Shown: piece after piece, positions 1 to 54,446 of the stretch | Layout: the number at the start of each line of letters is the position of its first letter | How positions within the stretch are numbered: the first letter of the stretch is position 1 | DNA from: Nitrospinota bacterium | GTDB taxonomy: Bacteria; Nitrospirota; Nitrospiria; Nitrospirales; UBA8639 | DNA: 54,446 nt | Direction: 5' to 3' | NCBI GenBank assembly: GCA_022572725.1 | Contig: JACZVJ010000006.1 | Coordinates: 1 to 54,446, forward strand | The notes under the pieces: generated by a model | Seen by the model: the letters and a program-made list of their open reading frames with translations, nothing else | Told to the model about the DNA's origin: nothing | Databases searched by the model: none | Translations under genes and position numbers: made by a program

Positions 1-1
1 C

Positions 2-478
2 GTCGTGTTTGACGGGCTTCCAGGGTTCGAGGCCCGGGGTCGGGTCTTTTCCGTCGTCGCGCAGGCTGATCGTATCGCCCGGACCTTCCCCGTCAGGATA
101 GAAATTCCCAACCGGGACCTCACGATAAAAAGTGGAATGGTTTCCCGTGTGACTTTACCAGTGGGGCAGCCCTACGAAGGCGTGGTGGTGCCCAAGGATG
201 CCTTGGTCCTTCGCGGAGGGAAACAATTTGTCTTCCTGGTTGAGAATGGGGCCGTCAATCAAATTCCCGTCACTCCTCTCGTGCATTTAGAAGGAGTGGT
301 CGAAGTGAGTGGCCCGATCCAGGAAGGCATGACGGTCGTGATCGAAGGCAACGAACGTCTTTTCCCCGGTCAGCCCGTTCGCATTCTGGATCAGGAGGGG
401 GAGATTAAATCAGTTGGGCCTGGTGAGTCCCCGCAGGGTGAAGGAGGTAGACCTTCTCCCGTGGCTCAAAGGGGATGA
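2..478 (+). CDS. RND efflux periplasmic adaptor (membrane fusion protein), C-terminal part
   Basis: The reading frame is open from base 2, so the gene begins before the window and only about 158 C-terminal residues are present. The visible part has the beta-barrel and membrane-proximal signature of AcrA/HlyD-type adaptors: a stretch around 'IKSGMVSRVTLPVGQ', then 'VVPKDALVLRGGKQFVFLV' and 'GMTVVIEGNERLFPGQPVRI'. Adaptors of this family sit in the periplasm and join an inner-membrane RND pump to an outer-membrane channel. The next two genes encode exactly those partners, so this is the first gene of a three-gene efflux operon. The last residues are Gly/Pro/Glu rich and probably disordered. The substrate cannot be read from the sequence. 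Confidence 0.9.
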   Translation, partial: VVFDGLPGFEARGRVFSVVAQADRIARTFPVRIEIPNRDLTIKSGMVSRVTLPVGQPYEGVVVPKDALVLRGGKQFVFLVENGAVNQIPVTPLVHLEGVVEVSGPIQEGMTVVIEGNERLFPGQPVRILDQEGEIKSVGPGESPQGEGGRPSPVAQRG

Positions 479-511
479 AGTCACGTTGCCGCTGGCATAC
501 CTGAGGACATC

Positions 512-3500
512 ATGAACTTTGTCCAATTCGCCATTCGAAATCCCGTCACCACCACGGTGGGGGTCCTCTTTATCGTGTTGTTTGGTGTGGTTTCACTGAA
601 CCGCTTACCCGTCCAGCTCACCCCTGATGTGACCAAGCACGAGATTACGGTCGATACACGATGGTCAGGAGCCAGTCCCAAAGAAGTCGAACGTGAAATC
701 GTGGATGAGCAGGAGGAGCAACTCAAGGGGGTCGAAGGGTTGGAGAAAATGTACGGGGAAAGCTCCTACGACAGGGGAAAGATCACCCTCCAGTTTCCTG
801 CCGGCACCAACACCGATACAGCCCTGCTTCACGTGTCAAATCGGCTCAACCAGGTCAAAGAATACCCTGAGGAAGTCGACGAACCGGTCATCAGCAGCAC
901 AGACACCGGGGGAAGCGCCATGGCGTGGTTTATTTTTGAGCCATTGGAGGGGAATCCAGTCAACATCGATACCATGCGTGACTTCGCGGAGGATGTGATC
1001 AAGGCCCGGTTCGAGCGGATTGCGGGAGTGGCGGCTTCAAATGTATATGGGGGCCGGGACCGGGAACTTCGCGTCATTGTGGACCCCGCCAAGCTCGCCG
1101 CTCGGTCATTGACCTTTACTGATTTAGCCCAAGCGCTCGATCGAGAGAATCGTGACTTTAGCGCGGGCGATTTTGATGAGGGGAAGCGCACGTACGCGGT
1201 CCGGACGGTCGGGGAGTATCGGAGTCCTGAGGATGTCGAGAACGTCATCATTGCCAGGAGAAACGGGGCCCCGGTGTATGTCCGTGATGTGGCCACCGCC
1301 CAGGTTGATTACAAGGAGCCCCAGGCTGTGGTCAGGGAAATGGGGACCCCATCAATCGCGGTCAACGCCATCAGAGAGACGGGCGCCAATATCCTTGACG
1401 CCATGGCTGACCTCAAGAAAGCCGTCGCGGATTTGAATGATGACGTTCTCAAAGCCAGGGGATTCAAGCTTTTCCAGGTGTATGACGAGACCGACTACGT
1501 TTACAGCTCCCTGGATTTGGTAGGTCTCAATCTCTTCCTTGGGAGCCTCCTCGCAATCACCGTTTTGTACTTGTTCCTCCGGACGGGCAGCACCACCCTG
1601 GTTATTGGATTAGCCATTCCCATCAGCATCATGGGGACGTTCATCACGCTCTGGATGCTGGACCGCAACCTCAACATCATCAGTTTGGCGGGCATGACCT
1701 TCGCTGCCGGAATGCTGGTCGATAACTCCATTGTAGTGCTGGAAAACATTTACCGGCACCGGGAGGCCGGCAAGCCACTCTTTCGCGCGGCCTATGACGG
1801 CACCGTCGAAGTCTGGGGGGCTATCCTGGCCAGTACCCTGACCACCATTGCCGTGTTTGTTCCCATCGTCTTTATTGAGGAACAGGCCGGACAGCTCTTC
1901 CGTGACATCGCCATCGCCATCAGCGCCGGGGTGGGATTAAGCCTGATCGTGTCAATAACGGTCATTCCGTGTTTGTCGGCTCGGATTTTGACGACAGCTA
2001 ACTCCCATTCTTCAAAGGATCGCCCCCGTCGCCAAAAGCCTGGCCTCCTCTCACGGCTCATCGAGGGGAGTCATGCCTTGTTCGACCGACTCGGGCTGAA
2101 CTCCAAAAATGTTGGCGATCTTACGTATCGGATGTGCGGAAGCTTGCCTTGGCGCTTGGCGATTGTCATAGGACTCACCACGTTAGCGGTCAGTCTCACG
2201 TGGGTTCTAGTTCCCAAGGCCGAATACCTGCCTACGGGAAACCGGAACCTCATCATCGGCATTCTGCTTCCACCACCGGGTTACAACCTTGACGAATACC
2301 TCAGAATAGGGGAGCACATTGAAGGGGTCCTGAGGCCGCACTGGGAAGCAAAACCGGGTTCTCCCGAAGAAGCCGCGTTGGATGGGCCGAGCATTCGGAA
2401 CTTCTTTTACGTCGCTCGAGGCCGGTCGTTGTTCATGGGTGCGCGAACGAATGATGATTCTCAAGTTAAGGGATTGATTCCTCTCTTTAAACGGGCCACG
2501 GCAGATATTCCCGGTACCATCAGTATCGTGACCCAAAGCAGCCTGTTTCAGCGTGGACTCGGCCAGGGGAGAAACGTCGATATCGAGATCACCGGGCCGG
2601 AATTGGAAACCCTCGTCGCCTTGGGCGGACGGATCTTCGGGCAGGTGAGGGGGATCATGCCCCAAGCTCAGGTCCGGCCCAGGCCTAGTCTTGATCTGGG
2701 CAGCCCGGAAATCCGAGTGGCCTTGAAGCGGGATCGGGCTGCCGATGTGCAAATGACCAATCGTGAGTTGGGTTTTACCATTGATGCCCTGATCGACGGG
2801 GTCAAGGCCAGCGATTACCAGTTTGAGGGCGATGAGATTGACTTAACCGTCCGGGGCGCCGATCGCTACGCGGCGCGCACGCAGGACCTGGCCAATATTC
2901 CAATCTACACACCCGGCGGGAAACTCACCACGGTCGGAGCCATTGCGGAGGTGACTCTCGTCTCGGGGCCCGAGCAAATCAACCACATCGAGCGGGAACG
3001 GGCCATCGTCATCCAGGTGATCCCCCCTGCGCAAATGCCTTTGGAAACCGCCATGGACATCATTGAGCGTCAAGTCATTCTTCCCATCAAGGAAGGTGGA
3101 ACGCTGGGCCGTCTGTACAACATTCGCTTGGAGGGTACGGCCCGTGATCTGGACCAAACGTATAATGCGCTCAAAGGGAATTTCCTGTTAGCCCTCTTGC
3201 TTACCTACTTGCTCATGGCTGCCTTGTTTGAAAGTTTTCTGTATCCGTTCGTCATTATTTTTAGTGTCCCCTTGGCTGCCGCCGGTGGATTTCTCGGCCT
3301 GTATCTCGTCAACCTTTACTTGAAGGTGTCCAACCCATTGGATCCATCTATATACGGCGTTCCTACCCAACACTTGGATGTTTTAACCATGCTGGGGTTC
3401 ATTATTTTGATCGGAGTGGTTGTGAACAATGCCATTCTGGTTGTGCACCAGGCCCTGAACTTTATGTACCCGGAGCGGCGAAGCTCCACCCTTTCGGGTG

Positions 3501-3811
3501 AGGGGGAAGCGAGTGGAGGGATGCCCCCTCGAGAGGCCATTAGCGAGTCAGTTCGAACTCGTCTACGTCCTATCATGATGAGCATGCTCACCACGACGTT
3601 TGGGCTCCTGCCCCTCGTCCTTTCTTCAGGAGCAGGATCGGAGTTGTATCGAGGAATCGGGAGCGTCGTGCTGGGCGGCCTTGTGCTCTCAACCGTGTTT
3701 ACGCTTTTGGTGGTTCCTGCTCTGTTCAGTCTGGTGATGGATTTCAAGCTTAAAAGGCACCCCCACATCGTTCCTGGGGAAACGGTGCCCGGTGGAGTGA
3801 CCGAGGCCTAA
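512..3811 (+). CDS. RND efflux pump inner-membrane subunit (AcrB/HAE-like)
   Basis: At 1099 residues this has the full length of an RND pump. It opens with the typical 'NPVTTTVGVLFIVLFGVVSL' first membrane helix, followed by a large periplasmic loop, TM2-TM6, a second periplasmic loop, and TM8-TM12 near the end. It is an inner-membrane proton-driven exporter that works with the adaptor upstream and the TolC-like channel downstream. The proton relay is atypical: where AcrB has two aspartates in TM4, this protein has D404-N405 ('GMLVDNSIVVLENI'), and the TM10 position usually held by lysine lies in 'GVVVNNAILVV' (N972/N973). That separates it from classical drug pumps. GAGGA precedes the ATG at about 6 bases. 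Drug or organic-solvent export is a family-level guess. Confidence 0.93.
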   Translation: MNFVQFAIRNPVTTTVGVLFIVLFGVVSLNRLPVQLTPDVTKHEITVDTRWSGASPKEVEREIVDEQEEQLKGVEGLEKMYGESSYDRGKITLQFPAGTNTDTALLHVSNRLNQVKEYPEEVDEPVISSTDTGGSAMAWFIFEPLEGNPVNIDTMRDFAEDVIKARFERIAGVAASNVYGGRDRELRVIVDPAKLAARSLTFTDLAQALDRENRDFSAGDFDEGKRTYAVRTVGEYRSPEDVENVIIARRNGAPVYVRDVATAQVDYKEPQAVVREMGTPSIAVNAIRETGANILDAMADLKKAVADLNDDVLKARGFKLFQVYDETDYVYSSLDLVGLNLFLGSLLAITVLYLFLRTGSTTLVIGLAIPISIMGTFITLWMLDRNLNIISLAGMTFAAGMLVDNSIVVLENIYRHREAGKPLFRAAYDGTVEVWGAILASTLTTIAVFVPIVFIEEQAGQLFRDIAIAISAGVGLSLIVSITVIPCLSARILTTANSHSSKDRPRRQKPGLLSRLIEGSHALFDRLGLNSKNVGDLTYRMCGSLPWRLAIVIGLTTLAVSLTWVLVPKAEYLPTGNRNLIIGILLPPPGYNLDEYLRIGEHIEGVLRPHWEAKPGSPEEAALDGPSIRNFFYVARGRSLFMGARTNDDSQVKGLIPLFKRATADIPGTISIVTQSSLFQRGLGQGRNVDIEITGPELETLVALGGRIFGQVRGIMPQAQVRPRPSLDLGSPEIRVALKRDRAADVQMTNRELGFTIDALIDGVKASDYQFEGDEIDLTVRGADRYAARTQDLANIPIYTPGGKLTTVGAIAEVTLVSGPEQINHIERERAIVIQVIPPAQMPLETAMDIIERQVILPIKEGGTLGRLYNIRLEGTARDLDQTYNALKGNFLLALLLTYLLMAALFESFLYPFVIIFSVPLAAAGGFLGLYLVNLYLKVSNPLDPSIYGVPTQHLDVLTMLGFIILIGVVVNNAILVVHQALNFMYPERRSSTLSGEGEASGGMPPREAISESVRTRLRPIMMSMLTTTFGLLPLVLSSGAGSELYRGIGSVVLGGLVLSTVFTLLVVPALFSLVMDFKLKRHPHIVPGETVPGGVTEA

Positions 3812-3849
3812 ATTCCGCCATGATTTGGAGGAAGGGAAATCACGAACTG

Positions 3850-5184
3850 ATGATACCACCAGTGTGGAAGTTCAAATTGATTGTGGCTCTCCTGACTCTT
3901 CTGGGAGGACCGGGGGCAGTCTCCTTCGCCCTTGAGGAAAAGAGCCTATCGGGGGGCCAGCCTGAACTCCGCTTGAGTCTTCGTGACGCCATGCAGGCGT
4001 CGGTGGATCAAAATCCGACGGTGCTCCTGTTCAAGGAACGGATCACGCAAGCCCAGGACCAAGCCGATACTCAACTGGGGGAGCTCCTCCCCAATCTTTC
4101 CGCCAACATGAGTTGGGCGAGACGCCGGTTCTTCCTGAGTACGTTTGGGGGGAGTCCCTCGGTGTCCGATCCCAGAGATTTCTATGGGACTCGGGCCTTC
4201 CTGACCCAGAACCTGTTTAGCCTGAGCTTGATTCACAAATGGCGGGCGGCGCGTACCAATGTCGAAGTGGCTGGCCTGGATGCCGAAATTACCCAACAGG
4301 ACACCATGGCCACCGTCGGCCTGGTGTACCTGGAAACGCTTCGGGCGAAGGCCGCCGTCCACGCCCGCGAAGCGGACGTCACGCTGAACAACGAGCTCCT
4401 CCGCTTGGCCAGGGAACGGAAATCCGCGGGCATGGCGACGAGCCTGGATGTCACTCGCGCGCGGGTCCAATTGGAAAACGAAAAGCAGCGACTCCTGGTG
4501 GCCCAGAACGCCCATGACCGAGGCACACTGACCCTCATTCGCGCGATTGGGCTCCCGTTCGAGATTCGCCTGGTCCTCACCGACGAACTCACGCTGCGAG
4601 CGGTCCCGAAACAGCCCACGAAGGAGGCCTTAGCCATCGCGAAAGAAAACCGAGTGGAACTGAAGGCTCAGAAACGGCGGGAGCGGCTGGCGGCCCTCAC
4701 GCTCAGTTCTGTCACCAGCGAACGGATCCCCTCACTGATAGGCAGCGGGGATGTGGGCCTGACCGGTAATCAGATTTCTGATGCCCTTACCACCGACAAC
4801 GTCCAGGTGTTACTGTCGATCCCCATTTTCGATGGCGGCCAACGGGAAGGACGAATATCCGAAAGCCGCAGTCTCGTCCGCCAGGAATCCATTCGGACCC
4901 GAGATGTTCACTACCAGATTGCCCTGGAGGTTCGTGATGCGCTGCTCACGCTTGAATCGACCCAGCAGCAAATAGGCGTCGCGGAGGAAGGCCTCCGCTT
5001 GGCGCTGGAGGAATTAGAGTTGGCCCGGCAACGGTTTGCCGTGGGGGTGGCGACGAACATTGAAGTGACCAATGCGCAAACCTCCGTCGCCCAGGCCCGA
5101 GATAACCTGATTGAGGCCTTGTTCAACTTCAATGCCTCCCGAGTGGATTTGGCCAGAGCCCAAGGGCGCCTTCAGGATTTATAA
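3850..5184 (+). CDS. TolC-family outer-membrane efflux channel
   Basis: From the start chosen here the protein is 444 residues, normal for TolC/OprM-type channels. It shows the two internally repeated OEP domains: long alpha-helical stretches with 'AMQASVDQNPTVLLFKERI' near the N-terminus and 'ALEELELARQRFAVGVATNI' near the C-terminus. An upstream ATG at 3820 is in frame, but the ATG at 3850 begins a clean signal peptide (MIPPVWKFKLIVALLTLLGG, then small residues before cleavage). A GGAGGAAGGG stretch at 3827-3836 lies about 13 bases before it. The gene starts 38 bases after the pump gene and ends the operon. It should form the outer-membrane duct of the pump. There is no lipobox cysteine, so it resembles TolC more than OprM. 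Confidence 0.92.
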   Translation: MIPPVWKFKLIVALLTLLGGPGAVSFALEEKSLSGGQPELRLSLRDAMQASVDQNPTVLLFKERITQAQDQADTQLGELLPNLSANMSWARRRFFLSTFGGSPSVSDPRDFYGTRAFLTQNLFSLSLIHKWRAARTNVEVAGLDAEITQQDTMATVGLVYLETLRAKAAVHAREADVTLNNELLRLARERKSAGMATSLDVTRARVQLENEKQRLLVAQNAHDRGTLTLIRAIGLPFEIRLVLTDELTLRAVPKQPTKEALAIAKENRVELKAQKRRERLAALTLSSVTSERIPSLIGSGDVGLTGNQISDALTTDNVQVLLSIPIFDGGQREGRISESRSLVRQESIRTRDVHYQIALEVRDALLTLESTQQQIGVAEEGLRLALEELELARQRFAVGVATNIEVTNAQTSVAQARDNLIEALFNFNASRVDLARAQGRLQDL

Positions 5185-5208
5185 CCCTCCTCCGATTCAC
5201 TTTCTACA

Positions 5209-6807
5209 ATGGATATCCATCTTCAAAATGAAATTCGTGCCGCGGCGGGCAAACGCCGGACGTTCGCCATCATCAGCCATCCCGACGCGGGCAAAACCAC
5301 CTTGACGGAGAAGCTATTGCTGTATTCCGGGATGGTCCGGACGGCCGGGCTGGTGGGAAGCCGGAAAAATGCGAAGCTGGCGACTTCTGATTGGATGGAG
5401 ATGGAGCAGGAACGGGGGATTTCCATCACCGCCTCGGCCATGCAGTTTGAGTACAAACACGCGGTGATCAATGTGCTCGATACCCCGGGTCACCAGGATT
5501 TCTGCGAAGACACCTACCGCACCCTCACCGCAGCGGACAGCGCCATCATGGTGATCGATGCAGCCAAAGGGGTCGAGGTCCAAACCCGCAAGCTGTTCGA
5601 GGTATGCCGTTTGCGGAAAATCCCCGTACTCACCTTGATCAACAAAATGGATCTGCATGGCCGCCCCCCACTCGACCTGATGGCTGAGGTGGAAGAGGTA
5701 CTCGGGATCCACGCCAGCGCCATCAATTGGCCCATAGGCGCCGGGGGCCAATTCGTCGGTGTAGTGGATCGGTCCAGCCGCCGGGTATCTCTTTTCAAAA
5801 AAATGGCCGCGGGAGGGGCCGCCAAGGCAAGCAGGAGGCAAATTCCGCTGGATAGCCAAGACCTCAAATCTTTGATTGACCAAGACCTCTGGGACCAAGT
5901 CACGCACGATCTGGAATTGCTGGAGGTGGCGGGGAATGCCTTTTCGCTGGACGACTTCTTACGAGGTGAGGTCACGCCCGTGTTCTTCGCGTCGGCCTTG
6001 ACCAACTTCGGGATCGAGGACTTCTTCGACGCCTTTGTCGAGATGGCCCCCTCCGCCAGCCCCCGCATAGCGGACACACCCAACGGAGAGGAGATTACGG
6101 TAGATGTCGTCGAAACCCCCTTTAGCGCGTATGTCTTTAAATTGCAGGCGAACATGAACCCCCGGCATCGAGACAGCACTGCGTTTCTCCGGGTTTGCTC
6201 CGGACGGTTCGAACGGGACATGGTGGTCAGGCACCATCGATTGGGAAACGAGGTGCGGCTCTCGCGGCCGCATAGCCTGCTCGCCAAAGAACGCACCACG
6301 GTGGATGTGGCGTATCCCGGGGACATCATCGGGATCGTGAATCCCGGGCAGTTCGCCATTGGCGACACCATTTCTCTCACGGATACCTTCAACTACAAGC
6401 CCCTCCCGCAATTTCAGCCGGAGGTGTTTGCCAGGATTCACCCGACCGATGTAGGCAAACGCAAAGCCTTCGACAAGGGCATGGTGCAAATGGCCGCAGA
6501 GGGGACGGTGCAAATCCTCCGGAGCTTGAACGACTTGGAATCGTTCGTGGCGGCGGTGGGGAAGTTACAGTTCGACGTGCTCCAGTACCGGCTTCGGAGG
6601 GAATACCGAGTGGAGATCAAATTGGATCTGATGCCCTTCGAGTGCAGCACCTGGCTGGTTGGAGACGTGAAAACCTTCAGACCTCCTTCCGACGCCATGG
6701 TGGTCAAAGACCAGCTCGATCGTCCCATCGTGCTGTTCCGCACCCCCTGGTCCAAAAACTTCGCCCAGGAACGCAACCCGCACCACACTTTCCTGGAAAT
6801 GGGGTAA
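5209..6807 (+). CDS. prfC: Peptide chain release factor 3
   Basis: This 532-residue translational GTPase recycles RF1/RF2 from the ribosome after peptide release. The G motifs are intact: P-loop 'SHPDAGKTT' (residues 23-31), G3 'DTPGHQDF' (91-98) and G4 'NKMD' (145-148). The switch I region 'DWMEMEQERGISITASAM' is the form specific to RF3, not EF-G. The C-terminal RF3 domain runs to a conserved-looking end, and the length matches E. coli PrfC (529). It starts 24 bases after the TolC-like gene on the same strand without a good ribosome-binding site, so it may share that transcript but is functionally unrelated to it. Confidence 0.96.
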   Translation: MDIHLQNEIRAAAGKRRTFAIISHPDAGKTTLTEKLLLYSGMVRTAGLVGSRKNAKLATSDWMEMEQERGISITASAMQFEYKHAVINVLDTPGHQDFCEDTYRTLTAADSAIMVIDAAKGVEVQTRKLFEVCRLRKIPVLTLINKMDLHGRPPLDLMAEVEEVLGIHASAINWPIGAGGQFVGVVDRSSRRVSLFKKMAAGGAAKASRRQIPLDSQDLKSLIDQDLWDQVTHDLELLEVAGNAFSLDDFLRGEVTPVFFASALTNFGIEDFFDAFVEMAPSASPRIADTPNGEEITVDVVETPFSAYVFKLQANMNPRHRDSTAFLRVCSGRFERDMVVRHHRLGNEVRLSRPHSLLAKERTTVDVAYPGDIIGIVNPGQFAIGDTISLTDTFNYKPLPQFQPEVFARIHPTDVGKRKAFDKGMVQMAAEGTVQILRSLNDLESFVAAVGKLQFDVLQYRLRREYRVEIKLDLMPFECSTWLVGDVKTFRPPSDAMVVKDQLDRPIVLFRTPWSKNFAQERNPHHTFLEMG

Positions 6808-7111
6808 CACTCCTCCAAATCATTTCCCACACTTGACTGTTCAAATTCCTCCACACTTGGGGCGGGAGAGGTGTTGGTGAGGGGGGTCTGAGTTTTCCTC
6901 CTTCACCATGCTTACTCCCAACCGCCCCTTCGATAGTCCTCTCGCCCACAATAAACCAAGGGGAGCATCTGTGACTCAATACACAATCTGAAGAGCCTCT
7001 CCTTTATGTGGGAACGAAACAAAACTTTGGGTGCCAAAGGCTGGATCGTCCTATTATAATGAGGCTCTCCCACCGGGGAAGGAGGGATAGGGCTTAAAAG
7101 AGAGGGAGTCG
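6808..7111. other. Intergenic region prfC to usp
   Basis: No gene is visible. Short reading frames on both strands have no ribosome-binding site and no coding character. The right end holds the promoter-like site at 7055-7060 and the ribosome-binding site of the stress protein gene. Confidence 0.6.
7055..7060 (+). promoter_or_regulatory. Consensus -10 box upstream of the universal stress protein gene
   Basis: TATAAT, a perfect sigma-70-type -10 hexamer, lies 52 bases before the ATG of the stress protein gene. No good -35 hexamer is seen 16-18 bases upstream; the closest, TTGGGT at 7027-7032, is 22 bases away. The assignment rests on the -10 and its position only. Confidence 0.4.
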
Positions 7112-7975
7112 ATGCGGGTGCTGCTCGCAGTGGACGGCTCGGAACAGGCCCACCAGGCTGCTGAGTCAGTCAGCTGTCTGGCGTCTGTCAAGAACCTGAT
7201 CGTGGTGCATGTCATAGACCTGCCACGGTTAGCGTACCCCATGCTGGGGCCGGACATCGCTCAAGACCTGGCGATGACCGTCGAGCAAGCCATCCGGGAG
7301 GAAGGCGGGCGGGTGCTCAAGCGAGCGATGTCACACCTGTCCTACCATACCGCGCCGGTTTCCAAGCGTCTGAAGGACGGGACACCCGCCGAAGTGATTC
7401 TCTCGATTGCTCGGGAAGACCAAGTCGATGTGATCATCGCAGGGGCAAGAGGGAGGGTGCACGCCAAAGGACTGGCTCTCGGGAGTGTCTCGCATCGGGT
7501 GCTCACGCATGCGCCCTGTCCGGTCATGATCATCAAATCACCGCTACGCGAGTTGCGGAAGATTCTGCTTCCGGTCCAAGGACCGGCCGACGCAGAACGT
7601 GCCAAGCAGTTTTTCGCCAAACATCCCTTTCACGGGAATGTGGAAATAACCGTCTTCACCGTGGTTCCGATTCCACGGGCAATCTGGCGGCCCGGCGTCT
7701 CGGCACCAGAGGCCAAAATACAACACGCGCTGGAGAGCGCCGAGCAATTCAATGATGGGGTGGTCGCGGACCTGACGGCCACACACTATCAAGTCACCGG
7801 GCTCGTAGGAATGGGTGCCCCAGCAGACACCATCATGGAGCAGGCCGATACGATGAAACCAGACCTGATCCTGATGGGGACACACAACCCTTCAGCCGTC
7901 AGTCGCTTCCTCATGGGAAGCGTCTCTCACACCGTCCTCCACCATGCCACCTGCCCGGTGCTGTTGGTGCGGTGA
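7112..7975 (+). CDS. Tandem universal stress protein (two UspA domains)
   Basis: The 287-residue protein consists of two UspA domains in tandem. Domain 1 ends with the ATP-binding signature G-x2-G-x9-G-S ('GARGRVHAKGLALGSVSHRV'). In domain 2 the equivalent is 'GTHNPSAVSRFLMGSVSHTV', where the second glycine is asparagine, so nucleotide binding there may be altered. Proteins of this family are cytoplasmic, often bind ATP, and are induced by starvation or other stress. The gene stands alone with its own -10 box and a GAGGGAG ribosome-binding site. A specific role cannot be read from the sequence. Confidence 0.92.
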   Translation: MRVLLAVDGSEQAHQAAESVSCLASVKNLIVVHVIDLPRLAYPMLGPDIAQDLAMTVEQAIREEGGRVLKRAMSHLSYHTAPVSKRLKDGTPAEVILSIAREDQVDVIIAGARGRVHAKGLALGSVSHRVLTHAPCPVMIIKSPLRELRKILLPVQGPADAERAKQFFAKHPFHGNVEITVFTVVPIPRAIWRPGVSAPEAKIQHALESAEQFNDGVVADLTATHYQVTGLVGMGAPADTIMEQADTMKPDLILMGTHNPSAVSRFLMGSVSHTVLHHATCPVLLVR

Positions 7976-8143
7976 GGGGAGGAGAAGTCCTCCTCAGTCG
8001 GATAAGGGTCAGGCCTTGCGATCAAACACACTCCTCAGCACAATTCATAAAAAGATTTGGGGGCAGGGCTTTCCTTTGCCAATTGCCGGAAAAAGAAGAA
8101 AGGATTGGGGTGGGATTTTCCGAACAGACTCGAAAGGAGAACC

Positions 8144-8641
8144 ATGGCAGACCAATCGTCCTTTGACATCGTCTCGAAAGTTGACATGCAAGAAATGAAA
8201 AACGCCGTTGACCAGACTATGAAAGAGGTCAGGCAACGGTTCGATTTCAAGGGATCAAAGACCGACCTGACACTCAAAGAAAAGGAACGGGAATTGGTCG
8301 TGATCTCCGATGACGAATACAAGCTGAAGGCCGTGCTGGATATTCTGAAAGCCAAATGCGTCAAGCGGAGCGTGTCGTTGAAAGCTCTCAACTATGGGAA
8401 AGTCGAGGGCGCCTTGGGCGGAACGGTCCGTCAAACCATCGCCGTTCAAAGCGGCATCGCGGAGGACAAAGCGAAGGCGATGGTGAAAGCGATTAAGAAC
8501 GGTAAGTATAAGGTCCAAGCTCAGATCCAGGGTGATCAAGTCCGTGTCCAAAGTAAAAGCAAGGATGATTTGCAAGTCGTCATCGGCTTCCTCAAGCAAG
8601 AGGATTTCGGAATCGACCTCAAGTTTGAGAACTACCGCTAA
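8144..8641 (+). CDS. yajQ: YajQ-family nucleotide-binding protein
   Basis: This 165-residue protein begins MADQSSFDIVSKVDMQEMKN and matches the YajQ/UPF0234 family in length (about 160-163) and in landmarks such as 'RFDFKGSKTDL', 'GTVRQTIAVQSGI' and 'QVRVQSKSKDDLQ'. The frame is open further upstream (an ATG at 8057), but the ATG at 8144 has AAGGAGA directly before it and gives the family's usual N-terminus. Some family members bind cyclic-di-GMP, others were reported to bind RNA or tRNA. Which applies here is unknown. It lies between a stress protein and a membrane protein with no shared operon. Confidence 0.94.
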   Translation: MADQSSFDIVSKVDMQEMKNAVDQTMKEVRQRFDFKGSKTDLTLKEKERELVVISDDEYKLKAVLDILKAKCVKRSVSLKALNYGKVEGALGGTVRQTIAVQSGIAEDKAKAMVKAIKNGKYKVQAQIQGDQVRVQSKSKDDLQVVIGFLKQEDFGIDLKFENYR

Positions 8642-8998
8642 GGTGGTATGTCGACACCTCTTGAAGGTTCACCCCGCATCCGGCATTTTCTTCACCCGTC
8701 GATCTGTGGTACATCGTGTAAGGCCCAGATGGAAGCCCTGGTCACCCACGTTGAACTGGCCGTCGCAAGCGAACAGTCGATCACGTTTCAGGACAGGCTA
8801 CACCCTGGCCGCTGACTCATGACGAGCTTGCACACCAGATCCTTGACACCTCTCCATGGGCAGTCTAGGCTTTCGAGTCATCTTGATTTCCATTCACTTT
8901 CACTACCGCAAGGTCGATCAGGGTATTCACTCTTAGGGAACGTACTCTTCCAGCCTTCGTAGGAGTCAACCCCCAAGCGGAGAAGGAGGCACACCGTC
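8642..8998. other. Intergenic region yajQ to YIP1-like gene
   Basis: I see no gene, RNA or repeat here. Only the ribosome-binding site of the next gene (GAAGGAGG, 8982-8989) is recognisable at its right end. Confidence 0.5.
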
Positions 8999-9550
8999 AT
9001 GACGCCTTTCATTGATCGGATGATTCGAGCGGCAAAACTCGATATCAACCTCTATGAAGAAGTTGAGGCAGACGAGAGTGCTCTTGGCCAAGCCACGGGT
9101 GTCGTCGTGTTATCGAGTGTCGCGAGTGGAGTTGGGCTGATCGAGACTGGTGGAGTTGCGGGTGTTGTGGTTGGCACAATCATGGCCCTGGTCGGATGGT
9201 ATGTCTGGGCTTTCTTGACTTACTATATTGGCACCAGACTCCTGCCCGAGCCACAGACCCGAGCCTCCCACGGCGAACTGCTACGGACGATCGGCTTCTC
9301 AAGCTCTCCAGGCCTGATTCGAGTATTCGCAATCGTCCCATCATTACACAACATGGTGTTTCTCATAGCCGGGATCTGGATGCTGGTGGCCATGGTGATT
9401 GCCGTGCGCCAAGCCTTGGATTATCACAGCACCCTCCGTGCCGTTGGCGTGTGCCTGATTGGATGGGTGGTGCAAGCCGTGATTCTGGTACTGGTTCTCA
9501 CGATGTTTGGTGGCCTGCCCGAGCCGATGCTTGAGCAAGAGCCTTTTTGA
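8999..9550 (+). CDS. YIP1-family integral membrane protein
   Basis: The 183-residue protein has an N-terminal segment 'FIDRMIRAAKLDINLYEEVEADESA' followed by about five hydrophobic helices, the layout of bacterial YIP1/YrvJ-type membrane proteins. GAAGGAGG lies about 9 bases before the ATG. Function in bacteria is unknown; the family is placed in the inner membrane. A coding-like stretch in another frame continues directly after the stop (see 9531-9656), so the C-terminus may once have been longer or a small gene may overlap. Confidence 0.8.
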   Translation: MTPFIDRMIRAAKLDINLYEEVEADESALGQATGVVVLSSVASGVGLIETGGVAGVVVGTIMALVGWYVWAFLTYYIGTRLLPEPQTRASHGELLRTIGFSSSPGLIRVFAIVPSLHNMVFLIAGIWMLVAMVIAVRQALDYHSTLRAVGVCLIGWVVQAVILVLVLTMFGGLPEPMLEQEPF

Positions 9551-9656
9551 GCCACATCATGGCACCCCGCTTGATCCCAAAGAAATTGCCACCCTTGAAG
9601 GACTCGACCTGAGCAATCCGTGGGAACTCGCTGATCTAGTCGAGGTCTTAGAATAG
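9531..9656 (+). other. Coding-like stretch overlapping and following the YIP1 gene (possible gene remnant)
   Basis: In the frame +1 relative to the YIP1 gene an open stretch runs to a TAG at 9654-9656 and reads '...HGTPLDPKEIATLEGLD' then 'LSNPWELADLVEVLE'. The composition is protein-like, not random. There is no ATG; only TTG 9531 or GTG 9510 could start it, without a ribosome-binding site. It may be the frameshifted tail of a longer ancestral YIP1 protein or the end of a lost gene. Confidence 0.3.
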
Positions 9657-9744
9657 TGGTCGGGCGGGCTCCAGGGAGTGGGCCTCTCAACGAGAGAGGA
9701 AAATCAAATGTACGGAGAGTCGGCTTTCAAACGTTCCAAACACC

Positions 9745-9956
9745 CTAGCAGGTTGTTGAAAAACCCTTTTGGCACAGGGGCAACACAGCACTCTAGGAGA
9801 TCAGGGACGGCATCAGAACAGCTCGCAGGATGGTCAAAAAGGCCGTCCAGCGCGGCCGCAGCAAGCGAGGAGGCGAAGGCGTACTCTGTTCGGTACGTCG
9901 AGAGCCTCCAAGCGCCGCGAGAACAAAGCTGGCGGACTTTTTCAACATCCTGCTAG
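9745..9956. repeat. 212-bp palindromic repeat with CTAGCAGG ends (MITE-like)
   Basis: The ends are inverted repeats: CTAGCAGGTTGTTGAAAAA on the left and TTTTTCAACATCCTGCTAG on the right, 18 of 19 positions matching after reverse complementing. A small internal inverted repeat (GTAC around 9891-9898) lies in the middle. It contains no transposase and only short chance reading frames. A partial copy of the left end is at 40197-40217 in this window. I remember very similar elements (same ends, same 'GCAGCAAGCGAGGAGGCGA' interior) in Nitrospira genomes; that is memory, not a search. Confidence 0.75.
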
Positions 9957-10046
9957 GTCACAGATGGTCAAATTTCCCAAGGTCGCTACTTCAATCAACT
10001 GGACATGGAGAACTTACACTGGTCGGTCATTCAGATTGGGTGACAC

Positions 10047-10889
10047 ATGAATCAATTTACTGCAGATCCTCACGTAAAAATTCCTTCCTTTATGTATGGA
10101 ACCGCCTGGAAGAAAGACGCCACCGCTTATCTGGTTCAATTAGCCGTGTCTTCAGGCTTTAGGGCCATTGACACGGCCAATCAGCTCATCCATTACAATG
10201 AGGCCCTTGTTGGTGAGGCCCTGCTTGCACTCGCCAACAAAGGCATCAACCGGGAGACGCTTTTTCTGCAAACCAAATTTACATCTGTCGGGGGCCAAGA
10301 CCATAGAACGCCCTATGATGCCTCTGCAGATATTACCACCCAGGTTGGCCAGTCCTTTGAGAGTTCGCTGAAACACCTCCAGACGGATTACGTGGACTCC
10401 TATGTCTTACACGGACCCTATTCGCGGGCGGGGCTGGGAGCAGAGGATTGGGAGGTGTGGGCGGCAATGGAAGAGATCTACAAATCAGGTCGAACAAAAA
10501 GGATTGGCATTAGCAATGTCAGTGCCGGACAACTCCAACAGCTCTGTGAAAAAGCAGACGTGAAACCCATGGTGGTGCAGAATAGGTGTTATGCCGTTCT
10601 CGGATGGGATAAGGTCGTCAGGGAAATCTGCCAAGCCAACGGCATCATCTATCAAGGCTTTTCCCTGTTAACCGCGAACCGGGATGTCTTGGTTCAACCT
10701 GAAATAGGGGGTATTGCGAAGCGTGTAGGGACAGGTCCTGCGCAGGTCATCTTTCGGTTTGCCATGCAGATTGGGATGCTCCCGTTGACAGGAACGACAA
10801 GCGAGCAACATATGAAAGAGGATTTACAAGTTGACAGTGTAGAACTCACGCCGGAAGAGGTAAGATTGATTGAAATGATCGCGGTGTGA
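10047..10889 (+). CDS. Aldo/keto reductase
   Basis: The 280-residue protein is a TIM-barrel oxidoreductase of the aldo/keto reductase superfamily, cytoplasmic and normally NADPH-dependent. The catalytic residues can be found in order: Asp in 'AIDTANQ', Tyr in 'HYNEALVGEAL', Lys in 'LFLQTKFTS' and His in 'DSYVLHGPYS'. The C-terminal cofactor region ('MLPLTGTTSEQHMKEDL') is present. Substrate is not predictable. It stands alone between the palindromic repeat and the DNA ligase gene, and no clear ribosome-binding site precedes the ATG. Confidence 0.9.
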   Translation: MNQFTADPHVKIPSFMYGTAWKKDATAYLVQLAVSSGFRAIDTANQLIHYNEALVGEALLALANKGINRETLFLQTKFTSVGGQDHRTPYDASADITTQVGQSFESSLKHLQTDYVDSYVLHGPYSRAGLGAEDWEVWAAMEEIYKSGRTKRIGISNVSAGQLQQLCEKADVKPMVVQNRCYAVLGWDKVVREICQANGIIYQGFSLLTANRDVLVQPEIGGIAKRVGTGPAQVIFRFAMQIGMLPLTGTTSEQHMKEDLQVDSVELTPEEVRLIEMIAV

Positions 10890-11121
10890 AGAAACAGTAC
10901 CCGCTTGCGTGATATGAATGCCTGCACACTACCTTAACACTGCCATCAAAACCCTGTGCGATAGTTTACAGAGGTCCCGCCAGCAACCTGCTGAATGGGT
11001 TGACAAGTGACTCCCGACCCCTTTTCTGTCCAACTGCCCACTTTTTTTAACCTCTTATCGAAACTCAGTAGCCAAGAACCAAAATAGGGATTGGTTGGCG
11101 AGGAATTGAGGTTGACCATTT

Positions 11122-12033
11122 ATGCCGCATCACCCATGCCAGACACTTGAGTGTGAGAAAAAACACATCTCTGAGTCAGTCAGTACGCCAAAGCGCTGGT
11201 TGCAACTGACCATCTTCTTCATCGGTGTCTTGTCGTTATCAGGTGCACTGGCCGATGACAAACCCGAATTGATGCTGGCTGAAATCTACCATCAGGGGAT
11301 TGATGTCAGCCAATACTGGACCAGTGAAAAACTGGACGGGGTCCGCGCACGTTGGGATGGCCACCAACTCGTCTCACGGGGCGGCAAAGTGTTTGCAGCA
11401 CCTGCATGGTTTACCCAAGGTTTTCCAGCCATACCCCTGGATGGTGAGTTATGGATCGGCCGAGGGCGCTATGAAGAGGTGTCTTCCATTGTGAGAAGAA
11501 AACAGCCTCACGATGGCTGGCGGAATATTCGCTTGATGGTGTTTGACCTGCCCGAACATGGCGGCACCTTTGGCCAGCGTGTGATGGCGATGACCCGCAT
11601 GGTTGCACAGATACATTCACCATATTTGGCAGTCATTGAACAGCAGAGAGTCGCCAATGAAGAGGCATTGATGCAGAAACTGCAGACGATCATCGACCAG
11701 GGTGGCGAGGGCTTGATCTTGCACCGAACAACCGCCCGTTATGCCAGTGGCCGCAGTCAGGATTTGCTCAAGTTGAAGCCGTTTACGGATTCCGAGGCCA
11801 CCGTGATTGGCTACCGTCCGGGCAAAGGCCAGTTTACCGGTCAGATCGGTTCCCTTAAAGTGCGTACCGATCAAGGGGTGGTATTTTATATCGGAAGCGG
11901 GTTAAGTCATGAGCAACGGCGCAATCCGCCGCCCTTGCAAAGCCGGATCACCTTTCGCTACCAGGGACTGACGAAAAATGGCATTCCCCGCTTTCCTGTA
12001 TTCCTACGTATTCGCGACGAGGAATCCGAGTAG
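11122..12033 (+). CDS. Periplasmic ATP-dependent DNA ligase (Lig E type)
   Basis: This is a minimal ATP-dependent DNA ligase of 303 residues. The nucleotidyltransferase motifs are visible: motif I 'SEKLDGVRARWDG' with adenylated lysine K70, motif III 'DGELW', motif IV 'GGEGLILH' and motif V 'LLKLKPF', followed by a short OB-fold domain. Before the core lies a basic stretch and a hydrophobic segment ending in 'LSGALADDKPEL', a likely signal peptide that sends it to the periplasm. This architecture is that of Lig E, known mainly from naturally competent Proteobacteria. The bacterial replicative ligase is NAD-dependent, so this one is accessory. The first 24 residues may be excess if translation begins later. 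A neighbouring repeat and solitary position suggest horizontal gain. Confidence 0.88.
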   Translation: MPHHPCQTLECEKKHISESVSTPKRWLQLTIFFIGVLSLSGALADDKPELMLAEIYHQGIDVSQYWTSEKLDGVRARWDGHQLVSRGGKVFAAPAWFTQGFPAIPLDGELWIGRGRYEEVSSIVRRKQPHDGWRNIRLMVFDLPEHGGTFGQRVMAMTRMVAQIHSPYLAVIEQQRVANEEALMQKLQTIIDQGGEGLILHRTTARYASGRSQDLLKLKPFTDSEATVIGYRPGKGQFTGQIGSLKVRTDQGVVFYIGSGLSHEQRRNPPPLQSRITFRYQGLTKNGIPRFPVFLRIRDEESE

Positions 12034-12079
12034 CTATTGCCGTGCATCCCAAATCCTCGGACGTGAGGACCCTTATTCG

Positions 12080-12877
12080 TCAAAATTCTTTAAGCAGGCC
12101 TTTGAGAATTTCCTGGCCCGCTTCTTCAACGGCCTTCCCCAAATCTTTGACGGGCGCTGTCAGCTTGTCGATTCCACCTTCAACCAGTTTTCCTGACCCT
12201 AAGGCGGTTTTGGTGACGCCGGAGTAAACCGCTTCGAACACTTCAGCCGACGCTTCCTGAAAGCTGATCCCACCGGATTCTTTCCCGATATCGCGGAGGT
12301 GAATATCCGGGAGCGCCAGTGTGATGGCCCGCCCTTGAAGCGCGGTGAAGCTGAGATTGATTTGCCCATCCTTCACGATCACATGGTTGATTTGGACTTG
12401 TTTGGCTCCCGCCCTCGTCCTCGCTTCACTGGTGCCCTGTTCCCCTGAGCCATTTGTGGAACCCGGCCTGGCAAAGTCTTCCACGCGTTCCAGGATTGTG
12501 CTCAGGTTACTTCCTTTCAGCGACCCTTCCAAGGTGATGGAAGGGTGGTCGATAACAATTTCATCAATGATGATGGTATCCGTGAGCACTGAATTTCGAT
12601 CAACGCGGATATGGATGTTTGGCAGGGAAATGGCGTGATCGGTGTGAAACCCTTTCGGGTTTTTGATAAGCAACCCCGTGAGGCTTCCTTGGAGGGCTCC
12701 TCCCCCTGAAAGTAAGGTCACCTCGACATTCTCCAGGGTCACGGGTGTGCCCAGGATCTGTGGCCCCATCGTCTCCACGCCGGTTTTGATGAGGGAATTC
12801 AGGGAGGCACTCAGGACGACCAAGGCCACCATGATGAGCCCCAGGACCAGCAGACCGATTTTCAGTATGGTTTTCAT
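12080..12877 (-). CDS. AsmA-like envelope protein with N-terminal membrane anchor
   Basis: The 265-residue protein starts with one membrane helix ('LGLIMVALVVLSASLNSLI') and then has the 'LGTPVTLENVEVTL' and 'LTGLLIKNPKGF' features seen at the start of AsmA/DUF748-type proteins. Such proteins hang in the periplasm from the inner membrane and are linked to lipid or outer-membrane homeostasis. The body is beta-rich, with a Gly/Ser-rich linker near residue 140 and an amphipathic C-terminus. Its ATG overlaps the stop of the SuhB-type gene by four bases (ATGA), so the two are translationally coupled. The precise role is unknown. Confidence 0.7.
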   Translation of the reverse strand: MKTILKIGLLVLGLIMVALVVLSASLNSLIKTGVETMGPQILGTPVTLENVEVTLLSGGGALQGSLTGLLIKNPKGFHTDHAISLPNIHIRVDRNSVLTDTIIIDEIVIDHPSITLEGSLKGSNLSTILERVEDFARPGSTNGSGEQGTSEARTRAGAKQVQINHVIVKDGQINLSFTALQGRAITLALPDIHLRDIGKESGGISFQEASAEVFEAVYSGVTKTALGSGKLVEGGIDKLTAPVKDLGKAVEEAGQEILKGLLKEF

Positions 12878-13701
12878 TTCAGTCCCCCTCTTTGCAGCAC
12901 CTCCAGAATCTCCCCATGAATGAACCCATTACTCGCCACCATTTTTCTTCCGTAGATGGAGAAGGGCTCGTCTTGATATGTTGTGACCTTTCCTCCTGCC
13001 TCTTGGACGATCACCAGGCCGGCAGCCACATCCCAGGGGTTCAGTTTCAGCTCCCAGAATCCATCGAATCGCCCGCAGGCCACATAGCACATGTCCAGGG
13101 CCGCCGACCCTGTTCGTCTCACCCCTTGGGCGCACAGGGTGAATCGGCAGAACTCATCCAGGTTGTTCTCGGGGTTCTCACGGATATCGTACCCGAATCC
13201 GGTCACGAGTAGCGCCTGGTCCAACTTGGGGACAGCCGATACGTGAATGGGCTTTCTATTCAGGGTAGCCCCGCTCCCACCTCCAGCCACAAAGACCTCA
13301 TCCCTCGTCGGATCGATGACCACACCGAGGATGCACTTTCCTTCATATTCCAAGCCGATGGACACATTGTAGGCTGGAAACCCGTGAGCAAAATTGGTGG
13401 TGCCATCGAGGGGATCAATGATCCATTTGTAGGAAGAATTCTGCGAGGAGTGACTGCCCTCTTCTTCCGCCAAAATCTGGTGGGTGGGGTAGGTTGCTCG
13501 AATCACCTCGACGATAGCTCGCTCTGAGTCGAGGTCAGCATCCGTCACCAAGTTCAGTGGATTTTTGTGCTTGATCCGAAAGCCGGCCTTGGCATACTTT
13601 TGGAGAATCTCTGCTCCCACTTGGGCAGCTTCGAGTGCGACTTTTTCGAGTTCCTGCAGTTTTCCCGAGCCTGGGATATTGTCGTGGGCCATCACAGGCA
13701 T
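12874..13701 (-). CDS. suhB: Inositol monophosphatase family protein (SuhB-like)
   Basis: The 275-residue protein has the metal-dependent phosphatase signature of the inositol monophosphatase family: 'LAEEEGS' with the metal-binding Glu near residue 79-80, 'WIIDPLDGTTNFAHG' with D96 and D99, and the C-terminal 'WDVAAGLVIVQEAGG'. It would hydrolyse inositol-1-phosphate or a related sugar phosphate in a Mg-dependent, Li-sensitive way; some SuhB proteins also take part in rRNA antitermination. It is first in a two-gene unit with the AsmA-like gene. A second in-frame ATG three codons in (MAHDN) is an equally possible start. Confidence 0.92.
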   Translation of the reverse strand: MPVMAHDNIPGSGKLQELEKVALEAAQVGAEILQKYAKAGFRIKHKNPLNLVTDADLDSERAIVEVIRATYPTHQILAEEEGSHSSQNSSYKWIIDPLDGTTNFAHGFPAYNVSIGLEYEGKCILGVVIDPTRDEVFVAGGGSGATLNRKPIHVSAVPKLDQALLVTGFGYDIRENPENNLDEFCRFTLCAQGVRRTGSAALDMCYVACGRFDGFWELKLNPWDVAAGLVIVQEAGGKVTTYQDEPFSIYGRKMVASNGFIHGEILEVLQRGGLK

Positions 13702-13886
13702 CCTAACACACCAAGATGATGAAACCAGAGGTTTTGCCAGGGTCCCAGGGGATTGGGTGGTTGCCTGTGGTTTCTTGCCCCCGTTAGGGGAAAAGGCTAT
13801 ATTGACATCCGATTTTGATTCCGCACACCATCTTTCATGTCACATTTGCATCCTGTTCAAAATAAAAATTGAGGGAGGTTTCTCTG

Positions 13887-14627
13887 ATGCCATTGAAGGG
13901 AAAGCGTCCAACGTCCGGCGGCAAGCTAAAGGCCAAGGGCAAGATGGCCAAGGCCGCATCTTCTACACAACCCCATACACAACCCCAGGGTAAGACCAAG
14001 GCCTCATTGAAGACCTCAAAGTCGAAGCTCTCATCCCAACCTCTTAAGGGGCATGAGAAGGCCGCACCCTCTTCCCCGAAGCAAGGCGCGGTTGCCAGGG
14101 GGAAGAAAGAAATTCGGCAGGCGAGCGCTGGGGTGAAGAAAGCCCAAGCCAAGGGCTGGAAAGCGAAACCCGTTTCCCCTAAGGCCCGAAGCGTATCCTC
14201 TTTCAAGCCAACGGGCAAGACGGCCAAGCTCGCCAAACCTGCGTCTCGCCCTCGAGCCATCCAAAGTTGGGCCGGTCTTTCTCCCGACCAACGGTACACT
14301 GTCGGCGGACTCTGTGCCTGCCTGATCGACACCCTCACTCCGGATGGGAGGAAAAAGCTTGATCGGCTTTTACAGTCTCTTCACCTTTCCGACACGGAGC
14401 AGGCCAATTTGAAGCGCGTGGCCCAAGGCCTCACCGTTCCTAAGCTCTTTGCTGACTTGATTGAGGGAGACGAGACGCGGCGGAAGGTCTTTACCGGCTT
14501 GCTTCAATTCGCGGTGGCCGACGGCCAGTACGAGGTTCGCTGGCGGAGTGAGGTGCGAGTTATCGCTCAGACCCTAGGGATTTGGAGTGGGCAGGTTGAA
14601 CAAGCCGAGAAGCGGTTCTCCCGTTAG
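13887..14627 (+). CDS. Lys/Ala-rich histone-H1-like tail fused to a TerB-like domain
   Basis: The 246-residue protein has two parts. Residues 1 to about 125 are rich in Lys, Ala, Pro and Ser with repeated short 'KAK' and 'GKT' runs, like bacterial histone-H1-type tails. The C-terminal 120 residues are globular and helical, with 'AVADGQYEVRWRSEVRVIAQ' near the end resembling the TerB-like helical family. ATG 13887 is preceded at 8 bases by GAGGGAGG, so I prefer it over the upstream TTG at 13869. Binding to nucleic acid through the basic tail is an inference; TerB-like domains are otherwise linked to tellurite resistance and membrane or metal sensing. It is not in an operon. Confidence 0.75.
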   Translation: MPLKGKRPTSGGKLKAKGKMAKAASSTQPHTQPQGKTKASLKTSKSKLSSQPLKGHEKAAPSSPKQGAVARGKKEIRQASAGVKKAQAKGWKAKPVSPKARSVSSFKPTGKTAKLAKPASRPRAIQSWAGLSPDQRYTVGGLCACLIDTLTPDGRKKLDRLLQSLHLSDTEQANLKRVAQGLTVPKLFADLIEGDETRRKVFTGLLQFAVADGQYEVRWRSEVRVIAQTLGIWSGQVEQAEKRFSR

Positions 14628-14763
14628 TGCTGCAGAGCGGTGGATCGGGTAGCAGGGGGAGGCTTTCCCGATTCGGAAGCAACAAGAGGTTCGCTTTTCG
14701 TGAGGGATTTTTTGAAGTGAGATGGCCGAAGAAGAAAAGCTATGTTCCTTGAATGGAAAGCCC

Positions 14764-15366
14764 TCACATTGCCCGCCGTCCTTCGATGGATTTCGTGAGG
14801 GTAACCTCATCGGCGTACTCAATATCCATCCCAACCGGAATCCCATAAGCAATCCTTGAGACGCACACCCCATAGGGCTTGAGCACCTTCGTGAGGTAAA
14901 TCGCCGTCGCCTCCCCTTCAATGGTTGGATTGGTCGCAACTATGACTTCTTCGATTCCACCCTCCTTGACCCGCATCTCCAGTTCATGAGCCCGAATGTC
15001 CGATGGGCCGACTCCATCAAGCGGAGAGAGGGATCCCATCAACACATGGTACAATCCACGATACCCGCCGCTTTGCTCGATGGCATACAGCGTACTGGGT
15101 TCCTCCACCACCAAAATCTTGGTGCGATCTCGCTTGGGGTTCTGGCAAATATCGCACAGGTCACTTTCAGCGATATTGCGACATCGGACGCAAGAGGTCA
15201 CGTGTTCCTTGACGTCCCGAATAGCATCCGCCAGGCGAAGGGCGTCTTCCTTGCTCGCTTTCATGAGGTGAAAGGCCAGCCGCTGAGCCGACTTCTGCCC
15301 GATCCCAGGAAGACGCACAAATTCCCGGGCCAGTCTGGCCAGCAATCCTTGGCGTTGAACGCCCAT
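14764..15366 (-). CDS. recR: Recombination protein RecR
   Basis: The 200-residue protein contains the RecR order of domains: N-terminal helix-hairpin-helix ('RLPGIGQKSAQRLAFHL'), a four-cysteine zinc finger (C59, C62, C71, C74), the Toprim domain ('LVVEEPSTLYAIEQSG') and a C-terminal Walker-B-like part ('GIPVGMDIEYADEVTL'). With RecF/RecO it helps load RecA on gapped DNA. The frame is open further upstream, but ATG 15366 has GGAGGAG before it and gives the standard N-terminus. It is the last gene of dnaX-ybaB-recR, a widely conserved trio. Confidence 0.96.
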   Translation of the reverse strand: MGVQRQGLLARLAREFVRLPGIGQKSAQRLAFHLMKASKEDALRLADAIRDVKEHVTSCVRCRNIAESDLCDICQNPKRDRTKILVVEEPSTLYAIEQSGGYRGLYHVLMGSLSPLDGVGPSDIRAHELEMRVKEGGIEEVIVATNPTIEGEATAIYLTKVLKPYGVCVSRIAYGIPVGMDIEYADEVTLTKSIEGRRAM

Positions 15367-15418
15367 TGATGATTCTACTCCTCCACGGGCCGGTCCAGCA
15401 GATTTCGGATCTGCTCGA

Positions 15419-15754
15419 TCAAAGCACTCCAGGTAACCCCGGAATTCCCAAGCCACCAGTCAAGGATTTGACTTCCTCGGCCATCAAATCCTTGGCCTTC
15501 CGAAGTGCTTCGTTTGTTGCGGCGACCAACAGATCTTGAAGCATCTCACGATCTTCGGCCTTGATGACCTCTGGATCAATGACGACCTTGATCACCTGCA
15601 TCGCACCATTTGCTGTGACCGTTACCATTCCGCCCCCCGCGGAAGCTTCGACCATTTTTGTGGCAGCTTCTTCCTGGATCTTGCCCAAGCGCTCTTGCAT
15701 CGCCTGCGCTTGTTTCAACAAATTGCCCATATTACCAAAGGGATTCTTTGACAT
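15419..15754 (-). CDS. ybaB: YbaB/EbfC family nucleoid-associated protein
   Basis: This 111-residue protein is of the YbaB/EbfC family, a small DNA-binding nucleoid protein that forms dimers with a tweezer shape. The N-terminal helix 'NLLKQAQAMQERLGKIQEE' and the 'VTVTANGAMQVIKVVIDPEV' core are typical. Its ATG overlaps the dnaX stop by one base (TAATG on the minus strand), and recR follows 52 bases downstream, so the three are almost certainly one transcript. Confidence 0.95.
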   Translation of the reverse strand: MSKNPFGNMGNLLKQAQAMQERLGKIQEEAATKMVEASAGGGMVTVTANGAMQVIKVVIDPEVIKAEDREMLQDLLVAATNEALRKAKDLMAEEVKSLTGGLGIPGLPGVL

Positions 15755-17583
15755 TAGGGTGCCTCCTTCTCCACGGAGATCCGGCTCGCCTTAATCACTT
15801 CCACTCCAAATAACTCCACGGCTTGTTTCACCATGGGGTGGGCCTTCACTTCTCCCAGCAAGGCCTGATCTTCTAACTCTCGTTGTTCGTCCCGCCACTT
15901 TCCAATAGTTAGGCCCTTTCCCTGACCTTCGCTCAACTCGATCACTAGGACCTGGACGGGGCGGCCAGTTATTTGTTCGAAGGCTTTGCCCACCACATTT
16001 CGGTTTTCCTCCTTTTGAATTCTTGAACACGCCACAGAGGCGTTTTTGGGATACCCGATCACCACTTGGTTTCCGTCGATCCTTACGAGCGTTCCCATTT
16101 TCAGAAATGTTCCGATATTGGGATGCCCTTGGACCACGTGATCCACCACCTGAGCCCAATTCGTCAGGCTCAGATTATCCGTGGCTTGCGGCTCCGGCTG
16201 GACTTTCGCCGCCGTAGAACTCCTCGGCTGAATTTTACCAGCCAGCTCCAGATGTGGAGGTGCTGAGCTCGGCCGTACAGGCTCCTTCTCCTCGGCAAGC
16301 ATCCCCGGAGGAGGGATGGTCCCTTGTTGTCTGGGGATAGAGGGGGCCCCCGTATCCGCCTTTTTCGACTGGGAATCCGTGTGCGGGGTGGGCGAATGGA
16401 GAGAGGCACTCTCTTCCCTCGGCTTCGCTCCTTCCACCTTGCCTTGAGTGCGGTCGGGTTGGCTATCCATGCCGGAGTCGTTCTGTCGGTTGAGACGGGT
16501 GGCTCGCACCACCGCCGCCTCGAAGGCATATCGAGGGTGGGCCGTTCCGCGAAGCCTATCCTCCACCTGCGAAAAGATTTCAAACAACTCTTGAAGCTGC
16601 GAAACAGGAAAGGATTTTGCCTCCGTGAGGGTCTTTTCCACTTCTTCCATAGGGAGATCGATCAGGGCTCTAGCTTGTTCCTGTGAAGGGACGACAGCCG
16701 CAACCAAAAAATTTCGCATCCGCTCCACCACCTCACTGCAATATATACGGAGATCATAGCCTTGATCTAACACATTCCCGACGACGGCCACGGCAGCGGC
16801 CGAATCCTGTCCCATGATGGCCCGGACCAATTGACCAATCAGTTCATCCGGTACAGCGCCCAGCATGTCTTCCACATCTTGGTAACTTATGGTGTTCCCA
16901 CCAAAGGCTACCGCTTGATCCAAGAGGCTCAAGGCATCCCGCATACTCCCCTCGCTGGCCCGCGCAATGACCCCGAGGCTTTGCTCCTCCACCGTCACGC
17001 CATTTTGCTCGGCGACATGGCGGAGACGGGCGACGATTTCCATCCGGGGAATTCGCCGAAAATTAAAATGCTGACACCGCGAGAGGATGGTTGCCGGAAT
17101 TTTATGCACTTCCGTTGTGGCAAACACGAAAATGGCATGGGCTGGGGGCTCTTCGAGGGTTTTCAACAGGGCATTAAAGGCGGAATTGGAGAGCATGTGC
17201 ACTTCATCGATAATGTAAATGCGGTAGGTCCCCCGGAAGGGGGCAAACTTCACATTTTCTCGAAGCTCTCGAATATCATCCACACCGGTATTGGAGGCGC
17301 CATCAATTTCTATAACATCCATTGAGTTGCCCCGCGTAATTTCAATGCAACTTTCGCATCGTTCGCAGGGCTGGGGGGTTGGTCCGTGCTCGCAGTTCAA
17401 GGCTTTAGACAGGATTCGAGCCACCGTTGTTTTGCCGACCCCACGCATCCCGGAAAACAAGTAGGCATGGGCCACGCGTTTTCCGGCAATGGCGTTCTTC
17501 AACGTCTGGACCACATGGGGTTGCCCAATGAGGTCTTCGAAAGTCCCGGGACGAAATCTTCGGGCGGAAACTTGGTATTCCAT
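15754..17583 (-). CDS. dnaX: DNA polymerase III gamma/tau subunit
   Basis: The 609-residue protein is the clamp-loader ATPase. Walker A 'GMRGVGKTT' is at residues 45-53, the zinc-binding cysteines C64, C73, C76, C79 follow, and 'YIIDEVHML' is Walker B. The AAA+ part ends near residue 370. A Pro/Ser/Lys-rich linker and a C-terminal tau-like domain complete it. I looked for a slippery A-rich frameshift site that would give a shorter gamma form and saw no convincing one. It heads the dnaX-ybaB-recR operon and is preceded on the same strand by the SRP RNA. Confidence 0.96.
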   Translation of the reverse strand: MEYQVSARRFRPGTFEDLIGQPHVVQTLKNAIAGKRVAHAYLFSGMRGVGKTTVARILSKALNCEHGPTPQPCERCESCIEITRGNSMDVIEIDGASNTGVDDIRELRENVKFAPFRGTYRIYIIDEVHMLSNSAFNALLKTLEEPPAHAIFVFATTEVHKIPATILSRCQHFNFRRIPRMEIVARLRHVAEQNGVTVEEQSLGVIARASEGSMRDALSLLDQAVAFGGNTISYQDVEDMLGAVPDELIGQLVRAIMGQDSAAAVAVVGNVLDQGYDLRIYCSEVVERMRNFLVAAVVPSQEQARALIDLPMEEVEKTLTEAKSFPVSQLQELFEIFSQVEDRLRGTAHPRYAFEAAVVRATRLNRQNDSGMDSQPDRTQGKVEGAKPREESASLHSPTPHTDSQSKKADTGAPSIPRQQGTIPPPGMLAEEKEPVRPSSAPPHLELAGKIQPRSSTAAKVQPEPQATDNLSLTNWAQVVDHVVQGHPNIGTFLKMGTLVRIDGNQVVIGYPKNASVACSRIQKEENRNVVGKAFEQITGRPVQVLVIELSEGQGKGLTIGKWRDEQRELEDQALLGEVKAHPMVKQAVELFGVEVIKASRISVEKEAP

Positions 17584-17678
17584 GGCTCGTTATAAGTAAT
17601 AAATGATGGGGAGTGCGTTAAGAGTTATTGCCTTGGGACATACACTTCATCACTGTTCGCGCATCACTTTCCGGAAAC

Positions 17679-17780
17679 CGGGGCCAGGTGATCCTGCGGC
17701 ACCCAGACTCGCCCGCTTACCGTTGCTTCCTTCCGGACCTGGCGGGATTCACAGGATTCTGTTGCACAGGGCCCAGCCCC
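17679..17780 (-). ncRNA. ffs: Signal recognition particle RNA (4.5S, small bacterial type)
   Basis: On the minus strand the sequence CCAGGTCCGGAAGGAAGCAA (reverse complement of about 17722-17742) is the universal SRP RNA apical loop that binds Ffh. The flanks pair to a long hairpin, with GGGGC near 17776-17780 facing GCCCC near 17680-17684, giving about 100 nt as in the short bacterial form. With Ffh it targets nascent membrane proteins. It lies between tRNA-Ser with its tail element and dnaX, all on the same strand. Ends are good to a few bases. Confidence 0.93.
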
Positions 17781-17879
17781 TTTCCTTGTGGCTATGGAGA
17801 AACGGCTGCCCTTTTAGGCTCATCACCACTTGAAAAACCGGTGCAGCTCGAACCTCTCTTCACGAGGGCAGGCGAAGGC

Positions 17880-18133
17880 TGGCGGAGAGGGTGGGCATTC
17901 GAAGTCGCGCTCCAGACTTCGCCCGCGCTCCCGCTCGGGGGCCTGCCCCGCAGGGTGCAAGAGCACCCTGCTTTCCCAGGGGCTCCGCCCCTAGGACGGC
18001 CCCAACTACGGGGCCTATGACCCCTCGAAGGGGGAACACCCCCTTCAGGACCCCCGTTCGAATCCCACCCTCCACATTCCAGTCTGTGATTTCTGATCTG
18101 GTTCCAACCCAAGTCGTATTGCCACTGAAGTTG
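17880..18133 (-). repeat. tRNA-tail element behind tRNA-Ser(GGA)
   Basis: Read on the minus strand from the tRNA end: a 61-nt spacer (18133-18073); an inverted copy of the tRNA's own T-loop, T-stem and start of the acceptor 3' strand (18072-18056, 17 of 17 bases); a core of 152 nt (18055-17904); and a direct copy of the tRNA 3' end including CCA (17903-17880, one extra G). The core holds perfect hairpins: GAAGGGGG-TGTT-CCCCCTTC (18027-18046), an 18-nt palindrome (17998-18015), AGGGGCGGAGCCCCT (17978-17992), a 9-bp stem (17950-17971) and CGAAGTC/GACTTCG (17900-17921). The same plan recurs at 51883-52094. Reading frames across it are chance products of the GC-rich palindromes. Confidence 0.75.
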
Positions 18134-18223
<90 letters not shown>

Positions 18224-18464
18224 GCAGCCACTTAGACATTTTAGACATTTTCCCTGCCTAACAATATTTTACTCGAACAACTGCTTGCTTCCAGACTTGG
18301 GATACCGAAACGCGTCACAAGCGTGGCAGGCGTCACTCCTGAACTGAGGAATAAAGAATGGCATCTTATCATGGGCTCTCGGGACCGACAAGCGATGAAT
18401 ACCCCGAGCCGGGCCCACCTCTACCGGTTGGATGTTGCACCACCATGATTCAGAAATAGTCGGA

Positions 18465-19277
18465 TCACTTGCGAGCCGCTCGTGCTTTAAACAGGCGCTG
18501 GCGCCTCGATGAGCTGTGGAGCGAAGCAAACAGGTGCCCCCGGAAAAAGAGAACAAACACTGTGGCAATGGGTGTCAGGACTACCACCAAAGCCGACGCG
18601 AGTGAGCCAGGAATTCCCAGATACGCCAGCCAGGTATTCAGGATGGTAAAAGGGAGTCGGAGGAGTTGGATGAAATTCAACCCCAATATTCCTCCCCCTT
18701 GACTGGAGACCATAAAGAAAAATGCCAGGCCAAAGGGAGCGAGAACGATGGCCCATGGGAAAAACCATTCAATCCAGTTTTCAATGACGAATTCGTAGCC
18801 CTCCCGGATGACATCAAGAGGCGAGCCATGCCTCACCTGGTAAATCACTTCAGGGACTGGATTGAGGAGAATAAACAAGAGAAGAAAGACCCCGGAACCG
18901 ACAGCCGGTCCATAGGGATTCGCCCCCATCCCCATCTCTAGTAATTGAAGCGGGATCCACACGATAAACAGTATGGTGAGGACATCCCAAAAATATTGTC
19001 CCGCACTTTGCCAAACGTCCTTCCACCTCATGCGGCGTGAACTCATCACCGCCTGTTCAACGAGACCTAACAGGGACCCGACAATAAAGGCATTGGCTCC
19101 ACCCAGAAGAAACCCGCCGAGAATCCCCAAGCCTGACGCCACACTCGACACCGACATCATGAAGACGGCGAAAACCACCACGACCACCACAACCAGCCAA
19201 CCTCTGAGAAATGAATGGAGAGCACCCTTAAGGGCATTTTTGTACAACTGGAACGTGGCCCAGATAAGGTCAGACAT
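18465..19277 (-). CDS. Polytopic membrane protein of unknown function
   Basis: The 270-residue protein has five or six hydrophobic segments, beginning after an amphipathic start 'MSDLIWATFQLYKNALKGAL'. A poly-Val helix follows ('WLVVVVVVVFAVFMM'), then a Gly/Leu-rich helix, and the C-terminus is basic ('SSRRQRLFKARAARK'), consistent with a cytoplasmic tail. I do not recognise the family. AAGGGA is 13 bases before the ATG. It is the third gene of a minus-strand set with two small cytoplasmic proteins (19296-19556 and 19560-19766). Confidence 0.75.
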   Translation of the reverse strand: MSDLIWATFQLYKNALKGALHSFLRGWLVVVVVVVFAVFMMSVSSVASGLGILGGFLLGGANAFIVGSLLGLVEQAVMSSRRMRWKDVWQSAGQYFWDVLTILFIVWIPLQLLEMGMGANPYGPAVGSGVFLLLFILLNPVPEVIYQVRHGSPLDVIREGYEFVIENWIEWFFPWAIVLAPFGLAFFFMVSSQGGGILGLNFIQLLRLPFTILNTWLAYLGIPGSLASALVVVLTPIATVFVLFFRGHLFASLHSSSRRQRLFKARAARK

Positions 19278-19295
19278 TTAATTGGGGAATCCCTT

Positions 19296-19556
19296 TTAGG
19301 AGGGCGGGGATTTTGCGTGGGAATCAGGCTGGTTTTTAATGGCGAGAATTTCCTGTTGTTGTCGATCTCGCTCCTGGGAAATCATCCTCAACCGTTTCGG
19401 CCGGTTTAGTGTCCACCATTTTAATCTTTCTTTAAATTTGACCGACTTCGGGGCCACGCTGCCGGTTGAAGTCTCTTGGAAGTCGTAGCCCTTCTCCGTG
19501 GCCTGCTTTTCGACAAACCGCGTGTAAATGTCGAGGTAGAGTTTCTTCAGTCCCAT
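19296..19556 (-). CDS. Small basic protein of unknown function
   Basis: The 86-residue protein 'MGLKKLYLDIYTRFVEKQAT...' has no membrane helix or cysteine and is rich in Lys, Arg and Gln. I do not recognise it. AAGGTGG lies 6 bases before the ATG, which supports translation. It starts three bases after the stop of the small zinc-ribbon-type gene and ends 18 bases before the membrane protein gene, so the three are probably co-transcribed. Confidence 0.6.
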   Translation of the reverse strand: MGLKKLYLDIYTRFVEKQATEKGYDFQETSTGSVAPKSVKFKERLKWWTLNRPKRLRMISQERDRQQQEILAIKNQPDSHAKSPPS

Positions 19557-19559
19557 TAT

Positions 19560-19766
19560 TTACCACCTTAGCCTACTCCCCCATGGAGCGCAAGAAAATA
19601 CTGGACGAGGCATCTCGGGGAGTGCCCCGAAGAGTCTGAGGCTTCCTGGACGGCTGACCCCGGACTTTTTACATATTTTGCATATTTCATACTCGGGTCT
19701 TTTGGGCGCCATGGATCCGGAGCACTTCGGGCACCAACCCCGATCGGCATAAGCCGGGCTTACCAT
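19560..19766 (-). CDS. Small zinc-ribbon-type protein
   Basis: The 68-residue frame begins MVSPAYADRGWCPKCSGSMA and contains two CxxC pairs ('WCPKC' and 'CKICKK') about 17 residues apart, the arrangement of a small treble-clef or zinc-ribbon fold. The frame is open further upstream to 19907, but that part has little protein character. No strong ribosome-binding site is seen before this ATG, so the start is tentative. It leads the probable three-gene set. Binding of zinc is inferred from spacing only. Confidence 0.5.
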   Translation of the reverse strand: MVSPAYADRGWCPKCSGSMAPKRPEYEICKICKKSGVSRPGSLRLFGALPEMPRPVFSCAPWGSRLRW

Positions 19767-19924
19767 CTCAGACCAAGTATTCGTTGACAGTACACTCCAA
19801 TGATGGGTAAAAAGGTAGATTAGGCAATTTTTTAAGGTTTTGGCTTCTGCCTTACCAAAGTGGAAGGACCTGAGAATCGGTGAGTCTAGGGTTCCAGTCT
19901 TAAACAAAGACCCTACCCGAATAA

Positions 19925-20007
19925 GCGAGAGTGGCGGAACTGGCAGACGCGCGAGACTTAGGATCTCGTGGGAGACCGTGGGGGTTCAAGTCCCCCCTCT
20001 CGCACCA
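19925..20007 (+). tRNA. tRNA-Leu(TAG)
   Basis: An 83-nt class II tRNA with encoded CCA. Acceptor GCGAGAG pairs with CTCTCGC, anticodon stem CGAGA/TCTCG encloses CTTAGGA (anticodon TAG), and the T-arm is GGGGG-TTCAAGT-CCCCC. It sits 59 bases before tig on the same strand and has no tail element of the kind seen behind the other two tRNAs. Confidence 0.95.
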
Positions 20008-20066
20008 ACTTCAGCTTGTCCATTACCCTCCGGTCCTCATACTATGACCAAGGAACGGATCACACG

Positions 20067-21392
20067 ATGAAATTGGAAATGACCGAGTTGGGCCCCGTTA
20101 AACGGGCTATCAAGATTGAGGTGCCGGAAGAGGCCGTCAATAAGGAATTCGACAAAGCGTACGCCGATCTCAAACGCCAGGTTCAGGTCCCGGGGTTTCG
20201 ACCAGGCAAGGCCCCACTCGCTATGCTCGAGAAACGCTATTCCAAGGCCGTGGAACAGGATGTCCTCCAACGACTGGTGCCAAGCTATTACCAGCGTGCC
20301 ATCAAAGAAGCGGGGGTCGTTCCGGTGCTGGTTGAAATTCCCCCGTTGGAGCGGATCAAGGTTAAACGAAACTCCGTGTTCACCTTTACCGCCACTGTAG
20401 AAATAAAGCCCACCATCGAGATTCGTGACTACCGTCCTCCGAATCCCATCTCGTTGAAGCCCGACTCCAGAACCGTGACTGAGGACCAAGTGAACCAAAC
20501 CATTGAATCTCTTCGTGAGAAGCATGCCCGATTGGAAGCGGCACCGGCTGGTACCCCATTGGGTGATGGTATGTTTGCCGTTGTGAGCGTCGAAGGCTTC
20601 CTGGATGGAGTGCCGGTCGAGGGCTCCAAAAAGGAGGGACATCTGCACCAGGTGGGTTCAAAGGAAGCTGTCCTTGGATTGGACATTGATGAGGCGTTAC
20701 TGGGGAAAACCGAAGGCCAAGTCGTTGAACTTTCTCAAGCGTATCCTCCCTCCCACCCTGACGGACGTCTAGCGGGAAAGACTGTCCAATTCCAGGTCAA
20801 AATCGAGGGAGTAAAGCAAAAGAATCGCCCGACCCTCGACGATGAGTTTGCCAAGGATTGCGGGCCATTCGAGACCTTGAGCCAACTCCAAGACAAGATC
20901 CGGTCTGAATTGGAAGGGGTGCTCAAGCGGAGCATTGAGGAAGCCTACAAAGACCAGGTCATTGAGCGTCTCTTCCAAACACACCACTTTGATCTCCCCG
21001 AGGTTCTGGTCGACCGAGAAGTGCGGACTATGGTCCGCCAGCGCCTCATGGAAGAGCAACGAAAAAGGAAAGGCGCGCCCACTCCAGAGGACCAAATTCG
21101 CTTGGAGGAGGATGTCAAGCGCCTCCAGCAAGAACTGACACCTGATGCCAAACGACGAGTGAAGGTGGGGCTTATCCTGGAAGCCATCGCCGAGAAAGAA
21201 GGAATTGTGATTGAAGAAAAGGACATTCAAGAAGAAATCACCAAATTGGCCAGTGGACTCAAGCTCCCTGTCGAGGACATCCGTCGCATGGTTGAGGCCG
21301 GGGGAGAGGATTCCCGTGAGGAGTTTCGGGACCGTCTCCGAGCTGAGAAAGCCCTGCAGATGGTTTACCAATTTGCGGTGATCCAAGGATAG
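20067..21392 (+). CDS. tig: Trigger factor
   Basis: The 441-residue ribosome-associated chaperone begins MKLEMTELGPVKRAIKIEVP. The ribosome-docking signature 'VPGFRPGKAPLAMLEKRY' is in the N-terminal domain, the FKBP-type peptidyl-prolyl isomerase domain follows (about residues 160-250, 'GDGMFAVVSVEGFLDGVPV'), and the rest is the long helical C-terminal cradle. The frame extends upstream into the tRNA gene, so ATG 20067, with AAGGAA nearby, is the real start. It heads tig-clpP-clpX, a conserved bacterial order. Confidence 0.96.
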   Translation: MKLEMTELGPVKRAIKIEVPEEAVNKEFDKAYADLKRQVQVPGFRPGKAPLAMLEKRYSKAVEQDVLQRLVPSYYQRAIKEAGVVPVLVEIPPLERIKVKRNSVFTFTATVEIKPTIEIRDYRPPNPISLKPDSRTVTEDQVNQTIESLREKHARLEAAPAGTPLGDGMFAVVSVEGFLDGVPVEGSKKEGHLHQVGSKEAVLGLDIDEALLGKTEGQVVELSQAYPPSHPDGRLAGKTVQFQVKIEGVKQKNRPTLDDEFAKDCGPFETLSQLQDKIRSELEGVLKRSIEEAYKDQVIERLFQTHHFDLPEVLVDREVRTMVRQRLMEEQRKRKGAPTPEDQIRLEEDVKRLQQELTPDAKRRVKVGLILEAIAEKEGIVIEEKDIQEEITKLASGLKLPVEDIRRMVEAGGEDSREEFRDRLRAEKALQMVYQFAVIQG

Positions 21393-21519
21393 GAGGCCCC
21401 GGCAAGGTCCATTCGTTTCACTCCAAAATCCCAAGATCCGAGGCCCCCTTCATGGAGAAAAGAAGGATGGAGTGAAGTAAGATTTTGAAAAGAATTTCGA
21501 AGGGAAAGGTGAAGCCAGT

Positions 21520-22167
21520 ATGTTAATCCCGATGGTCATTGAACAGACAAGCCGCGGTGAACGGTCTTATGATATTTACTCGCGCCTCCTAAAAGACCGG
21601 ATCATTTTTTTGGGCGCCCCCATTGACGACATGTTCTCCAATCTGGTGATCGCCCAATTGCTGTTTTTGGAAGCGGATGATCCTGAAAAGGACATCAATC
21701 TTTACATTAATTGCCCCGGGGGCGGCGTGACGCCAGGCTTGGGAATTTACGACACCATGCAGTATGTGAAGGCTCCCATTACCACCATTTGCATGGGGCA
21801 GGCGGCCAGCATGGGGGCCCTGTTATTATCCGCCGGAACCAAGGGCAAACGTTTTGCCCTTCCTAATGCCCGGATCCTGATCCATCAGCCAATGGGCGGC
21901 TTCCAAGGTCAGGCTACGGAAATCGACATCCACGCCAAGGAAATTTTGAAGATTCGGGTTCAACTGAATGAGATCATGGCCAAACACACCGGCCAATCTT
22001 TGGAAAAAATTGCGCAGGATACGGAGCGGGATTATTTCCTGTCCGGTGAAGAAGCCAGAGTCTATGGGTTGATCGACGAGGTCATTATGCGAAGCCCCGA
22101 CAAGAACAAGAGCGGAGTTTCCAACAAGCTGGAAGGGAAAACATCACCTCACGACAAGGGTGAGTAA
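21520..22167 (+). CDS. clpP: ATP-dependent Clp protease proteolytic subunit
   Basis: The 215-residue serine protease has an intact triad: S97 in '[10 protein letters not shown]', H122 in 'ILIHQPMGG' and D171 in 'DTERDYFLS', numbered as in E. coli ClpP. The tetradecameric chamber works with ClpX encoded 14 bases downstream. AAAGGTGA precedes the first ATG; a second ATG four codons in ([10 protein letters not shown]) is the start used in many homologs. The leader between tig and clpP has a 9-bp inverted repeat (21417-21425 with 21468-21476). Confidence 0.97.
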
Positions 22168-22181
22168 AGCCTGGAGATTTC

Positions 22182-23441
22182 ATGGCCAAACAGGTTAAAG
22201 CCGACGCGAACCTTCGTTGCTCGTTTTGCGGCAAAAGCCGTGACCAAGTCCGTAAATTGATTGCCGGACCGACAGTCTATATTTGTGACGAATGCGTCGG
22301 ACTCTGTAACGAGATCATGGTGGAGGAATGGCAGGAGGCGAAAGAGGAAATCTCCTCGAAACTTCGGAAACCTTCCGAAATCCATCGCCATCTCGACCAA
22401 TATATCATCGGGCAAGAGCACTCCAAGAAAATTCTCTCCGTTGCCGTCCACAACCACTATAAACGCATCGCGGCTCTCGACACAGGGGACGTGGAGCTTC
22501 AAAAGGGCAATATCCTGATGATCGGGCCCACCGGAACGGGGAAAACCCTCATGGCCCAAACGTTGGCCGATTACCTTGACGTGCCCTTTACCTTGGCTGA
22601 TGCCACGACTCTCACCGAAGCGGGGTATGTCGGCGAAGACGTGGAAAATATCATCCTGAAGCTGCTTCAAGCCGCGGATTACGAAGTTGAACGGGCGGAG
22701 CGCGGGATTCTCTATATCGACGAAATCGACAAAATCACTCGAAAGGCCGACAGCCCCTCGATTACCCGAGATGTGTCAGGGGAAGGGGTTCAGCAAGCAC
22801 TTCTCAAACTGATCGAAGGGACGACAGCCAATGTCCCACCGCAAGGGGGCCGCAAACATCCTCACCAAGAGTTCATCCAGGTGGACACCAAAAACATTCT
22901 TGTTATTTGCGGGGGCGCCTTTGTCGGGTTGGATGCCATCATTGAGCGCCGGCTCAACCAAAAACGGATGGGGTTTCGATCAGAGGCCAAGAAGAAAAGC
23001 CTAGGAGATCCTGCCTCGGTGCTGGCGCAGGTTCAGCCTGAAGATCTGCTGCAATATGGACTCATCCCCGAGTTTATCGGCCGACTTCCCATCGTCACCA
23101 CCCTGGGGGAATTGGACGAACACGCCCTTAACCGCATTTTGACGGAACCTCGGAACGCTTTAACGAAGCAGTATCAAAAGCTGTTGTCCTTCGACAAAGT
23201 CAAACTGAGGTTTACCGATAGCGCCTTAGTCGCCATTGCTCGAAAGGCCCGTGCACAAAAAACTGGGGCTCGTGGGCTCCGAACCATTCTCGAAGAAGTC
23301 ATGCTCGATATCATGTACGAGGTGCCTTCACAATCCGATATCAGGGAAGTGGTGATTACGGAAGAGGTAATTCTGAGAAAAGCCCAACCAATCAAGACCT
23401 TTGAGCAGAATAAAGAAATGAAACCGGCCGTAGGCTCGTAA
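22182..23441 (+). CDS. clpX: ATP-dependent Clp protease ATP-binding subunit ClpX
   Basis: The 419-residue AAA+ unfoldase has its N-terminal zinc-binding domain (C13, C16, C35, C38), Walker A 'GPTGTGKT' at 115-122, the pore loop 'GYVG' at 148-151, Walker B 'LYIDEIDK' around 178-185, and the RKH loop '[10 protein letters not shown]'. It recognises and threads substrates into ClpP. It ends 21 bases before the convergent topA end. Confidence 0.97.
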
Positions 23442-23462
23442 AAGGAGTGAGGAGAGCGGTTG

Positions 23463-25760
23463 TTAACCGGCCTCTTGGTACCCGCAGGTGTCCTGGAAAC
23501 ACTCAATGCGGGATCCGGCTTGTTTAGTCGATTTTTCGATGAGAAAAGGCGACTGGCAGTTTGGGCAGGGGCGATTGATGGGACGATTCCAGAGGGCAAA
23601 GGTACACTTGGGATACCGGCTACAAGAATAAAAAGGACGCCCCTTTCGAGTCTGCTTTTGCACCAAATCCCCACCACATTCCTTAACCGGGCAGTGTATT
23701 CCCATCGTTAAAGGCTTCGTCGTCTTGCATTCCGGGTAATTTGAGCAGGCGAGAAACCCTCCAAACCGCCCACGCTTGACTACCATAGGGTTCCCGCACT
23801 TTTCGCATTTTTCGTCCGAAGTTTCCACAGGCTTTTCGACAATATGGATCGTTCCACTTTCATCTTTTGTGAAAGGTTTGGTGTTTTTACAATTGGGGTA
23901 GCCCGGGCAAGCCAAAAAATATCCATGTCGCCCCCATTTGATCACCATGTTCTGCCCGCACTTTTCGCACACCACATCCGTCGGTTCTTCCTTCCCTTTG
24001 AGGCTTTCCATTTTCTCTTCGGCCTCGTTAAGGTCCTTAGCAAAGGGTTCATAGAATTCTTTGACCGTGGTCACCCAGTCCTTTTCGCCTTCTTCAATTT
24101 CATCCAGTTGGGCTTCCATCCGTGCGGTGAAGGCCACATCAAAGACCTTAGGGAAGTGATTAACAAGTCGCTCGTTCACAAGCCGGCCAAGTTCCGTGGG
24201 GGTAAACCGACCCTCCGCCTTTTCCACATACCGCCGGTCCTGGATCGTCGAAATAATGGAGGCATAGGTTGAGGGGCGTCCAATTCCTTTATCCTCAAGT
24301 TCCCGAATCAAGAGCGCTTCATTAAAGCGAGGGGGAGGTTGGGTAAAATGCTGCTTAGGGAGAAGCCCCGGATCTGGTTCCTCTACCACCTTCACCTGCT
24401 CTTCAACCCTCAGCTCCGGCAGCCGCTTGCGCTCGTCATCTTCCACAATCTGAGGATCCTGGGCGCTTGATTGTTCGGTTTCTGTGTGATCCTTACCCTC
24501 AATGTAGACTCGACGGAACCCATCAAACTTTTCCACCGTGCCCGTGGCACGGAACACATATCCATTCGCTTGGATATCAACCTTCGTGGCCTCATCTAAT
24601 CCTCGTGTCATCTGAGACGCCATAAACCGATTCCAGACCAGTTTATATAAACGATACAAATCCCTTTCCAGAAAAGACCGTACCCCCTCCGGATCCCGCC
24701 TGGCCGAGGTGGGGCGAATGGCCTCATGTGCCTCTTGTGCGGCTTTCTGTGTTTTGTAGACGTTGGGGGTCGGCGGGAGGTACCCTTTGCCAAACCGGGA
24801 TTCGATGACCTCCACTGCTTCGGCTTGAGCTTCGGTCGACACCCGTGGGGAGTCCGTTCGCATGTACGTGATAAGCCCGACAGGACCTTTTTCACCGATC
24901 TCGATGCCTTCGTATAATCTCTGGGCCAGCATCATGGTTTTCTTGGCAGTAAACCGCAGCTTCCGAGCAGCCTCCTGTTGAAGCCGGCTTGTAATGAAGG
25001 GGGGAGGGGGGTTGCGGTACCGGTCGGTCTTATCAATGGCTGAGACAGTAAAAACGGCTCCCTGGAGATCCTGGAGAATGCGATCCGCCTCTTCTCCCGT
25101 ATGGATTTCTACAGGATTGCCCCTGTATTCTTGCAGCCGGGCTTCAAAGGGAGGGGGATTCTGACCTTGCAACATGGCCGTAATCGTCCAATATTCGACC
25201 GTTTGAAACGCCTCCCGTTCTGCCTCGCGTTCGCAGATGATCCGGACGGCTACCGACTGGACCCGCCCTGCGCTCAGTCCGCGACGCACTTTTTTCCATA
25301 ACAACGGGCTCAGCATGTAGCCCACGATTCGGTCCAACACCCGACGGGCTTGCTGGGCATGGACCTTTTTCATGTTAATGGTGCCTGGGGATTGGAGGGC
25401 TCGCTTGATGGCCCTTTCGGTAATCTCGTTAAACAGGACACGGTAAACCCGTGGGCTCTTTCCATTCAGCTCTTGGGCAATGTGCCACGCAATGGCTTCC
25501 CCTTCTCGATCGGGATCGGGGGCCAAATACACTTTCTCCGCTTTCTTCGCCTGGTCTTTAATTTCCGACAGGAACTTGCTCTTACCACGAATCACTACAT
25601 ACTGGGGTTGGAAGTCTCGATCAATATCGATCCCCAATTTACTTTTAGGTAAATCTTTCACATGGCCCACGGAAGCTAAAACCTGATAGCCACGCCCCAA
25701 ATATTTGCTGATTGTCCGAGCTTTCGCAGGAGACTCAACAATAATTAATGACTTCGCCAC
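23463..25760 (-). CDS. topA: DNA topoisomerase I
   Basis: The 765-residue type IA topoisomerase relaxes negative supercoils. The Toprim domain is at the start ('LIIVESPAKARTISKYLG' with E9, and the acidic 'PDPDREGEA' at 81-89). The catalytic tyrosine is Y299 in 'GLITYMRTDSPRVS'. The C-terminus carries four cysteine-pair zinc ribbons, one more than the usual three. It is the last gene of the mreB-to-topA cluster and is 82 bases downstream of dprA. Confidence 0.97.
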   Translation of the reverse strand: MAKSLIIVESPAKARTISKYLGRGYQVLASVGHVKDLPKSKLGIDIDRDFQPQYVVIRGKSKFLSEIKDQAKKAEKVYLAPDPDREGEAIAWHIAQELNGKSPRVYRVLFNEITERAIKRALQSPGTINMKKVHAQQARRVLDRIVGYMLSPLLWKKVRRGLSAGRVQSVAVRIICEREAEREAFQTVEYWTITAMLQGQNPPPFEARLQEYRGNPVEIHTGEEADRILQDLQGAVFTVSAIDKTDRYRNPPPPFITSRLQQEAARKLRFTAKKTMMLAQRLYEGIEIGEKGPVGLITYMRTDSPRVSTEAQAEAVEVIESRFGKGYLPPTPNVYKTQKAAQEAHEAIRPTSARRDPEGVRSFLERDLYRLYKLVWNRFMASQMTRGLDEATKVDIQANGYVFRATGTVEKFDGFRRVYIEGKDHTETEQSSAQDPQIVEDDERKRLPELRVEEQVKVVEEPDPGLLPKQHFTQPPPRFNEALLIRELEDKGIGRPSTYASIISTIQDRRYVEKAEGRFTPTELGRLVNERLVNHFPKVFDVAFTARMEAQLDEIEEGEKDWVTTVKEFYEPFAKDLNEAEEKMESLKGKEEPTDVVCEKCGQNMVIKWGRHGYFLACPGYPNCKNTKPFTKDESGTIHIVEKPVETSDEKCEKCGNPMVVKRGRFGGFLACSNYPECKTTKPLTMGIHCPVKECGGDLVQKQTRKGRPFYSCSRYPKCTFALWNRPINRPCPNCQSPFLIEKSTKQAGSRIECFQDTCGYQEAG

Positions 25761-25842
25761 GTACCGGTTACCCTTTCTCTCGAGTCATGTACCTCAATCT
25801 TCGTGCCATCTCCAAGAGCTGTCCCTAAGCGGGTACCTTTTA

Positions 25843-26958
25843 TTAGATCCGGATATAGTGGGACCCTGGTAATTTTCGGATATGGCCCTTTAATTCCAAA
25901 GTCAACAGGATACTCATTACCTCGGCAGGAGAAAAGCGAGCTTGAGCGAGGATTTCGTCAACCAAAGAAGGTTCATGGGAGAGAACCTCATAGATTTCCC
26001 GCTCCGGTCCTACAAGATCCTGGCGCGAAGGGGGTTGGACCGGTTCGACCGTTCTCAACCGGTCGCGGAAGGGAGGGTCAAGTTGAGGAAGGAGTTCCTC
26101 CAGGATATCCCTGAAATCCTCCACTAATTTGGCCCCTTGCTTAATTAACCCGTGAGGGCCTTGGTGCCTTTTCTCCTTTACGGCTCCGGGAACCGCAAAC
26201 ACCTCGCGGTTTTGCTCCACGGCGAACCGGGCAGTGATCAACGCCCCACTCCGGCTGGTTGCCTCCGTGACCACCACCCCAAAGCATAATCCGCTAATGA
26301 CCCGGTTGCGCCGAGGGAAATGGTAGGGCCGAGGAGGAGAGCCCAACGGCAATTCTGAAAGGACCGCCCCATTCGACTCAATTTCTTTGCGCAAAGCCCT
26401 ATGTTCCGGAGGGTAGGTTCGGTCGATTCCACAACCCAGCACCGCCACCGTTCGCCCTGCCCCCTTTAGGGCTCCCCGATGAGCAGCCGCATCAATGCCC
26501 CTAGCCAACCCGCTGACAATCGTAAAACCCAGGGAGGCAAGATTTTGGCTCAAGGCCTCCGTAAACGCCGACCCTCCGGGGGTCGCGTTCCGAGTTCCCA
26601 CAATGGCCAGCGCATGGTCATCCGCTTGCGTCCAGCCCCCGGTGAGATACAACAGTGGAGGAGGATCGGGGATCATGGCTAACCGACGAGGGTACCCTTG
26701 ATCCAACACGCTCACAATGGACAATTTCCCCTTTTCCACGAGTCGAAGTTCTTGCCGGATCCTTCCCAACGGTTCACGTTCGGGTCCACGATGAATGGCT
26801 TCCGCCACGGAAGAACTAAGGCCGTTTTGCACCAAGTCCCGAATTGAGGTTCTTTGAATGGCCTCTGGAGAACCAAACCGCTGAATAAGCCTGAATAATG
26901 TGGCGTCACTGAGCCCTTTTACCGATCGTAAGGCCAACCAGGCTTCCAGTGATACCAT
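25843..26958 (-). CDS. dprA: DNA processing protein DprA
   Basis: The 371-residue protein binds incoming single-stranded DNA and loads RecA during natural transformation. The Rossmann-like core is visible: 'AIVGTRNATPGG', 'IVSGLARGIDAAAHRGAL', 'AVLGCGIDRTYPPEH' and 'RSGALITARFAVEQNREVFA'. An N-terminal SAM-like helical domain and a C-terminal winged-helix (DML1-like) domain flank it. It starts 27 bases after rng on the same strand. DprA is also found in many non-competent bacteria, so it does not prove competence. Confidence 0.96.
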   Translation of the reverse strand: MVSLEAWLALRSVKGLSDATLFRLIQRFGSPEAIQRTSIRDLVQNGLSSSVAEAIHRGPEREPLGRIRQELRLVEKGKLSIVSVLDQGYPRRLAMIPDPPPLLYLTGGWTQADDHALAIVGTRNATPGGSAFTEALSQNLASLGFTIVSGLARGIDAAAHRGALKGAGRTVAVLGCGIDRTYPPEHRALRKEIESNGAVLSELPLGSPPRPYHFPRRNRVISGLCFGVVVTEATSRSGALITARFAVEQNREVFAVPGAVKEKRHQGPHGLIKQGAKLVEDFRDILEELLPQLDPPFRDRLRTVEPVQPPSRQDLVGPEREIYEVLSHEPSLVDEILAQARFSPAEVMSILLTLELKGHIRKLPGSHYIRI

Positions 26959-26985
26959 GGCTGATCTGCAAGGGCAGTCATCCCC

Positions 26986-28515
26986 TCATTTCGGGGCGCC
27001 CTGGCCCTCCCCCATCACCACAATATCGTACTGCTCGAGGTGTAGCAGGGGGTCCGGCTTGATGAGGATCTGGTGCTGATACTCGCGTTCGAGTTCCTCA
27101 ATTCCCTCATGCTCCGGATCCAGAAGCAAGTCGACGATTCGCGGATTGGCCCCCACCACAATTTTTTGTTGTCCGGTCGCCCTTCCAATTCGTCGGATAT
27201 CTCGAAAAATGTCATACACCACGGTCGTGGCCGATCTTGTGTACCCTCGCCCTTCGCAATCCGAACATATGTCGGAAAGAGTTCGAAGAAGATCCTCTCG
27301 AACCCGTTCACGAGAAATCTCAACGAGGCCAAGATCCGAGATTCGTGAAATTCTCGTTCGAGCCTTATCGGAAGCCATCGCATCAACCAACGCCTTGTAC
27401 ACCTTTTCCCGGTTTCGCTCCCGTTCCATATCAATAAAATCAATAATAATGATCCCCCCAATGCCACGGAGCTTGATTTGGTAAGCAATTTCCTTTGCCG
27501 CCTCCAAATTGGTTTTCAGGATCGTTTCTTCCTGATCGCGTTTTCCCACGTAGCGTCCCGTATTGACATCGATCACCGTCATCGCTTCGGCATGGTCGAT
27601 CACGATATGCCCACCGGACTTCAACCAGACTTTTCTGCCCAGGGCACGGGAAATTTCCATCTCGATGCCAAGAGAGTCAAAAAGGCTTTCTTCCTTCTCG
27701 TAGTGATACAGGCGGGAGGTTTGCTCAGGGAGGTACTTGTGAACGAAGTCTTTCACCTTGTTAAACTCGTCCTTGGAATCAATCAAGAGCCGATCCACTT
27801 TTTTCGTAAACAAATCCCGGACGACCCGGAGAGTCAGGTTGAGATCGGTATGAAGGAGGGCAGGAGCCGGCTGGTCTTGCTTTTTGAGAATGTCTTCCCA
27901 GACTGCGGCCAGGAATTCCACATCGGATTTAAGGTCATCTTCAGTCACCCCTTCACTCACAGTCCGGACAATGTACCCATACCCGGGTTTCCGAATCCGT
28001 CTCATAATTTCCTTCAGCCGGTACCGTTCCTCATCACTGCTAATCCGCCGTGATATCCCGATGTGGTCGACATTGGGCATAAAGACGAGGAACCGCCCCG
28101 GCAAAGAGGAGTAAGAAGTGACCCGAGGCCCTTTGGTTCCAATAGGCCCCTTGGAAATTTGCACGACCAAATCTTGACCTTCTTTCAACAACTCCTCGAT
28201 GGGACGGACCGTTTGACGACGCGGTCGTGGGAGTTCCGGCCCCTTATCGTCATCACCGTTTTCAACGAGAATGTCGCCTGGTTCCGTTCCGACAGAAAGA
28301 TCGGATACATGCATAAAGGCTGCACGGGCCAAGCCAATTTCCACGAAGGCTGCTTGCATGCCTGGCAACACCTTGCTGATTGTGCCTTTGTAGATATCAC
28401 CGACAAAGTCCTTTTTCTTGGCCCGATCCACATACAACTCGACCACCGTTTTGTTTTCCAAAACGGCCACCCGGGTTTCTTCACGAGCAACACTTATGGC
28501 AATCTCAAAGCCCAT
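26986..28515 (-). CDS. rng: Ribonuclease E/G family endoribonuclease (RNase G type)
   Basis: The 509-residue protein is the RNase G type: an S1 domain near the start ('DIYKGTISKVLPGMQAAFVE', then 'GLARAAFMHVSDL'), the RNase-H-like and 5'-sensor region, the catalytic 'IDFIDMERERNREK' and the Zn-link 'DICSDCEGRGYT' (CxxC). It lacks the long RNase E scaffold tail. It cleaves single-stranded A/U-rich RNA and processes rRNA. AAGGAG precedes the ATG. In E. coli rng also follows mreBCD, so the placement is conserved. Confidence 0.94.
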   Translation of the reverse strand: MGFEIAISVAREETRVAVLENKTVVELYVDRAKKKDFVGDIYKGTISKVLPGMQAAFVEIGLARAAFMHVSDLSVGTEPGDILVENGDDDKGPELPRPRRQTVRPIEELLKEGQDLVVQISKGPIGTKGPRVTSYSSLPGRFLVFMPNVDHIGISRRISSDEERYRLKEIMRRIRKPGYGYIVRTVSEGVTEDDLKSDVEFLAAVWEDILKKQDQPAPALLHTDLNLTLRVVRDLFTKKVDRLLIDSKDEFNKVKDFVHKYLPEQTSRLYHYEKEESLFDSLGIEMEISRALGRKVWLKSGGHIVIDHAEAMTVIDVNTGRYVGKRDQEETILKTNLEAAKEIAYQIKLRGIGGIIIIDFIDMERERNREKVYKALVDAMASDKARTRISRISDLGLVEISRERVREDLLRTLSDICSDCEGRGYTRSATTVVYDIFRDIRRIGRATGQQKIVVGANPRIVDLLLDPEHEGIEELEREYQHQILIKPDPLLHLEQYDIVVMGEGQGAPK

Positions 28516-28691
28516 GAGGACTCCTTTTTCTCCCAGTGGCCCTATTTCTTAAGACAAGGGCCCCCGCCCGTTTCGTGGGATAGGGATCCCTCGCACAATT
28601 TGACCCGTCTTCCCTGCCCGCCCTGAATCTGGAGCTTACCGTCCCCCGGCTCCGGGTTGGAGGGGTCCAGGCTTTTAGGTCGTAGGCCAAA

Positions 28692-29816
28692 TCAATATGG
28701 CAACAGAGTCAACCGCCGTCGTTTAACATTCATTAAGAGCCCCAGCGCCGCCATGGTGACGACCGTCGCACTTCCCCCGTAGCTCATCAAGGGTAAGGGG
28801 ATCCCCACGATTGGCGCAAGCCCGAGGGTCATGCCAATATTCACGACCACGCCAAAGGCTATCATGCCGACCACGCCGATGGCGACCAACGCTCCTAACA
28901 AGTCCCTTGCCTTTGAGGCAATGTCCAACCCCAGGAGGAATAAAGCCAGAAAAAGGGAAACTAAAAGCACTGAGCCGAAGAACCCCCACTCTTCCGCAAA
29001 TACCGCGAAGACAAAATCCGTGTGCCCTTCGGGTAAAAATTTGAACTGGGATTGCGTGCCTCCTTGGAGGCCTTTTCCAAAAAGTTCTCCTGAGCCAACG
29101 GCAATCCTGGATTGTAATCCATGGTAGCCTTTGCCTCCGGGATCATAAGCTGGATTCACGAAACTGATGATCCGCTCCTTTTGGTATTCGTAAAGAGATC
29201 CCCATAACTCACCCCATGCAAAGGGAAAAATCATAAGCGAAGAAAGGAGAACCAATCCAAACGTTTTGGATTTCACGCCCACCGCCAAGAGCAAGGTAAC
29301 ATAAATGGCCAGAAAACTGAGACTACTCCCAAGATCGGGCTGTTTCAGAGTTAACAAAAACCCCGGCAAAGTGAGGAGCCCAGGTAGGACCATGCGGTGG
29401 AGCCATCCGTATCGAACTCTCGTGGCATAGTACACCGAAAGCACCAAAATAAGGGAAAACTTGACAAACTCGGAGGGCTGAATGGCCAAGGGACCGAGAG
29501 CAATCCATCGCTGAGCCCCACGGCTGCTTTTCCCACTGACCAGGACGATGACAAGAAGAATCAGCCCAATGCCATAGAGTACATAAGCCCACCTGGCCAA
29601 CTTGTGGTAGTCCAAGCTGGCGAGAACCAAAAAAGCGAGGGCCCCGACCCCAATCCACAGGGTTTGCTTCAAGTAAACGGGGAACCCACTTCCTTGAGCA
29701 TCAGAAGTGACACTGTAGAGAGAGAGGCCTCCAAGGAAAAGAATGCTCACGATCACGCTCAAAAAACACCAATCGAAAGAATCCATTCCCCTTCGGTTTA
29801 AATGCCGTTCACCCAT
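28692..29816 (-). CDS. rodA: Rod shape-determining protein RodA
   Basis: The 374-residue polytopic SEDS glycosyltransferase has about ten membrane helices and the SEDS landmarks 'SSRGAQRWIALGPLAIQPSE' and 'LPEGHTDFVFAVFAEEWGF'. It polymerises peptidoglycan glycan strands in the elongasome together with PBP2. Its start overlaps the end of mrdA by eight bases, so the two are coupled. An internal ATG at codon 11 (MDSFDWCFL) is an alternative start. Confidence 0.95.
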   Translation of the reverse strand: MGERHLNRRGMDSFDWCFLSVIVSILFLGGLSLYSVTSDAQGSGFPVYLKQTLWIGVGALAFLVLASLDYHKLARWAYVLYGIGLILLVIVLVSGKSSRGAQRWIALGPLAIQPSEFVKFSLILVLSVYYATRVRYGWLHRMVLPGLLTLPGFLLTLKQPDLGSSLSFLAIYVTLLLAVGVKSKTFGLVLLSSLMIFPFAWGELWGSLYEYQKERIISFVNPAYDPGGKGYHGLQSRIAVGSGELFGKGLQGGTQSQFKFLPEGHTDFVFAVFAEEWGFFGSVLLVSLFLALFLLGLDIASKARDLLGALVAIGVVGMIAFGVVVNIGMTLGLAPIVGIPLPLMSYGGSATVVTMAALGLLMNVKRRRLTLLPY

Positions 29817-31689
29817 GGGTGGCCTTGGTGGGGTTCTGCGTTTCGAAGGGATGACTCGGGATTACTTTGGTCTCGCCATCGGGTGGAGCAGGTGAAAGCT
29901 CCATGAAGGCTTCAATCAATGTTTTCGCTAGCGGGGCCGCTACGGACCCCCCATGTCCCATATGCTCCACTAACACCGCCACAGCAATCCGAGGTGAACT
30001 CGCTGGAGCATAGGACACAAACCATGCATGATCTCGAAATTTTTTGGGCACTTCTTTTCCCCGCACGGCCCGGAGGCTTACCACCTGGGACGTTCCGGTT
30101 TTACCGGCAATGGAGACCAAGGCTGATTGAGCTCGCCGGGCCGTCCCTTCATTGACCACCGCAGTTAAGGCATTCTGGATTCTTCGAATATGGTCGGGGT
30201 GGATGTTCAAGGACGTCCCTGTTGGAGTTGCCCATTTCTCAATGGTTCCCGTTTCCCGGTGCCGTACGGCTCGAACCAAATGGGGCCTAGGTGAAATCCC
30301 GCCATTGGCAATAGTCGCGATGACCTTGGTCATTTGGAGGGGCGTCACAGTGACAAAACCCTGCCCAATAGAAACAGAAATCGTTTCGCCAGGGTACCAG
30401 GGCTCCCCTCGGGCCTGCTGTTTCCACGCAGAGGAAGGAACGAGGCCGGCTTGTTCAGACGGCAGGTCGATCCCGGTTTTTTCTCCGAGACCAAACTCTT
30501 TGGCATAGGAGGCAATCGTTTCGATACCCATCCGATGTCCGACTCTATAAAAATACACATCGCAGGACTGGACAATCGCCTTTCGCATGTTCACTGTACC
30601 GTGCCCACCCGCTTTCCAATCACGGTACGTTCGTCGCCCGAACCGAAAACCGCCTAAGCATTGAATCGTATCCGTGAAGTCAAGAGTGTTGGTCTCGAGT
30701 GCCGCAGCCGCCATAATAATTTTAAACGTAGAGCCCGGGGGGTACAGCCCTTGGATAGCCCGATTGGTTAACGGATGACGGGTATCCTGAAGGATATCGA
30801 GCCACTCCTGGGAGGTTAATCCACGGGAAAGAGCATTAGGGTCAAAACTGGGTCGGCTCGCCAACGCCAGTGTTTCCCCGGTGTTTGGGTCCAGTGCAAT
30901 AATAGCGCCCGCTTCCTGGCCTAACAGATCTTCCGCCAACTTCTGCAACCGAAAATCGATGGTTAAATAGATGTCATTCCCGGCCTGGGGCTTGTCTACC
31001 GAAATCATCCGCTTCTCATGGCCAAGCGCATCGACTTCGAGAAGTTTTCGACCGGCATGTCCCCTGAGAATTCCATCATACCTCGCCTCAACCCCATTTT
31101 GGCCGACAAGGCTCCCTGGATTGAGACCTTGGAATTCCTCTTGAGTCAGCTGATCCTCGGAAACCTCCCCCACGTACCCAAGGACATGGGCGGCATACGC
31201 GCCAAGGGGGTTGTTGCGCTGATATTCCGGTTGAATGACAACCCCTGGCAAATCCAATCGGTGGGATTCAATCAGGGCGGCTTCACGAAGGCTCAACCCC
31301 CCACTCAATTTAACCCGAGTGAGGGTCCCCTTAGGATGAAACTTCTTAGCCAACTCGGCCGAATCAAGCTCTAGGAGATCCACGAGCTCCCCAATCAGAA
31401 CTTGCCGATCTTTGACATCCTCCAGCTCCACATACAAATTGAAACTTGGAACGTTATTCGCAAGAATCTTCCCATTGCGGTCATAAATCAACCCCCGGGC
31501 CGGCTGTAAGACAATTGAACGCGTTCGGTTGTCTTGAGACAGACTCCGGTAATAAGGACCATCGCGGACCTGCAGCTGCCATAATCGCAGGACGAGAAAC
31601 GCGATAATCACCAGCACCCCGACCTTGATGAGAACCAGGCGCTGTTGAAGGTCAGTTAACTCTTTCGAGGGAAGTCCGCTTCCGTTCAT
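29809..31689 (-). CDS. mrdA: Penicillin-binding protein 2
   Basis: The 626-residue class B PBP is the elongation transpeptidase. It has one N-terminal membrane helix ('VGVLVIIAFLVLRLW'), a pedestal domain, and the catalytic motifs SxxK (S320-T-F-K323), SxD (S375-C-D377) and KTG (K530-T-G532). It crosslinks the glycan strands made by RodA. It lies between mreD and rodA in the order mreBCD-mrdA-rodA. Confidence 0.96.
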   Translation of the reverse strand: MNGSGLPSKELTDLQQRLVLIKVGVLVIIAFLVLRLWQLQVRDGPYYRSLSQDNRTRSIVLQPARGLIYDRNGKILANNVPSFNLYVELEDVKDRQVLIGELVDLLELDSAELAKKFHPKGTLTRVKLSGGLSLREAALIESHRLDLPGVVIQPEYQRNNPLGAYAAHVLGYVGEVSEDQLTQEEFQGLNPGSLVGQNGVEARYDGILRGHAGRKLLEVDALGHEKRMISVDKPQAGNDIYLTIDFRLQKLAEDLLGQEAGAIIALDPNTGETLALASRPSFDPNALSRGLTSQEWLDILQDTRHPLTNRAIQGLYPPGSTFKIIMAAAALETNTLDFTDTIQCLGGFRFGRRTYRDWKAGGHGTVNMRKAIVQSCDVYFYRVGHRMGIETIASYAKEFGLGEKTGIDLPSEQAGLVPSSAWKQQARGEPWYPGETISVSIGQGFVTVTPLQMTKVIATIANGGISPRPHLVRAVRHRETGTIEKWATPTGTSLNIHPDHIRRIQNALTAVVNEGTARRAQSALVSIAGKTGTSQVVSLRAVRGKEVPKKFRDHAWFVSYAPASSPRIAVAVLVEHMGHGGSVAAPLAKTLIEAFMELSPAPPDGETKVIPSHPFETQNPTKATHG

Positions 31690-31761
31690 AAATGGTTTCC
31701 CCAGGACCCATCCTGGCCTTCATGCTCCCGAGCCGGCGACACTCCAGGAAGACGTCTTTCC

Positions 31762-32250
31762 CTACAAATTTAAGGCTTGGGGACCCCACCGCGCCCGAAG
31801 CCAATTTGCACAGACAGCCACGAGCCCATCAAACAATGCCTGCGGAAGAAGAATCCGCGGGAATCCCTGCAACACCTCCTGGATCCCCATGCCCACCCTG
31901 GAAGACACCAAGAATACCACTCCAGAAAATATTGAAAAGAGGACCATGGGCACGAAGATCGCTCGAGGTGTCGTACTGATCAGGTGCTTGGCCATCAAGC
32001 CGGCTGAAAAACCGACCCCAGCTTTGGTCACCATATTCAGCCAGAGCTCTCCAGCAGAGAACAAGTCCTGACCAAACCCCAGCAGGAGTCCCACGACCAG
32101 CCCTTCAAAATGGCCAGCCCAAAACCCCACCACGCAGGCTGCCACCAGGCACAGGTCGGGGCGAATACCGAATGGGCTCAGAGAATGGAGGAGAGTGGCC
32201 TGAAAGGGAACAAGGAGCAGGACCAGTCCAGCGTAAAGACCTACTTTCAT
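31762..32250 (-). CDS. mreD: Rod shape-determining protein MreD
   Basis: The 162-residue protein has five to six membrane helices and the MreD-type 'GIRPDLCLVAACVVGFWAG' and 'GFGQDLFSAGELWLN' segments. It belongs to the inner-membrane elongasome complex with MreC, PBP2 and RodA. Its start overlaps the mreC stop by four bases. Confidence 0.9.
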   Translation of the reverse strand: MKVGLYAGLVLLLVPFQATLLHSLSPFGIRPDLCLVAACVVGFWAGHFEGLVVGLLLGFGQDLFSAGELWLNMVTKAGVGFSAGLMAKHLISTTPRAIFVPMVLFSIFSGVVFLVSSRVGMGIQEVLQGFPRILLPQALFDGLVAVCANWLRARWGPQALNL

Positions 32251-33149
32251 GGGAGCCCCGACCTGTGAACTGGGGAATCCAGCTCCTTGACTTTGGTCTC
32301 TATCCCATCTTCAGGTTGAATTGAGAGAAGGACCAGCACCTCCTCCAGTTTGGAAAAATCGACTACCGGATCAATGTGAGCTGATTGGAACAGGTCGTCC
32401 TCGCTTTCTTCAACCTGAACAACCCGGCCAACCAAGAGACCTCTGGGGAATCCCCCGGTCAGGCCAGAGGTCACGACCAAATCGCCTTTTTGCACGGGTG
32501 AAAGGGGGGGAATATACTTCATCCGTAGGAACCCCTTCGCCGTACCCTGAATGATTCCCCCATCTCGAGTCCGTTGCACCAACCCGGTCACCGCCACGTT
32601 GGGGTCGGTGAGGAGAAGGGCAATGCTCATTGACCCTGAAGTTTTTATCACCTGCCCGACCACACCGGCTGGCGTGATCACACCCATTTCGACTCGAATG
32701 CCATCATCCTCCCCTTTATCCAAAATCAGGGCCTGATACCAATTGGACGCGTTGCGCCCGACCACACGGGCGGCAACCGTCTGGAACTGGCCATGTTGGC
32801 GAAAGTTCAGCAAGTCAGCTAGTCGATCGGAGGCCAGCGCTTTCTCACGTAGCTGATTCATTTCCCCCTGTAAACGCTGGATCTCCTTCTGGAGATGGAT
32901 GTTCTGTTCGTACACGCCCTGCAAGGCGAGGTATTGATTCCACCAATCCCGAATACCTCGATCCAGGCCAGCCATGGCTTTGAATGGAACGGCAAGGACA
33001 TTGGCAAAGGGTTTCCCAACACTTTGGAGAATAACCTGGGCCTGTCGGGGTATCAGGGCCACGATCAAGAACGCCACCACAAGAAGGACAAGGAAGAGAC
33101 GTCTTCCCCCAGAACCAACCATGGGAAAGAGGCGAAGCCTACCGATCAT
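32247..33149 (-). CDS. mreC: Rod shape-determining protein MreC
   Basis: The 300-residue protein has an N-terminal membrane helix ('RLFLVLLVVAFLIVALIP'), a coiled coil at about residues 75-105 ('EQNIHLQKEIQRLQGEMNQL') and the periplasmic beta domain ('ARVVGRNASNWYQALILDKG', 'VTSGLTGGFPRGLLVGRV'). It scaffolds PBP2 to the MreB filament. It follows mreB by 14 bases. Confidence 0.95.
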   Translation of the reverse strand: MIGRLRLFPMVGSGGRRLFLVLLVVAFLIVALIPRQAQVILQSVGKPFANVLAVPFKAMAGLDRGIRDWWNQYLALQGVYEQNIHLQKEIQRLQGEMNQLREKALASDRLADLLNFRQHGQFQTVAARVVGRNASNWYQALILDKGEDDGIRVEMGVITPAGVVGQVIKTSGSMSIALLLTDPNVAVTGLVQRTRDGGIIQGTAKGFLRMKYIPPLSPVQKGDLVVTSGLTGGFPRGLLVGRVVQVEESEDDLFQSAHIDPVVDFSKLEEVLVLLSIQPEDGIETKVKELDSPVHRSGLP

Positions 33150-33163
33150 GGATTTTCCTCACC

Positions 33164-35004
<1,841 letters not shown>

Positions 35005-36408
35005 ATGTCGGCCAAAACCATGTTTGAAAAAATCTGGGATGCCCATGTTGTGGATGAGGAACCGGATGGGACTGCCCTCTTATATATCGATCGACACCTG
35101 GTCCATGAGGTGACCTCTCCCCAAGCCTTTGAAGGGCTCAAACAAACCGGCCGAAAGCCGAGGCGTCCCACTGCGGTTTTGGCCGTGCCGGATCACAATG
35201 TGCCGACGACGGACAGGCGGGTGGGAATTCCCGATCCCATGAGCCACCGGCAAATTCAAATGCTTGAAGAGAATTGTGCCGGTTTCAGCATTCAGATGTT
35301 CGGCATGAATGACATCCGCCAGGGCATTGTTCATGTGATTGGTCCGGAGCAAGGGCTCACGCTACCGGGCATGACCATTGTCTGCGGCGACTCGCATACT
35401 TCCACCCACGGAGCCTTTGGTGCGTTGGCCTTTGGGATCGGCACCAGTGAAGTCGAGCATGTTCTGGCCACCCAATGTCTGGTCCAAAAAAGACCCAAGA
35501 CCATGGAAATTCTGGTGGAGGGCACGCTGTCTGAGCACTGCTCTGCAAAAGATATGATCCTGGCTATTATCGGCGAGATCGGGACTTCCGGTGGGACCGG
35601 GTACGTGATGGAGTATACCGGATCCGCCATTCGGGCTCTTTCCATGGAGGGTCGAATGACCCTCTGCAACATGTCAATCGAGGGTGGGGCTCGGGCTGGT
35701 ATGATTGCCCCTGATGAGATCACCTTTTCATTCATCAAAGGCCGCCCGCTGGCGCCAAAAGGGACCCTACTCGACCAGGCCCTCGCCGCCTGGGCTGAAC
35801 TTGGCACCGACCCTGAAGTGCAATTCGACAAGGCCGTCCACCTTCAAGCCGAAGACATCGCCCCGCAGGTCACCTGGGGCACCAACCCGGGAATGGTCTC
35901 TCGCGTAGACGGCACAGTCCCGAACCCTCTTTCTATGCCGAAGGGGGCAGTGCGTCAGGCAGCGGAGCGCGCCCTGGAGTACATGGGTCTTAGGCCTGGT
36001 ACTCCGATCGAGCAAATCAAAATCGATCGCGTCTTTATTGGATCCTGCACCAACTCCCGCATTGAAGACCTGCGCGTGGTTGCCTCTTACTTAAAGGGGA
36101 AGAAGGTGGCTCCGTGGGTTCACGCCATGGTCGTTCCCGGTTCAGGCCTCGTCAAGAAGCAGGCTGAAGAGGAAGGGCTTGACCAGGTCTTCCGCTCAGC
36201 GGGTATGGAATGGCGTGAGTCGGGATGCAGTATGTGCCTCGCCATGAACGCTGATGTGCTTCAGCCTGGGGAACGATGCGCCTCAACCAGCAATCGAAAC
36301 TTCGAGGGGCGTCAGGGCAAAGGTGGCCGAACCCATTTGGTGTCCCCGGCCATGGCGGCAGCCGCAGCGGTGGCTGGACATTTTGTTGATATTCGGCATT
36401 GGGCCTAA
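35005..36408 (+). CDS. leuC: 3-isopropylmalate dehydratase large subunit
   Basis: The 467-residue aconitase-family protein isomerises 2- to 3-isopropylmalate in leucine synthesis. The three 4Fe-4S cysteines are present: C348 in 'GSCTNSR', C408 and C411 in 'GCSMCLAMN'. '[20 protein letters not shown]' is the family signature. AAGGAGGAGGA precedes the ATG. leuD follows 90 bases downstream; leuA and leuB are not in the window. Confidence 0.97.
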
Positions 36409-36498
36409 CCCCCTCCAAACGGTTCCAGGTGTGGGGAAAGGGGCCAGAATCCCCTTTCCGAATGGCCAAAACCCTCCCTTCATGAGAGGAATTTTTTC

Positions 36499-37116
36499 AT
36501 GGAAGCCTTTACCACTCTGACCGGTCTCGTCGCTGTACTCGATCGGGTGAATGTGGACACCGACCAAATCATTCCGAAGCAATACCTCAAGACCATTCAT
36601 CGAACGGGTCTGAAAGAAGGGTTGTTTGCTGACTGGCGCCATCGGCCCGATGGCTCGCTGGACCCTCTGTTCTTTATGAACCAAACTCGATATCAAGGGG
36701 CTACGATCCTGCTCACCGGGGATAATTTTGGCTGTGGATCCTCTCGAGAACATGCGCCCTGGGCACTCCTGGATTATGGTATTCGTTCCCTTCTGGCGCC
36801 AAGCTTCGCGGACATTTTTTTTAGCAATTGCTTTCAGAACGGGATTTTGCCCGTCAGACTCCAGGCTCACGAAATCCAACAACTGTTCGACGCAGTCCAT
36901 GCTCAAGAAGGATATCGCCTCATGATCGATCTGCCCTCCCAAAAGGTGAAGACTCCGGAGGGGACCTCGTTTCATTTTGACATTGACCCATTTCGGAAGA
37001 CTGGTCTCATTCAGGGGTTGGATGCAATTGATCTCACCCTCCAACGAGAGCCTGCCATTGCCGCCTACGAGGCGCGGCGGAAGCAGGAGGTTCCCTGGCT
37101 CTTTCAAGATCTGTAG
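36499..37116 (+). CDS. leuD: 3-isopropylmalate dehydratase small subunit
   Basis: The 205-residue swivel subunit of the LeuCD heterodimer shows 'DTDQIIPKQYLKTIHRTG' and 'NFGCGSSREHAPWALLDYG', the substrate-gating signature. AGAGGAA precedes the ATG. It ends about 55 bases before a weak hairpin with a T-run (37142-37178). Confidence 0.97.
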   Translation: MEAFTTLTGLVAVLDRVNVDTDQIIPKQYLKTIHRTGLKEGLFADWRHRPDGSLDPLFFMNQTRYQGATILLTGDNFGCGSSREHAPWALLDYGIRSLLAPSFADIFFSNCFQNGILPVRLQAHEIQQLFDAVHAQEGYRLMIDLPSQKVKTPEGTSFHFDIDPFRKTGLIQGLDAIDLTLQREPAIAAYEARRKQEVPWLFQDL

Positions 37117-37141
37117 CCGGATCGATGCTTATCCCCATTCG

Positions 37142-37178
37142 AGGGTAGTCCGTTCCCACCCGCCGACCCTGTTTTTTT
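37142..37178 (+). terminator. Possible weak terminator after leuD
   Basis: A 5-bp stem AGGGT/ACCCT with a 19-nt loop is followed by G and seven T residues (37172-37178). The T-run is good but the stem is short, so this is tentative. Confidence 0.3.
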
Positions 37179-37270
37179 ACTTGCCCCTTTTCTAAAACGC
37201 TTCTGTCCTCAGATTTTTTCTAGAAATCGGATGACATGTCATGGAACTAGCCCATATGACAAAAGGCACC

Positions 37271-37299
37271 TTTTGTCCGATCACTGACTCACGTATAGT
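37271..37299 (+). promoter_or_regulatory. Possible promoter of the Kef-type gene
   Basis: TTTTGT (37271-37276) and TATAGT (37294-37299) are 17 bases apart; TTGTCC two bases later is an alternative -35 with a 15-base spacer. If it is the promoter, the ATG at 37241 lies outside the transcript and the ATG at 37346 is the start. Confidence 0.3.
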
Positions 37300-37345
37300 A
37301 GGGCCAGGATCGTACAATCTGTACCGAGTTGAACCAAGCCACATC

Positions 37346-39343
37346 ATGAACGAAGCAAGTGTGCTCCGAGACGTTCTGGTTATCTTCTCCGTTTCCATTG
37401 GCGTGGTGTTCGTGTTTCATAAACTTCACTTCCCCTCTATCGCAGGATTTTTGTTTGCGGGCACGTTGGTAGGGCCTCACGGGTTCAATCTGATTTCGGA
37501 CCGCGAGGAAATTCAGGCTCTCGCGGAGATTGGGGTCATTCTTTTACTCTTTACCATTGGCCTCGAGTTTTCCCTAGCCCACCTCAAGTCCTCCCGGAAC
37601 CTCTTCTTGATTGGCGGTCCTGCACAGGTCCTGGGAGTTCTTTTTCTGGCCCTCTTGGGGGGGCTGGGGTTCGGCCTGACTGTTCAACAGGCCATATTCT
37701 GGGGCTTCCTTCTCTCTTTGAGCAGCACGGCAATTGTTCTCAAGGCATTGGCGGAGCGAGGGGAAACGGACACGCTCTACGGCCGTTCTACGATCGGGAT
37801 TTTGATCTTTCAGGACCTTGCTGTGGTGGCCATGATGCTCATCACTCCCCTGTTAGCCGAGCGTGGGAGTGAGGGAGTGGGGGTCGTGTTTGTCACTCTG
37901 GGGCAATCGGCTGCATTGGTGATCATGATTGTGGTCACAGCCCGAGTCATCGTCCCAAAAATTTTGGAGCTCATTGTTCGGACCAGGAGTCGAGAGCTCT
38001 TCCTGCTCACCGTGGTCGTGCTAGGGTTGGGCACCGCCTGGCTGACCTCACTCGCCGGCTTGTCACTTGCCTTGGGGGCTTTCATTGCAGGCCTGCTCAT
38101 TTCGGAGTCCGAATACAGCCACCAAGCGTTGGCCGATGTGCTTCCATTTCGAGACATTTTTAATAGCCTCTTTTTCGTGTCTATTGGAATGCTCATGGAC
38201 CCCCGGGTTGTTCTCGACCACCCTATTCTTATTTTGCTCCTACTCCTCGCGATATTTATTGGGAAATTTCTCACCGGGGCAGGAGCGGTTCTGGCCGCCG
38301 GAGGGCCCTTTCGTTCGGCAATTTTGTCCGGCATTGCTCTCGCACAGTTGGGAGAATTTGCTTTTATCCTGGCTCAACAGGGTCAGGAGACAGGCATACT
38401 CAGCCACGAAGCCTACAACGTATTTTTGGCCGTTTCTGTTCTCACGATGATCATTACCCCCTTCCTCATTCAGTGGGCCCCAAGAATTGCCCGTCGGACC
38501 GAAGCTATTCAACGGTTGTACCAATGGTGGCCGGGCCGGATGACGTCGCGGGTGGAGACGACCCAATTGAAGCTTAAGGGCCATGTGGTCATTGTTGGTT
38601 ATGGGCTGAATGGCCGAAACCTCGCCAGAGTTCTCCGAGAGGTGGAAATTTCCTACGTCGTTCTGGATATCCGGAGTGAGGTCGTTCAGTTGGAATTCGG
38701 GACCGGCGTGCCGATTCTCTATGGAGATGGGACTAATCCAACCGTCCTTCGACAAGTCCAAATAGAAAATGCACGAGTTTTCGTCATCGCCACATCCGAT
38801 CCTTTTAGTGCCCGGCGCATGGTCAGCCTGGCCCGCGGACTCAACCCGGCCCTCCATATCATCGTACGTACGCGGTATTTAAAAGAGTTAGAAGAACTCC
38901 GGCAGCTCGGAGCCAACGAGGTCATCCCGGAGGAGTTTGAGACCTCCATCGAGATTTCCGCTTTGGTGCTCCAGACCTATAAGCTTTCGAAGGACATCAT
39001 CCTTCAAAAGGCCGAACAGATTCGTCGTGAAGGATACGCCCTTTTACGGCGTGGTGAGCTTCCTGAGCTGGCTCATCATTTGCGGGCCGGCACACTTATG
39101 GATGTTGAGGTGGAAACGTGTCGCATTGATGAAGATTCACCCGCCCTCGGAAAACTCCTCATGGAGCTCCACATTCGCCCGAGGACTGGCGCTTCCGTTA
39201 TCGCACTCACCCGTAGCGGGATTACCCAATCCAACCCATCGGAAAAGACTCCCTTGGAGCAGGACGATGTCCTTGTCCTCTTGGGTTCCCGAGACCAAAT
39301 TCGTCGGGCTATTGGCCTGTTAGTAGATGCCAAGTCTGACTAA
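37346..39343 (+). CDS. Kef/CPA2-type monovalent cation:proton antiporter with TrkA-N and TrkA-C domains
   Basis: From the start chosen here the protein is 665 residues. About 12 membrane helices form the Na/H-exchanger fold ('LLFTIGLEFSLAHLKSSRN', 'GFLLSLSSTAIVLKALAERG'), followed by an NAD-binding TrkA-N domain ('HVVIVGYGLNGRNLARVL', about residues 410-530) and a C-terminal TrkA-C domain. Such proteins export K+ or Na+ under ligand control. The frame is open to an ATG at 37241, but the 35 extra residues lack membrane or protein character and precede a promoter-like site. There is no strong ribosome-binding site at either start. Confidence 0.9.
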   Translation: MNEASVLRDVLVIFSVSIGVVFVFHKLHFPSIAGFLFAGTLVGPHGFNLISDREEIQALAEIGVILLLFTIGLEFSLAHLKSSRNLFLIGGPAQVLGVLFLALLGGLGFGLTVQQAIFWGFLLSLSSTAIVLKALAERGETDTLYGRSTIGILIFQDLAVVAMMLITPLLAERGSEGVGVVFVTLGQSAALVIMIVVTARVIVPKILELIVRTRSRELFLLTVVVLGLGTAWLTSLAGLSLALGAFIAGLLISESEYSHQALADVLPFRDIFNSLFFVSIGMLMDPRVVLDHPILILLLLLAIFIGKFLTGAGAVLAAGGPFRSAILSGIALAQLGEFAFILAQQGQETGILSHEAYNVFLAVSVLTMIITPFLIQWAPRIARRTEAIQRLYQWWPGRMTSRVETTQLKLKGHVVIVGYGLNGRNLARVLREVEISYVVLDIRSEVVQLEFGTGVPILYGDGTNPTVLRQVQIENARVFVIATSDPFSARRMVSLARGLNPALHIIVRTRYLKELEELRQLGANEVIPEEFETSIEISALVLQTYKLSKDIILQKAEQIRREGYALLRRGELPELAHHLRAGTLMDVEVETCRIDEDSPALGKLLMELHIRPRTGASVIALTRSGITQSNPSEKTPLEQDDVLVLLGSRDQIRRAIGLLVDAKSD

Positions 39344-39770
39344 ACCAAGATCGGGTTTCACCGTAAATCACCCGTTTATTAGGCATTTCTCTTTCTTTCA
39401 GCTAACCCGCCCCGTGAAGGTCCAGAGAACTGCTGTAAAATGAAAGCTCTTGCCCAATCGACTCGAATCTCTTGGTTCCCCTAAGCTTTCTTCTCCGGGC
39501 ATGGTACTCAGCGGTTGCACCCTCACGATTTTTCCCCCTTCCTCCAAAATTATCTGAAGCTTCCTCCCCCACATTGTCTGAAAAATCCAGAACGGGAAAC
39601 CATTAAGGACCAAAGGAAAAAAACCGATACATACTAACAATTAGGGTTAGCCAAAATTTTTGATTCTTTTTGTTTGCACGGATTTCGAGGGATCTCTGAC
39701 CCATCTCTTCCGACAAGACATCAAAAACTCTTCATTCACAAAGGAAAAACCCCAGTAGGAGGAAAGGAGA
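39344..39770. other. Intergenic region Kef to STAS gene
   Basis: No gene or repeat is seen. Short frames have no ribosome-binding site. The right end carries AGTAGGAGGAAAGGAG, the ribosome-binding site of the STAS gene. Confidence 0.5.
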
Positions 39771-40112
39771 ATGACAATCACCCAACGATCCGTGTCTGGT
39801 ACTACGGTCTTAGATATTTCGGGCCGGTTTGAATTCACTGCAAGAAAAGCCTTTACCTCAGCCCTTGAGAAGGCTCAAGAAAAAGCGGGGGGTCATATTA
39901 TTTTGAATTTCCAAGCTGTCCCGTTCTTGGACAGCGCCGCTCTGGGCCTTTTGGCGTTAGCCCACCAAAACTTGAAACTCAAAAATGGCCGGTTAAGCAT
40001 CGCCAACCCCCAAACCTATGTTCACAAAGTTCTTGAACTGGCAAATTTCCAAAAATTTATCCCAATTTACCAAAGTGTGGATGAAGCCGCTTCATCGCCG
40101 GCGATGGCGTAA
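39771..40112 (+). CDS. STAS-domain protein (anti-sigma-factor antagonist type)
   Basis: The 113-residue single STAS domain has the anti-anti-sigma signature 'LNFQAVPFLDSAALGLL', with S55 as the likely phosphorylated serine. Such proteins switch partners with a serine kinase/anti-sigma factor. No partner kinase is in the window. The ribosome-binding site AGGAGGAAAGGAG is strong. Two receiver-domain genes follow on the same strand after a 402-base gap. Confidence 0.92.
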   Translation: MTITQRSVSGTTVLDISGRFEFTARKAFTSALEKAQEKAGGHIILNFQAVPFLDSAALGLLALAHQNLKLKNGRLSIANPQTYVHKVLELANFQKFIPIYQSVDEAASSPAMA

Positions 40113-40514
40113 GGATCGGTCATAGCGGGTGTTGTGGGGAAGAGACTAGCCACCTGGAACCCCAGCCTCAAACCCACCGGTACGGGGATTTTAACTCTAG
40201 CAGGCTGCTGGAAAAAGCCTGCGTGGGGGGCTGCTCAAAGGGAGCAAGGCCCTAGCGCACTGGTTTAAATCCCTGGGCCCCCACTTACTCGCACGAGGAT
40301 GGCTGGAGGCCAGGCTTTGATTGACGCCTTGCCCCTCCAAGACGGCTCTCACCCTGCGTCTGGAAAGGCACGCGCTGAGCCATCTCAGCCATGGGGAATT
40401 TTGGGTGGTCAGGAAGCATTCGTCACGCCACTAGCCTCCAATGACTAAGTTCAAGTCCTGACCGCTCGGCGTTAACCCGTTTTAGCGGGAGTCCACAAAG
40501 AACGAGGTGACCAC
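40113..40514. other. Intergenic region STAS to receiver gene, with a repeat end
   Basis: No gene. It contains a single end of the CTAGCAGG repeat at 40197-40217 (annotated separately) and otherwise unassigned sequence. The ribosome-binding site of the receiver gene is at the right end. Confidence 0.5.
40197..40217. repeat. Solo end of the CTAGCAGG palindromic repeat
   Basis: CTAGCAGGCTGCTGGAAAAA matches the left end of the repeat at 9745-9956 with three differences. I find no matching right end within the next few hundred bases, so this is a decayed or truncated copy. Confidence 0.6.
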
Positions 40515-40877
40515 ATGGCAACAATTCTTCTTATCGAGGATGATGAGCCGGTTCGGTGCATGTTGCGAGAAACTTTGGAATCGGCAGGTCACATGGTGGT
40601 TGAATCAAAAAATGGATGCGAAGGTGTGGATCTCTATCGGGCACATCCGACCGACCTGGTGATTTGTGACTTGGTGATGCCGGAGAAGGGAGGGATCACC
40701 GTCATTCGAGAATTGACCAACGATTTTCCCGCTCTGAAGGTCATTACCATGTCCGGGTTCACCCGTGAGGTAGGTCCAACCACGCTCGGGTTTACCAAAC
40801 AACTCGGGGCCGTCTGCGCATTGACTAAGCCATTTGAACTTTCTGAAATGCTCGAGGCCGTCCAAAATGCCCTCTAG
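40515..40877 (+). CDS. Single-domain response regulator (CheY-like receiver)
   Basis: The 120-residue protein is a bare receiver domain: acidic E8-D9-D10, phospho-acceptor D52 in 'LVICDLVMPEKGG', S80 in 'VITMSGF' and K105 in 'ALTKPFE'. There is no output domain, so it must act by binding a partner. No histidine kinase gene is adjacent. A second receiver gene follows 106 bases downstream. Confidence 0.94.
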   Translation: MATILLIEDDEPVRCMLRETLESAGHMVVESKNGCEGVDLYRAHPTDLVICDLVMPEKGGITVIRELTNDFPALKVITMSGFTREVGPTTLGFTKQLGAVCALTKPFELSEMLEAVQNAL

Positions 40878-40983
40878 TTTGACGTTGAAATAGGCTGCCC
40901 CAGGCTTATTCATCCGTAGGATTCCATAAGAACTGCCAACGATGCGACGAGGCCTGAAGCCTGAGCTACTGCCCTCCCCTTAA

Positions 40984-41628
40984 ATGAGCCAGAAAATGAT
41001 GAGCCAAATTTTGGTAGCTGAGGATGAACCCCTAACACGCCGGACCCTTGTGGCCGCCCTCTCCCAAGACGGATATACGGTGAGTGAGGCCGTTGATGGT
41101 ACTCAGGCTTGGCACATTCTTCAAAGTCCGCAGGCTCCATCCCTTGCCATTTTGGACTGGATGATGCCGGGTTTGAATGGCATCGAGCTCTGCCAGGCAC
41201 TCCGAAACAGCGCAGGCTCCCAGAACACCTATCTCATTCTTCTTACATCCAAAGGTGAGCACAAAGACATCGTGACTGGATTGGAGGGAGGGGCGGACGA
41301 CTACATGGTGAAGCCTTTTGATAGTGAGGAATTGCGGGCTCGCGTTCGGGTAGGACTCCGGGTGGTGGATTTACAAAGGGGATTAACTCGGCGTGTTCGG
41401 GAACTGGAGCAGGCGCTTGTTCAAATAAAGCAGCTACAAGGTCTCCTGCCCATTTGTTGCTATTGCAAAAAGATCCGAGACGATCGAAATTACTGGCGGC
41501 TGGTGGATGAATACCTTTCCGAACACGCAGCGATCAAATTCAGCCACGCCATTTGCCCAACCTGTTATAAAACAGAATTGGCGCCGCAACTCAAAGCCTT
41601 AAAATCAGGGGTCCCTCCAAGGGCTTAA
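40984..41628 (+). CDS. Response regulator with C-terminal CxxC/CxxC module
   Basis: The 214-residue protein has a receiver (D58 in 'LAILDWMMPGLNG', T88, K110 in 'YMVKPFD'), a helical linker (about 128-152) and a C-terminal module 'LLPICCYCKKIRDDRNYW' ... 'FSHAICPTCYKTE', with cysteines C158, C161, C191 and C194 that could bind zinc. This module is often found at the end of receivers and sensor kinases in diverse bacteria; its function is not established. ATG codons at residues 1, 5 and 6 are all possible starts. Confidence 0.9.
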   Translation: MSQKMMSQILVAEDEPLTRRTLVAALSQDGYTVSEAVDGTQAWHILQSPQAPSLAILDWMMPGLNGIELCQALRNSAGSQNTYLILLTSKGEHKDIVTGLEGGADDYMVKPFDSEELRARVRVGLRVVDLQRGLTRRVRELEQALVQIKQLQGLLPICCYCKKIRDDRNYWRLVDEYLSEHAAIKFSHAICPTCYKTELAPQLKALKSGVPPRA

Positions 41629-41758
41629 TGGTCAGGAATCCCACCCTCTCTTCTGGGAGGGACCCCATCCAGGCTATGGAACTCTATCCCATCCCACATT
41701 TCTCCCGGCCTTTTTCACCAAGGACCTTGGGGTCAGCGTTCCCAGTTTGAACCCGAGG

Positions 41759-42553
41759 TTACCTACCCCCTGTGGGGTTGCCGTTAGGAGTGTCCCCGAC
41801 ATTTTGAAGAGCCCACATGGCCCACAAATGTACGAGTGGTGTCGGGTCCGTATTAGCGGCCTTCTGGAGAAAGGGAAGGTCAGCCCGCCCTCCGAGCTTT
41901 CCAATTCGAAACGCAGCCTCGGTCCGGACACCCACATTCCCATCGCGCAGGAGCCGCTTCCGAAGAGCCGGAAGCGCACGGGGATCCCCCAGCTCCCCAA
42001 GCGCCGCAACGGCGCCTTGGCGCACCCGGGCATCTCGATCCCCAAGCGCGCTCAGCAAGGCCGGATAGGCAGAGGTTCCTTCCAATTGAGCTAAGGCATG
42101 GACTGCCGATCGTCGGCTCTCGAGTTCTCCTACGGCCAACGCTTCGATGAGTACCTCAATGACAGGCTGTCGGGTGCCAATCTTTCCCAACGCCTGAGCA
42201 GCAGCCCTTTTGACCGCCGGCCTTTCGTCTCCTATGGCTCCGACCAAAGCCATTGCAGCCTGGGTATTCACGTCCTCCTCGCCAATCTCACCCAAGGCCC
42301 ATGCACTGTACTCACGGACCACCGGGTCGGGGTCCCCCAATCCCTTGACCAGGGCTGGCACACCGGCGGAGTGTCCAATTTTCCCCAATGAAAGGGCGGC
42401 TGTTCGACGAACATCAGGATGGGGGTCTCGGAGAAGCTCAACAAGGTGAGCCGTCACTGTGAAGGGGTCATTAACCGAAGAGGCAGCCTGACAACCCGCC
42501 CATGTGGCTAGGAGCAAAAGAGAAAGGGCCAAGGAGACGGGACGAAAGGACAC
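41759..42553 (-). CDS. HEAT-repeat (PBS lyase-like) secreted protein, possible lipoprotein
   Basis: The 264-residue protein is made of about seven HEAT/PBS-lyase-type repeats, each with the 'DPDPVVREYSAWALGEIG' pattern (for example 'HPDVRRTAALSLGKIG' and 'RDARVRQGAVAALGELG'). The N-terminus 'LALSLLLLATWAGCQA' is a signal peptide with a cysteine, so it may be a lipoprotein, although Trp at the -3 position departs from the usual lipobox. It would act as a protein-binding scaffold at the envelope. It lies 19 bases downstream of the TatA-like gene, probably in one transcript. Confidence 0.88.
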   Translation of the reverse strand: MSFRPVSLALSLLLLATWAGCQAASSVNDPFTVTAHLVELLRDPHPDVRRTAALSLGKIGHSAGVPALVKGLGDPDPVVREYSAWALGEIGEEDVNTQAAMALVGAIGDERPAVKRAAAQALGKIGTRQPVIEVLIEALAVGELESRRSAVHALAQLEGTSAYPALLSALGDRDARVRQGAVAALGELGDPRALPALRKRLLRDGNVGVRTEAAFRIGKLGGRADLPFLQKAANTDPTPLVHLWAMWALQNVGDTPNGNPTGGR

Positions 42554-42572
42554 GTGGTGACAGGCAAGTGGT

Positions 42573-43388
42573 TTAGGAGGTGGGTGGAGGTTCCTTCGGT
42601 AAGAGTGGTTGCTTGACCAACTCTACCGACTCCTCAACCTCTTTTTGTGCCGCTTCAAGTTCTGCTTGGATCGTTCGCATCTCCGGGTCAATGGTGTTTC
42701 TGACATCGGCCGTAGCCTGACGAAAAGTGCGTAGTGCACTTCCCAAGCCCTCGCCAAGGCTTTGGAGATCCTGCGGGGAAGTGCCAGTCGTTCCCTTGGC
42801 GGCGTTGGCTTGCATAGCAGCCCTTTGCGCTTGAACCCGTGCGACCGCTTCTTTATTCACAATTGCAGAGGGTCGCTTGGATCCTGGTTTCTGGACAGCC
42901 GTGGGAGGGAGGGGAGGATACTGGGCCTGCGGTTGGGGAATCTTAGCCTCCGCTCGCTGCTCCATGCTGATGGGCTGATGAGCCGGTGGAGGAGATGGGG
43001 TTGCAGGTGAGGACGCAGCAGGTTGAGAGCCCTCCACTGGTTGAGGGGGCGGAACAGGCTCAGGCCGGACCCCGCTATAGGCTTGTGCGGCTGTTGTCCC
43101 TGGCGTTTGTTCGGGACCTGGCTGGAATGGCTGGGAACCGCTCTGCGCCACCTGGGAAGCCGGCTCGGCTGATTCCGGGGTTGAAAGGGTCGCAGGTTGG
43201 GATTGTGGGTCCGGCAACGCGGCTGGCTGAGAGTCGGCCGCTGGCGAAGCATCCTGGACTTCCTTTTTAAACCCCTTTAGAGCCTTTCCTATCCCCTCAC
43301 CAATTTGGGGAAGGCGACCAGCCCCAAAAATGATTAACACGATCACGCAGATGATTATTAACTCAGGGAAACCCAGTGTCCCAAACAT
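42573..43388 (-). CDS. TatA/TatB-like protein with a long Pro/Gln-rich extension
   Basis: The first 50 residues are a TatA/B domain: a membrane helix ('FPELIIICVIVLIIFGAGRL') and the amphipathic 'IGEGIGKALKGFKKEVQ'. The next 140 residues are rich in Pro, Gln, Ala and Ser and look disordered. The last 80 are helical ('RTIQAELEAAQKEVEESVEL'). At 271 residues it is far longer than TatA (60-100) and longer than TatB (about 170). Members of this family form the Tat translocation channel with TatC, which is not in the window. Whether it works as TatA, TatB or both is open. Confidence 0.85.
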   Translation of the reverse strand: MFGTLGFPELIIICVIVLIIFGAGRLPQIGEGIGKALKGFKKEVQDASPAADSQPAALPDPQSQPATLSTPESAEPASQVAQSGSQPFQPGPEQTPGTTAAQAYSGVRPEPVPPPQPVEGSQPAASSPATPSPPPAHQPISMEQRAEAKIPQPQAQYPPLPPTAVQKPGSKRPSAIVNKEAVARVQAQRAAMQANAAKGTTGTSPQDLQSLGEGLGSALRTFRQATADVRNTIDPEMRTIQAELEAAQKEVEESVELVKQPLLPKEPPPTS

Positions 43389-44099
43389 ACACAGGCCATC
43401 ATCCAGAGGTTTTTCTCACTACATCGCTTTGGTAAGCTAAAATCTATCTTCTCGGGACGGTTGGTGTCAACCTGCCACCCACCCGGGGCGCTGAGACCTG
43501 AAGTACGCCCTATCCGTGTAAAAGCCTAGAGCGCAACCCAACTATCGGATCAGGTGCAAATTTGGTGGAGTGTGGGGTGAGGGACAAAGGGCACATGCCA
43601 GGATAAGCGCCACTGGTGACGTTCACCCACGTGCGGAGGCCAGGTGCGCCGGATTCCCCTCTTTGTCAAAGAGGGGCGAGGGGAGATTTTCTCCTGTACG
43701 CCTCATGGCTAGGCGACGCACATGAGGGGCACACGGCCCCGCCTCATGTCCGTCCTGCCCAGTCAGGGCCTGCAAGGGAGAATGGTTTTCTGCTCTCCGC
43801 GGGCACGCTTGCTTGGAAAATGGGGACTGGCTACGGTACAGAAGGGGGACATCCCTGATTAGGACAGTCCCCACCGGTGCCTGTCCCCATTTTCATGATG
43901 CAGCCTCTCCTGCCCGACGACACTGGAGAACGGGCACCCCTTGCCAGGCTGGGTGGGAACCCTCCCATTCTTCTTCTCCCGCCGCTCACGATCGACGGCG
44001 CAATAGACGCGGCACACAAAAAGGGACCCACGGGTGTCTTCCTCCACCGACATGGCTCTTGATTCCAATTACTCAATGATAGTGTGTTTGAAGACTCGC
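43389..44099. other. Intergenic region with short hairpin repeats
   Basis: No gene is evident. It contains a perfect 9-bp hairpin CCCCTCTTT/AAAGAGGGG (43656-43676) and a REP-like inverted pair (43816-43894), annotated separately. The rest is unassigned. Confidence 0.5.
43816..43894. repeat. REP-like inverted pair
   Basis: GAAAATGGGGACTGG at the left faces CTGTCCCCATTTTC at the right; extended, 18 of 21 positions match. A smaller hairpin with GGGGAC/GTCCCC lies between. This GGGGAC-type palindrome resembles REP sequences moved by Y1-type REP transposases, but none is encoded here. Confidence 0.55.
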
Positions 44100-44576
44100 A
44101 TGGTAGAATTCAGAAACATGTCCTCGACCCCACCGCCCCAAGTCCCTCAATTCCGGATTACCTTATTTTATGGTCCGGAAAAAGATGGGGCCACCCCTGA
44201 TACCCTTTACTGTGTGTTCAATCTAAAAAAGCGGAGTTGGAAGGGCGGGGTTCAGGTCCTTGTCGAAGTGGAGGAAGCACAGCTTGCTCGAGCCCGGCAA
44301 CACCTGAATTTTGACGAATGGTTGAACAAGACCCTGGCCCTTGTACCGGATTCTGAACGACAGAACTACGCCCAACTGGGCCAAGACCTGTTTGTCCAGC
44401 AGATTTGCCAGACAAAACTCCAATTGGCATTGAACGTGGGGATTCGTCAGGAGAATAGTCGATTGGCCAGTGACTTCTTGGTCTCCGAGCTTGAGGAAGC
44501 GTTGGGGGAGGACGGGGCCCAGGTCAAAGCCCAAATCCTTCGAGAGCTTGATGTCCCGGGAGAGTCAGAGGGATGA
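44100..44576 (+). CDS. Hypothetical cytoplasmic protein
   Basis: The frame is open from 44034 to 44576. The start is uncertain: ATG 44100 (158 residues, used here) and ATG 44118 are both possible and neither has a ribosome-binding site. The body has a beta-rich first part ('QFRITLFYGPEKDGATPDTL', 'VQVLVEVEEAQLARARQHL') and a helical second part ('QLALNVGIRQENSRLASDFL'), acidic at the end. No signal peptide, membrane helix or cysteine cluster. I do not recognise the family. Confidence 0.55.
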   Translation: MVEFRNMSSTPPPQVPQFRITLFYGPEKDGATPDTLYCVFNLKKRSWKGGVQVLVEVEEAQLARARQHLNFDEWLNKTLALVPDSERQNYAQLGQDLFVQQICQTKLQLALNVGIRQENSRLASDFLVSELEEALGEDGAQVKAQILRELDVPGESEG

Positions 44577-44606
44577 TTATTGGGGAACTCCAAATCTCGG
44601 TACGGG

Positions 44607-44612
44607 TATAAT
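44607..44612 (+). promoter_or_regulatory. Consensus -10 box before the small secreted protein gene
   Basis: TATAAT lies 91 bases before the ATG at 44703. No -35 hexamer stands out at the right distance. Tentative. Confidence 0.35.
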
Positions 44613-44702
44613 ACAATCAAGGTGGTTTTCTCGACCAGGTTCGTAGGGTTTCACGGACCAATTGACCATACTTTCAACCAAACCTACAGGAGGAAGGGTG
44701 TA

Positions 44703-45107
44703 ATGAAGAGGAACAGGGCCTATTTCTGGAACATTCGGCTATCGTGGGGAAAACACCTGCTTGTGAGTGCCATCATTCTGGCCTTATGCAATTTCACTAT
44801 TCCTTGGGGAAGCTTCGCCGCGGCGGCGGGAGGGGATGACCAGAGCCCTGCCATGGATGCAGGGTTAGGTTTGGCTGGCGCTATTTTGACCTTTCCATAC
44901 GGAGTAGCGAAAATTCTGTATGCTGCGGTAGGCGGAATTGTGGGGGGATTCACTTGGGCCTTGACTGGGGGAGACGTGGAGACGGCGAAATTGATTTGGG
45001 AACCAAGTTTTTATGGCACCTACGTCATCACCCCCGATCACCTCCGGGGAGAGGAGCCCATCCGGTTTATGGGGGTCCCTCCCTATGAAGATCCCATTTT
45101 TGAATAA
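44703..45107 (+). CDS. Small secreted protein of unknown function
   Basis: The 134-residue protein begins MKRNRAYFWN and has a hydrophobic segment ending in 'ILALCNFTIPWGSFAAAAGG', a likely signal peptide. A Gly/Ala-rich hydrophobic segment ('GLGLAGAILTFPYGVAKILY') and a soluble tail 'WEPSFYGTYVITPDHLRGEE' follow. The frame is open to 44580, but ATG 44703 has AGGAGGAAGGG before it. I do not recognise the family. It stands just before a peptidase C26 gene (29 bases). Confidence 0.75.
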   Translation: MKRNRAYFWNIRLSWGKHLLVSAIILALCNFTIPWGSFAAAAGGDDQSPAMDAGLGLAGAILTFPYGVAKILYAAVGGIVGGFTWALTGGDVETAKLIWEPSFYGTYVITPDHLRGEEPIRFMGVPPYEDPIFE

Positions 45108-45136
45108 CCCTTCGAAGAAGAGGTACTTCACAACCT

Positions 45137-45883
45137 ATGAAGCCCATCATTGGGGTGACGCCGGACTTCAATGCCGGTGATCGGCAAGATATGGGGGGGC
45201 GAGAGCCAACCTATTTTTTGCGTGCTCGCTACCTGCAAGCGATTGAACACTCTGGGGGCATCCCCCTCATGCTTCCCCTGATTTCCGATTCCAGAGGGCT
45301 TCGGAGAATCTTGTCACAAGTCAGCGGCATCCTGATCACCGGAAGTGGGTCCGACCTCGCACCAGAATTGTATGGAGAGCAGCAGCGCTTCAAGTTCCGC
45401 CTGATGAGCCAAGCCCGCAGCACACTCGAGTTACGTATCACCAAATTGGCCTATCGAAATCACGTACCGATCCTGGGCATCTGCGGTGGGATACAATCTC
45501 TTAATGTAGCTCTGGGAGGGACCTTGGTCCAAGATATTCCTATGGAACTCAACACCTCCGTTCCTCATCAGCCTGCAGGTTCGGCAACTAAGCTGGCCCA
45601 CCCCGTTCAAGTTGCTCCCCGAAGCCTGCTCCGTCGCATTACAGGGAGAGCTACCATTCATGTGAATAGCTCTCATCACCAATCCATCAAACGAGTAGCT
45701 CCACCCCTTCTCCAAACTGCCGTGGCTCCTGACGGAGTCGTCGAGGCCGTGGAGGCACAAAACCGGAGGTTTTGCTTGGGGGTGCAATGGCATCCGGAGT
45801 ACCTCTACGACCGCGATCCAATCCAAAAGCGATTGTTTCACGCCTTTGTCCGAGCCGCAGAAAGATTTTTCTCAGACGTCTAA
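45137..45883 (+). CDS. Gamma-glutamyl-gamma-aminobutyrate hydrolase family protein (peptidase C26)
   Basis: The 248-residue class I glutamine amidotransferase-like protein has the catalytic cysteine C116 in 'ILGICGGIQSLNVALGG', and H219 and E221 in 'GVQWHPEY'. The start 'MKPIIGVTPDF' is typical of PuuD-like enzymes, which hydrolyse gamma-glutamyl amides. Substrate is not certain, and no other polyamine gene is nearby. The stop is four bases before the second palindromic repeat (45887-46055), which could serve as its terminator. Confidence 0.93.
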   Translation: MKPIIGVTPDFNAGDRQDMGGREPTYFLRARYLQAIEHSGGIPLMLPLISDSRGLRRILSQVSGILITGSGSDLAPELYGEQQRFKFRLMSQARSTLELRITKLAYRNHVPILGICGGIQSLNVALGGTLVQDIPMELNTSVPHQPAGSATKLAHPVQVAPRSLLRRITGRATIHVNSSHHQSIKRVAPPLLQTAVAPDGVVEAVEAQNRRFCLGVQWHPEYLYDRDPIQKRLFHAFVRAAERFFSDV

Positions 45884-45886
45884 AGA

Positions 45887-46055
45887 CTAGGAGCCTGTCC
45901 AAGATTAGACGGATCTATTGCGGTTGCGCTGGATTTGGCCAGATCTTCCGATCCTTTTCGTTCAATAGGCCCCACTATTCGCCTCAAACGATCGAAAAAT
46001 CTGACTCAAACCAGCACACCCTCGCGACGATCGCTAATCTCGGACAGGCTCCTAG
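45887..46055. repeat. 169-bp palindromic repeat with CTAGGAGCCTGTCC ends
   Basis: The ends are inverted repeats: CTAGGAGCCTGTCCAAGATT at the left and, reverse-complemented from the right, CTAGGAGCCTGTCCGAGATT (one difference; the match continues for two more bases). The interior is also roughly palindromic: GCTGGATTTGGCCAGATC pairs with GCTGGTTTGAGTCAGATT reversed. It encodes no protein. It sits exactly in the gap between two convergent genes. The pattern is that of a MITE or a foldback terminator. Confidence 0.75.
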
Positions 46056-46074
46056 AAAACGACATCGCCTCTGA

Positions 46075-46560
46075 TTACCCAAGGCCTGAATCTGTGGATC
46101 CAGGGGGAATGCTTCCAGGGGTTTGTGAACTGGACGGACTTGGGGGCGGATCTTTTTCAGGGGTGGGCACCTCGGCGGAAGGCGCGGGAGTACCTACTGT
46201 GTCCGATTGGGGCGGAGCAACAGGTTTGGGTGGGGGCGGAGCAACAGGTTTGGGTGGGAGCGGAGCAGCAGGTTTGGGCGCGGGAGGAGCGGGCTTGGGT
46301 TTTTCTGGCTTAATTCCTCCTTCCCAATGAGGGCCGGTGTACATGTCGGGTGAAAGGCCTCCTTGTTTCCATTTTTCCTCAAAATCAGCGGCGGCTTTAT
46401 TGGTGGTTTCCCCGGTCCCGACTAGGCGGTTCCAGGGATACATGCTGGGAGAGATTCTGCAAGTGTTGTTTTCCTTCCGTAAATAAAGGGCAATGGGGTT
46501 CCCTCGATAGGGGCCCAAAAAAATGTGGACAGTGCCGACAAATTCAGGAAGGGAACTCAT
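46075..46560 (-). CDS. Hypothetical protein with Pro-rich repeat tail
   Basis: The 161-residue protein (start ATG 46560) has an N-terminal half without recognised domain ('MSSLPEFVGTVHIFLGPYRG', 'CRISPSMYPWNRLVG') and a C-terminal half of Pro, Lys, Ala and Ser with 'PKPVAPPP' repeats. The frame is open to 46653, but the upstream part has no ribosome-binding site; no clear one precedes 46560 either. The tail is encoded by tandem 24-bp units (46209-46280). I do not recognise it. Confidence 0.6.
   Translation of the reverse strand: MSSLPEFVGTVHIFLGPYRGNPIALYLRKENNTCRISPSMYPWNRLVGTGETTNKAAADFEEKWKQGGLSPDMYTGPHWEGGIKPEKPKPAPPAPKPAAPLPPKPVAPPPPKPVAPPQSDTVGTPAPSAEVPTPEKDPPPSPSSSQTPGSIPPGSTDSGLG
46209..46280. 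repeat. Three 24-bp tandem repeats inside the Pro-rich gene
   Basis: Units GGGGCGGAGCAACAGGTTTG+GGTG at 46209-46232, 46233-46256 and 46257-46280 (the third with three differences), plus a decayed fourth to about 46304. On the minus strand they encode 'PKPVAPP(P)' runs. Repeat number probably varies between strains. Confidence 0.8.
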
Positions 46561-46765
46561 GGTCACTTTGAAGATAAGGATAGTGCCATACCAAGTTTTC
46601 CATACGCAAGGCACCTCATCCTCAATACCTAACACTCCATCAAGGGAATACAATCACCGCGCTGCACTTCTCACGTACGTGCTATTCGCCACGGGTGCCG
46701 CCGGGGTATGCAATCTTGCCACCTGGTCTTTTCGGCACCCTCACTTTTAAGAAGATCCGGATTCC

Positions 46766-47152
46766 CTACGCATGACCATGGCGTTCCACCTCCGGGGGAG
46801 TGCTGTCCTGGACTTGCCCGTACTGAAACTCTCGCATGGAATTCAGCGTGAGCGAGCGGCCGCAGCAAATGATTTCCTTGAACCCTGCCCCGCCATCCAT
46901 GATCATGACGCGCAACCCGCAGGAATCGGGGTGCAGCTTTTTTTCATCTAAAATGACGGCGGGAGGAAGGTGGCCTCTTTTCCTCCCTTTCGACCGCTCA
47001 AACGCCGGAACGATGTCTTCTTCGGTCAGTTCATGATCACAGCAGATGATCTTCTCAAATCCTTCTCCCCCACCCATGACCTTGACCAGAAATCCACAAC
47101 TGTCGGGATGGTGTTTGCGCTCATCAATGATGTCGCCTTTTTTTAACGGCAT
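46766..47152 (-). CDS. Tandem desulforedoxin-like protein lacking one cysteine ligand per domain
   Basis: The 128-residue protein is an internal duplication. Repeat 1 contains 'HHPDSCGFLVKVMGGGEGF' then 'EKIICC' (C19, C37, C38); repeat 2 contains 'HPDSCGLRVMIMDGGAGF' then 'KEIICC' (C78, C96, C97). The pattern resembles the desulforedoxin iron site CxxCG...CCG, but the first cysteine of CxxC is replaced (P16 and P75, after a histidine). So each repeat keeps three of four ligands. GGAGG lies 5 bases before ATG 47152; codons at 47164 and 47167 are alternative starts. Iron binding is inferred from pattern only. Confidence 0.6.
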   Translation of the reverse strand: MPLKKGDIIDERKHHPDSCGFLVKVMGGGEGFEKIICCDHELTEEDIVPAFERSKGRKRGHLPPAVILDEKKLHPDSCGLRVMIMDGGAGFKEIICCGRSLTLNSMREFQYGQVQDSTPPEVERHGHA

Positions 47153-47622
47153 GGATTCCTCCATCACCCATAACGATTTGTGACCCTTTTCACCCTATTT
47201 ACTCAGAGGACCATCGAAGAGTTAACGGAGAGCCTTCTGATTGTGACATGATGGTCCCCCTGCCCCCTGACAGGCTTCAACAGAATGAGCTAATCAAAAC
47301 ACCAGCCGAAAAGTCCAAGATTTTGTTGGCAGCGATGAAAATCGTAGGCCTCTCAGGAGTTGAATCGCCTTGGCATCGAGGAAGTAGGTGATGTATTCGA
47401 TCAGAAATTTCTGTTCTCAGTTTATTCTTCACGCATGTGTGGTGAGAGCGGCCAACCTATCTTTACAAACCATTTTGCCAACCTGAAGAATGATTTTGGG
47501 GTATTTTTCAATTTGAGTGGATTAAGGCGACCCCGGTCGGGCGACACAGGGCGAGGAGCGAGGTCAAAAACAGGTCCTGGATTCTTGATGGTTGTGGGGG
47601 TTTCCGTGGTTCCTGGAGACTT
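47153..47622. other. Intergenic region upstream of the desulforedoxin-like gene
   Basis: About 470 bases with no convincing gene. A plus-strand frame at 47360-47647 has no ribosome-binding site and no protein character. Promoters for the minus-strand gene at 46766-47152 should lie here, but I cannot point to one. Confidence 0.4.
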
Positions 47623-48708
47623 TCAAGATCGAACGGCGACTTTTTGAATTTTCTGCAATAGGTCACGGTGAGACCGGCAACCTACGACCTCAAGAACCGT
47701 ATCCAGGTTAACCGGCCGGTGTGGGGGGAGAAACCGCTCCTTAAGGGACGAGATTCGGGCCTGGCTTGCCTCAATGCGGTTCATCAAGAGCACGCCATCT
47801 TCAAGAGCCTTCTCCACCGCATGAATTGCGGCCGTCTGGTGGTCTTGTTGATGGCAGACCAGGAGCATATCGGCTCCGGCTTGCAACGATCGCACGGCCG
47901 CGTCCCCAACAGAGGAATGATTCAGAATGGCCTTCATATCCAAATCGTCAGTAAGAACCAGCCCTCGAAAGGCCAAATACCCCTGCAGAAGCTCCGTCAA
48001 TATGACAGGTGAGAGAGTGGCCGGGGCCTTGGCATCGAGAGCGGGGTACAGCACGTGAGCGCTCATGATGGTGGCAAGGCCATTTTTGATCGCATGACGA
48101 AACGGCCGAAGCTCTACCTCTTCAAGACGCGTCCGTGAAACCTCCACGACTGGCAACACTTCATGGGAATCGGTGGCAGTCTCTCCATGGCCTGGGAAGT
48201 GTTTGCCGCAGGCAATGACTCCATTCCCCTGCAACCCTTGGAAGGTGGCTGTTCCATATGTACAGACCAGATCCGCGGTCTGTCCAAACGCCCGATCCCC
48301 AATAATCGGGTTGGTTGGATTGGAATTGACGTCTAACACCGGCGCCATGTTCATATTGATGCCGACAGCCCGAAGTTCTTTCGCTGTCACCTCAGCGGCA
48401 GAATATGCCACATCGGCGGACTGACACGAAGCCACTGCCATGGCGGGGGGAAAGATCGTAAATCCCTGTGGGAGCCGGGAAACCCGACCACCCTCCTGGT
48501 CAACCGCAATCAGCAGGGGGCCGTTAGGTGCCTGCTCTTGGAGAGCATTGGTCAGTCTGGCAATTTGAAAGGGATCAACGAGATTGCGGGAAAAGAGAAT
48601 GACCCCGCCAGGTCGGTATTCCTTGAGCCAGTCGAGGAATTCACCCGAGAGGTCGGTCCCTTGAAAGCCGATCATGAAGAGTTGACCGACTTTATCTCGG
48701 ACCGTCAT
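47623..48708 (-). CDS. nagZ: Beta-N-acetylhexosaminidase, glycoside hydrolase family 3
   Basis: The 361-residue GH3 enzyme has the NagZ motif 'KHFPGHG' (169-175) and 'DSH' (180-182), which forms the mobile His/Asp dyad of NagZ, and the catalytic 'VLTDDLDMKAI' around 251-261. It releases N-acetylglucosamine from cell-wall muropeptides during recycling. No signal peptide, so cytoplasmic as expected. It starts 7 bases after the pepA stop. Confidence 0.93.
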   Translation of the reverse strand: MTVRDKVGQLFMIGFQGTDLSGEFLDWLKEYRPGGVILFSRNLVDPFQIARLTNALQEQAPNGPLLIAVDQEGGRVSRLPQGFTIFPPAMAVASCQSADVAYSAAEVTAKELRAVGINMNMAPVLDVNSNPTNPIIGDRAFGQTADLVCTYGTATFQGLQGNGVIACGKHFPGHGETATDSHEVLPVVEVSRTRLEEVELRPFRHAIKNGLATIMSAHVLYPALDAKAPATLSPVILTELLQGYLAFRGLVLTDDLDMKAILNHSSVGDAAVRSLQAGADMLLVCHQQDHQTAAIHAVEKALEDGVLLMNRIEASQARISSLKERFLPPHRPVNLDTVLEVVGCRSHRDLLQKIQKVAVRS

Positions 48709-48715
48709 GGAACGC

Positions 48716-50230
48716 TCACTTCCTTCGTCGGTCGGTGCGATTGATCAGAAACTGGAGAAGGAGCCTGGTCCCGATCCCCGTTGGCCCCTTTCCGATATAA
48801 GGACGTTCAGTGGTGCCCCAATCGGTGCTGGCGATATCGAGATGAACCCAAGGGCAATCACCAACGAACTTGCTTAAAAAGACCGCCGCCGTGATCATAC
48901 CCCCGCCTCGGCCACCGATATTTCGCATGTCGGCCACGTCGCTCTTGAGTTGCTCAAAATATTCATCCCATAAGGGCATCTCCCACACCCGCTCCCCGGC
49001 TTGCTCCCCGGCTTTTTTGAGCTGACCTTTCAGCTCAGTATCATTCCCCATCATGCCAATCGCGAATTGCCCGAGGGCAACCATGCAGGCCCCGGTAAGC
49101 GTGGCGACATCGATGATGCAGGCAGGGTTCAAGCGGGAGGCATACGTCAGGCCATCAGCCAAAATCAATCGCCCTTCGGCATCGGTGTTCTGGACCTCGA
49201 CCGTTTTTCCCGAAAGCATGGTGAGGACATCCCCGGGCTTGATGGCGCACCCACTGGGCATATTCTCCGTGGCTGGAAGGATACCAACCAGATTCACCCG
49301 GAGCCGCAGCCGAGCCGCCGCACGAACAGTGGCCAGCACCTCGGCCCCGCCGGTCATGTCCGCTTTCATCTGTTCCATGTTCTCGGCGGGCTTGAGGGAA
49401 ATGCCACCGGAGTCAAAGGTCACGGTTTTGCCGACGAGGACGACGGGTTTCTCATTTTTTCTCCCCTCGGAGTACTCCAAAATGATGAATTTGGGAGGCT
49501 CCTGACTTCCTCGTGCTACCCCCAGGAGGCCACCCATCCCCAACTTTTTTTGCTTTTTTCGGTCAAACACCGTCAGTTTGACCCCCCGCTCCTGAGCAAC
49601 TTTCTTCGCCTCCTCAACCACACGGGATGGCGTCATGACGTTGGAAGGATGATTGCAAAGATCCCGAACAAACGCGGTAGCCTCGGCACTGGCTTCCCCG
49701 CGCCGAGCACCAAGCCTCGCCTCCTTGAGGTGCTTTCCGGTCTGGGTGATGAGGGTGATAGCCTCAAGGGTTTTGGGCTCATCAGCCAAGTCCGTTTGGT
49801 ATTTGGTAAACCGATAAGTGCCCAACAGCGCGCCTTCCACCATGGCTTGGGCAATGTCGGCAGGAGTGGCCCGAGTGCCATCAGGCCCAATGAGAGGAGC
49901 GATAAAGGAGCCAGCACCGGTTTGACGGACCCGCTTGGCCGCCGTCCCCATAGCCTGGCGAACATGATCAAGGGTATTCTCCCGTCGTTTCCCAAGCCCG
50001 ACGAGCAGGATGCGTTTGGGCGGCACCGCGCCATGGGTATGCAGGAGGACCGTTTGCTGGCGTTTCCCCTGAAACTCTCCACTCTCCCGTAATTCCTGTA
50101 GCTGCCCTCCAAGAGAACGATCCAACGGTTCCGCAAGTTTTCCCACTTGGGTATCATCCTCATGTCCGCCGAGCACCAACACCTCGGCCGCTACCGCGTC
50201 AATTTCTCCCCGCTTCACCTCAATGTTCAT
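48716..50230 (-). CDS. pepA: Leucyl aminopeptidase (M17)
   Basis: The 504-residue metallo-aminopeptidase has the M17 signatures 'TFDSGGISLKPAENMEQMK' and 'NTDAEGRLILADGLTYA', which hold the two-metal site. The N-terminal domain is the usual divergent one. It removes N-terminal residues from peptides as a cytoplasmic hexamer. It is in the same direction as nagZ downstream. Confidence 0.96.
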   Translation of the reverse strand: MNIEVKRGEIDAVAAEVLVLGGHEDDTQVGKLAEPLDRSLGGQLQELRESGEFQGKRQQTVLLHTHGAVPPKRILLVGLGKRRENTLDHVRQAMGTAAKRVRQTGAGSFIAPLIGPDGTRATPADIAQAMVEGALLGTYRFTKYQTDLADEPKTLEAITLITQTGKHLKEARLGARRGEASAEATAFVRDLCNHPSNVMTPSRVVEEAKKVAQERGVKLTVFDRKKQKKLGMGGLLGVARGSQEPPKFIILEYSEGRKNEKPVVLVGKTVTFDSGGISLKPAENMEQMKADMTGGAEVLATVRAAARLRLRVNLVGILPATENMPSGCAIKPGDVLTMLSGKTVEVQNTDAEGRLILADGLTYASRLNPACIIDVATLTGACMVALGQFAIGMMGNDTELKGQLKKAGEQAGERVWEMPLWDEYFEQLKSDVADMRNIGGRGGGMITAAVFLSKFVGDCPWVHLDIASTDWGTTERPYIGKGPTGIGTRLLLQFLINRTDRRRK

Positions 50231-50281
50231 ACTGACCTCTAGGATCTGTTCGTACTGTCCACGGTTGACCCTTCAAAATTC

Positions 50282-50935
50282 TTACACGCCCCTCATTTGG
50301 GGATCCCAAATATACTTGTGAAGTTGCAATTGAAATCGAACCGGCAAACCATCCTGAAGAATCCACTCCGCCAATTGCCGGAGATCCAATTCCTCAAAAA
50401 CAGGACTGAATAACACCGGACACCGTTCGACCAGCCCATATCTGTTCACCACCTCCAGAGCCCAGTCGTAGTCATTTCGGTCTTTGATGACAAATTTGAC
50501 CTGGTCTTTTTTCCTAACCTGGCCGAGGTTTTCCCAATTCATGCGATCCATCATGCCACTGCCAGGACATTTGACATCCAGAATAACCTGGGCGCGTGGA
50601 TCAACCGGAGAAGTGTCGATGGCCCCGCTGGTCTCAATTAAGACCTCAAACCCCTCGGCACACAGGGCTTCAATCAGAGGGAAGGCACTAGGCTGGTGAA
50701 GGGGTTCCCCTCCAGTTATTTCCACAAGCCGACACCTGTAGCTTCGGACTTGCTCCACCACAGTTTCAAGGGCCATTTCGGTCCCACCGTAAAAGGCGTA
50801 CTCGGTATCGCACCAGGTACATCGTAACGGACAGCCGGTCAGCCTGATAAACACACACGGCTCGCCGGCATGGGTGGATTCACCCTGAAGACTATGAAAA
50901 ATTTCGGTAATTCGCAAAACAGGTGGAGAACTCAT
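50282..50935 (-). CDS. queE: 7-carboxy-7-deazaguanine synthase (radical SAM)
   Basis: The 217-residue radical-SAM enzyme makes 7-carboxy-7-deazaguanine for queuosine. 'GCPLRCTWCDTEYAF' holds the CxxxCxxC cluster motif (C35, C39, C42) and 'EIFHSLQGES' is the typical start. The frame is open to a TTG at 50998; codons at 50950 and 50935 are ATGs. I chose 50935 because homologs begin about ten residues before EIFHSLQGES. Other queuosine genes are not in the window. It follows the HAD phosphatase gene. Confidence 0.92.
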   Translation of the reverse strand: MSSPPVLRITEIFHSLQGESTHAGEPCVFIRLTGCPLRCTWCDTEYAFYGGTEMALETVVEQVRSYRCRLVEITGGEPLHQPSAFPLIEALCAEGFEVLIETSGAIDTSPVDPRAQVILDVKCPGSGMMDRMNWENLGQVRKKDQVKFVIKDRNDYDWALEVVNRYGLVERCPVLFSPVFEELDLRQLAEWILQDGLPVRFQLQLHKYIWDPQMRGV

Positions 50936-50998
50936 GGAGCTGCGATCCATGGCCTGACCGTGAACTATCGTGGAAGGGTAAACCGCATGCGTGGTCAA

Positions 50999-51694
50999 CT
51001 ACGCCCAAACCGCCATGGGCCATCGATGCCGCCGTGCGATGCGGGCCATTCCCCGGATGGGATTGACGACCAACGGGTGTCCGACCGACTCGAGAGCCTG
51101 AATGTCCCCGGGACTATCCCCATAGGCATAGCTTCTCGCCAGATCCACTCCCTGATCCCTCGCAAAATTTTCCAACAACTGGCGTTTCCCTTCACCATAA
51201 GGGTAGGGAGGGAGGACGCGACCCGTATACCCATCCTCAGTGGTCTCCAATTTCGCCGCCAACGCAGTAGGCACTTCGAGAAAATGGGCCAAGGGTTTGA
51301 CCAGAAAATCGGGGGACCCACTCACTAAGGCCACTTGGTGGCCGGCTTGTTGGTGCTGAGCGAGGGCCGCAGTTCCTTTGAGGGAGAGCTTCGGGCAAAT
51401 TTCTGAGCGGACAAACCATTTAGCCAGGGGTTCAACTCCCTCAGGCCGTTTGCCAATTAAATAAATCTTGGTTTCCCGTAGCGGGGCGAGAGAAAAGGAG
51501 AGAATATTACGCAGGAGGTACCAGGCACTGTCCACCACCGTCCGATTGGCCAGAAGGCCGTGATTCCACAGATACCAAAAAAAACGAACCTCAATGCAGT
51601 GGCCCGGAATCAGGGTATTGTCAACGTCAAAAAAAGCCCCAACGGAGCGGTCAGACGAAGACCCTGGTGGGGAAATAGGAGGAAGGATGGACAT
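50999..51694 (-). CDS. HAD-IB family phosphatase (SerB-like fold)
   Basis: The 231-residue HAD hydrolase has the nucleophile motif 'FFDVDNTLIP' (D23, D25), motif II 'VALVSGSPDF', and motif III/IV 'SYAYGDSPGDIQALESVG'. Its cap domain and the ending resemble subfamily IB enzymes, which include phosphoserine phosphatases and many phosphatases of unknown substrate. The stop directly precedes the possible TTG start of queE. Confidence 0.88.
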   Translation of the reverse strand: MSILPPISPPGSSSDRSVGAFFDVDNTLIPGHCIEVRFFWYLWNHGLLANRTVVDSAWYLLRNILSFSLAPLRETKIYLIGKRPEGVEPLAKWFVRSEICPKLSLKGTAALAQHQQAGHQVALVSGSPDFLVKPLAHFLEVPTALAAKLETTEDGYTGRVLPPYPYGEGKRQLLENFARDQGVDLARSYAYGDSPGDIQALESVGHPLVVNPIRGMARIARRHRWPMAVWA

Positions 51695-51797
51695 TCAAGG
51701 TCATTGAATAAAATTGAATTATAGAAGGATTCTACCGGATGGCTTGTTCATTGACAATGGTTTTCACCCCTACCTATAATTTCATACTTCCCATCCT

Positions 51798-51882
51798 GCC
51801 GAAGTGGTGGAATTGGTAGACACGCACGTTTGAGGGGCGTGTGGGGAAACCCTTGCGGGTTCGAGTCCCGCCTTCGGCACCA
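51798..51882 (+). tRNA. tRNA-Leu(GAG)
   Basis: An 85-nt class II tRNA with encoded CCA. Acceptor GCCGAAG pairs with CTTCGGC, the anticodon loop is TTGAGGG (GAG), the variable arm is long, and the T-arm is GCGGG-TTCGAGT-CCCGC. It is followed by a tail element that copies part of it twice. Confidence 0.95.
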
Positions 51883-52094
51883 TTTGCTTAACAGCTGAGA
51901 ACGAAATCCATCACCAGAAGCAAACCCATCAACAAAAAGAATAAAGGCGGGACTCGAACTGGGGGTTCTGAAGGGGGAATACCCCCTTCATGGGGTGACC
52001 GAAACGAAGTGAAGGCACGAGGGGGCTTGGCCCCTTAGTGGGAGCATGAGCTGGGCTTCGGCTCATGCGACTTCGAGTCCCGCCTTCGGCACCA
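51883..52094 (+). repeat. tRNA-tail element behind tRNA-Leu(GAG)
   Basis: From the tRNA end: a 61-nt spacer (51883-51943); an inverted copy AAGGCGGGACTCGAAC (51944-51959), exactly complementary to this tRNA's T-loop/T-stem and the first acceptor bases; a 112-nt core (51960-52071) with hairpins GAAGGGGG-AATA-CCCCCTTC (51970-51989) and GCATGAGC/GCTCATGC (52044-52068); and a direct copy of the tRNA 3' end TTCGAGTCCCGCC... to CCA (52072-52094, 23 of 23 bases). Both the tRNA and the copy are followed by TTAAC within about ten bases. The same plan is seen at 17880-18133. Confidence 0.8.
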
Positions 52095-52689
52095 CTTCTT
52101 AACTTCTTCGCTTCTTCTTTTTTACCCTGGGGATACACTCTCCCCAAACGAGAGCTAACCAGATTAGGAAGCGACTCCAAGCTCACCGGCAATCCAATTC
52201 GCCAAATAGGAAGTATGGGCAAAATCCCATAGCCCCCGGTCATCATCGGGCTCTGGGGTTTTTAATTCCTGCCTGAAGGCCCGGTAAGGAAATCCTGCCT
52301 CTATTCTTTTCCAGAAATATGGGATGTAGCGCATCGGTCCTACAGCCGTGGGGCTTCACTTTTTCAAAGGTCACGACCTGTAGGACAATCCCACATTAGG
52401 GCAGACTAGGTTAACTAGACGGACGAGGCAGAATGAAGGGAACAGGTTTTGAGGCGGGTGGGTCTCAGCCTTTCTCACATGCAAAGGGGATAAGGGAATT
52501 TCCCGATACCGATTTACACCCCCGTCTCTGCAACCAAGTTAGTGAGAATGGCAGTGTGCACCCTCTTCAGATTTGGGACTAGAGGGCTGGCATTCCATAG
52601 TGAGAAAGCCATCCAGTCCTGGTGCCAGCCTTCAGGGTTCCAAGTGACTCTTCAATGTTTCAAACAGAAAGAGGATTATCCGTCTGGGA
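52095..52689. other. Intergenic region after the tail element
   Basis: No gene. It holds a good terminator (52226-52263) that probably ends the tRNA/tail transcript. A reading frame at 52542-52799 lacks a ribosome-binding site and protein character. Confidence 0.5.
52226..52263 (+). terminator. Rho-independent terminator
   Basis: A hairpin CCCATAGC...CCCG/CGGG...CTCTGGGG (stem with a small mismatch, loop GTCATCAT) is followed directly by five T residues (52259-52263). It is on the strand of tRNA-Leu(GAG) and would end a transcript covering the tRNA and its tail. Confidence 0.6.
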
Positions 52690-52917
52690 TTAACCCGGGA
52701 GTAAATAATACAATACACCGGCAATCGGGATTATTGAGATCCTCCCCACTTTCTTCCCAAAAATATCGTGGACCCCATAGATTAGAATCAGCCCGATGAA
52801 GGTAAAGTATATGGACGCGATGCCCTCATAGCCTCCCCCTGGCCCTTGCGCCAAGGCGAGCTGAGGCATAAGTCCGAGCACAAGGCCTGAGAATAAAAGG
52901 AACACTCGCTTTATCAT
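52690..52917 (-). CDS. Small secreted or membrane protein
   Basis: The 75-residue protein begins MIKRVFLLFSGLVLGLMPQL with a signal peptide ending near 'ALAQG', then a Gly-rich stretch 'GPGGGYEGIA' and one membrane helix ('YFTFIGLILIYGVHDIFG'), and a second hydrophobic end ('IIPIAGVLYYLL'). The frame is open to 52938, but ATG 52917 has GGAGGG at 4-5 bases. I do not recognise it. Confidence 0.65.
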   Translation of the reverse strand: MIKRVFLLFSGLVLGLMPQLALAQGPGGGYEGIASIYFTFIGLILIYGVHDIFGKKVGRISIIPIAGVLYYLLPG

Positions 52918-53227
52918 AGAACCCTCCATATTGAGCAATTAACCACGGTGTATGCTAAATGGGACTTTCTTTGATTTTGGCAAATCATATTTCAGAAGTA
53001 AAGAAAGTCACCTTTGGCGCAACGTTCACCTGAAGAGGCGATAGAGGAAATGTGTACACCTGAAACAGCAAAAGATTGGCTGCTCAGGTTCCATACTCCC
53101 CCCAAAGGAAGGTCGGCATAATGCTACCCTGAATACTAGCTTGGAAGTCAAGAAGGTAAAGTCCTTTTCAGCCCCATAAAGGCTCCATTCCAAATGGTCC
53201 CGGGCCGGCACGCCCCTCTTCCCCCCG

Positions 53228-53518
53228 CGTCGAGAAACTTGACATTTTTTGAATATTCCCAACCCTGGTGGTGTTTCAAGATTTGACAACCCCTCCCCAC
53301 TAAGCATTCCTGCGCCTCCCTTCCTTTTTCTTGACCTTCCGCTTCGTTACCGTGGCTCAATACTCACCCCCGCCATGCTCCTGCTAGTTCCCCTCTCGGG
53401 GCGTCGAAAAATTTGACGATTTCAAAGTCTGGTCGTTCCTCTCCCTTGAGTCGTGGATTTTTGTTCTTCCGGCTTGTCGCGTTCAGTTGGCGCGAAAGGG
53501 GTGTTAAAAGGTTTTACG
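53228..53518. promoter_or_regulatory. Array of four 17-nt activator-like sites
   Basis: Four copies fit YGTYRARARRYTTKACR: CGTCGAGAAACTTGACA (53228-53244), TGTTTCAAGATTTGACA (53272-53288, two deviations), CGTCGAAAAATTTGACG (53402-53418) and TGTTAAAAGGTTTTACG (53502-53518). The halves are roughly palindromic. They lie 120-410 bases upstream of the -24/-12 promoter, a distance usual for sigma-54 enhancer sites. The regulator is not in the window. Members of the PrsR type control secreted-protein genes in other bacteria, but I cannot link this motif to it by sequence alone. Confidence 0.6.
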
Positions 53519-53639
53519 GTTTTTGAAGAGCGTCAGGTGAAAAAGAGGAAAGAATGAAGGCGAGGATAAAAAAAATTTTCCTGAACAATCAAAAACTTCC
53601 ATCAAGGGTTGGAGGTCATGGCGCATCGTCTTGGAATAA

Positions 53640-53655
53640 TGGCAAGCAAATTGCT
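53640..53655 (+). promoter_or_regulatory. Sigma-54 (-24/-12) promoter candidate
   Basis: TGGCAAGCAAATTGCT has GG and GC exactly ten bases apart, the -24/-12 spacing, and matches TGGCA...TTGCT. It is 234 bases before the secreted protein's ATG and downstream of the four-site array. Confidence 0.6.
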
Positions 53656-53889
53656 ATCAGGAAATGACAAGCCGGAACCATCAAGGCGGCCCTGCAACCA
53701 TTGGGTTACCAGGGGCATGAACACAAATACGCGACTTGGTGAGTCCAGGGGACAGGTGCGTCGGCGAGGTTTATCCTGAGCACCGCCGAAGTACTCAAGA
53801 CAGGGTTGGGACATTTCCTGTCGGAAACCCGGTAAGAAAGGGGTCATCCCCCATTAACCATTTTTTTTTAACAACAGGAGGGCAGAGCA

Positions 53890-54446
53890 ATGATTGGTAG
53901 ACTAACGCGAAACATGCTTGGGCTTACGGCCATGGTGGCGGGTCTGGCTGTGGGCGTCCCAACCGAGGCGATGGCCACAGCCACCTATGATGCGATGGCC
54001 AAAACCACGATTACGATCATGAGCGTCGAGAATGTTACAGATCCTGGTGAATTAGACGACCTCGAAATTTTTGGCGGGGCCGCTATTTTTGATGATTTCT
54101 CAGACAGTGGTGGAACCGGATCTGCCTCGACCATGGGGTCGGAGGTCTTACCTCTCGACGACCCTTCCTTTATGACTCCCTTGGGGGTAGGAGATTTCAT
54201 TTCCGCTAAATCAAGAGCCGTTGGCGGCGCAAGCCTGCCAGGCGGGTTTGCGGATTCTGAATTCTTGACGGATCTGGGACTTGTCTTTTTCAACGACTCC
54301 ACGACAGACACCTTCGACATCGAGCTTGAGATTGAGTGGTTCTATAGTGTAGAGGCGGTTCCCATGGCCTCGGGGGAATTTGCGTTTGCAGGAATTGACA
54401 TTTTTGTCGAGTTGTTGGGATTTAATGGAAGTGGTGTTGATGAAAT
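53890..54446 (+). CDS. Secreted beta-rich protein, truncated by the window end
   Basis: The gene runs from ATG 53890 (AGGAGG 8 bases before it) past the window end without stop; 185 complete codons are seen. The start 'MIGRLTRNMLGLTAMVAGLA' followed by 'VPTEAMATATYDAM' is a signal peptide. The mature part is acidic, Gly/Ser/Asp-rich and beta-like ('TFDIELEIEWFYSVEA', 'ASGEFAFAGIDIFVELLG'). I suspect a PEP-CTERM-type or other exported surface protein, but the sorting C-terminus is outside the window. The upstream four-site array and -24/-12 promoter support regulated expression. Confidence 0.75.
   Translation, partial: MIGRLTRNMLGLTAMVAGLAVGVPTEAMATATYDAMAKTTITIMSVENVTDPGELDDLEIFGGAAIFDDFSDSGGTGSASTMGSEVLPLDDPSFMTPLGVGDFISAKSRAVGGASLPGGFADSEFLTDLGLVFFNDSTTDTFDIELEIEWFYSVEAVPMASGEFAFAGIDIFVELLGFNGSGVDE

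What the first reader, a model, noticed from the sequence alone, without database searches (positions are those of the whole stretch)
17880..18133. A second member of the same tRNA-tail family behind tRNA-Ser(GGA)
On the minus strand the order is tRNA end, 61-nt spacer, 17-nt inverted copy of tRNA-Ser's own T-arm, 152-nt core, and a direct copy of the tRNA-Ser 3' end with CCA (one extra G). The spacer length equals that of the tRNA-Leu copy, while the spacer sequence does not. The core opens with the same block, GGGGGTYCT then GAAGGGGG-N4-CCCCCTTC, and ends with the same GCGACTTCGA. The rest of the core differs and is made of other perfect hairpins. The arms match tRNA-Ser here and tRNA-Leu there, so the element adapts its ends to its host tRNA.
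Basis: seen in the sequence. Interest (0 to 1): 0.85.

Follow-up and report, generated by a model that had tools for sequence, protein, structure and literature searches.

The report
tRNA-tail repeat with host-matched arms
Behind two tRNA genes of this Nitrospirales bacterium sits a small gene-free module that folds into hairpins, starts with a reversed copy and ends with a forward copy of its own tRNA's tail, and is built like the long-known but poorly understood rtT repeats of E. coli.

Summary
Confirmed and real. It belongs to a family of gene-free units found only in Nitrospirota among 84,980 named genomes (44 stretches, exact pattern; one record is titled Nitrospinota). Of 77 distinct loci, 69 lie behind a tRNA. 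The arms follow the host tRNA far beyond chance (score 960, permuted maximum 808). The core folds on the tRNA-sense strand with compensatory changes. In 21 sister genomes one tRNA-Ser is empty, filled or decayed.

The layout is that of the E. coli rtT repeats: tRNA, about 60 nt, reversed tail copy, hairpins, tail copy with CCA, in tandem. At E. coli serX, four strains carry 0, 1, 3 and 4 units, set in an 80-bp duplication of tRNA tail plus flank. The Nitrospirales core is not recognised by Rfam's RtT model.

A single-contig carrier with eight cores has no reverse transcriptase, no Y1 transposase and only XerC/XerD-type tyrosine recombinases, so how units move is open. Verdict: a new variant of a known kind.

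The parts
18134..18223 (-). host tRNA-Ser(GGA), intact, with encoded CCA
   Evidence: ARAGORN; Rfam RF00005
18073..18133 (-). 61-nt spacer (length conserved, sequence not)
18056..18072 (-). 17-nt inverted copy of the tRNA-Ser T-loop, 3' T-stem and start of the acceptor strand
   Evidence: arm test
17905..18055 (-). hairpin core; begins GGGGGTCCTGAAGGGGG, ends GCGA; its middle is shared with the Gly(GCC) element of the same genome and with a dispersed repeat
17880..17904 (-). direct copy of the tRNA-Ser 3' end from the T-loop to CCA, one extra G
51798..51882 (+). host tRNA-Leu(GAG)
51883..51943 (+). 61-nt spacer of the Leu unit
51944..51959 (+). 16-nt inverted copy of the tRNA-Leu tail
51961..52070 (+). 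hairpin core of the Leu unit
52071..52094 (+). direct copy of the tRNA-Leu 3' end with CCA

Best explanation
It is a gene-free tRNA-tail unit of the same kind as the rtT repeats of E. coli, with a different core. Inferred life cycle: (1) A hairpin core, flanked on both sides by copies of the tRNA T-arm/acceptor region, is placed about 60 nt behind a tRNA, and the stretch from the T-loop to that point (about 80 bp) ends up on both sides of it; the tRNA stays intact. (2) Unit number then rises and falls by recombination or slippage between the tRNA-tail copies, giving tandem arrays and exact empty sites. (3) Because the tail copies are shared among isoacceptors, whole units can also move to other tRNAs and genomes; the inverted arm is refreshed from the tRNA it sits behind. 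(4) The unit is read with the tRNA as a structured RNA whose 3' end mimics the tRNA tail with CCA, as rtT RNA is. Shown: layout, arm matching, sense-strand structure, empty/filled/tandem states, and in E. coli serX the 80-bp duplication and alleles with 0, 1, 3 and 4 units. Inferred: the insertion chemistry, the refreshing of the arm, transcription and processing in Nitrospirales, and any benefit to the host.
For: Layout behind tRNAs in 69 of 77 loci. Arm matching. Covariation: hp1 3 of 9, outer hp2 3 of 3, hp3 5 of 6 pairs with a change on both sides; 91% of cells paired, shuffles at most 86.6%, slid versions 37-59%; in the core helices 22 G-T against 4 A-C cells. One tRNA-Ser(CGA) in 21 sister genomes: 7 filled (4 with one core type, 3 with another), 4 remnants, 10 empty, classed by eye. 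Tandem units: three near-identical at tRNA-Gly of G010. A recent copy within a genome: L081 and L128 of G045, two different tRNA-Ser, core distance 0.026. The same layout in E. coli: tyrV spacer 59 nt, inverted GGGGAAGGAT, 19-nt direct copy, three 178-bp units; serX and three of four arg tRNAs; serX with 0, 1, 3 and 4 units in four strains inside a duplicated 19+61 nt stretch. Core better conserved than spacer in 38 of 38 same-tRNA pairs. Ser and Leu spacers are unrelated (identity 0.506 against 0.498 for shuffles, genus g3), yet the CCA-to-core distance is 73-83 in 39 of 52 class II units.
Against: The flank-equals-spacer sign of a duplication is clear in only 10 of 51 Nitrospirales units, and several of those are tandem units; in g15 the spacer is unrelated to the flank of empty sites, so there the whole unit, spacer included, was gained. 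Rfam's RtT model does not recognise the family. The high conservation of the core over its spacer fits host selection as well as mobility. In the E. coli scan only tyrV's inverted copy beat its shuffles; serX (11 against a maximum of 12) and the arg loci did not. No expression data were available.
Confidence: 0.5

Rival explanations
1. Host RNA device: the trailer of the pre-tRNA carries an antisense of the tRNA's own T-arm, and the direct copy downstream competes for it, so that tRNA maturation or read-through to the next gene is controlled; inheritance is mainly vertical.
For: The inverted copy follows the tRNA, not the direct copy: 30 of 40 class II direct copies carry 1-2 extra bases, and the inverted copies align to the tRNA without a gap in 51 of 52. 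In the predicted fold of the Ser transcript the inverted copy pairs with the tRNA itself, in the Leu one with the direct copy. Core conserved. Same-genus same-tRNA cores are closest (0.093). In the window the SRP RNA gene follows on the same strand.
Against: Patchy presence in sister species and two core types at one tRNA; varying unit number at one E. coli locus; a recent copy between two tRNAs.
Confidence: 0.2
2. Integron-like cassette: the tRNA T-arm is the attachment site and the folded inverted/direct pair with its extra bases is an attC-like single-strand site used by a tyrosine recombinase.
For: Direct copy starts in the T-loop and runs to CCA; extra bases at a fixed place of the paired arms; tandem units with decayed distal ones (L077, L069).
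Against: Single-contig genome G010 with eight cores has two tyrosine recombinases, of XerD and XerC type; both are far below the integron-integrase cut-off of 265 bits, at 117 and 123 bits. T-loop GTTCGAA does not fit the recalled attC box GTTRRRY.
Confidence: 0.13
3. RNA-mediated copying: the released RNA with a tRNA-like CCA end is reverse-transcribed and pasted behind tRNAs, SINE-like.
For: The inserted stretch in g15 runs from just after the tRNA CCA to the CCA of the direct copy; in E. coli the annotated rttR RNA ends at that CCA.
Against: No RVT_1 protein in 6 of 8 element-bearing genomes examined, among them the two single-contig genomes G010 and G016.
Confidence: 0.07
4. REP/BIME-like hairpin mobilised by an IS200/IS605-type Y1 transposase.
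For: The core modules also occur in a dispersed repeat of the own genome with other ends; a paper notes that elements similar to rtT belong to BIME repeats (PMC2965389, passages read).
Against: Y1_Tnp absent from G010, G016, G002, G013, G020, G025 and G033, all element-bearing.
Confidence: 0.05

Closest known systems
RtT / rttR repeats of the E. coli tyrT-tyrV region (Rfam RF00391)
   Same: tRNA, about 59-nt spacer, inverted copy of the 3' T-stem, hairpin core, direct 19-nt copy of the tRNA end with CCA, tandem units; arms differ with the tRNA at Tyr, Ser (serX) and Arg loci.
   Different: Core sequence unrelated by Rfam's model (best own-genome match 16.3 bits, gathering 45, and not at one of the four tRNA-tail elements). 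The Nitrospirales arms are longer (about 14-17 nt), include the T-loop, and also occur behind Leu, Gly, Met, Ala and tmRNA.
Integron gene cassettes (attC arrays)
   Same: Head-to-tail units bounded by a short site, folding single strand, extra bases in the arms.
   Different: No gene, no integron integrase in G010, site is a tRNA tail.
Genomic islands integrated at tRNA 3' ends
   Same: Direct copy of the tRNA end from T-loop to CCA, tRNA kept intact.
   Different: About 185-250 bp, no integrase, plus an inverted copy.
REP/BIME and MITE-type intergenic repeats
   Same: Palindromic, gene-free; shared hairpin modules in the own genome.
   Different: Ends are host tRNA sequence, position fixed behind tRNAs, no Y1 transposase in several carriers.

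Membership tests
RtT (RF00391) | Covariance model score at or above gathering (45 bits) | tested here: not met
   0 of 7 Nitrospirales genomes reach it; one element (G045 C256) at 15.9 bits. E. coli serX reaches 46.3.
RtT (RF00391) | Direct copy of the tRNA 3' end with CCA closing each unit | tested here: met
   51 of 64 units with at most 5 edits
RtT (RF00391) | Tandem units about 180 bp long | tested here: met
   Gly(GCC) of G010, three units 183-190 bp apart; most loci have one recognisable unit
RtT (RF00391) | Released stable RNA ending at the CCA | not testable with these tools
   no expression data
Integron cassette | attC consensus boxes and an IntI integrase | tested here: not met
   G010 has only XerC/XerD-type recombinases; box consensus recalled, not searched
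Y1-transposase (REP/RAYT, IS200/605) element | Y1_Tnp protein in the carrier | tested here: not met
   absent in seven element-bearing genomes
Retroelement / SINE-like | Reverse transcriptase available in the carrier | tested here: not met
   absent in 6 of 8 carriers examined
tRNA-integrated genomic island | Integrase within or next to the unit | tested here: not met
   units are 185-250 bp with no gene; G010 has only two PF00589 proteins, XerC/XerD type

The most novel reading that the evidence does not exclude
rtT-type tails are a general class of mobile RNA/ssDNA module in at least two phyla that needs no enzyme of its own: the T-arm present in every tRNA serves as annealing arm, each landing copies fresh arms from the new host tRNA (self-retargeting), and a constant geometry of about 80 bp from T-loop to landing point is set by replication or transcription of the tRNA gene.
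Probability: 0.22. Interest if true: 0.85.

Novelty: new variant of a known kind. Interest (0 to 1): 0.6.

Why it matters
The rtT repeats of E. coli have, as far as I know, lacked an account of where they come from. An independent family in another phylum, with an unrelated core but the same spacing, the same tail copies and arms tuned to each tRNA, suggests that the layout rather than the sequence is what is selected or what the process imposes. The unit-number and empty-site variation at E. coli serX gives a laboratory system in which gain, loss and arm renewal can be measured directly.

Tried and rejected
Dispersed repeat: further copies of the middle of the Ser(GGA) core (21 matches in all; read) first suggested a transposon whose terminal repeats had been swapped for tRNA arms. 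They are kept as related hairpin modules only: their ends (TAGCAGGCTGTTGAAAAA and complement) are not tRNA-like, and the canonical tRNA-tail core of the relatives lacks that middle.

Spacer as a CRISPR-transposon-type guide distance: dropped, since the spacer equals native flank at E. coli serX, and the inverted copy lies inside the unit.

Cargo genes between the two halves: at Ser(TGA) several left halves run into other genes; no matching right half was found within 20 kb in L108 or L109, so these are read as truncated units, not as cassettes. L096/L110 (1 kb with reading frames between two left halves) stays unexplained.

Survey of 30 other tRNAs in G010: none has a direct copy; Ser(GCT) has an inverted copy only. 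Met(CAT) and Gln(TTG) also beat their inverted-copy shuffles with 10-base matches ending near +280 and +298, taken as chance.

Literature: searches listed no paper whose title or abstract start describes such units in Nitrospira. Only passages of PMC4986893 and PMC2965389 were read; the rest were search listings. Bosl and Kersten 1991 was not held and is cited through those passages; the 1970s work on tyrT is recalled.

Not done: viral contigs, phage and plasmid collections were not searched; no structure was predicted.

Full report
What is there. The finding is exact to within one base. On the minus strand, tRNA-Ser(GGA) (18223-18134) is followed by 61 nt, a 17-nt reverse complement of its own T-loop/3' T-stem/acceptor start, a 151-nt hairpin core and a 25-nt direct copy of the tRNA end with CCA and one extra G. 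The Leu(GAG) copy at 51883-52094 has the same plan with its own arms. The block GAAGGGGG-N4-CCCCCTTC is found twice in the window, 0.10 expected.

Own genome. Two more tRNA-tail copies lie behind Ser(GCT), cut by a contig end, and Gly(GCC). The middle of the Ser(GGA) and Gly(GCC) cores is 94% alike and recurs in a dispersed repeat with other ends that is not at tRNAs.

Distribution. An exact core pattern in 84,980 named genomes gives 44 stretches, all titled Nitrospirae, Nitrospirota, Nitrospirales or Nitrospira except one titled Nitrospinota. In 269 genomes of the class 43 match; in 59 relatives 22 match a related pattern. The pattern misses other core types, such as the one in L228, L235 and L238, so these are lower bounds. 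Of 77 distinct loci 69 lie behind a tRNA on the same strand: Ser 50, Gly 10, Leu 7, Met 1, Ala 1. Of the other eight, three are the dispersed type, three are cut by a contig or locus end, one (L127) is separated from its matching tRNA-Ser by about 25 kb, and one (L213) has no tRNA.

Arms. In 64 units the inverted copy was compared with 34 distinct tRNA ends. Own tRNA best or tied in 52; sum 960, permuted mean 739, maximum 808 in 5,000; control stretches from the start of the spacer score 4.7 on average. At variable T-arm positions of class II tRNAs 277 of 306 agree, permuted maximum 243. These permutations do not correct for relatedness of the genomes. In class I hosts (Gly, Ala, Met) the inverted copy covers the 5' T-stem and loop instead. 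The inverted copy follows the tRNA rather than the direct copy: 30 of 40 class II direct copies have 1-2 extra bases that the inverted copy does not mirror. Twelve units fit another tRNA better, for example L128.

Structure. In 37 class II units the helices covary (14 of 31 pairs with changes on both sides, arms included), and wobble cells in the core helices favour the tRNA-sense strand, 22 G-T against 4 A-C. This points to the sense RNA or top strand as the folded molecule; the cells are not independent events. The arm columns in that alignment pair poorly (158 of 225 cells Watson-Crick), partly from misalignment. RNAalifold's covariation term was small on either strand.

Gain, loss, tandem. 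At one tRNA-Ser(CGA) with a conserved downstream gene in 21 genomes of genus g15 I classed by eye 4 filled with one core, 3 filled with another, 4 remnants and 10 empty. The direct copy of a filled site (L230) joins flank that follows the tRNA directly in an empty one (L236). Tandem units occur at Gly(GCC) of G010 (three) and at Ser loci, with decayed distal units in L077 and others. L081 and L128, two tRNA-Ser of one genome, differ by 2.6% in the core. Against free movement, cores at the same tRNA within a genus are closer (0.093) than cores at different tRNAs of one genome (0.143, seven pairs), so most copies look inherited.

Spacing. Spacers of Ser and Leu units are no more alike than shuffled sequence, but the CCA-to-core distance is 73-83 in 39 of 52 class II units; in the others it ranges from 19 to 115.

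The known relative. E. coli K-12 tyrV shows the same order: CCA, 59 nt, GGGGAAGGAT, hairpins, AATCCTTCCCCCACCACCA, three units of 178 bp, annotated rttR and matched by Rfam RtT at 133-138 bits. The same layout follows serX and three of the four arg tRNAs; it is not seen behind serT, serW, serU, leuX, leuZ, leuU, tyrU, thrT or proM. In that scan the direct copies beat all shuffles, but of the inverted copies only the tyrV one did. In the serX region, 60 rows spread over 5,400 matching records include spans of 1041, 860, 679 and 498 bases, steps of 181; four alleles read in full have 0, 1, 3 and 4 units. There the spacer is the native flank: 19 nt of tRNA tail plus the next 61 nt stand on both sides of each core. 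In Nitrospirales the same sign is clear in L202 and L069; over all units 10 of 51 flanks resemble their spacer, including tandem ones.

Enzymes. G010 is a single-contig genome in which eight cores were read. It has no Y1_Tnp, no RVT_1 and two tyrosine recombinases; the first passes the XerD cut-off, the second scores best with XerC, just under that cut-off. Other carriers have more integrases (up to 14 PF00589 matches in G033), so an enzyme supplied elsewhere is not excluded.

Judgement. By what it is built like, this is an rtT-type tail. By membership, it fails the RtT model. Its function and mode of movement are not shown. Host selection on an RNA and mobility are not exclusive, and the data support some of both.

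Noticed in passing
L146/L147 (G016 C1, about 1850870-1876010): About 25 kb lies between tRNA-Ser(CGA) and its matching tail unit; it codes for a caspase-domain protein, a WD40-repeat protein, a patatin-like protein and a weakly NACHT-like protein, possibly a defence island; no integrase was recognised by eye.
   Followed up: partly
L248 1330-1545 (G045 C146): Group I catalytic intron at 51.8 bits, followed by a tRNA-like 3' end with CCA.
   Followed up: partly
L010-L022 of the own genome; L196 of G061: Dispersed palindromic repeat with ends TAGCAGGCTGTTGAAAAA / TTTTTCAACACCCTGCTA and a core sharing modules with the Ser(GGA) tail; its mobilising enzyme was not sought.
   Followed up: partly
L096 / L110 2440-3420: About 1 kb with reading frames between two left halves behind tRNA-Ser(TGA) of G002; could be a gene-carrying unit.
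   Followed up: no
L083 (G023 C83): Left half at tRNA-Ser(TGA) followed directly by what looks like an AbrB-type antitoxin gene (read by eye).
   Followed up: no
window 17679-17778 -: The SRP RNA gene follows the Ser(GGA) unit on the same strand; SRP-like sequence, judged by eye, also follows at L091 and L102, so the order looks old.
   Followed up: no
class I units, e.g. L133 1499-1587: The 3' part resembles a tRNA (Rfam tRNA-Sec at 22 bits, below gathering): AGCGGGA can pair with the acceptor strand of the direct copy.
   Followed up: partly

Follow-up and report, generated by a model that had tools for sequence, protein, structure and literature searches.

The closest described counterparts are the RtT repeats, which have so far come mainly from enterobacterial and Pasteurellaceae tRNA operons and for which, in E. 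coli, a role in the stringent response has been proposed. In E. coli K-12 tyrT, an inverted GGGGAAGGAT stands 59 nt after the tRNA-Tyr and is followed by a hairpin core and a direct AATCCTTCCCCCACCACCA, the whole arrangement occurring three times; the Rfam RtT model (RF00391) is closed by the same stem of inverted arm and tRNA tail. The first-pass annotation of the locus described below had held that an inverted copy in addition to the direct repeat is not expected, which was mistaken, since the tyrT repeats carry one at a like distance. A fourth RtT match of E. coli K-12 lies upstream of tyrV, the spans behind tyrV in E. coli genomes fit zero to three RtT units, and in one E. coli genome the site is exactly empty, only 34 nt separating the two tRNA-Tyr genes. 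Locus L260, 401-571 (E. coli NZ_CM188076.1) belongs to this copy-number variation behind tyrV. RtT has been described as an RNA released from the transcripts of tRNA operons, was found beside the Asn and Lys tRNAs in Actinobacillus and is visible on northern blots in another species (PMC4986893), and rtT-like sequences have been tied to BIMEs in E. coli (PMC2965389).

Two tRNA-tail units in the window

The window, i.e., the whole analysed stretch of 54,446 nucleotides from a Nitrospirales genome (GCA_022572725.1, contig JACZVJ010000006.1), carries one unit behind tRNA-Leu(GAG) and a second one, overlooked by the first-pass annotation, behind tRNA-Ser(GGA) on the minus strand. The features of the first unit (copy 1) are as follows.

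51751..51780, plus strand: promoter-like TTGACA-18-TATAAT, 5' of tRNA-Leu, with 12 of 12 consensus bases; a presumed promoter
51798..51882, plus strand: tRNA-Leu(GAG) with encoded CCA, host of copy 1 (ARAGORN, Rfam)
51883..52094, plus strand: unit copy 1, 212 nt, from just past the tRNA CCA through that of the 3' copy; ends set by empty, filled and decayed sites in relatives
51883..51943, plus strand: 61-nt spacer of copy 1, from the sequence; most Ser and Leu units are spaced alike
51944..51959, plus strand: inverted arm AAGGCGGGACTCGAAC of copy 1, 16 nt, from the sequence; the fold pairs it with the 3' copy
51960..52071, plus strand: structured core, 112 nt, with compensatory pairs; covariance model R1 matches 51939-52094 with 160 bits
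51969..51990, plus strand: hairpin 1, GAAGGGGG..CCCCCTTC (fold, covariation)
52016..52040, plus strand: hairpin 3, CACGAGGGGGC..GCCCCTTAGTG (fold, covariation)
52044..52068, plus strand: hairpin 4, GCATGAGC..GCTCATGC, immediately 5' of the T-loop copy (fold, covariation)
52072..52094, plus strand: direct copy TTCGAGTCCCGCCTTCGGCACCA of the tRNA-Leu 3' end, T-loop to CCA, 23/23 identical

The arm AAGGCGGGACTCGAAC, placed 61 nt past the CCA, is the perfect reverse complement of the T-loop, T-stem and acceptor start of tRNA-Leu(GAG), and TTCGAGTCCCGCCTTCGGCACCA at 52072-52094 duplicates all 23 nt of 51860-51882, so that the layout first read from the letters, with inverted copy, core and CCA-ended direct copy, proved exact in its lengths and distances. 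Only one unit occupies 51883-52094, i.e., there is no tandem at this place, and the scan for a sense-strand terminator between tRNA-Leu and the end of copy 1 found none. The fold energy of copy 1 is -82.4 kcal/mol versus -58.8 for shuffled sequences (z = -5.5), with the arms closing the fold.

The second unit and its surroundings comprise the following features.

18134..18223, minus strand: tRNA-Ser(GGA), host of copy 2
17880..18133, minus strand: unit copy 2, with an additional hairpin block within the core; R1 matches 17880-18076 with 91.8 bits, the rest being set from the sequence
18056..18073, minus strand: inverted arm of copy 2, GGAGGGTGGGATTCGAAC (sequence)
17880..17903, minus strand: direct copy of the tRNA-Ser 3' end, TTCGAATgCCCACCCTCTCCGCCA, with one added G past the T-loop (sequence)
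17679..17778, minus strand: SRP (4.5S) RNA gene (Rfam RF00169), next after copy 2, the conserved neighbour for the empty-site comparison

The additional hairpin block of copy 2 begins CCTAGGGGCGGAGCCCCTGGGAAAGCAGGGTGC, and a similar block is found in units L003, L042 and L048. As an internal negative, tRNA-Leu(TAG) at 19925-20007 of the window has no unit behind it, an ORF beginning about 60 nt downstream. Elsewhere in the window's own genome a unit with a near-exact copy of the Gly tail stands behind tRNA-Gly(GCC) (L003, 1383-1457 onward), and a degenerate unit stands behind tRNA-Ser(CGA) (L246, 1660-1747 onward). The window also holds, at 9746-9956, a palindromic element with the ends CCTAGCAGGTTGTTGAAAAA / TTTTTCAACATCCTGCTAGG, which are of the type of the dispersed palindromic elements. 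Such palindromes were met away from tRNAs in L243 (G000:C51), L245 (G000:C21), L227, L233, L240 and L244 (G330); their ends resemble CTAGCAGGCTGCTGAAAAA / TTTTTCAGCACCCTGCTAG, they have hairpin 1 and the inner hairpins in common with the tRNA units, and several of them start at TAG, possibly a stop codon.

Distribution, boundaries and fit to the host tRNA

Core-only BLAST matched 43 genomes among 98 relatives, and at all 30 of the 30 best loci a same-strand tRNA was found just 5' of the core, the hosts being Leu and Ser only, apart from one Gly case in the window's own genome. The 30-unit alignment, whose structure displays 11 compensatory pairs, served to build the covariance model R1, with which units were found in 134 of 236 Nitrospirales genomes, these being mostly metagenome assemblies. 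A same-strand tRNA lies directly upstream in 97 of the 99 R1 units examined, and the initial expectation that the cores would sit behind tRNA genes is thus borne out by both searches. The host tRNAs of the 97 units (Ser 73, Leu 13, Gly 8, Thr 2 and Ala 1) over-sample Ser and Leu because the model was built from units of these two. Weaker matches occur in other Nitrospirota families, several of them also behind tRNAs (in G286 behind Arg(CCG), for example, and in G352 behind Ala(CGC)). Taken together, these searches demonstrate a widespread family of the nitrite-oxidising Nitrospirales with conserved secondary structure and with the orientation of its host tRNA.

Two early readings were given up in the course of this survey, namely the restriction to class II tRNAs suggested by the first matches, once Gly, Thr and Ala hosts turned up, and the strict lineage specificity of the core, with two core types in one genome (G074). 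The core pattern also matched sequences of Nocardiopsis, Actinomadura, Betaproteobacteria and other groups; these matches, having neither a nearby tRNA nor a convincing model score, were set aside as chance. The core tree has three starred branches and shows 11 label changes where 4 would be the minimum, and it is too weak for counting switches.

The arms follow the tRNA next to which they stand. In Ser units the longest inverted match to the neighbouring tRNA typically spans 15 nt, Leu units being weaker (median 8 nt), and the longest direct match is typically 16-25 nt for Ser, Gly and Thr; chance is excluded as the source of these matches, because shuffled sequences give only 5.8 nt (inverted) and 5.4 nt (direct), with a maximum of 11. 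Over 14 positions, the 3' copy agrees with its own tRNA at 13.1 (Ser), 13.3 (Leu) and 14.0 (Gly), versus 7.7-9.2, 7.5-8.9 and 7.9-10.1, respectively, with other tRNA families, while the 3' copies of the Thr units also resemble Ala tRNA (12.0 of 14). The correspondence extends to variants within Ser, where the tails CCCTCC, CCCGCC or CCCCCTCC are mirrored by the same variant in the adjoining unit. The prediction that the arms of other copies would match their own neighbouring tRNA has therefore held, with the inverted arms of Leu units fitting less; in L005 and L007, the 3' copy tracked the tRNA and the inverted arm did not. In the class II (Ser, Leu) units the inverted arm spans the T-loop to the acceptor and the model usually starts at least about 55 nt past the CCA, whereas in the Gly, Thr and Ala units the arm spans the variable loop to the T-loop and is usually near the CCA. 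Where all host tRNAs show G ahead of the T-loop, the class II copies have C (77 of 78 readable cases), and they often carry an extra base. Among 57 Ser units, 17 from two families have a GTGGAGC-like motif near position 28 of their spacer, which is 55-60 nt long (e.g., L012, L027, L117, L119).

The ends of the unit could be read at one conserved locus. In most genomes examined, the SRP RNA gene comes next after tRNA-Ser(GGA), and the interval between the two holds no unit, a single one, two, or other genes. Within one genus, the empty site of G086 has CTCTCCGCCA followed by aacagagctagctcgacc, and the decayed unit of G084 ends in CTCTCCGCCA with the same aacagagctagctcgacc next. The filled site compared with these is that of G066; the empty G119 against the filled G080 and G081 gave boundaries concordant with those of G086 and G084. 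Tandem units are present in L039, L040, L124, L125 and L137. At the level of sequence comparison, it is established that the unit extends exactly from the CCA of the tRNA to the CCA of the copy, and that at the Ser(GGA)/SRP locus it behaves as a single block, whether found filled, missing, doubled or decayed. Within a genus, the spacers of different Ser loci are up to 90% identical and those of different Leu loci up to 80% (shuffled 52%), and the top spacer pairs from different isoacceptor loci are 74-90% identical, from which it follows that whole units have probably spread between loci. The proposal that the structure is the footprint of a mobile element gains support from the precise empty sites, the tandem copies and the transfer between tRNA loci.

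In some arrays genes lie between the units, two of which were assigned by Pfam to Methyltransf_7 (SAM carboxyl methyltransferase) and DUF5677. Genes inserted downstream of the tRNA-Ser, ahead of later units or of the SRP RNA gene, were seen in L036, L164, L137, L187, L171 and L178; others, of VOC-like, YCII-like and GIY-YIG-like appearance, were recognised by eye only.

Folding and rival explanations

In 112 units (110 distinct), 96.3% of the alignment cells were paired, versus 85% in shuffled and 45-56% in slid controls, and changes on both sides occur in 26 of 37 base pairs; the alignment was fitted to the structure, and the controls were nonetheless far lower. On the tRNA-sense strand G-U exceeds A-C by 56:16 in the internal helices and by 87:21 in the arms, which points to folding as RNA, all these counts being of sequences and not of independent events. 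The run TTTTT is absent from 95 of 97 units, the final part of the spacer included.

The reading we favour, and hold with somewhat more belief than doubt, is that of an RtT-like tRNA-tail unit, a mobile or passenger part of tRNA operons that is read through and whose arm folds away the duplicated tail. The unit would be transcribed from the tRNA promoter as the 3' trailer of the pre-tRNA, and the inverted arm would pair with the downstream tail copy to form a closed stem whose 3' strand ends in CCA, which would keep the extra tail from competing with the real tRNA. The tRNA-processing enzymes may then cut at both CCAs and release the unit, and at the DNA level the repeated tail might permit loss, amplification and copying to other tRNA genes via recombination, mostly as a passenger. 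The strong conservation of the core sequence could mean a host function, which would count against this reading. Against the folding away of the tail stands the predicted pairing: for 95 of 97 units the real tRNA is the stronger partner of the inverted arm, its advantage over the 3' copy exceeding 1 kcal/mol (in a Ser example, -33.7 versus -27.2 kcal/mol); the joint minimum-energy fold of tRNA and unit agrees and prefers the arm on the real T-arm.

Because the arm and the joint fold prefer the real tRNA, a switch of tRNA maturation stays a live rival, albeit a rather unlikely one. The stronger pairing with the real tRNA likewise keeps alive the putative decoy role that the first-pass annotation had named beside the switch. 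In such a cis-acting quality check, the arm would capture the T-arm of a badly folded tRNA while the 3' copy can pair with the 5' acceptor strand, and with a well-folded tRNA the arm would pair with the 3' copy instead. The stronger arm-to-tRNA pairing, the alternative pairing displayed by the joint fold and the C for G before the T-loop in the class II copies, often with an extra base, all agree with it; however, in copy 1 the arm of 16 nt faces two identical partners (-29.0 for either), folding during transcription favours the completed tRNA, and an essential role is opposed by patchy presence at one locus in related species, by decayed copies and by unit-free genomes. The distribution bears likewise on a small RNA useful to the host, released from the transcript and acting in trans, the kind of role in the stringent response that has been suggested for E. 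coli RtT. Its conserved core with compensatory changes, and the finding of RtT as an RNA freed from transcripts of tRNA operons, with northern-blot detection in another species (PMC4986893), are what such an RNA would lead one to expect; the units are, however, missing in many close relatives and differ in host tRNAs and copy numbers, and we regard this explanation as quite improbable.

The DNA-level alternatives are weaker still. Very little credence is given to an attC-like cassette, in which a folded single strand provides a double-stranded recombination site, the tRNA takes the part of attI and units, sometimes with cargo genes, are inserted by a tyrosine recombinase, although the exact units, the tandem arrays, the unpaired extra base of the arm and the genes between some units would suit it; the 23-nt repeated block has no GTTRRRY core, the G-U bias points to RNA, and by generic Phage_integrase counts just two tyrosine recombinases are present in G010, which has seven units, as also in the unit-free G018. 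An ordinary footprint of a genomic island or phage, with tRNA-Leu as the attachment site, has the direct repeat of the tRNA 3' end in its favour, the phage matches found being all weak, such as the P4 attP core. It is extremely improbable, since the 212-nt unit belongs to a structured and conserved family that has an inverted arm, many host tRNAs, exact boundaries and no integrase, and as the whole story it is refuted by the conserved core.

Taken more broadly, the units might represent a phylum-wide class of tRNA-fitted RNAs whose core moves between tRNAs, whose arms are re-copied or re-selected to fit the new host, with the inverted arm tuned to hold the real tRNA more tightly than its own tail copy, and which check the folding of the pre-tRNA, a generalisation we consider rather unlikely. 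The filled and empty Ser(GGA)/SRP loci of sister species are natural replicate experiments, and the role and spread of RtT, an old question, are thereby open to direct test.

Comparison with known systems

With tRNA-integrated islands and satellites having P4-type att sites, the units have in common the direct repeat of the tRNA 3' end and the insertion just past the tRNA, and they differ from these in being 212 nt long without integrase or gene cargo (no integrase gene lies within copy 1, 212 nt being too short) and in having an inverted copy and a conserved structured core. In the phage and plasmid collections only weak matches to tRNA ends were found, such as the P4 attP core already mentioned, and the exact core pattern had no match in viral contigs. 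The likeness to repeats of the BIME/REP type lies in the core block, which also occurs in dispersed palindromes away from tRNAs; in contrast to these, the arms of the units are fitted to tRNAs, and unit-rich genomes can be without Y1/RAYT transposases. Thus, Y1_Tnp is absent from G010, G021, G002, G098, G110, G100 and G099, and the window's own genome has three matches. Integron attC sites and their cassettes are similar in folded arms, exact units, tandem arrays and occasional genes in between, but the units lack the GTTRRRY core, the generic Phage_integrase counts point to no matching integrase, and the arms are tRNA-specific. A dedicated mobilising enzyme was sought through the counts of Phage_integrase, Y1_Tnp, RVT_1 and IS110 Transposase_20 in unit-rich versus unit-free genomes and was rejected, as no correlation appeared; Y1 transposase, reverse transcriptase and IS110 can be missing from genomes rich in units.

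No Rfam family matches the unit, and a search of the literature found no report on such units in Nitrospira. For RtT (RF00391) in particular, there was no match in the window, either at the gathering threshold (45 bits) or at E <= 5, and none at the gathering threshold in seven related loci, so that the unit, being below the threshold, is classed as an RtT-like variant. The core sequence of RtT is unlike the Nitrospirales core, R1 giving the three tandem RtT units just 9-12 bits, and the hosts differ, RtT adjoining tRNA-Tyr in E. coli and the Nitrospirales units mainly Ser and Leu, also Gly, Thr and Ala. Since neither R1 nor Rfam scoring supports homology of the cores, the resemblance is one of architecture, consisting of a tRNA in the same orientation directly 5' (97 of 99 Nitrospirales units), a spacer of about 60 nt, an inverted arm closing a stem with the CCA-ended copy of the tRNA 3' end, and tandem units with copy change by exact units. 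By this structural analogy, the Nitrospirales unit is RtT-like, built as the RtT of E. coli tyrT is. That this architecture recurs in another phylum, fitted there to tRNAs of five families and accompanied by exact empty sites and by compensatory pairs, suggests that tRNA-tail elements form a general class.
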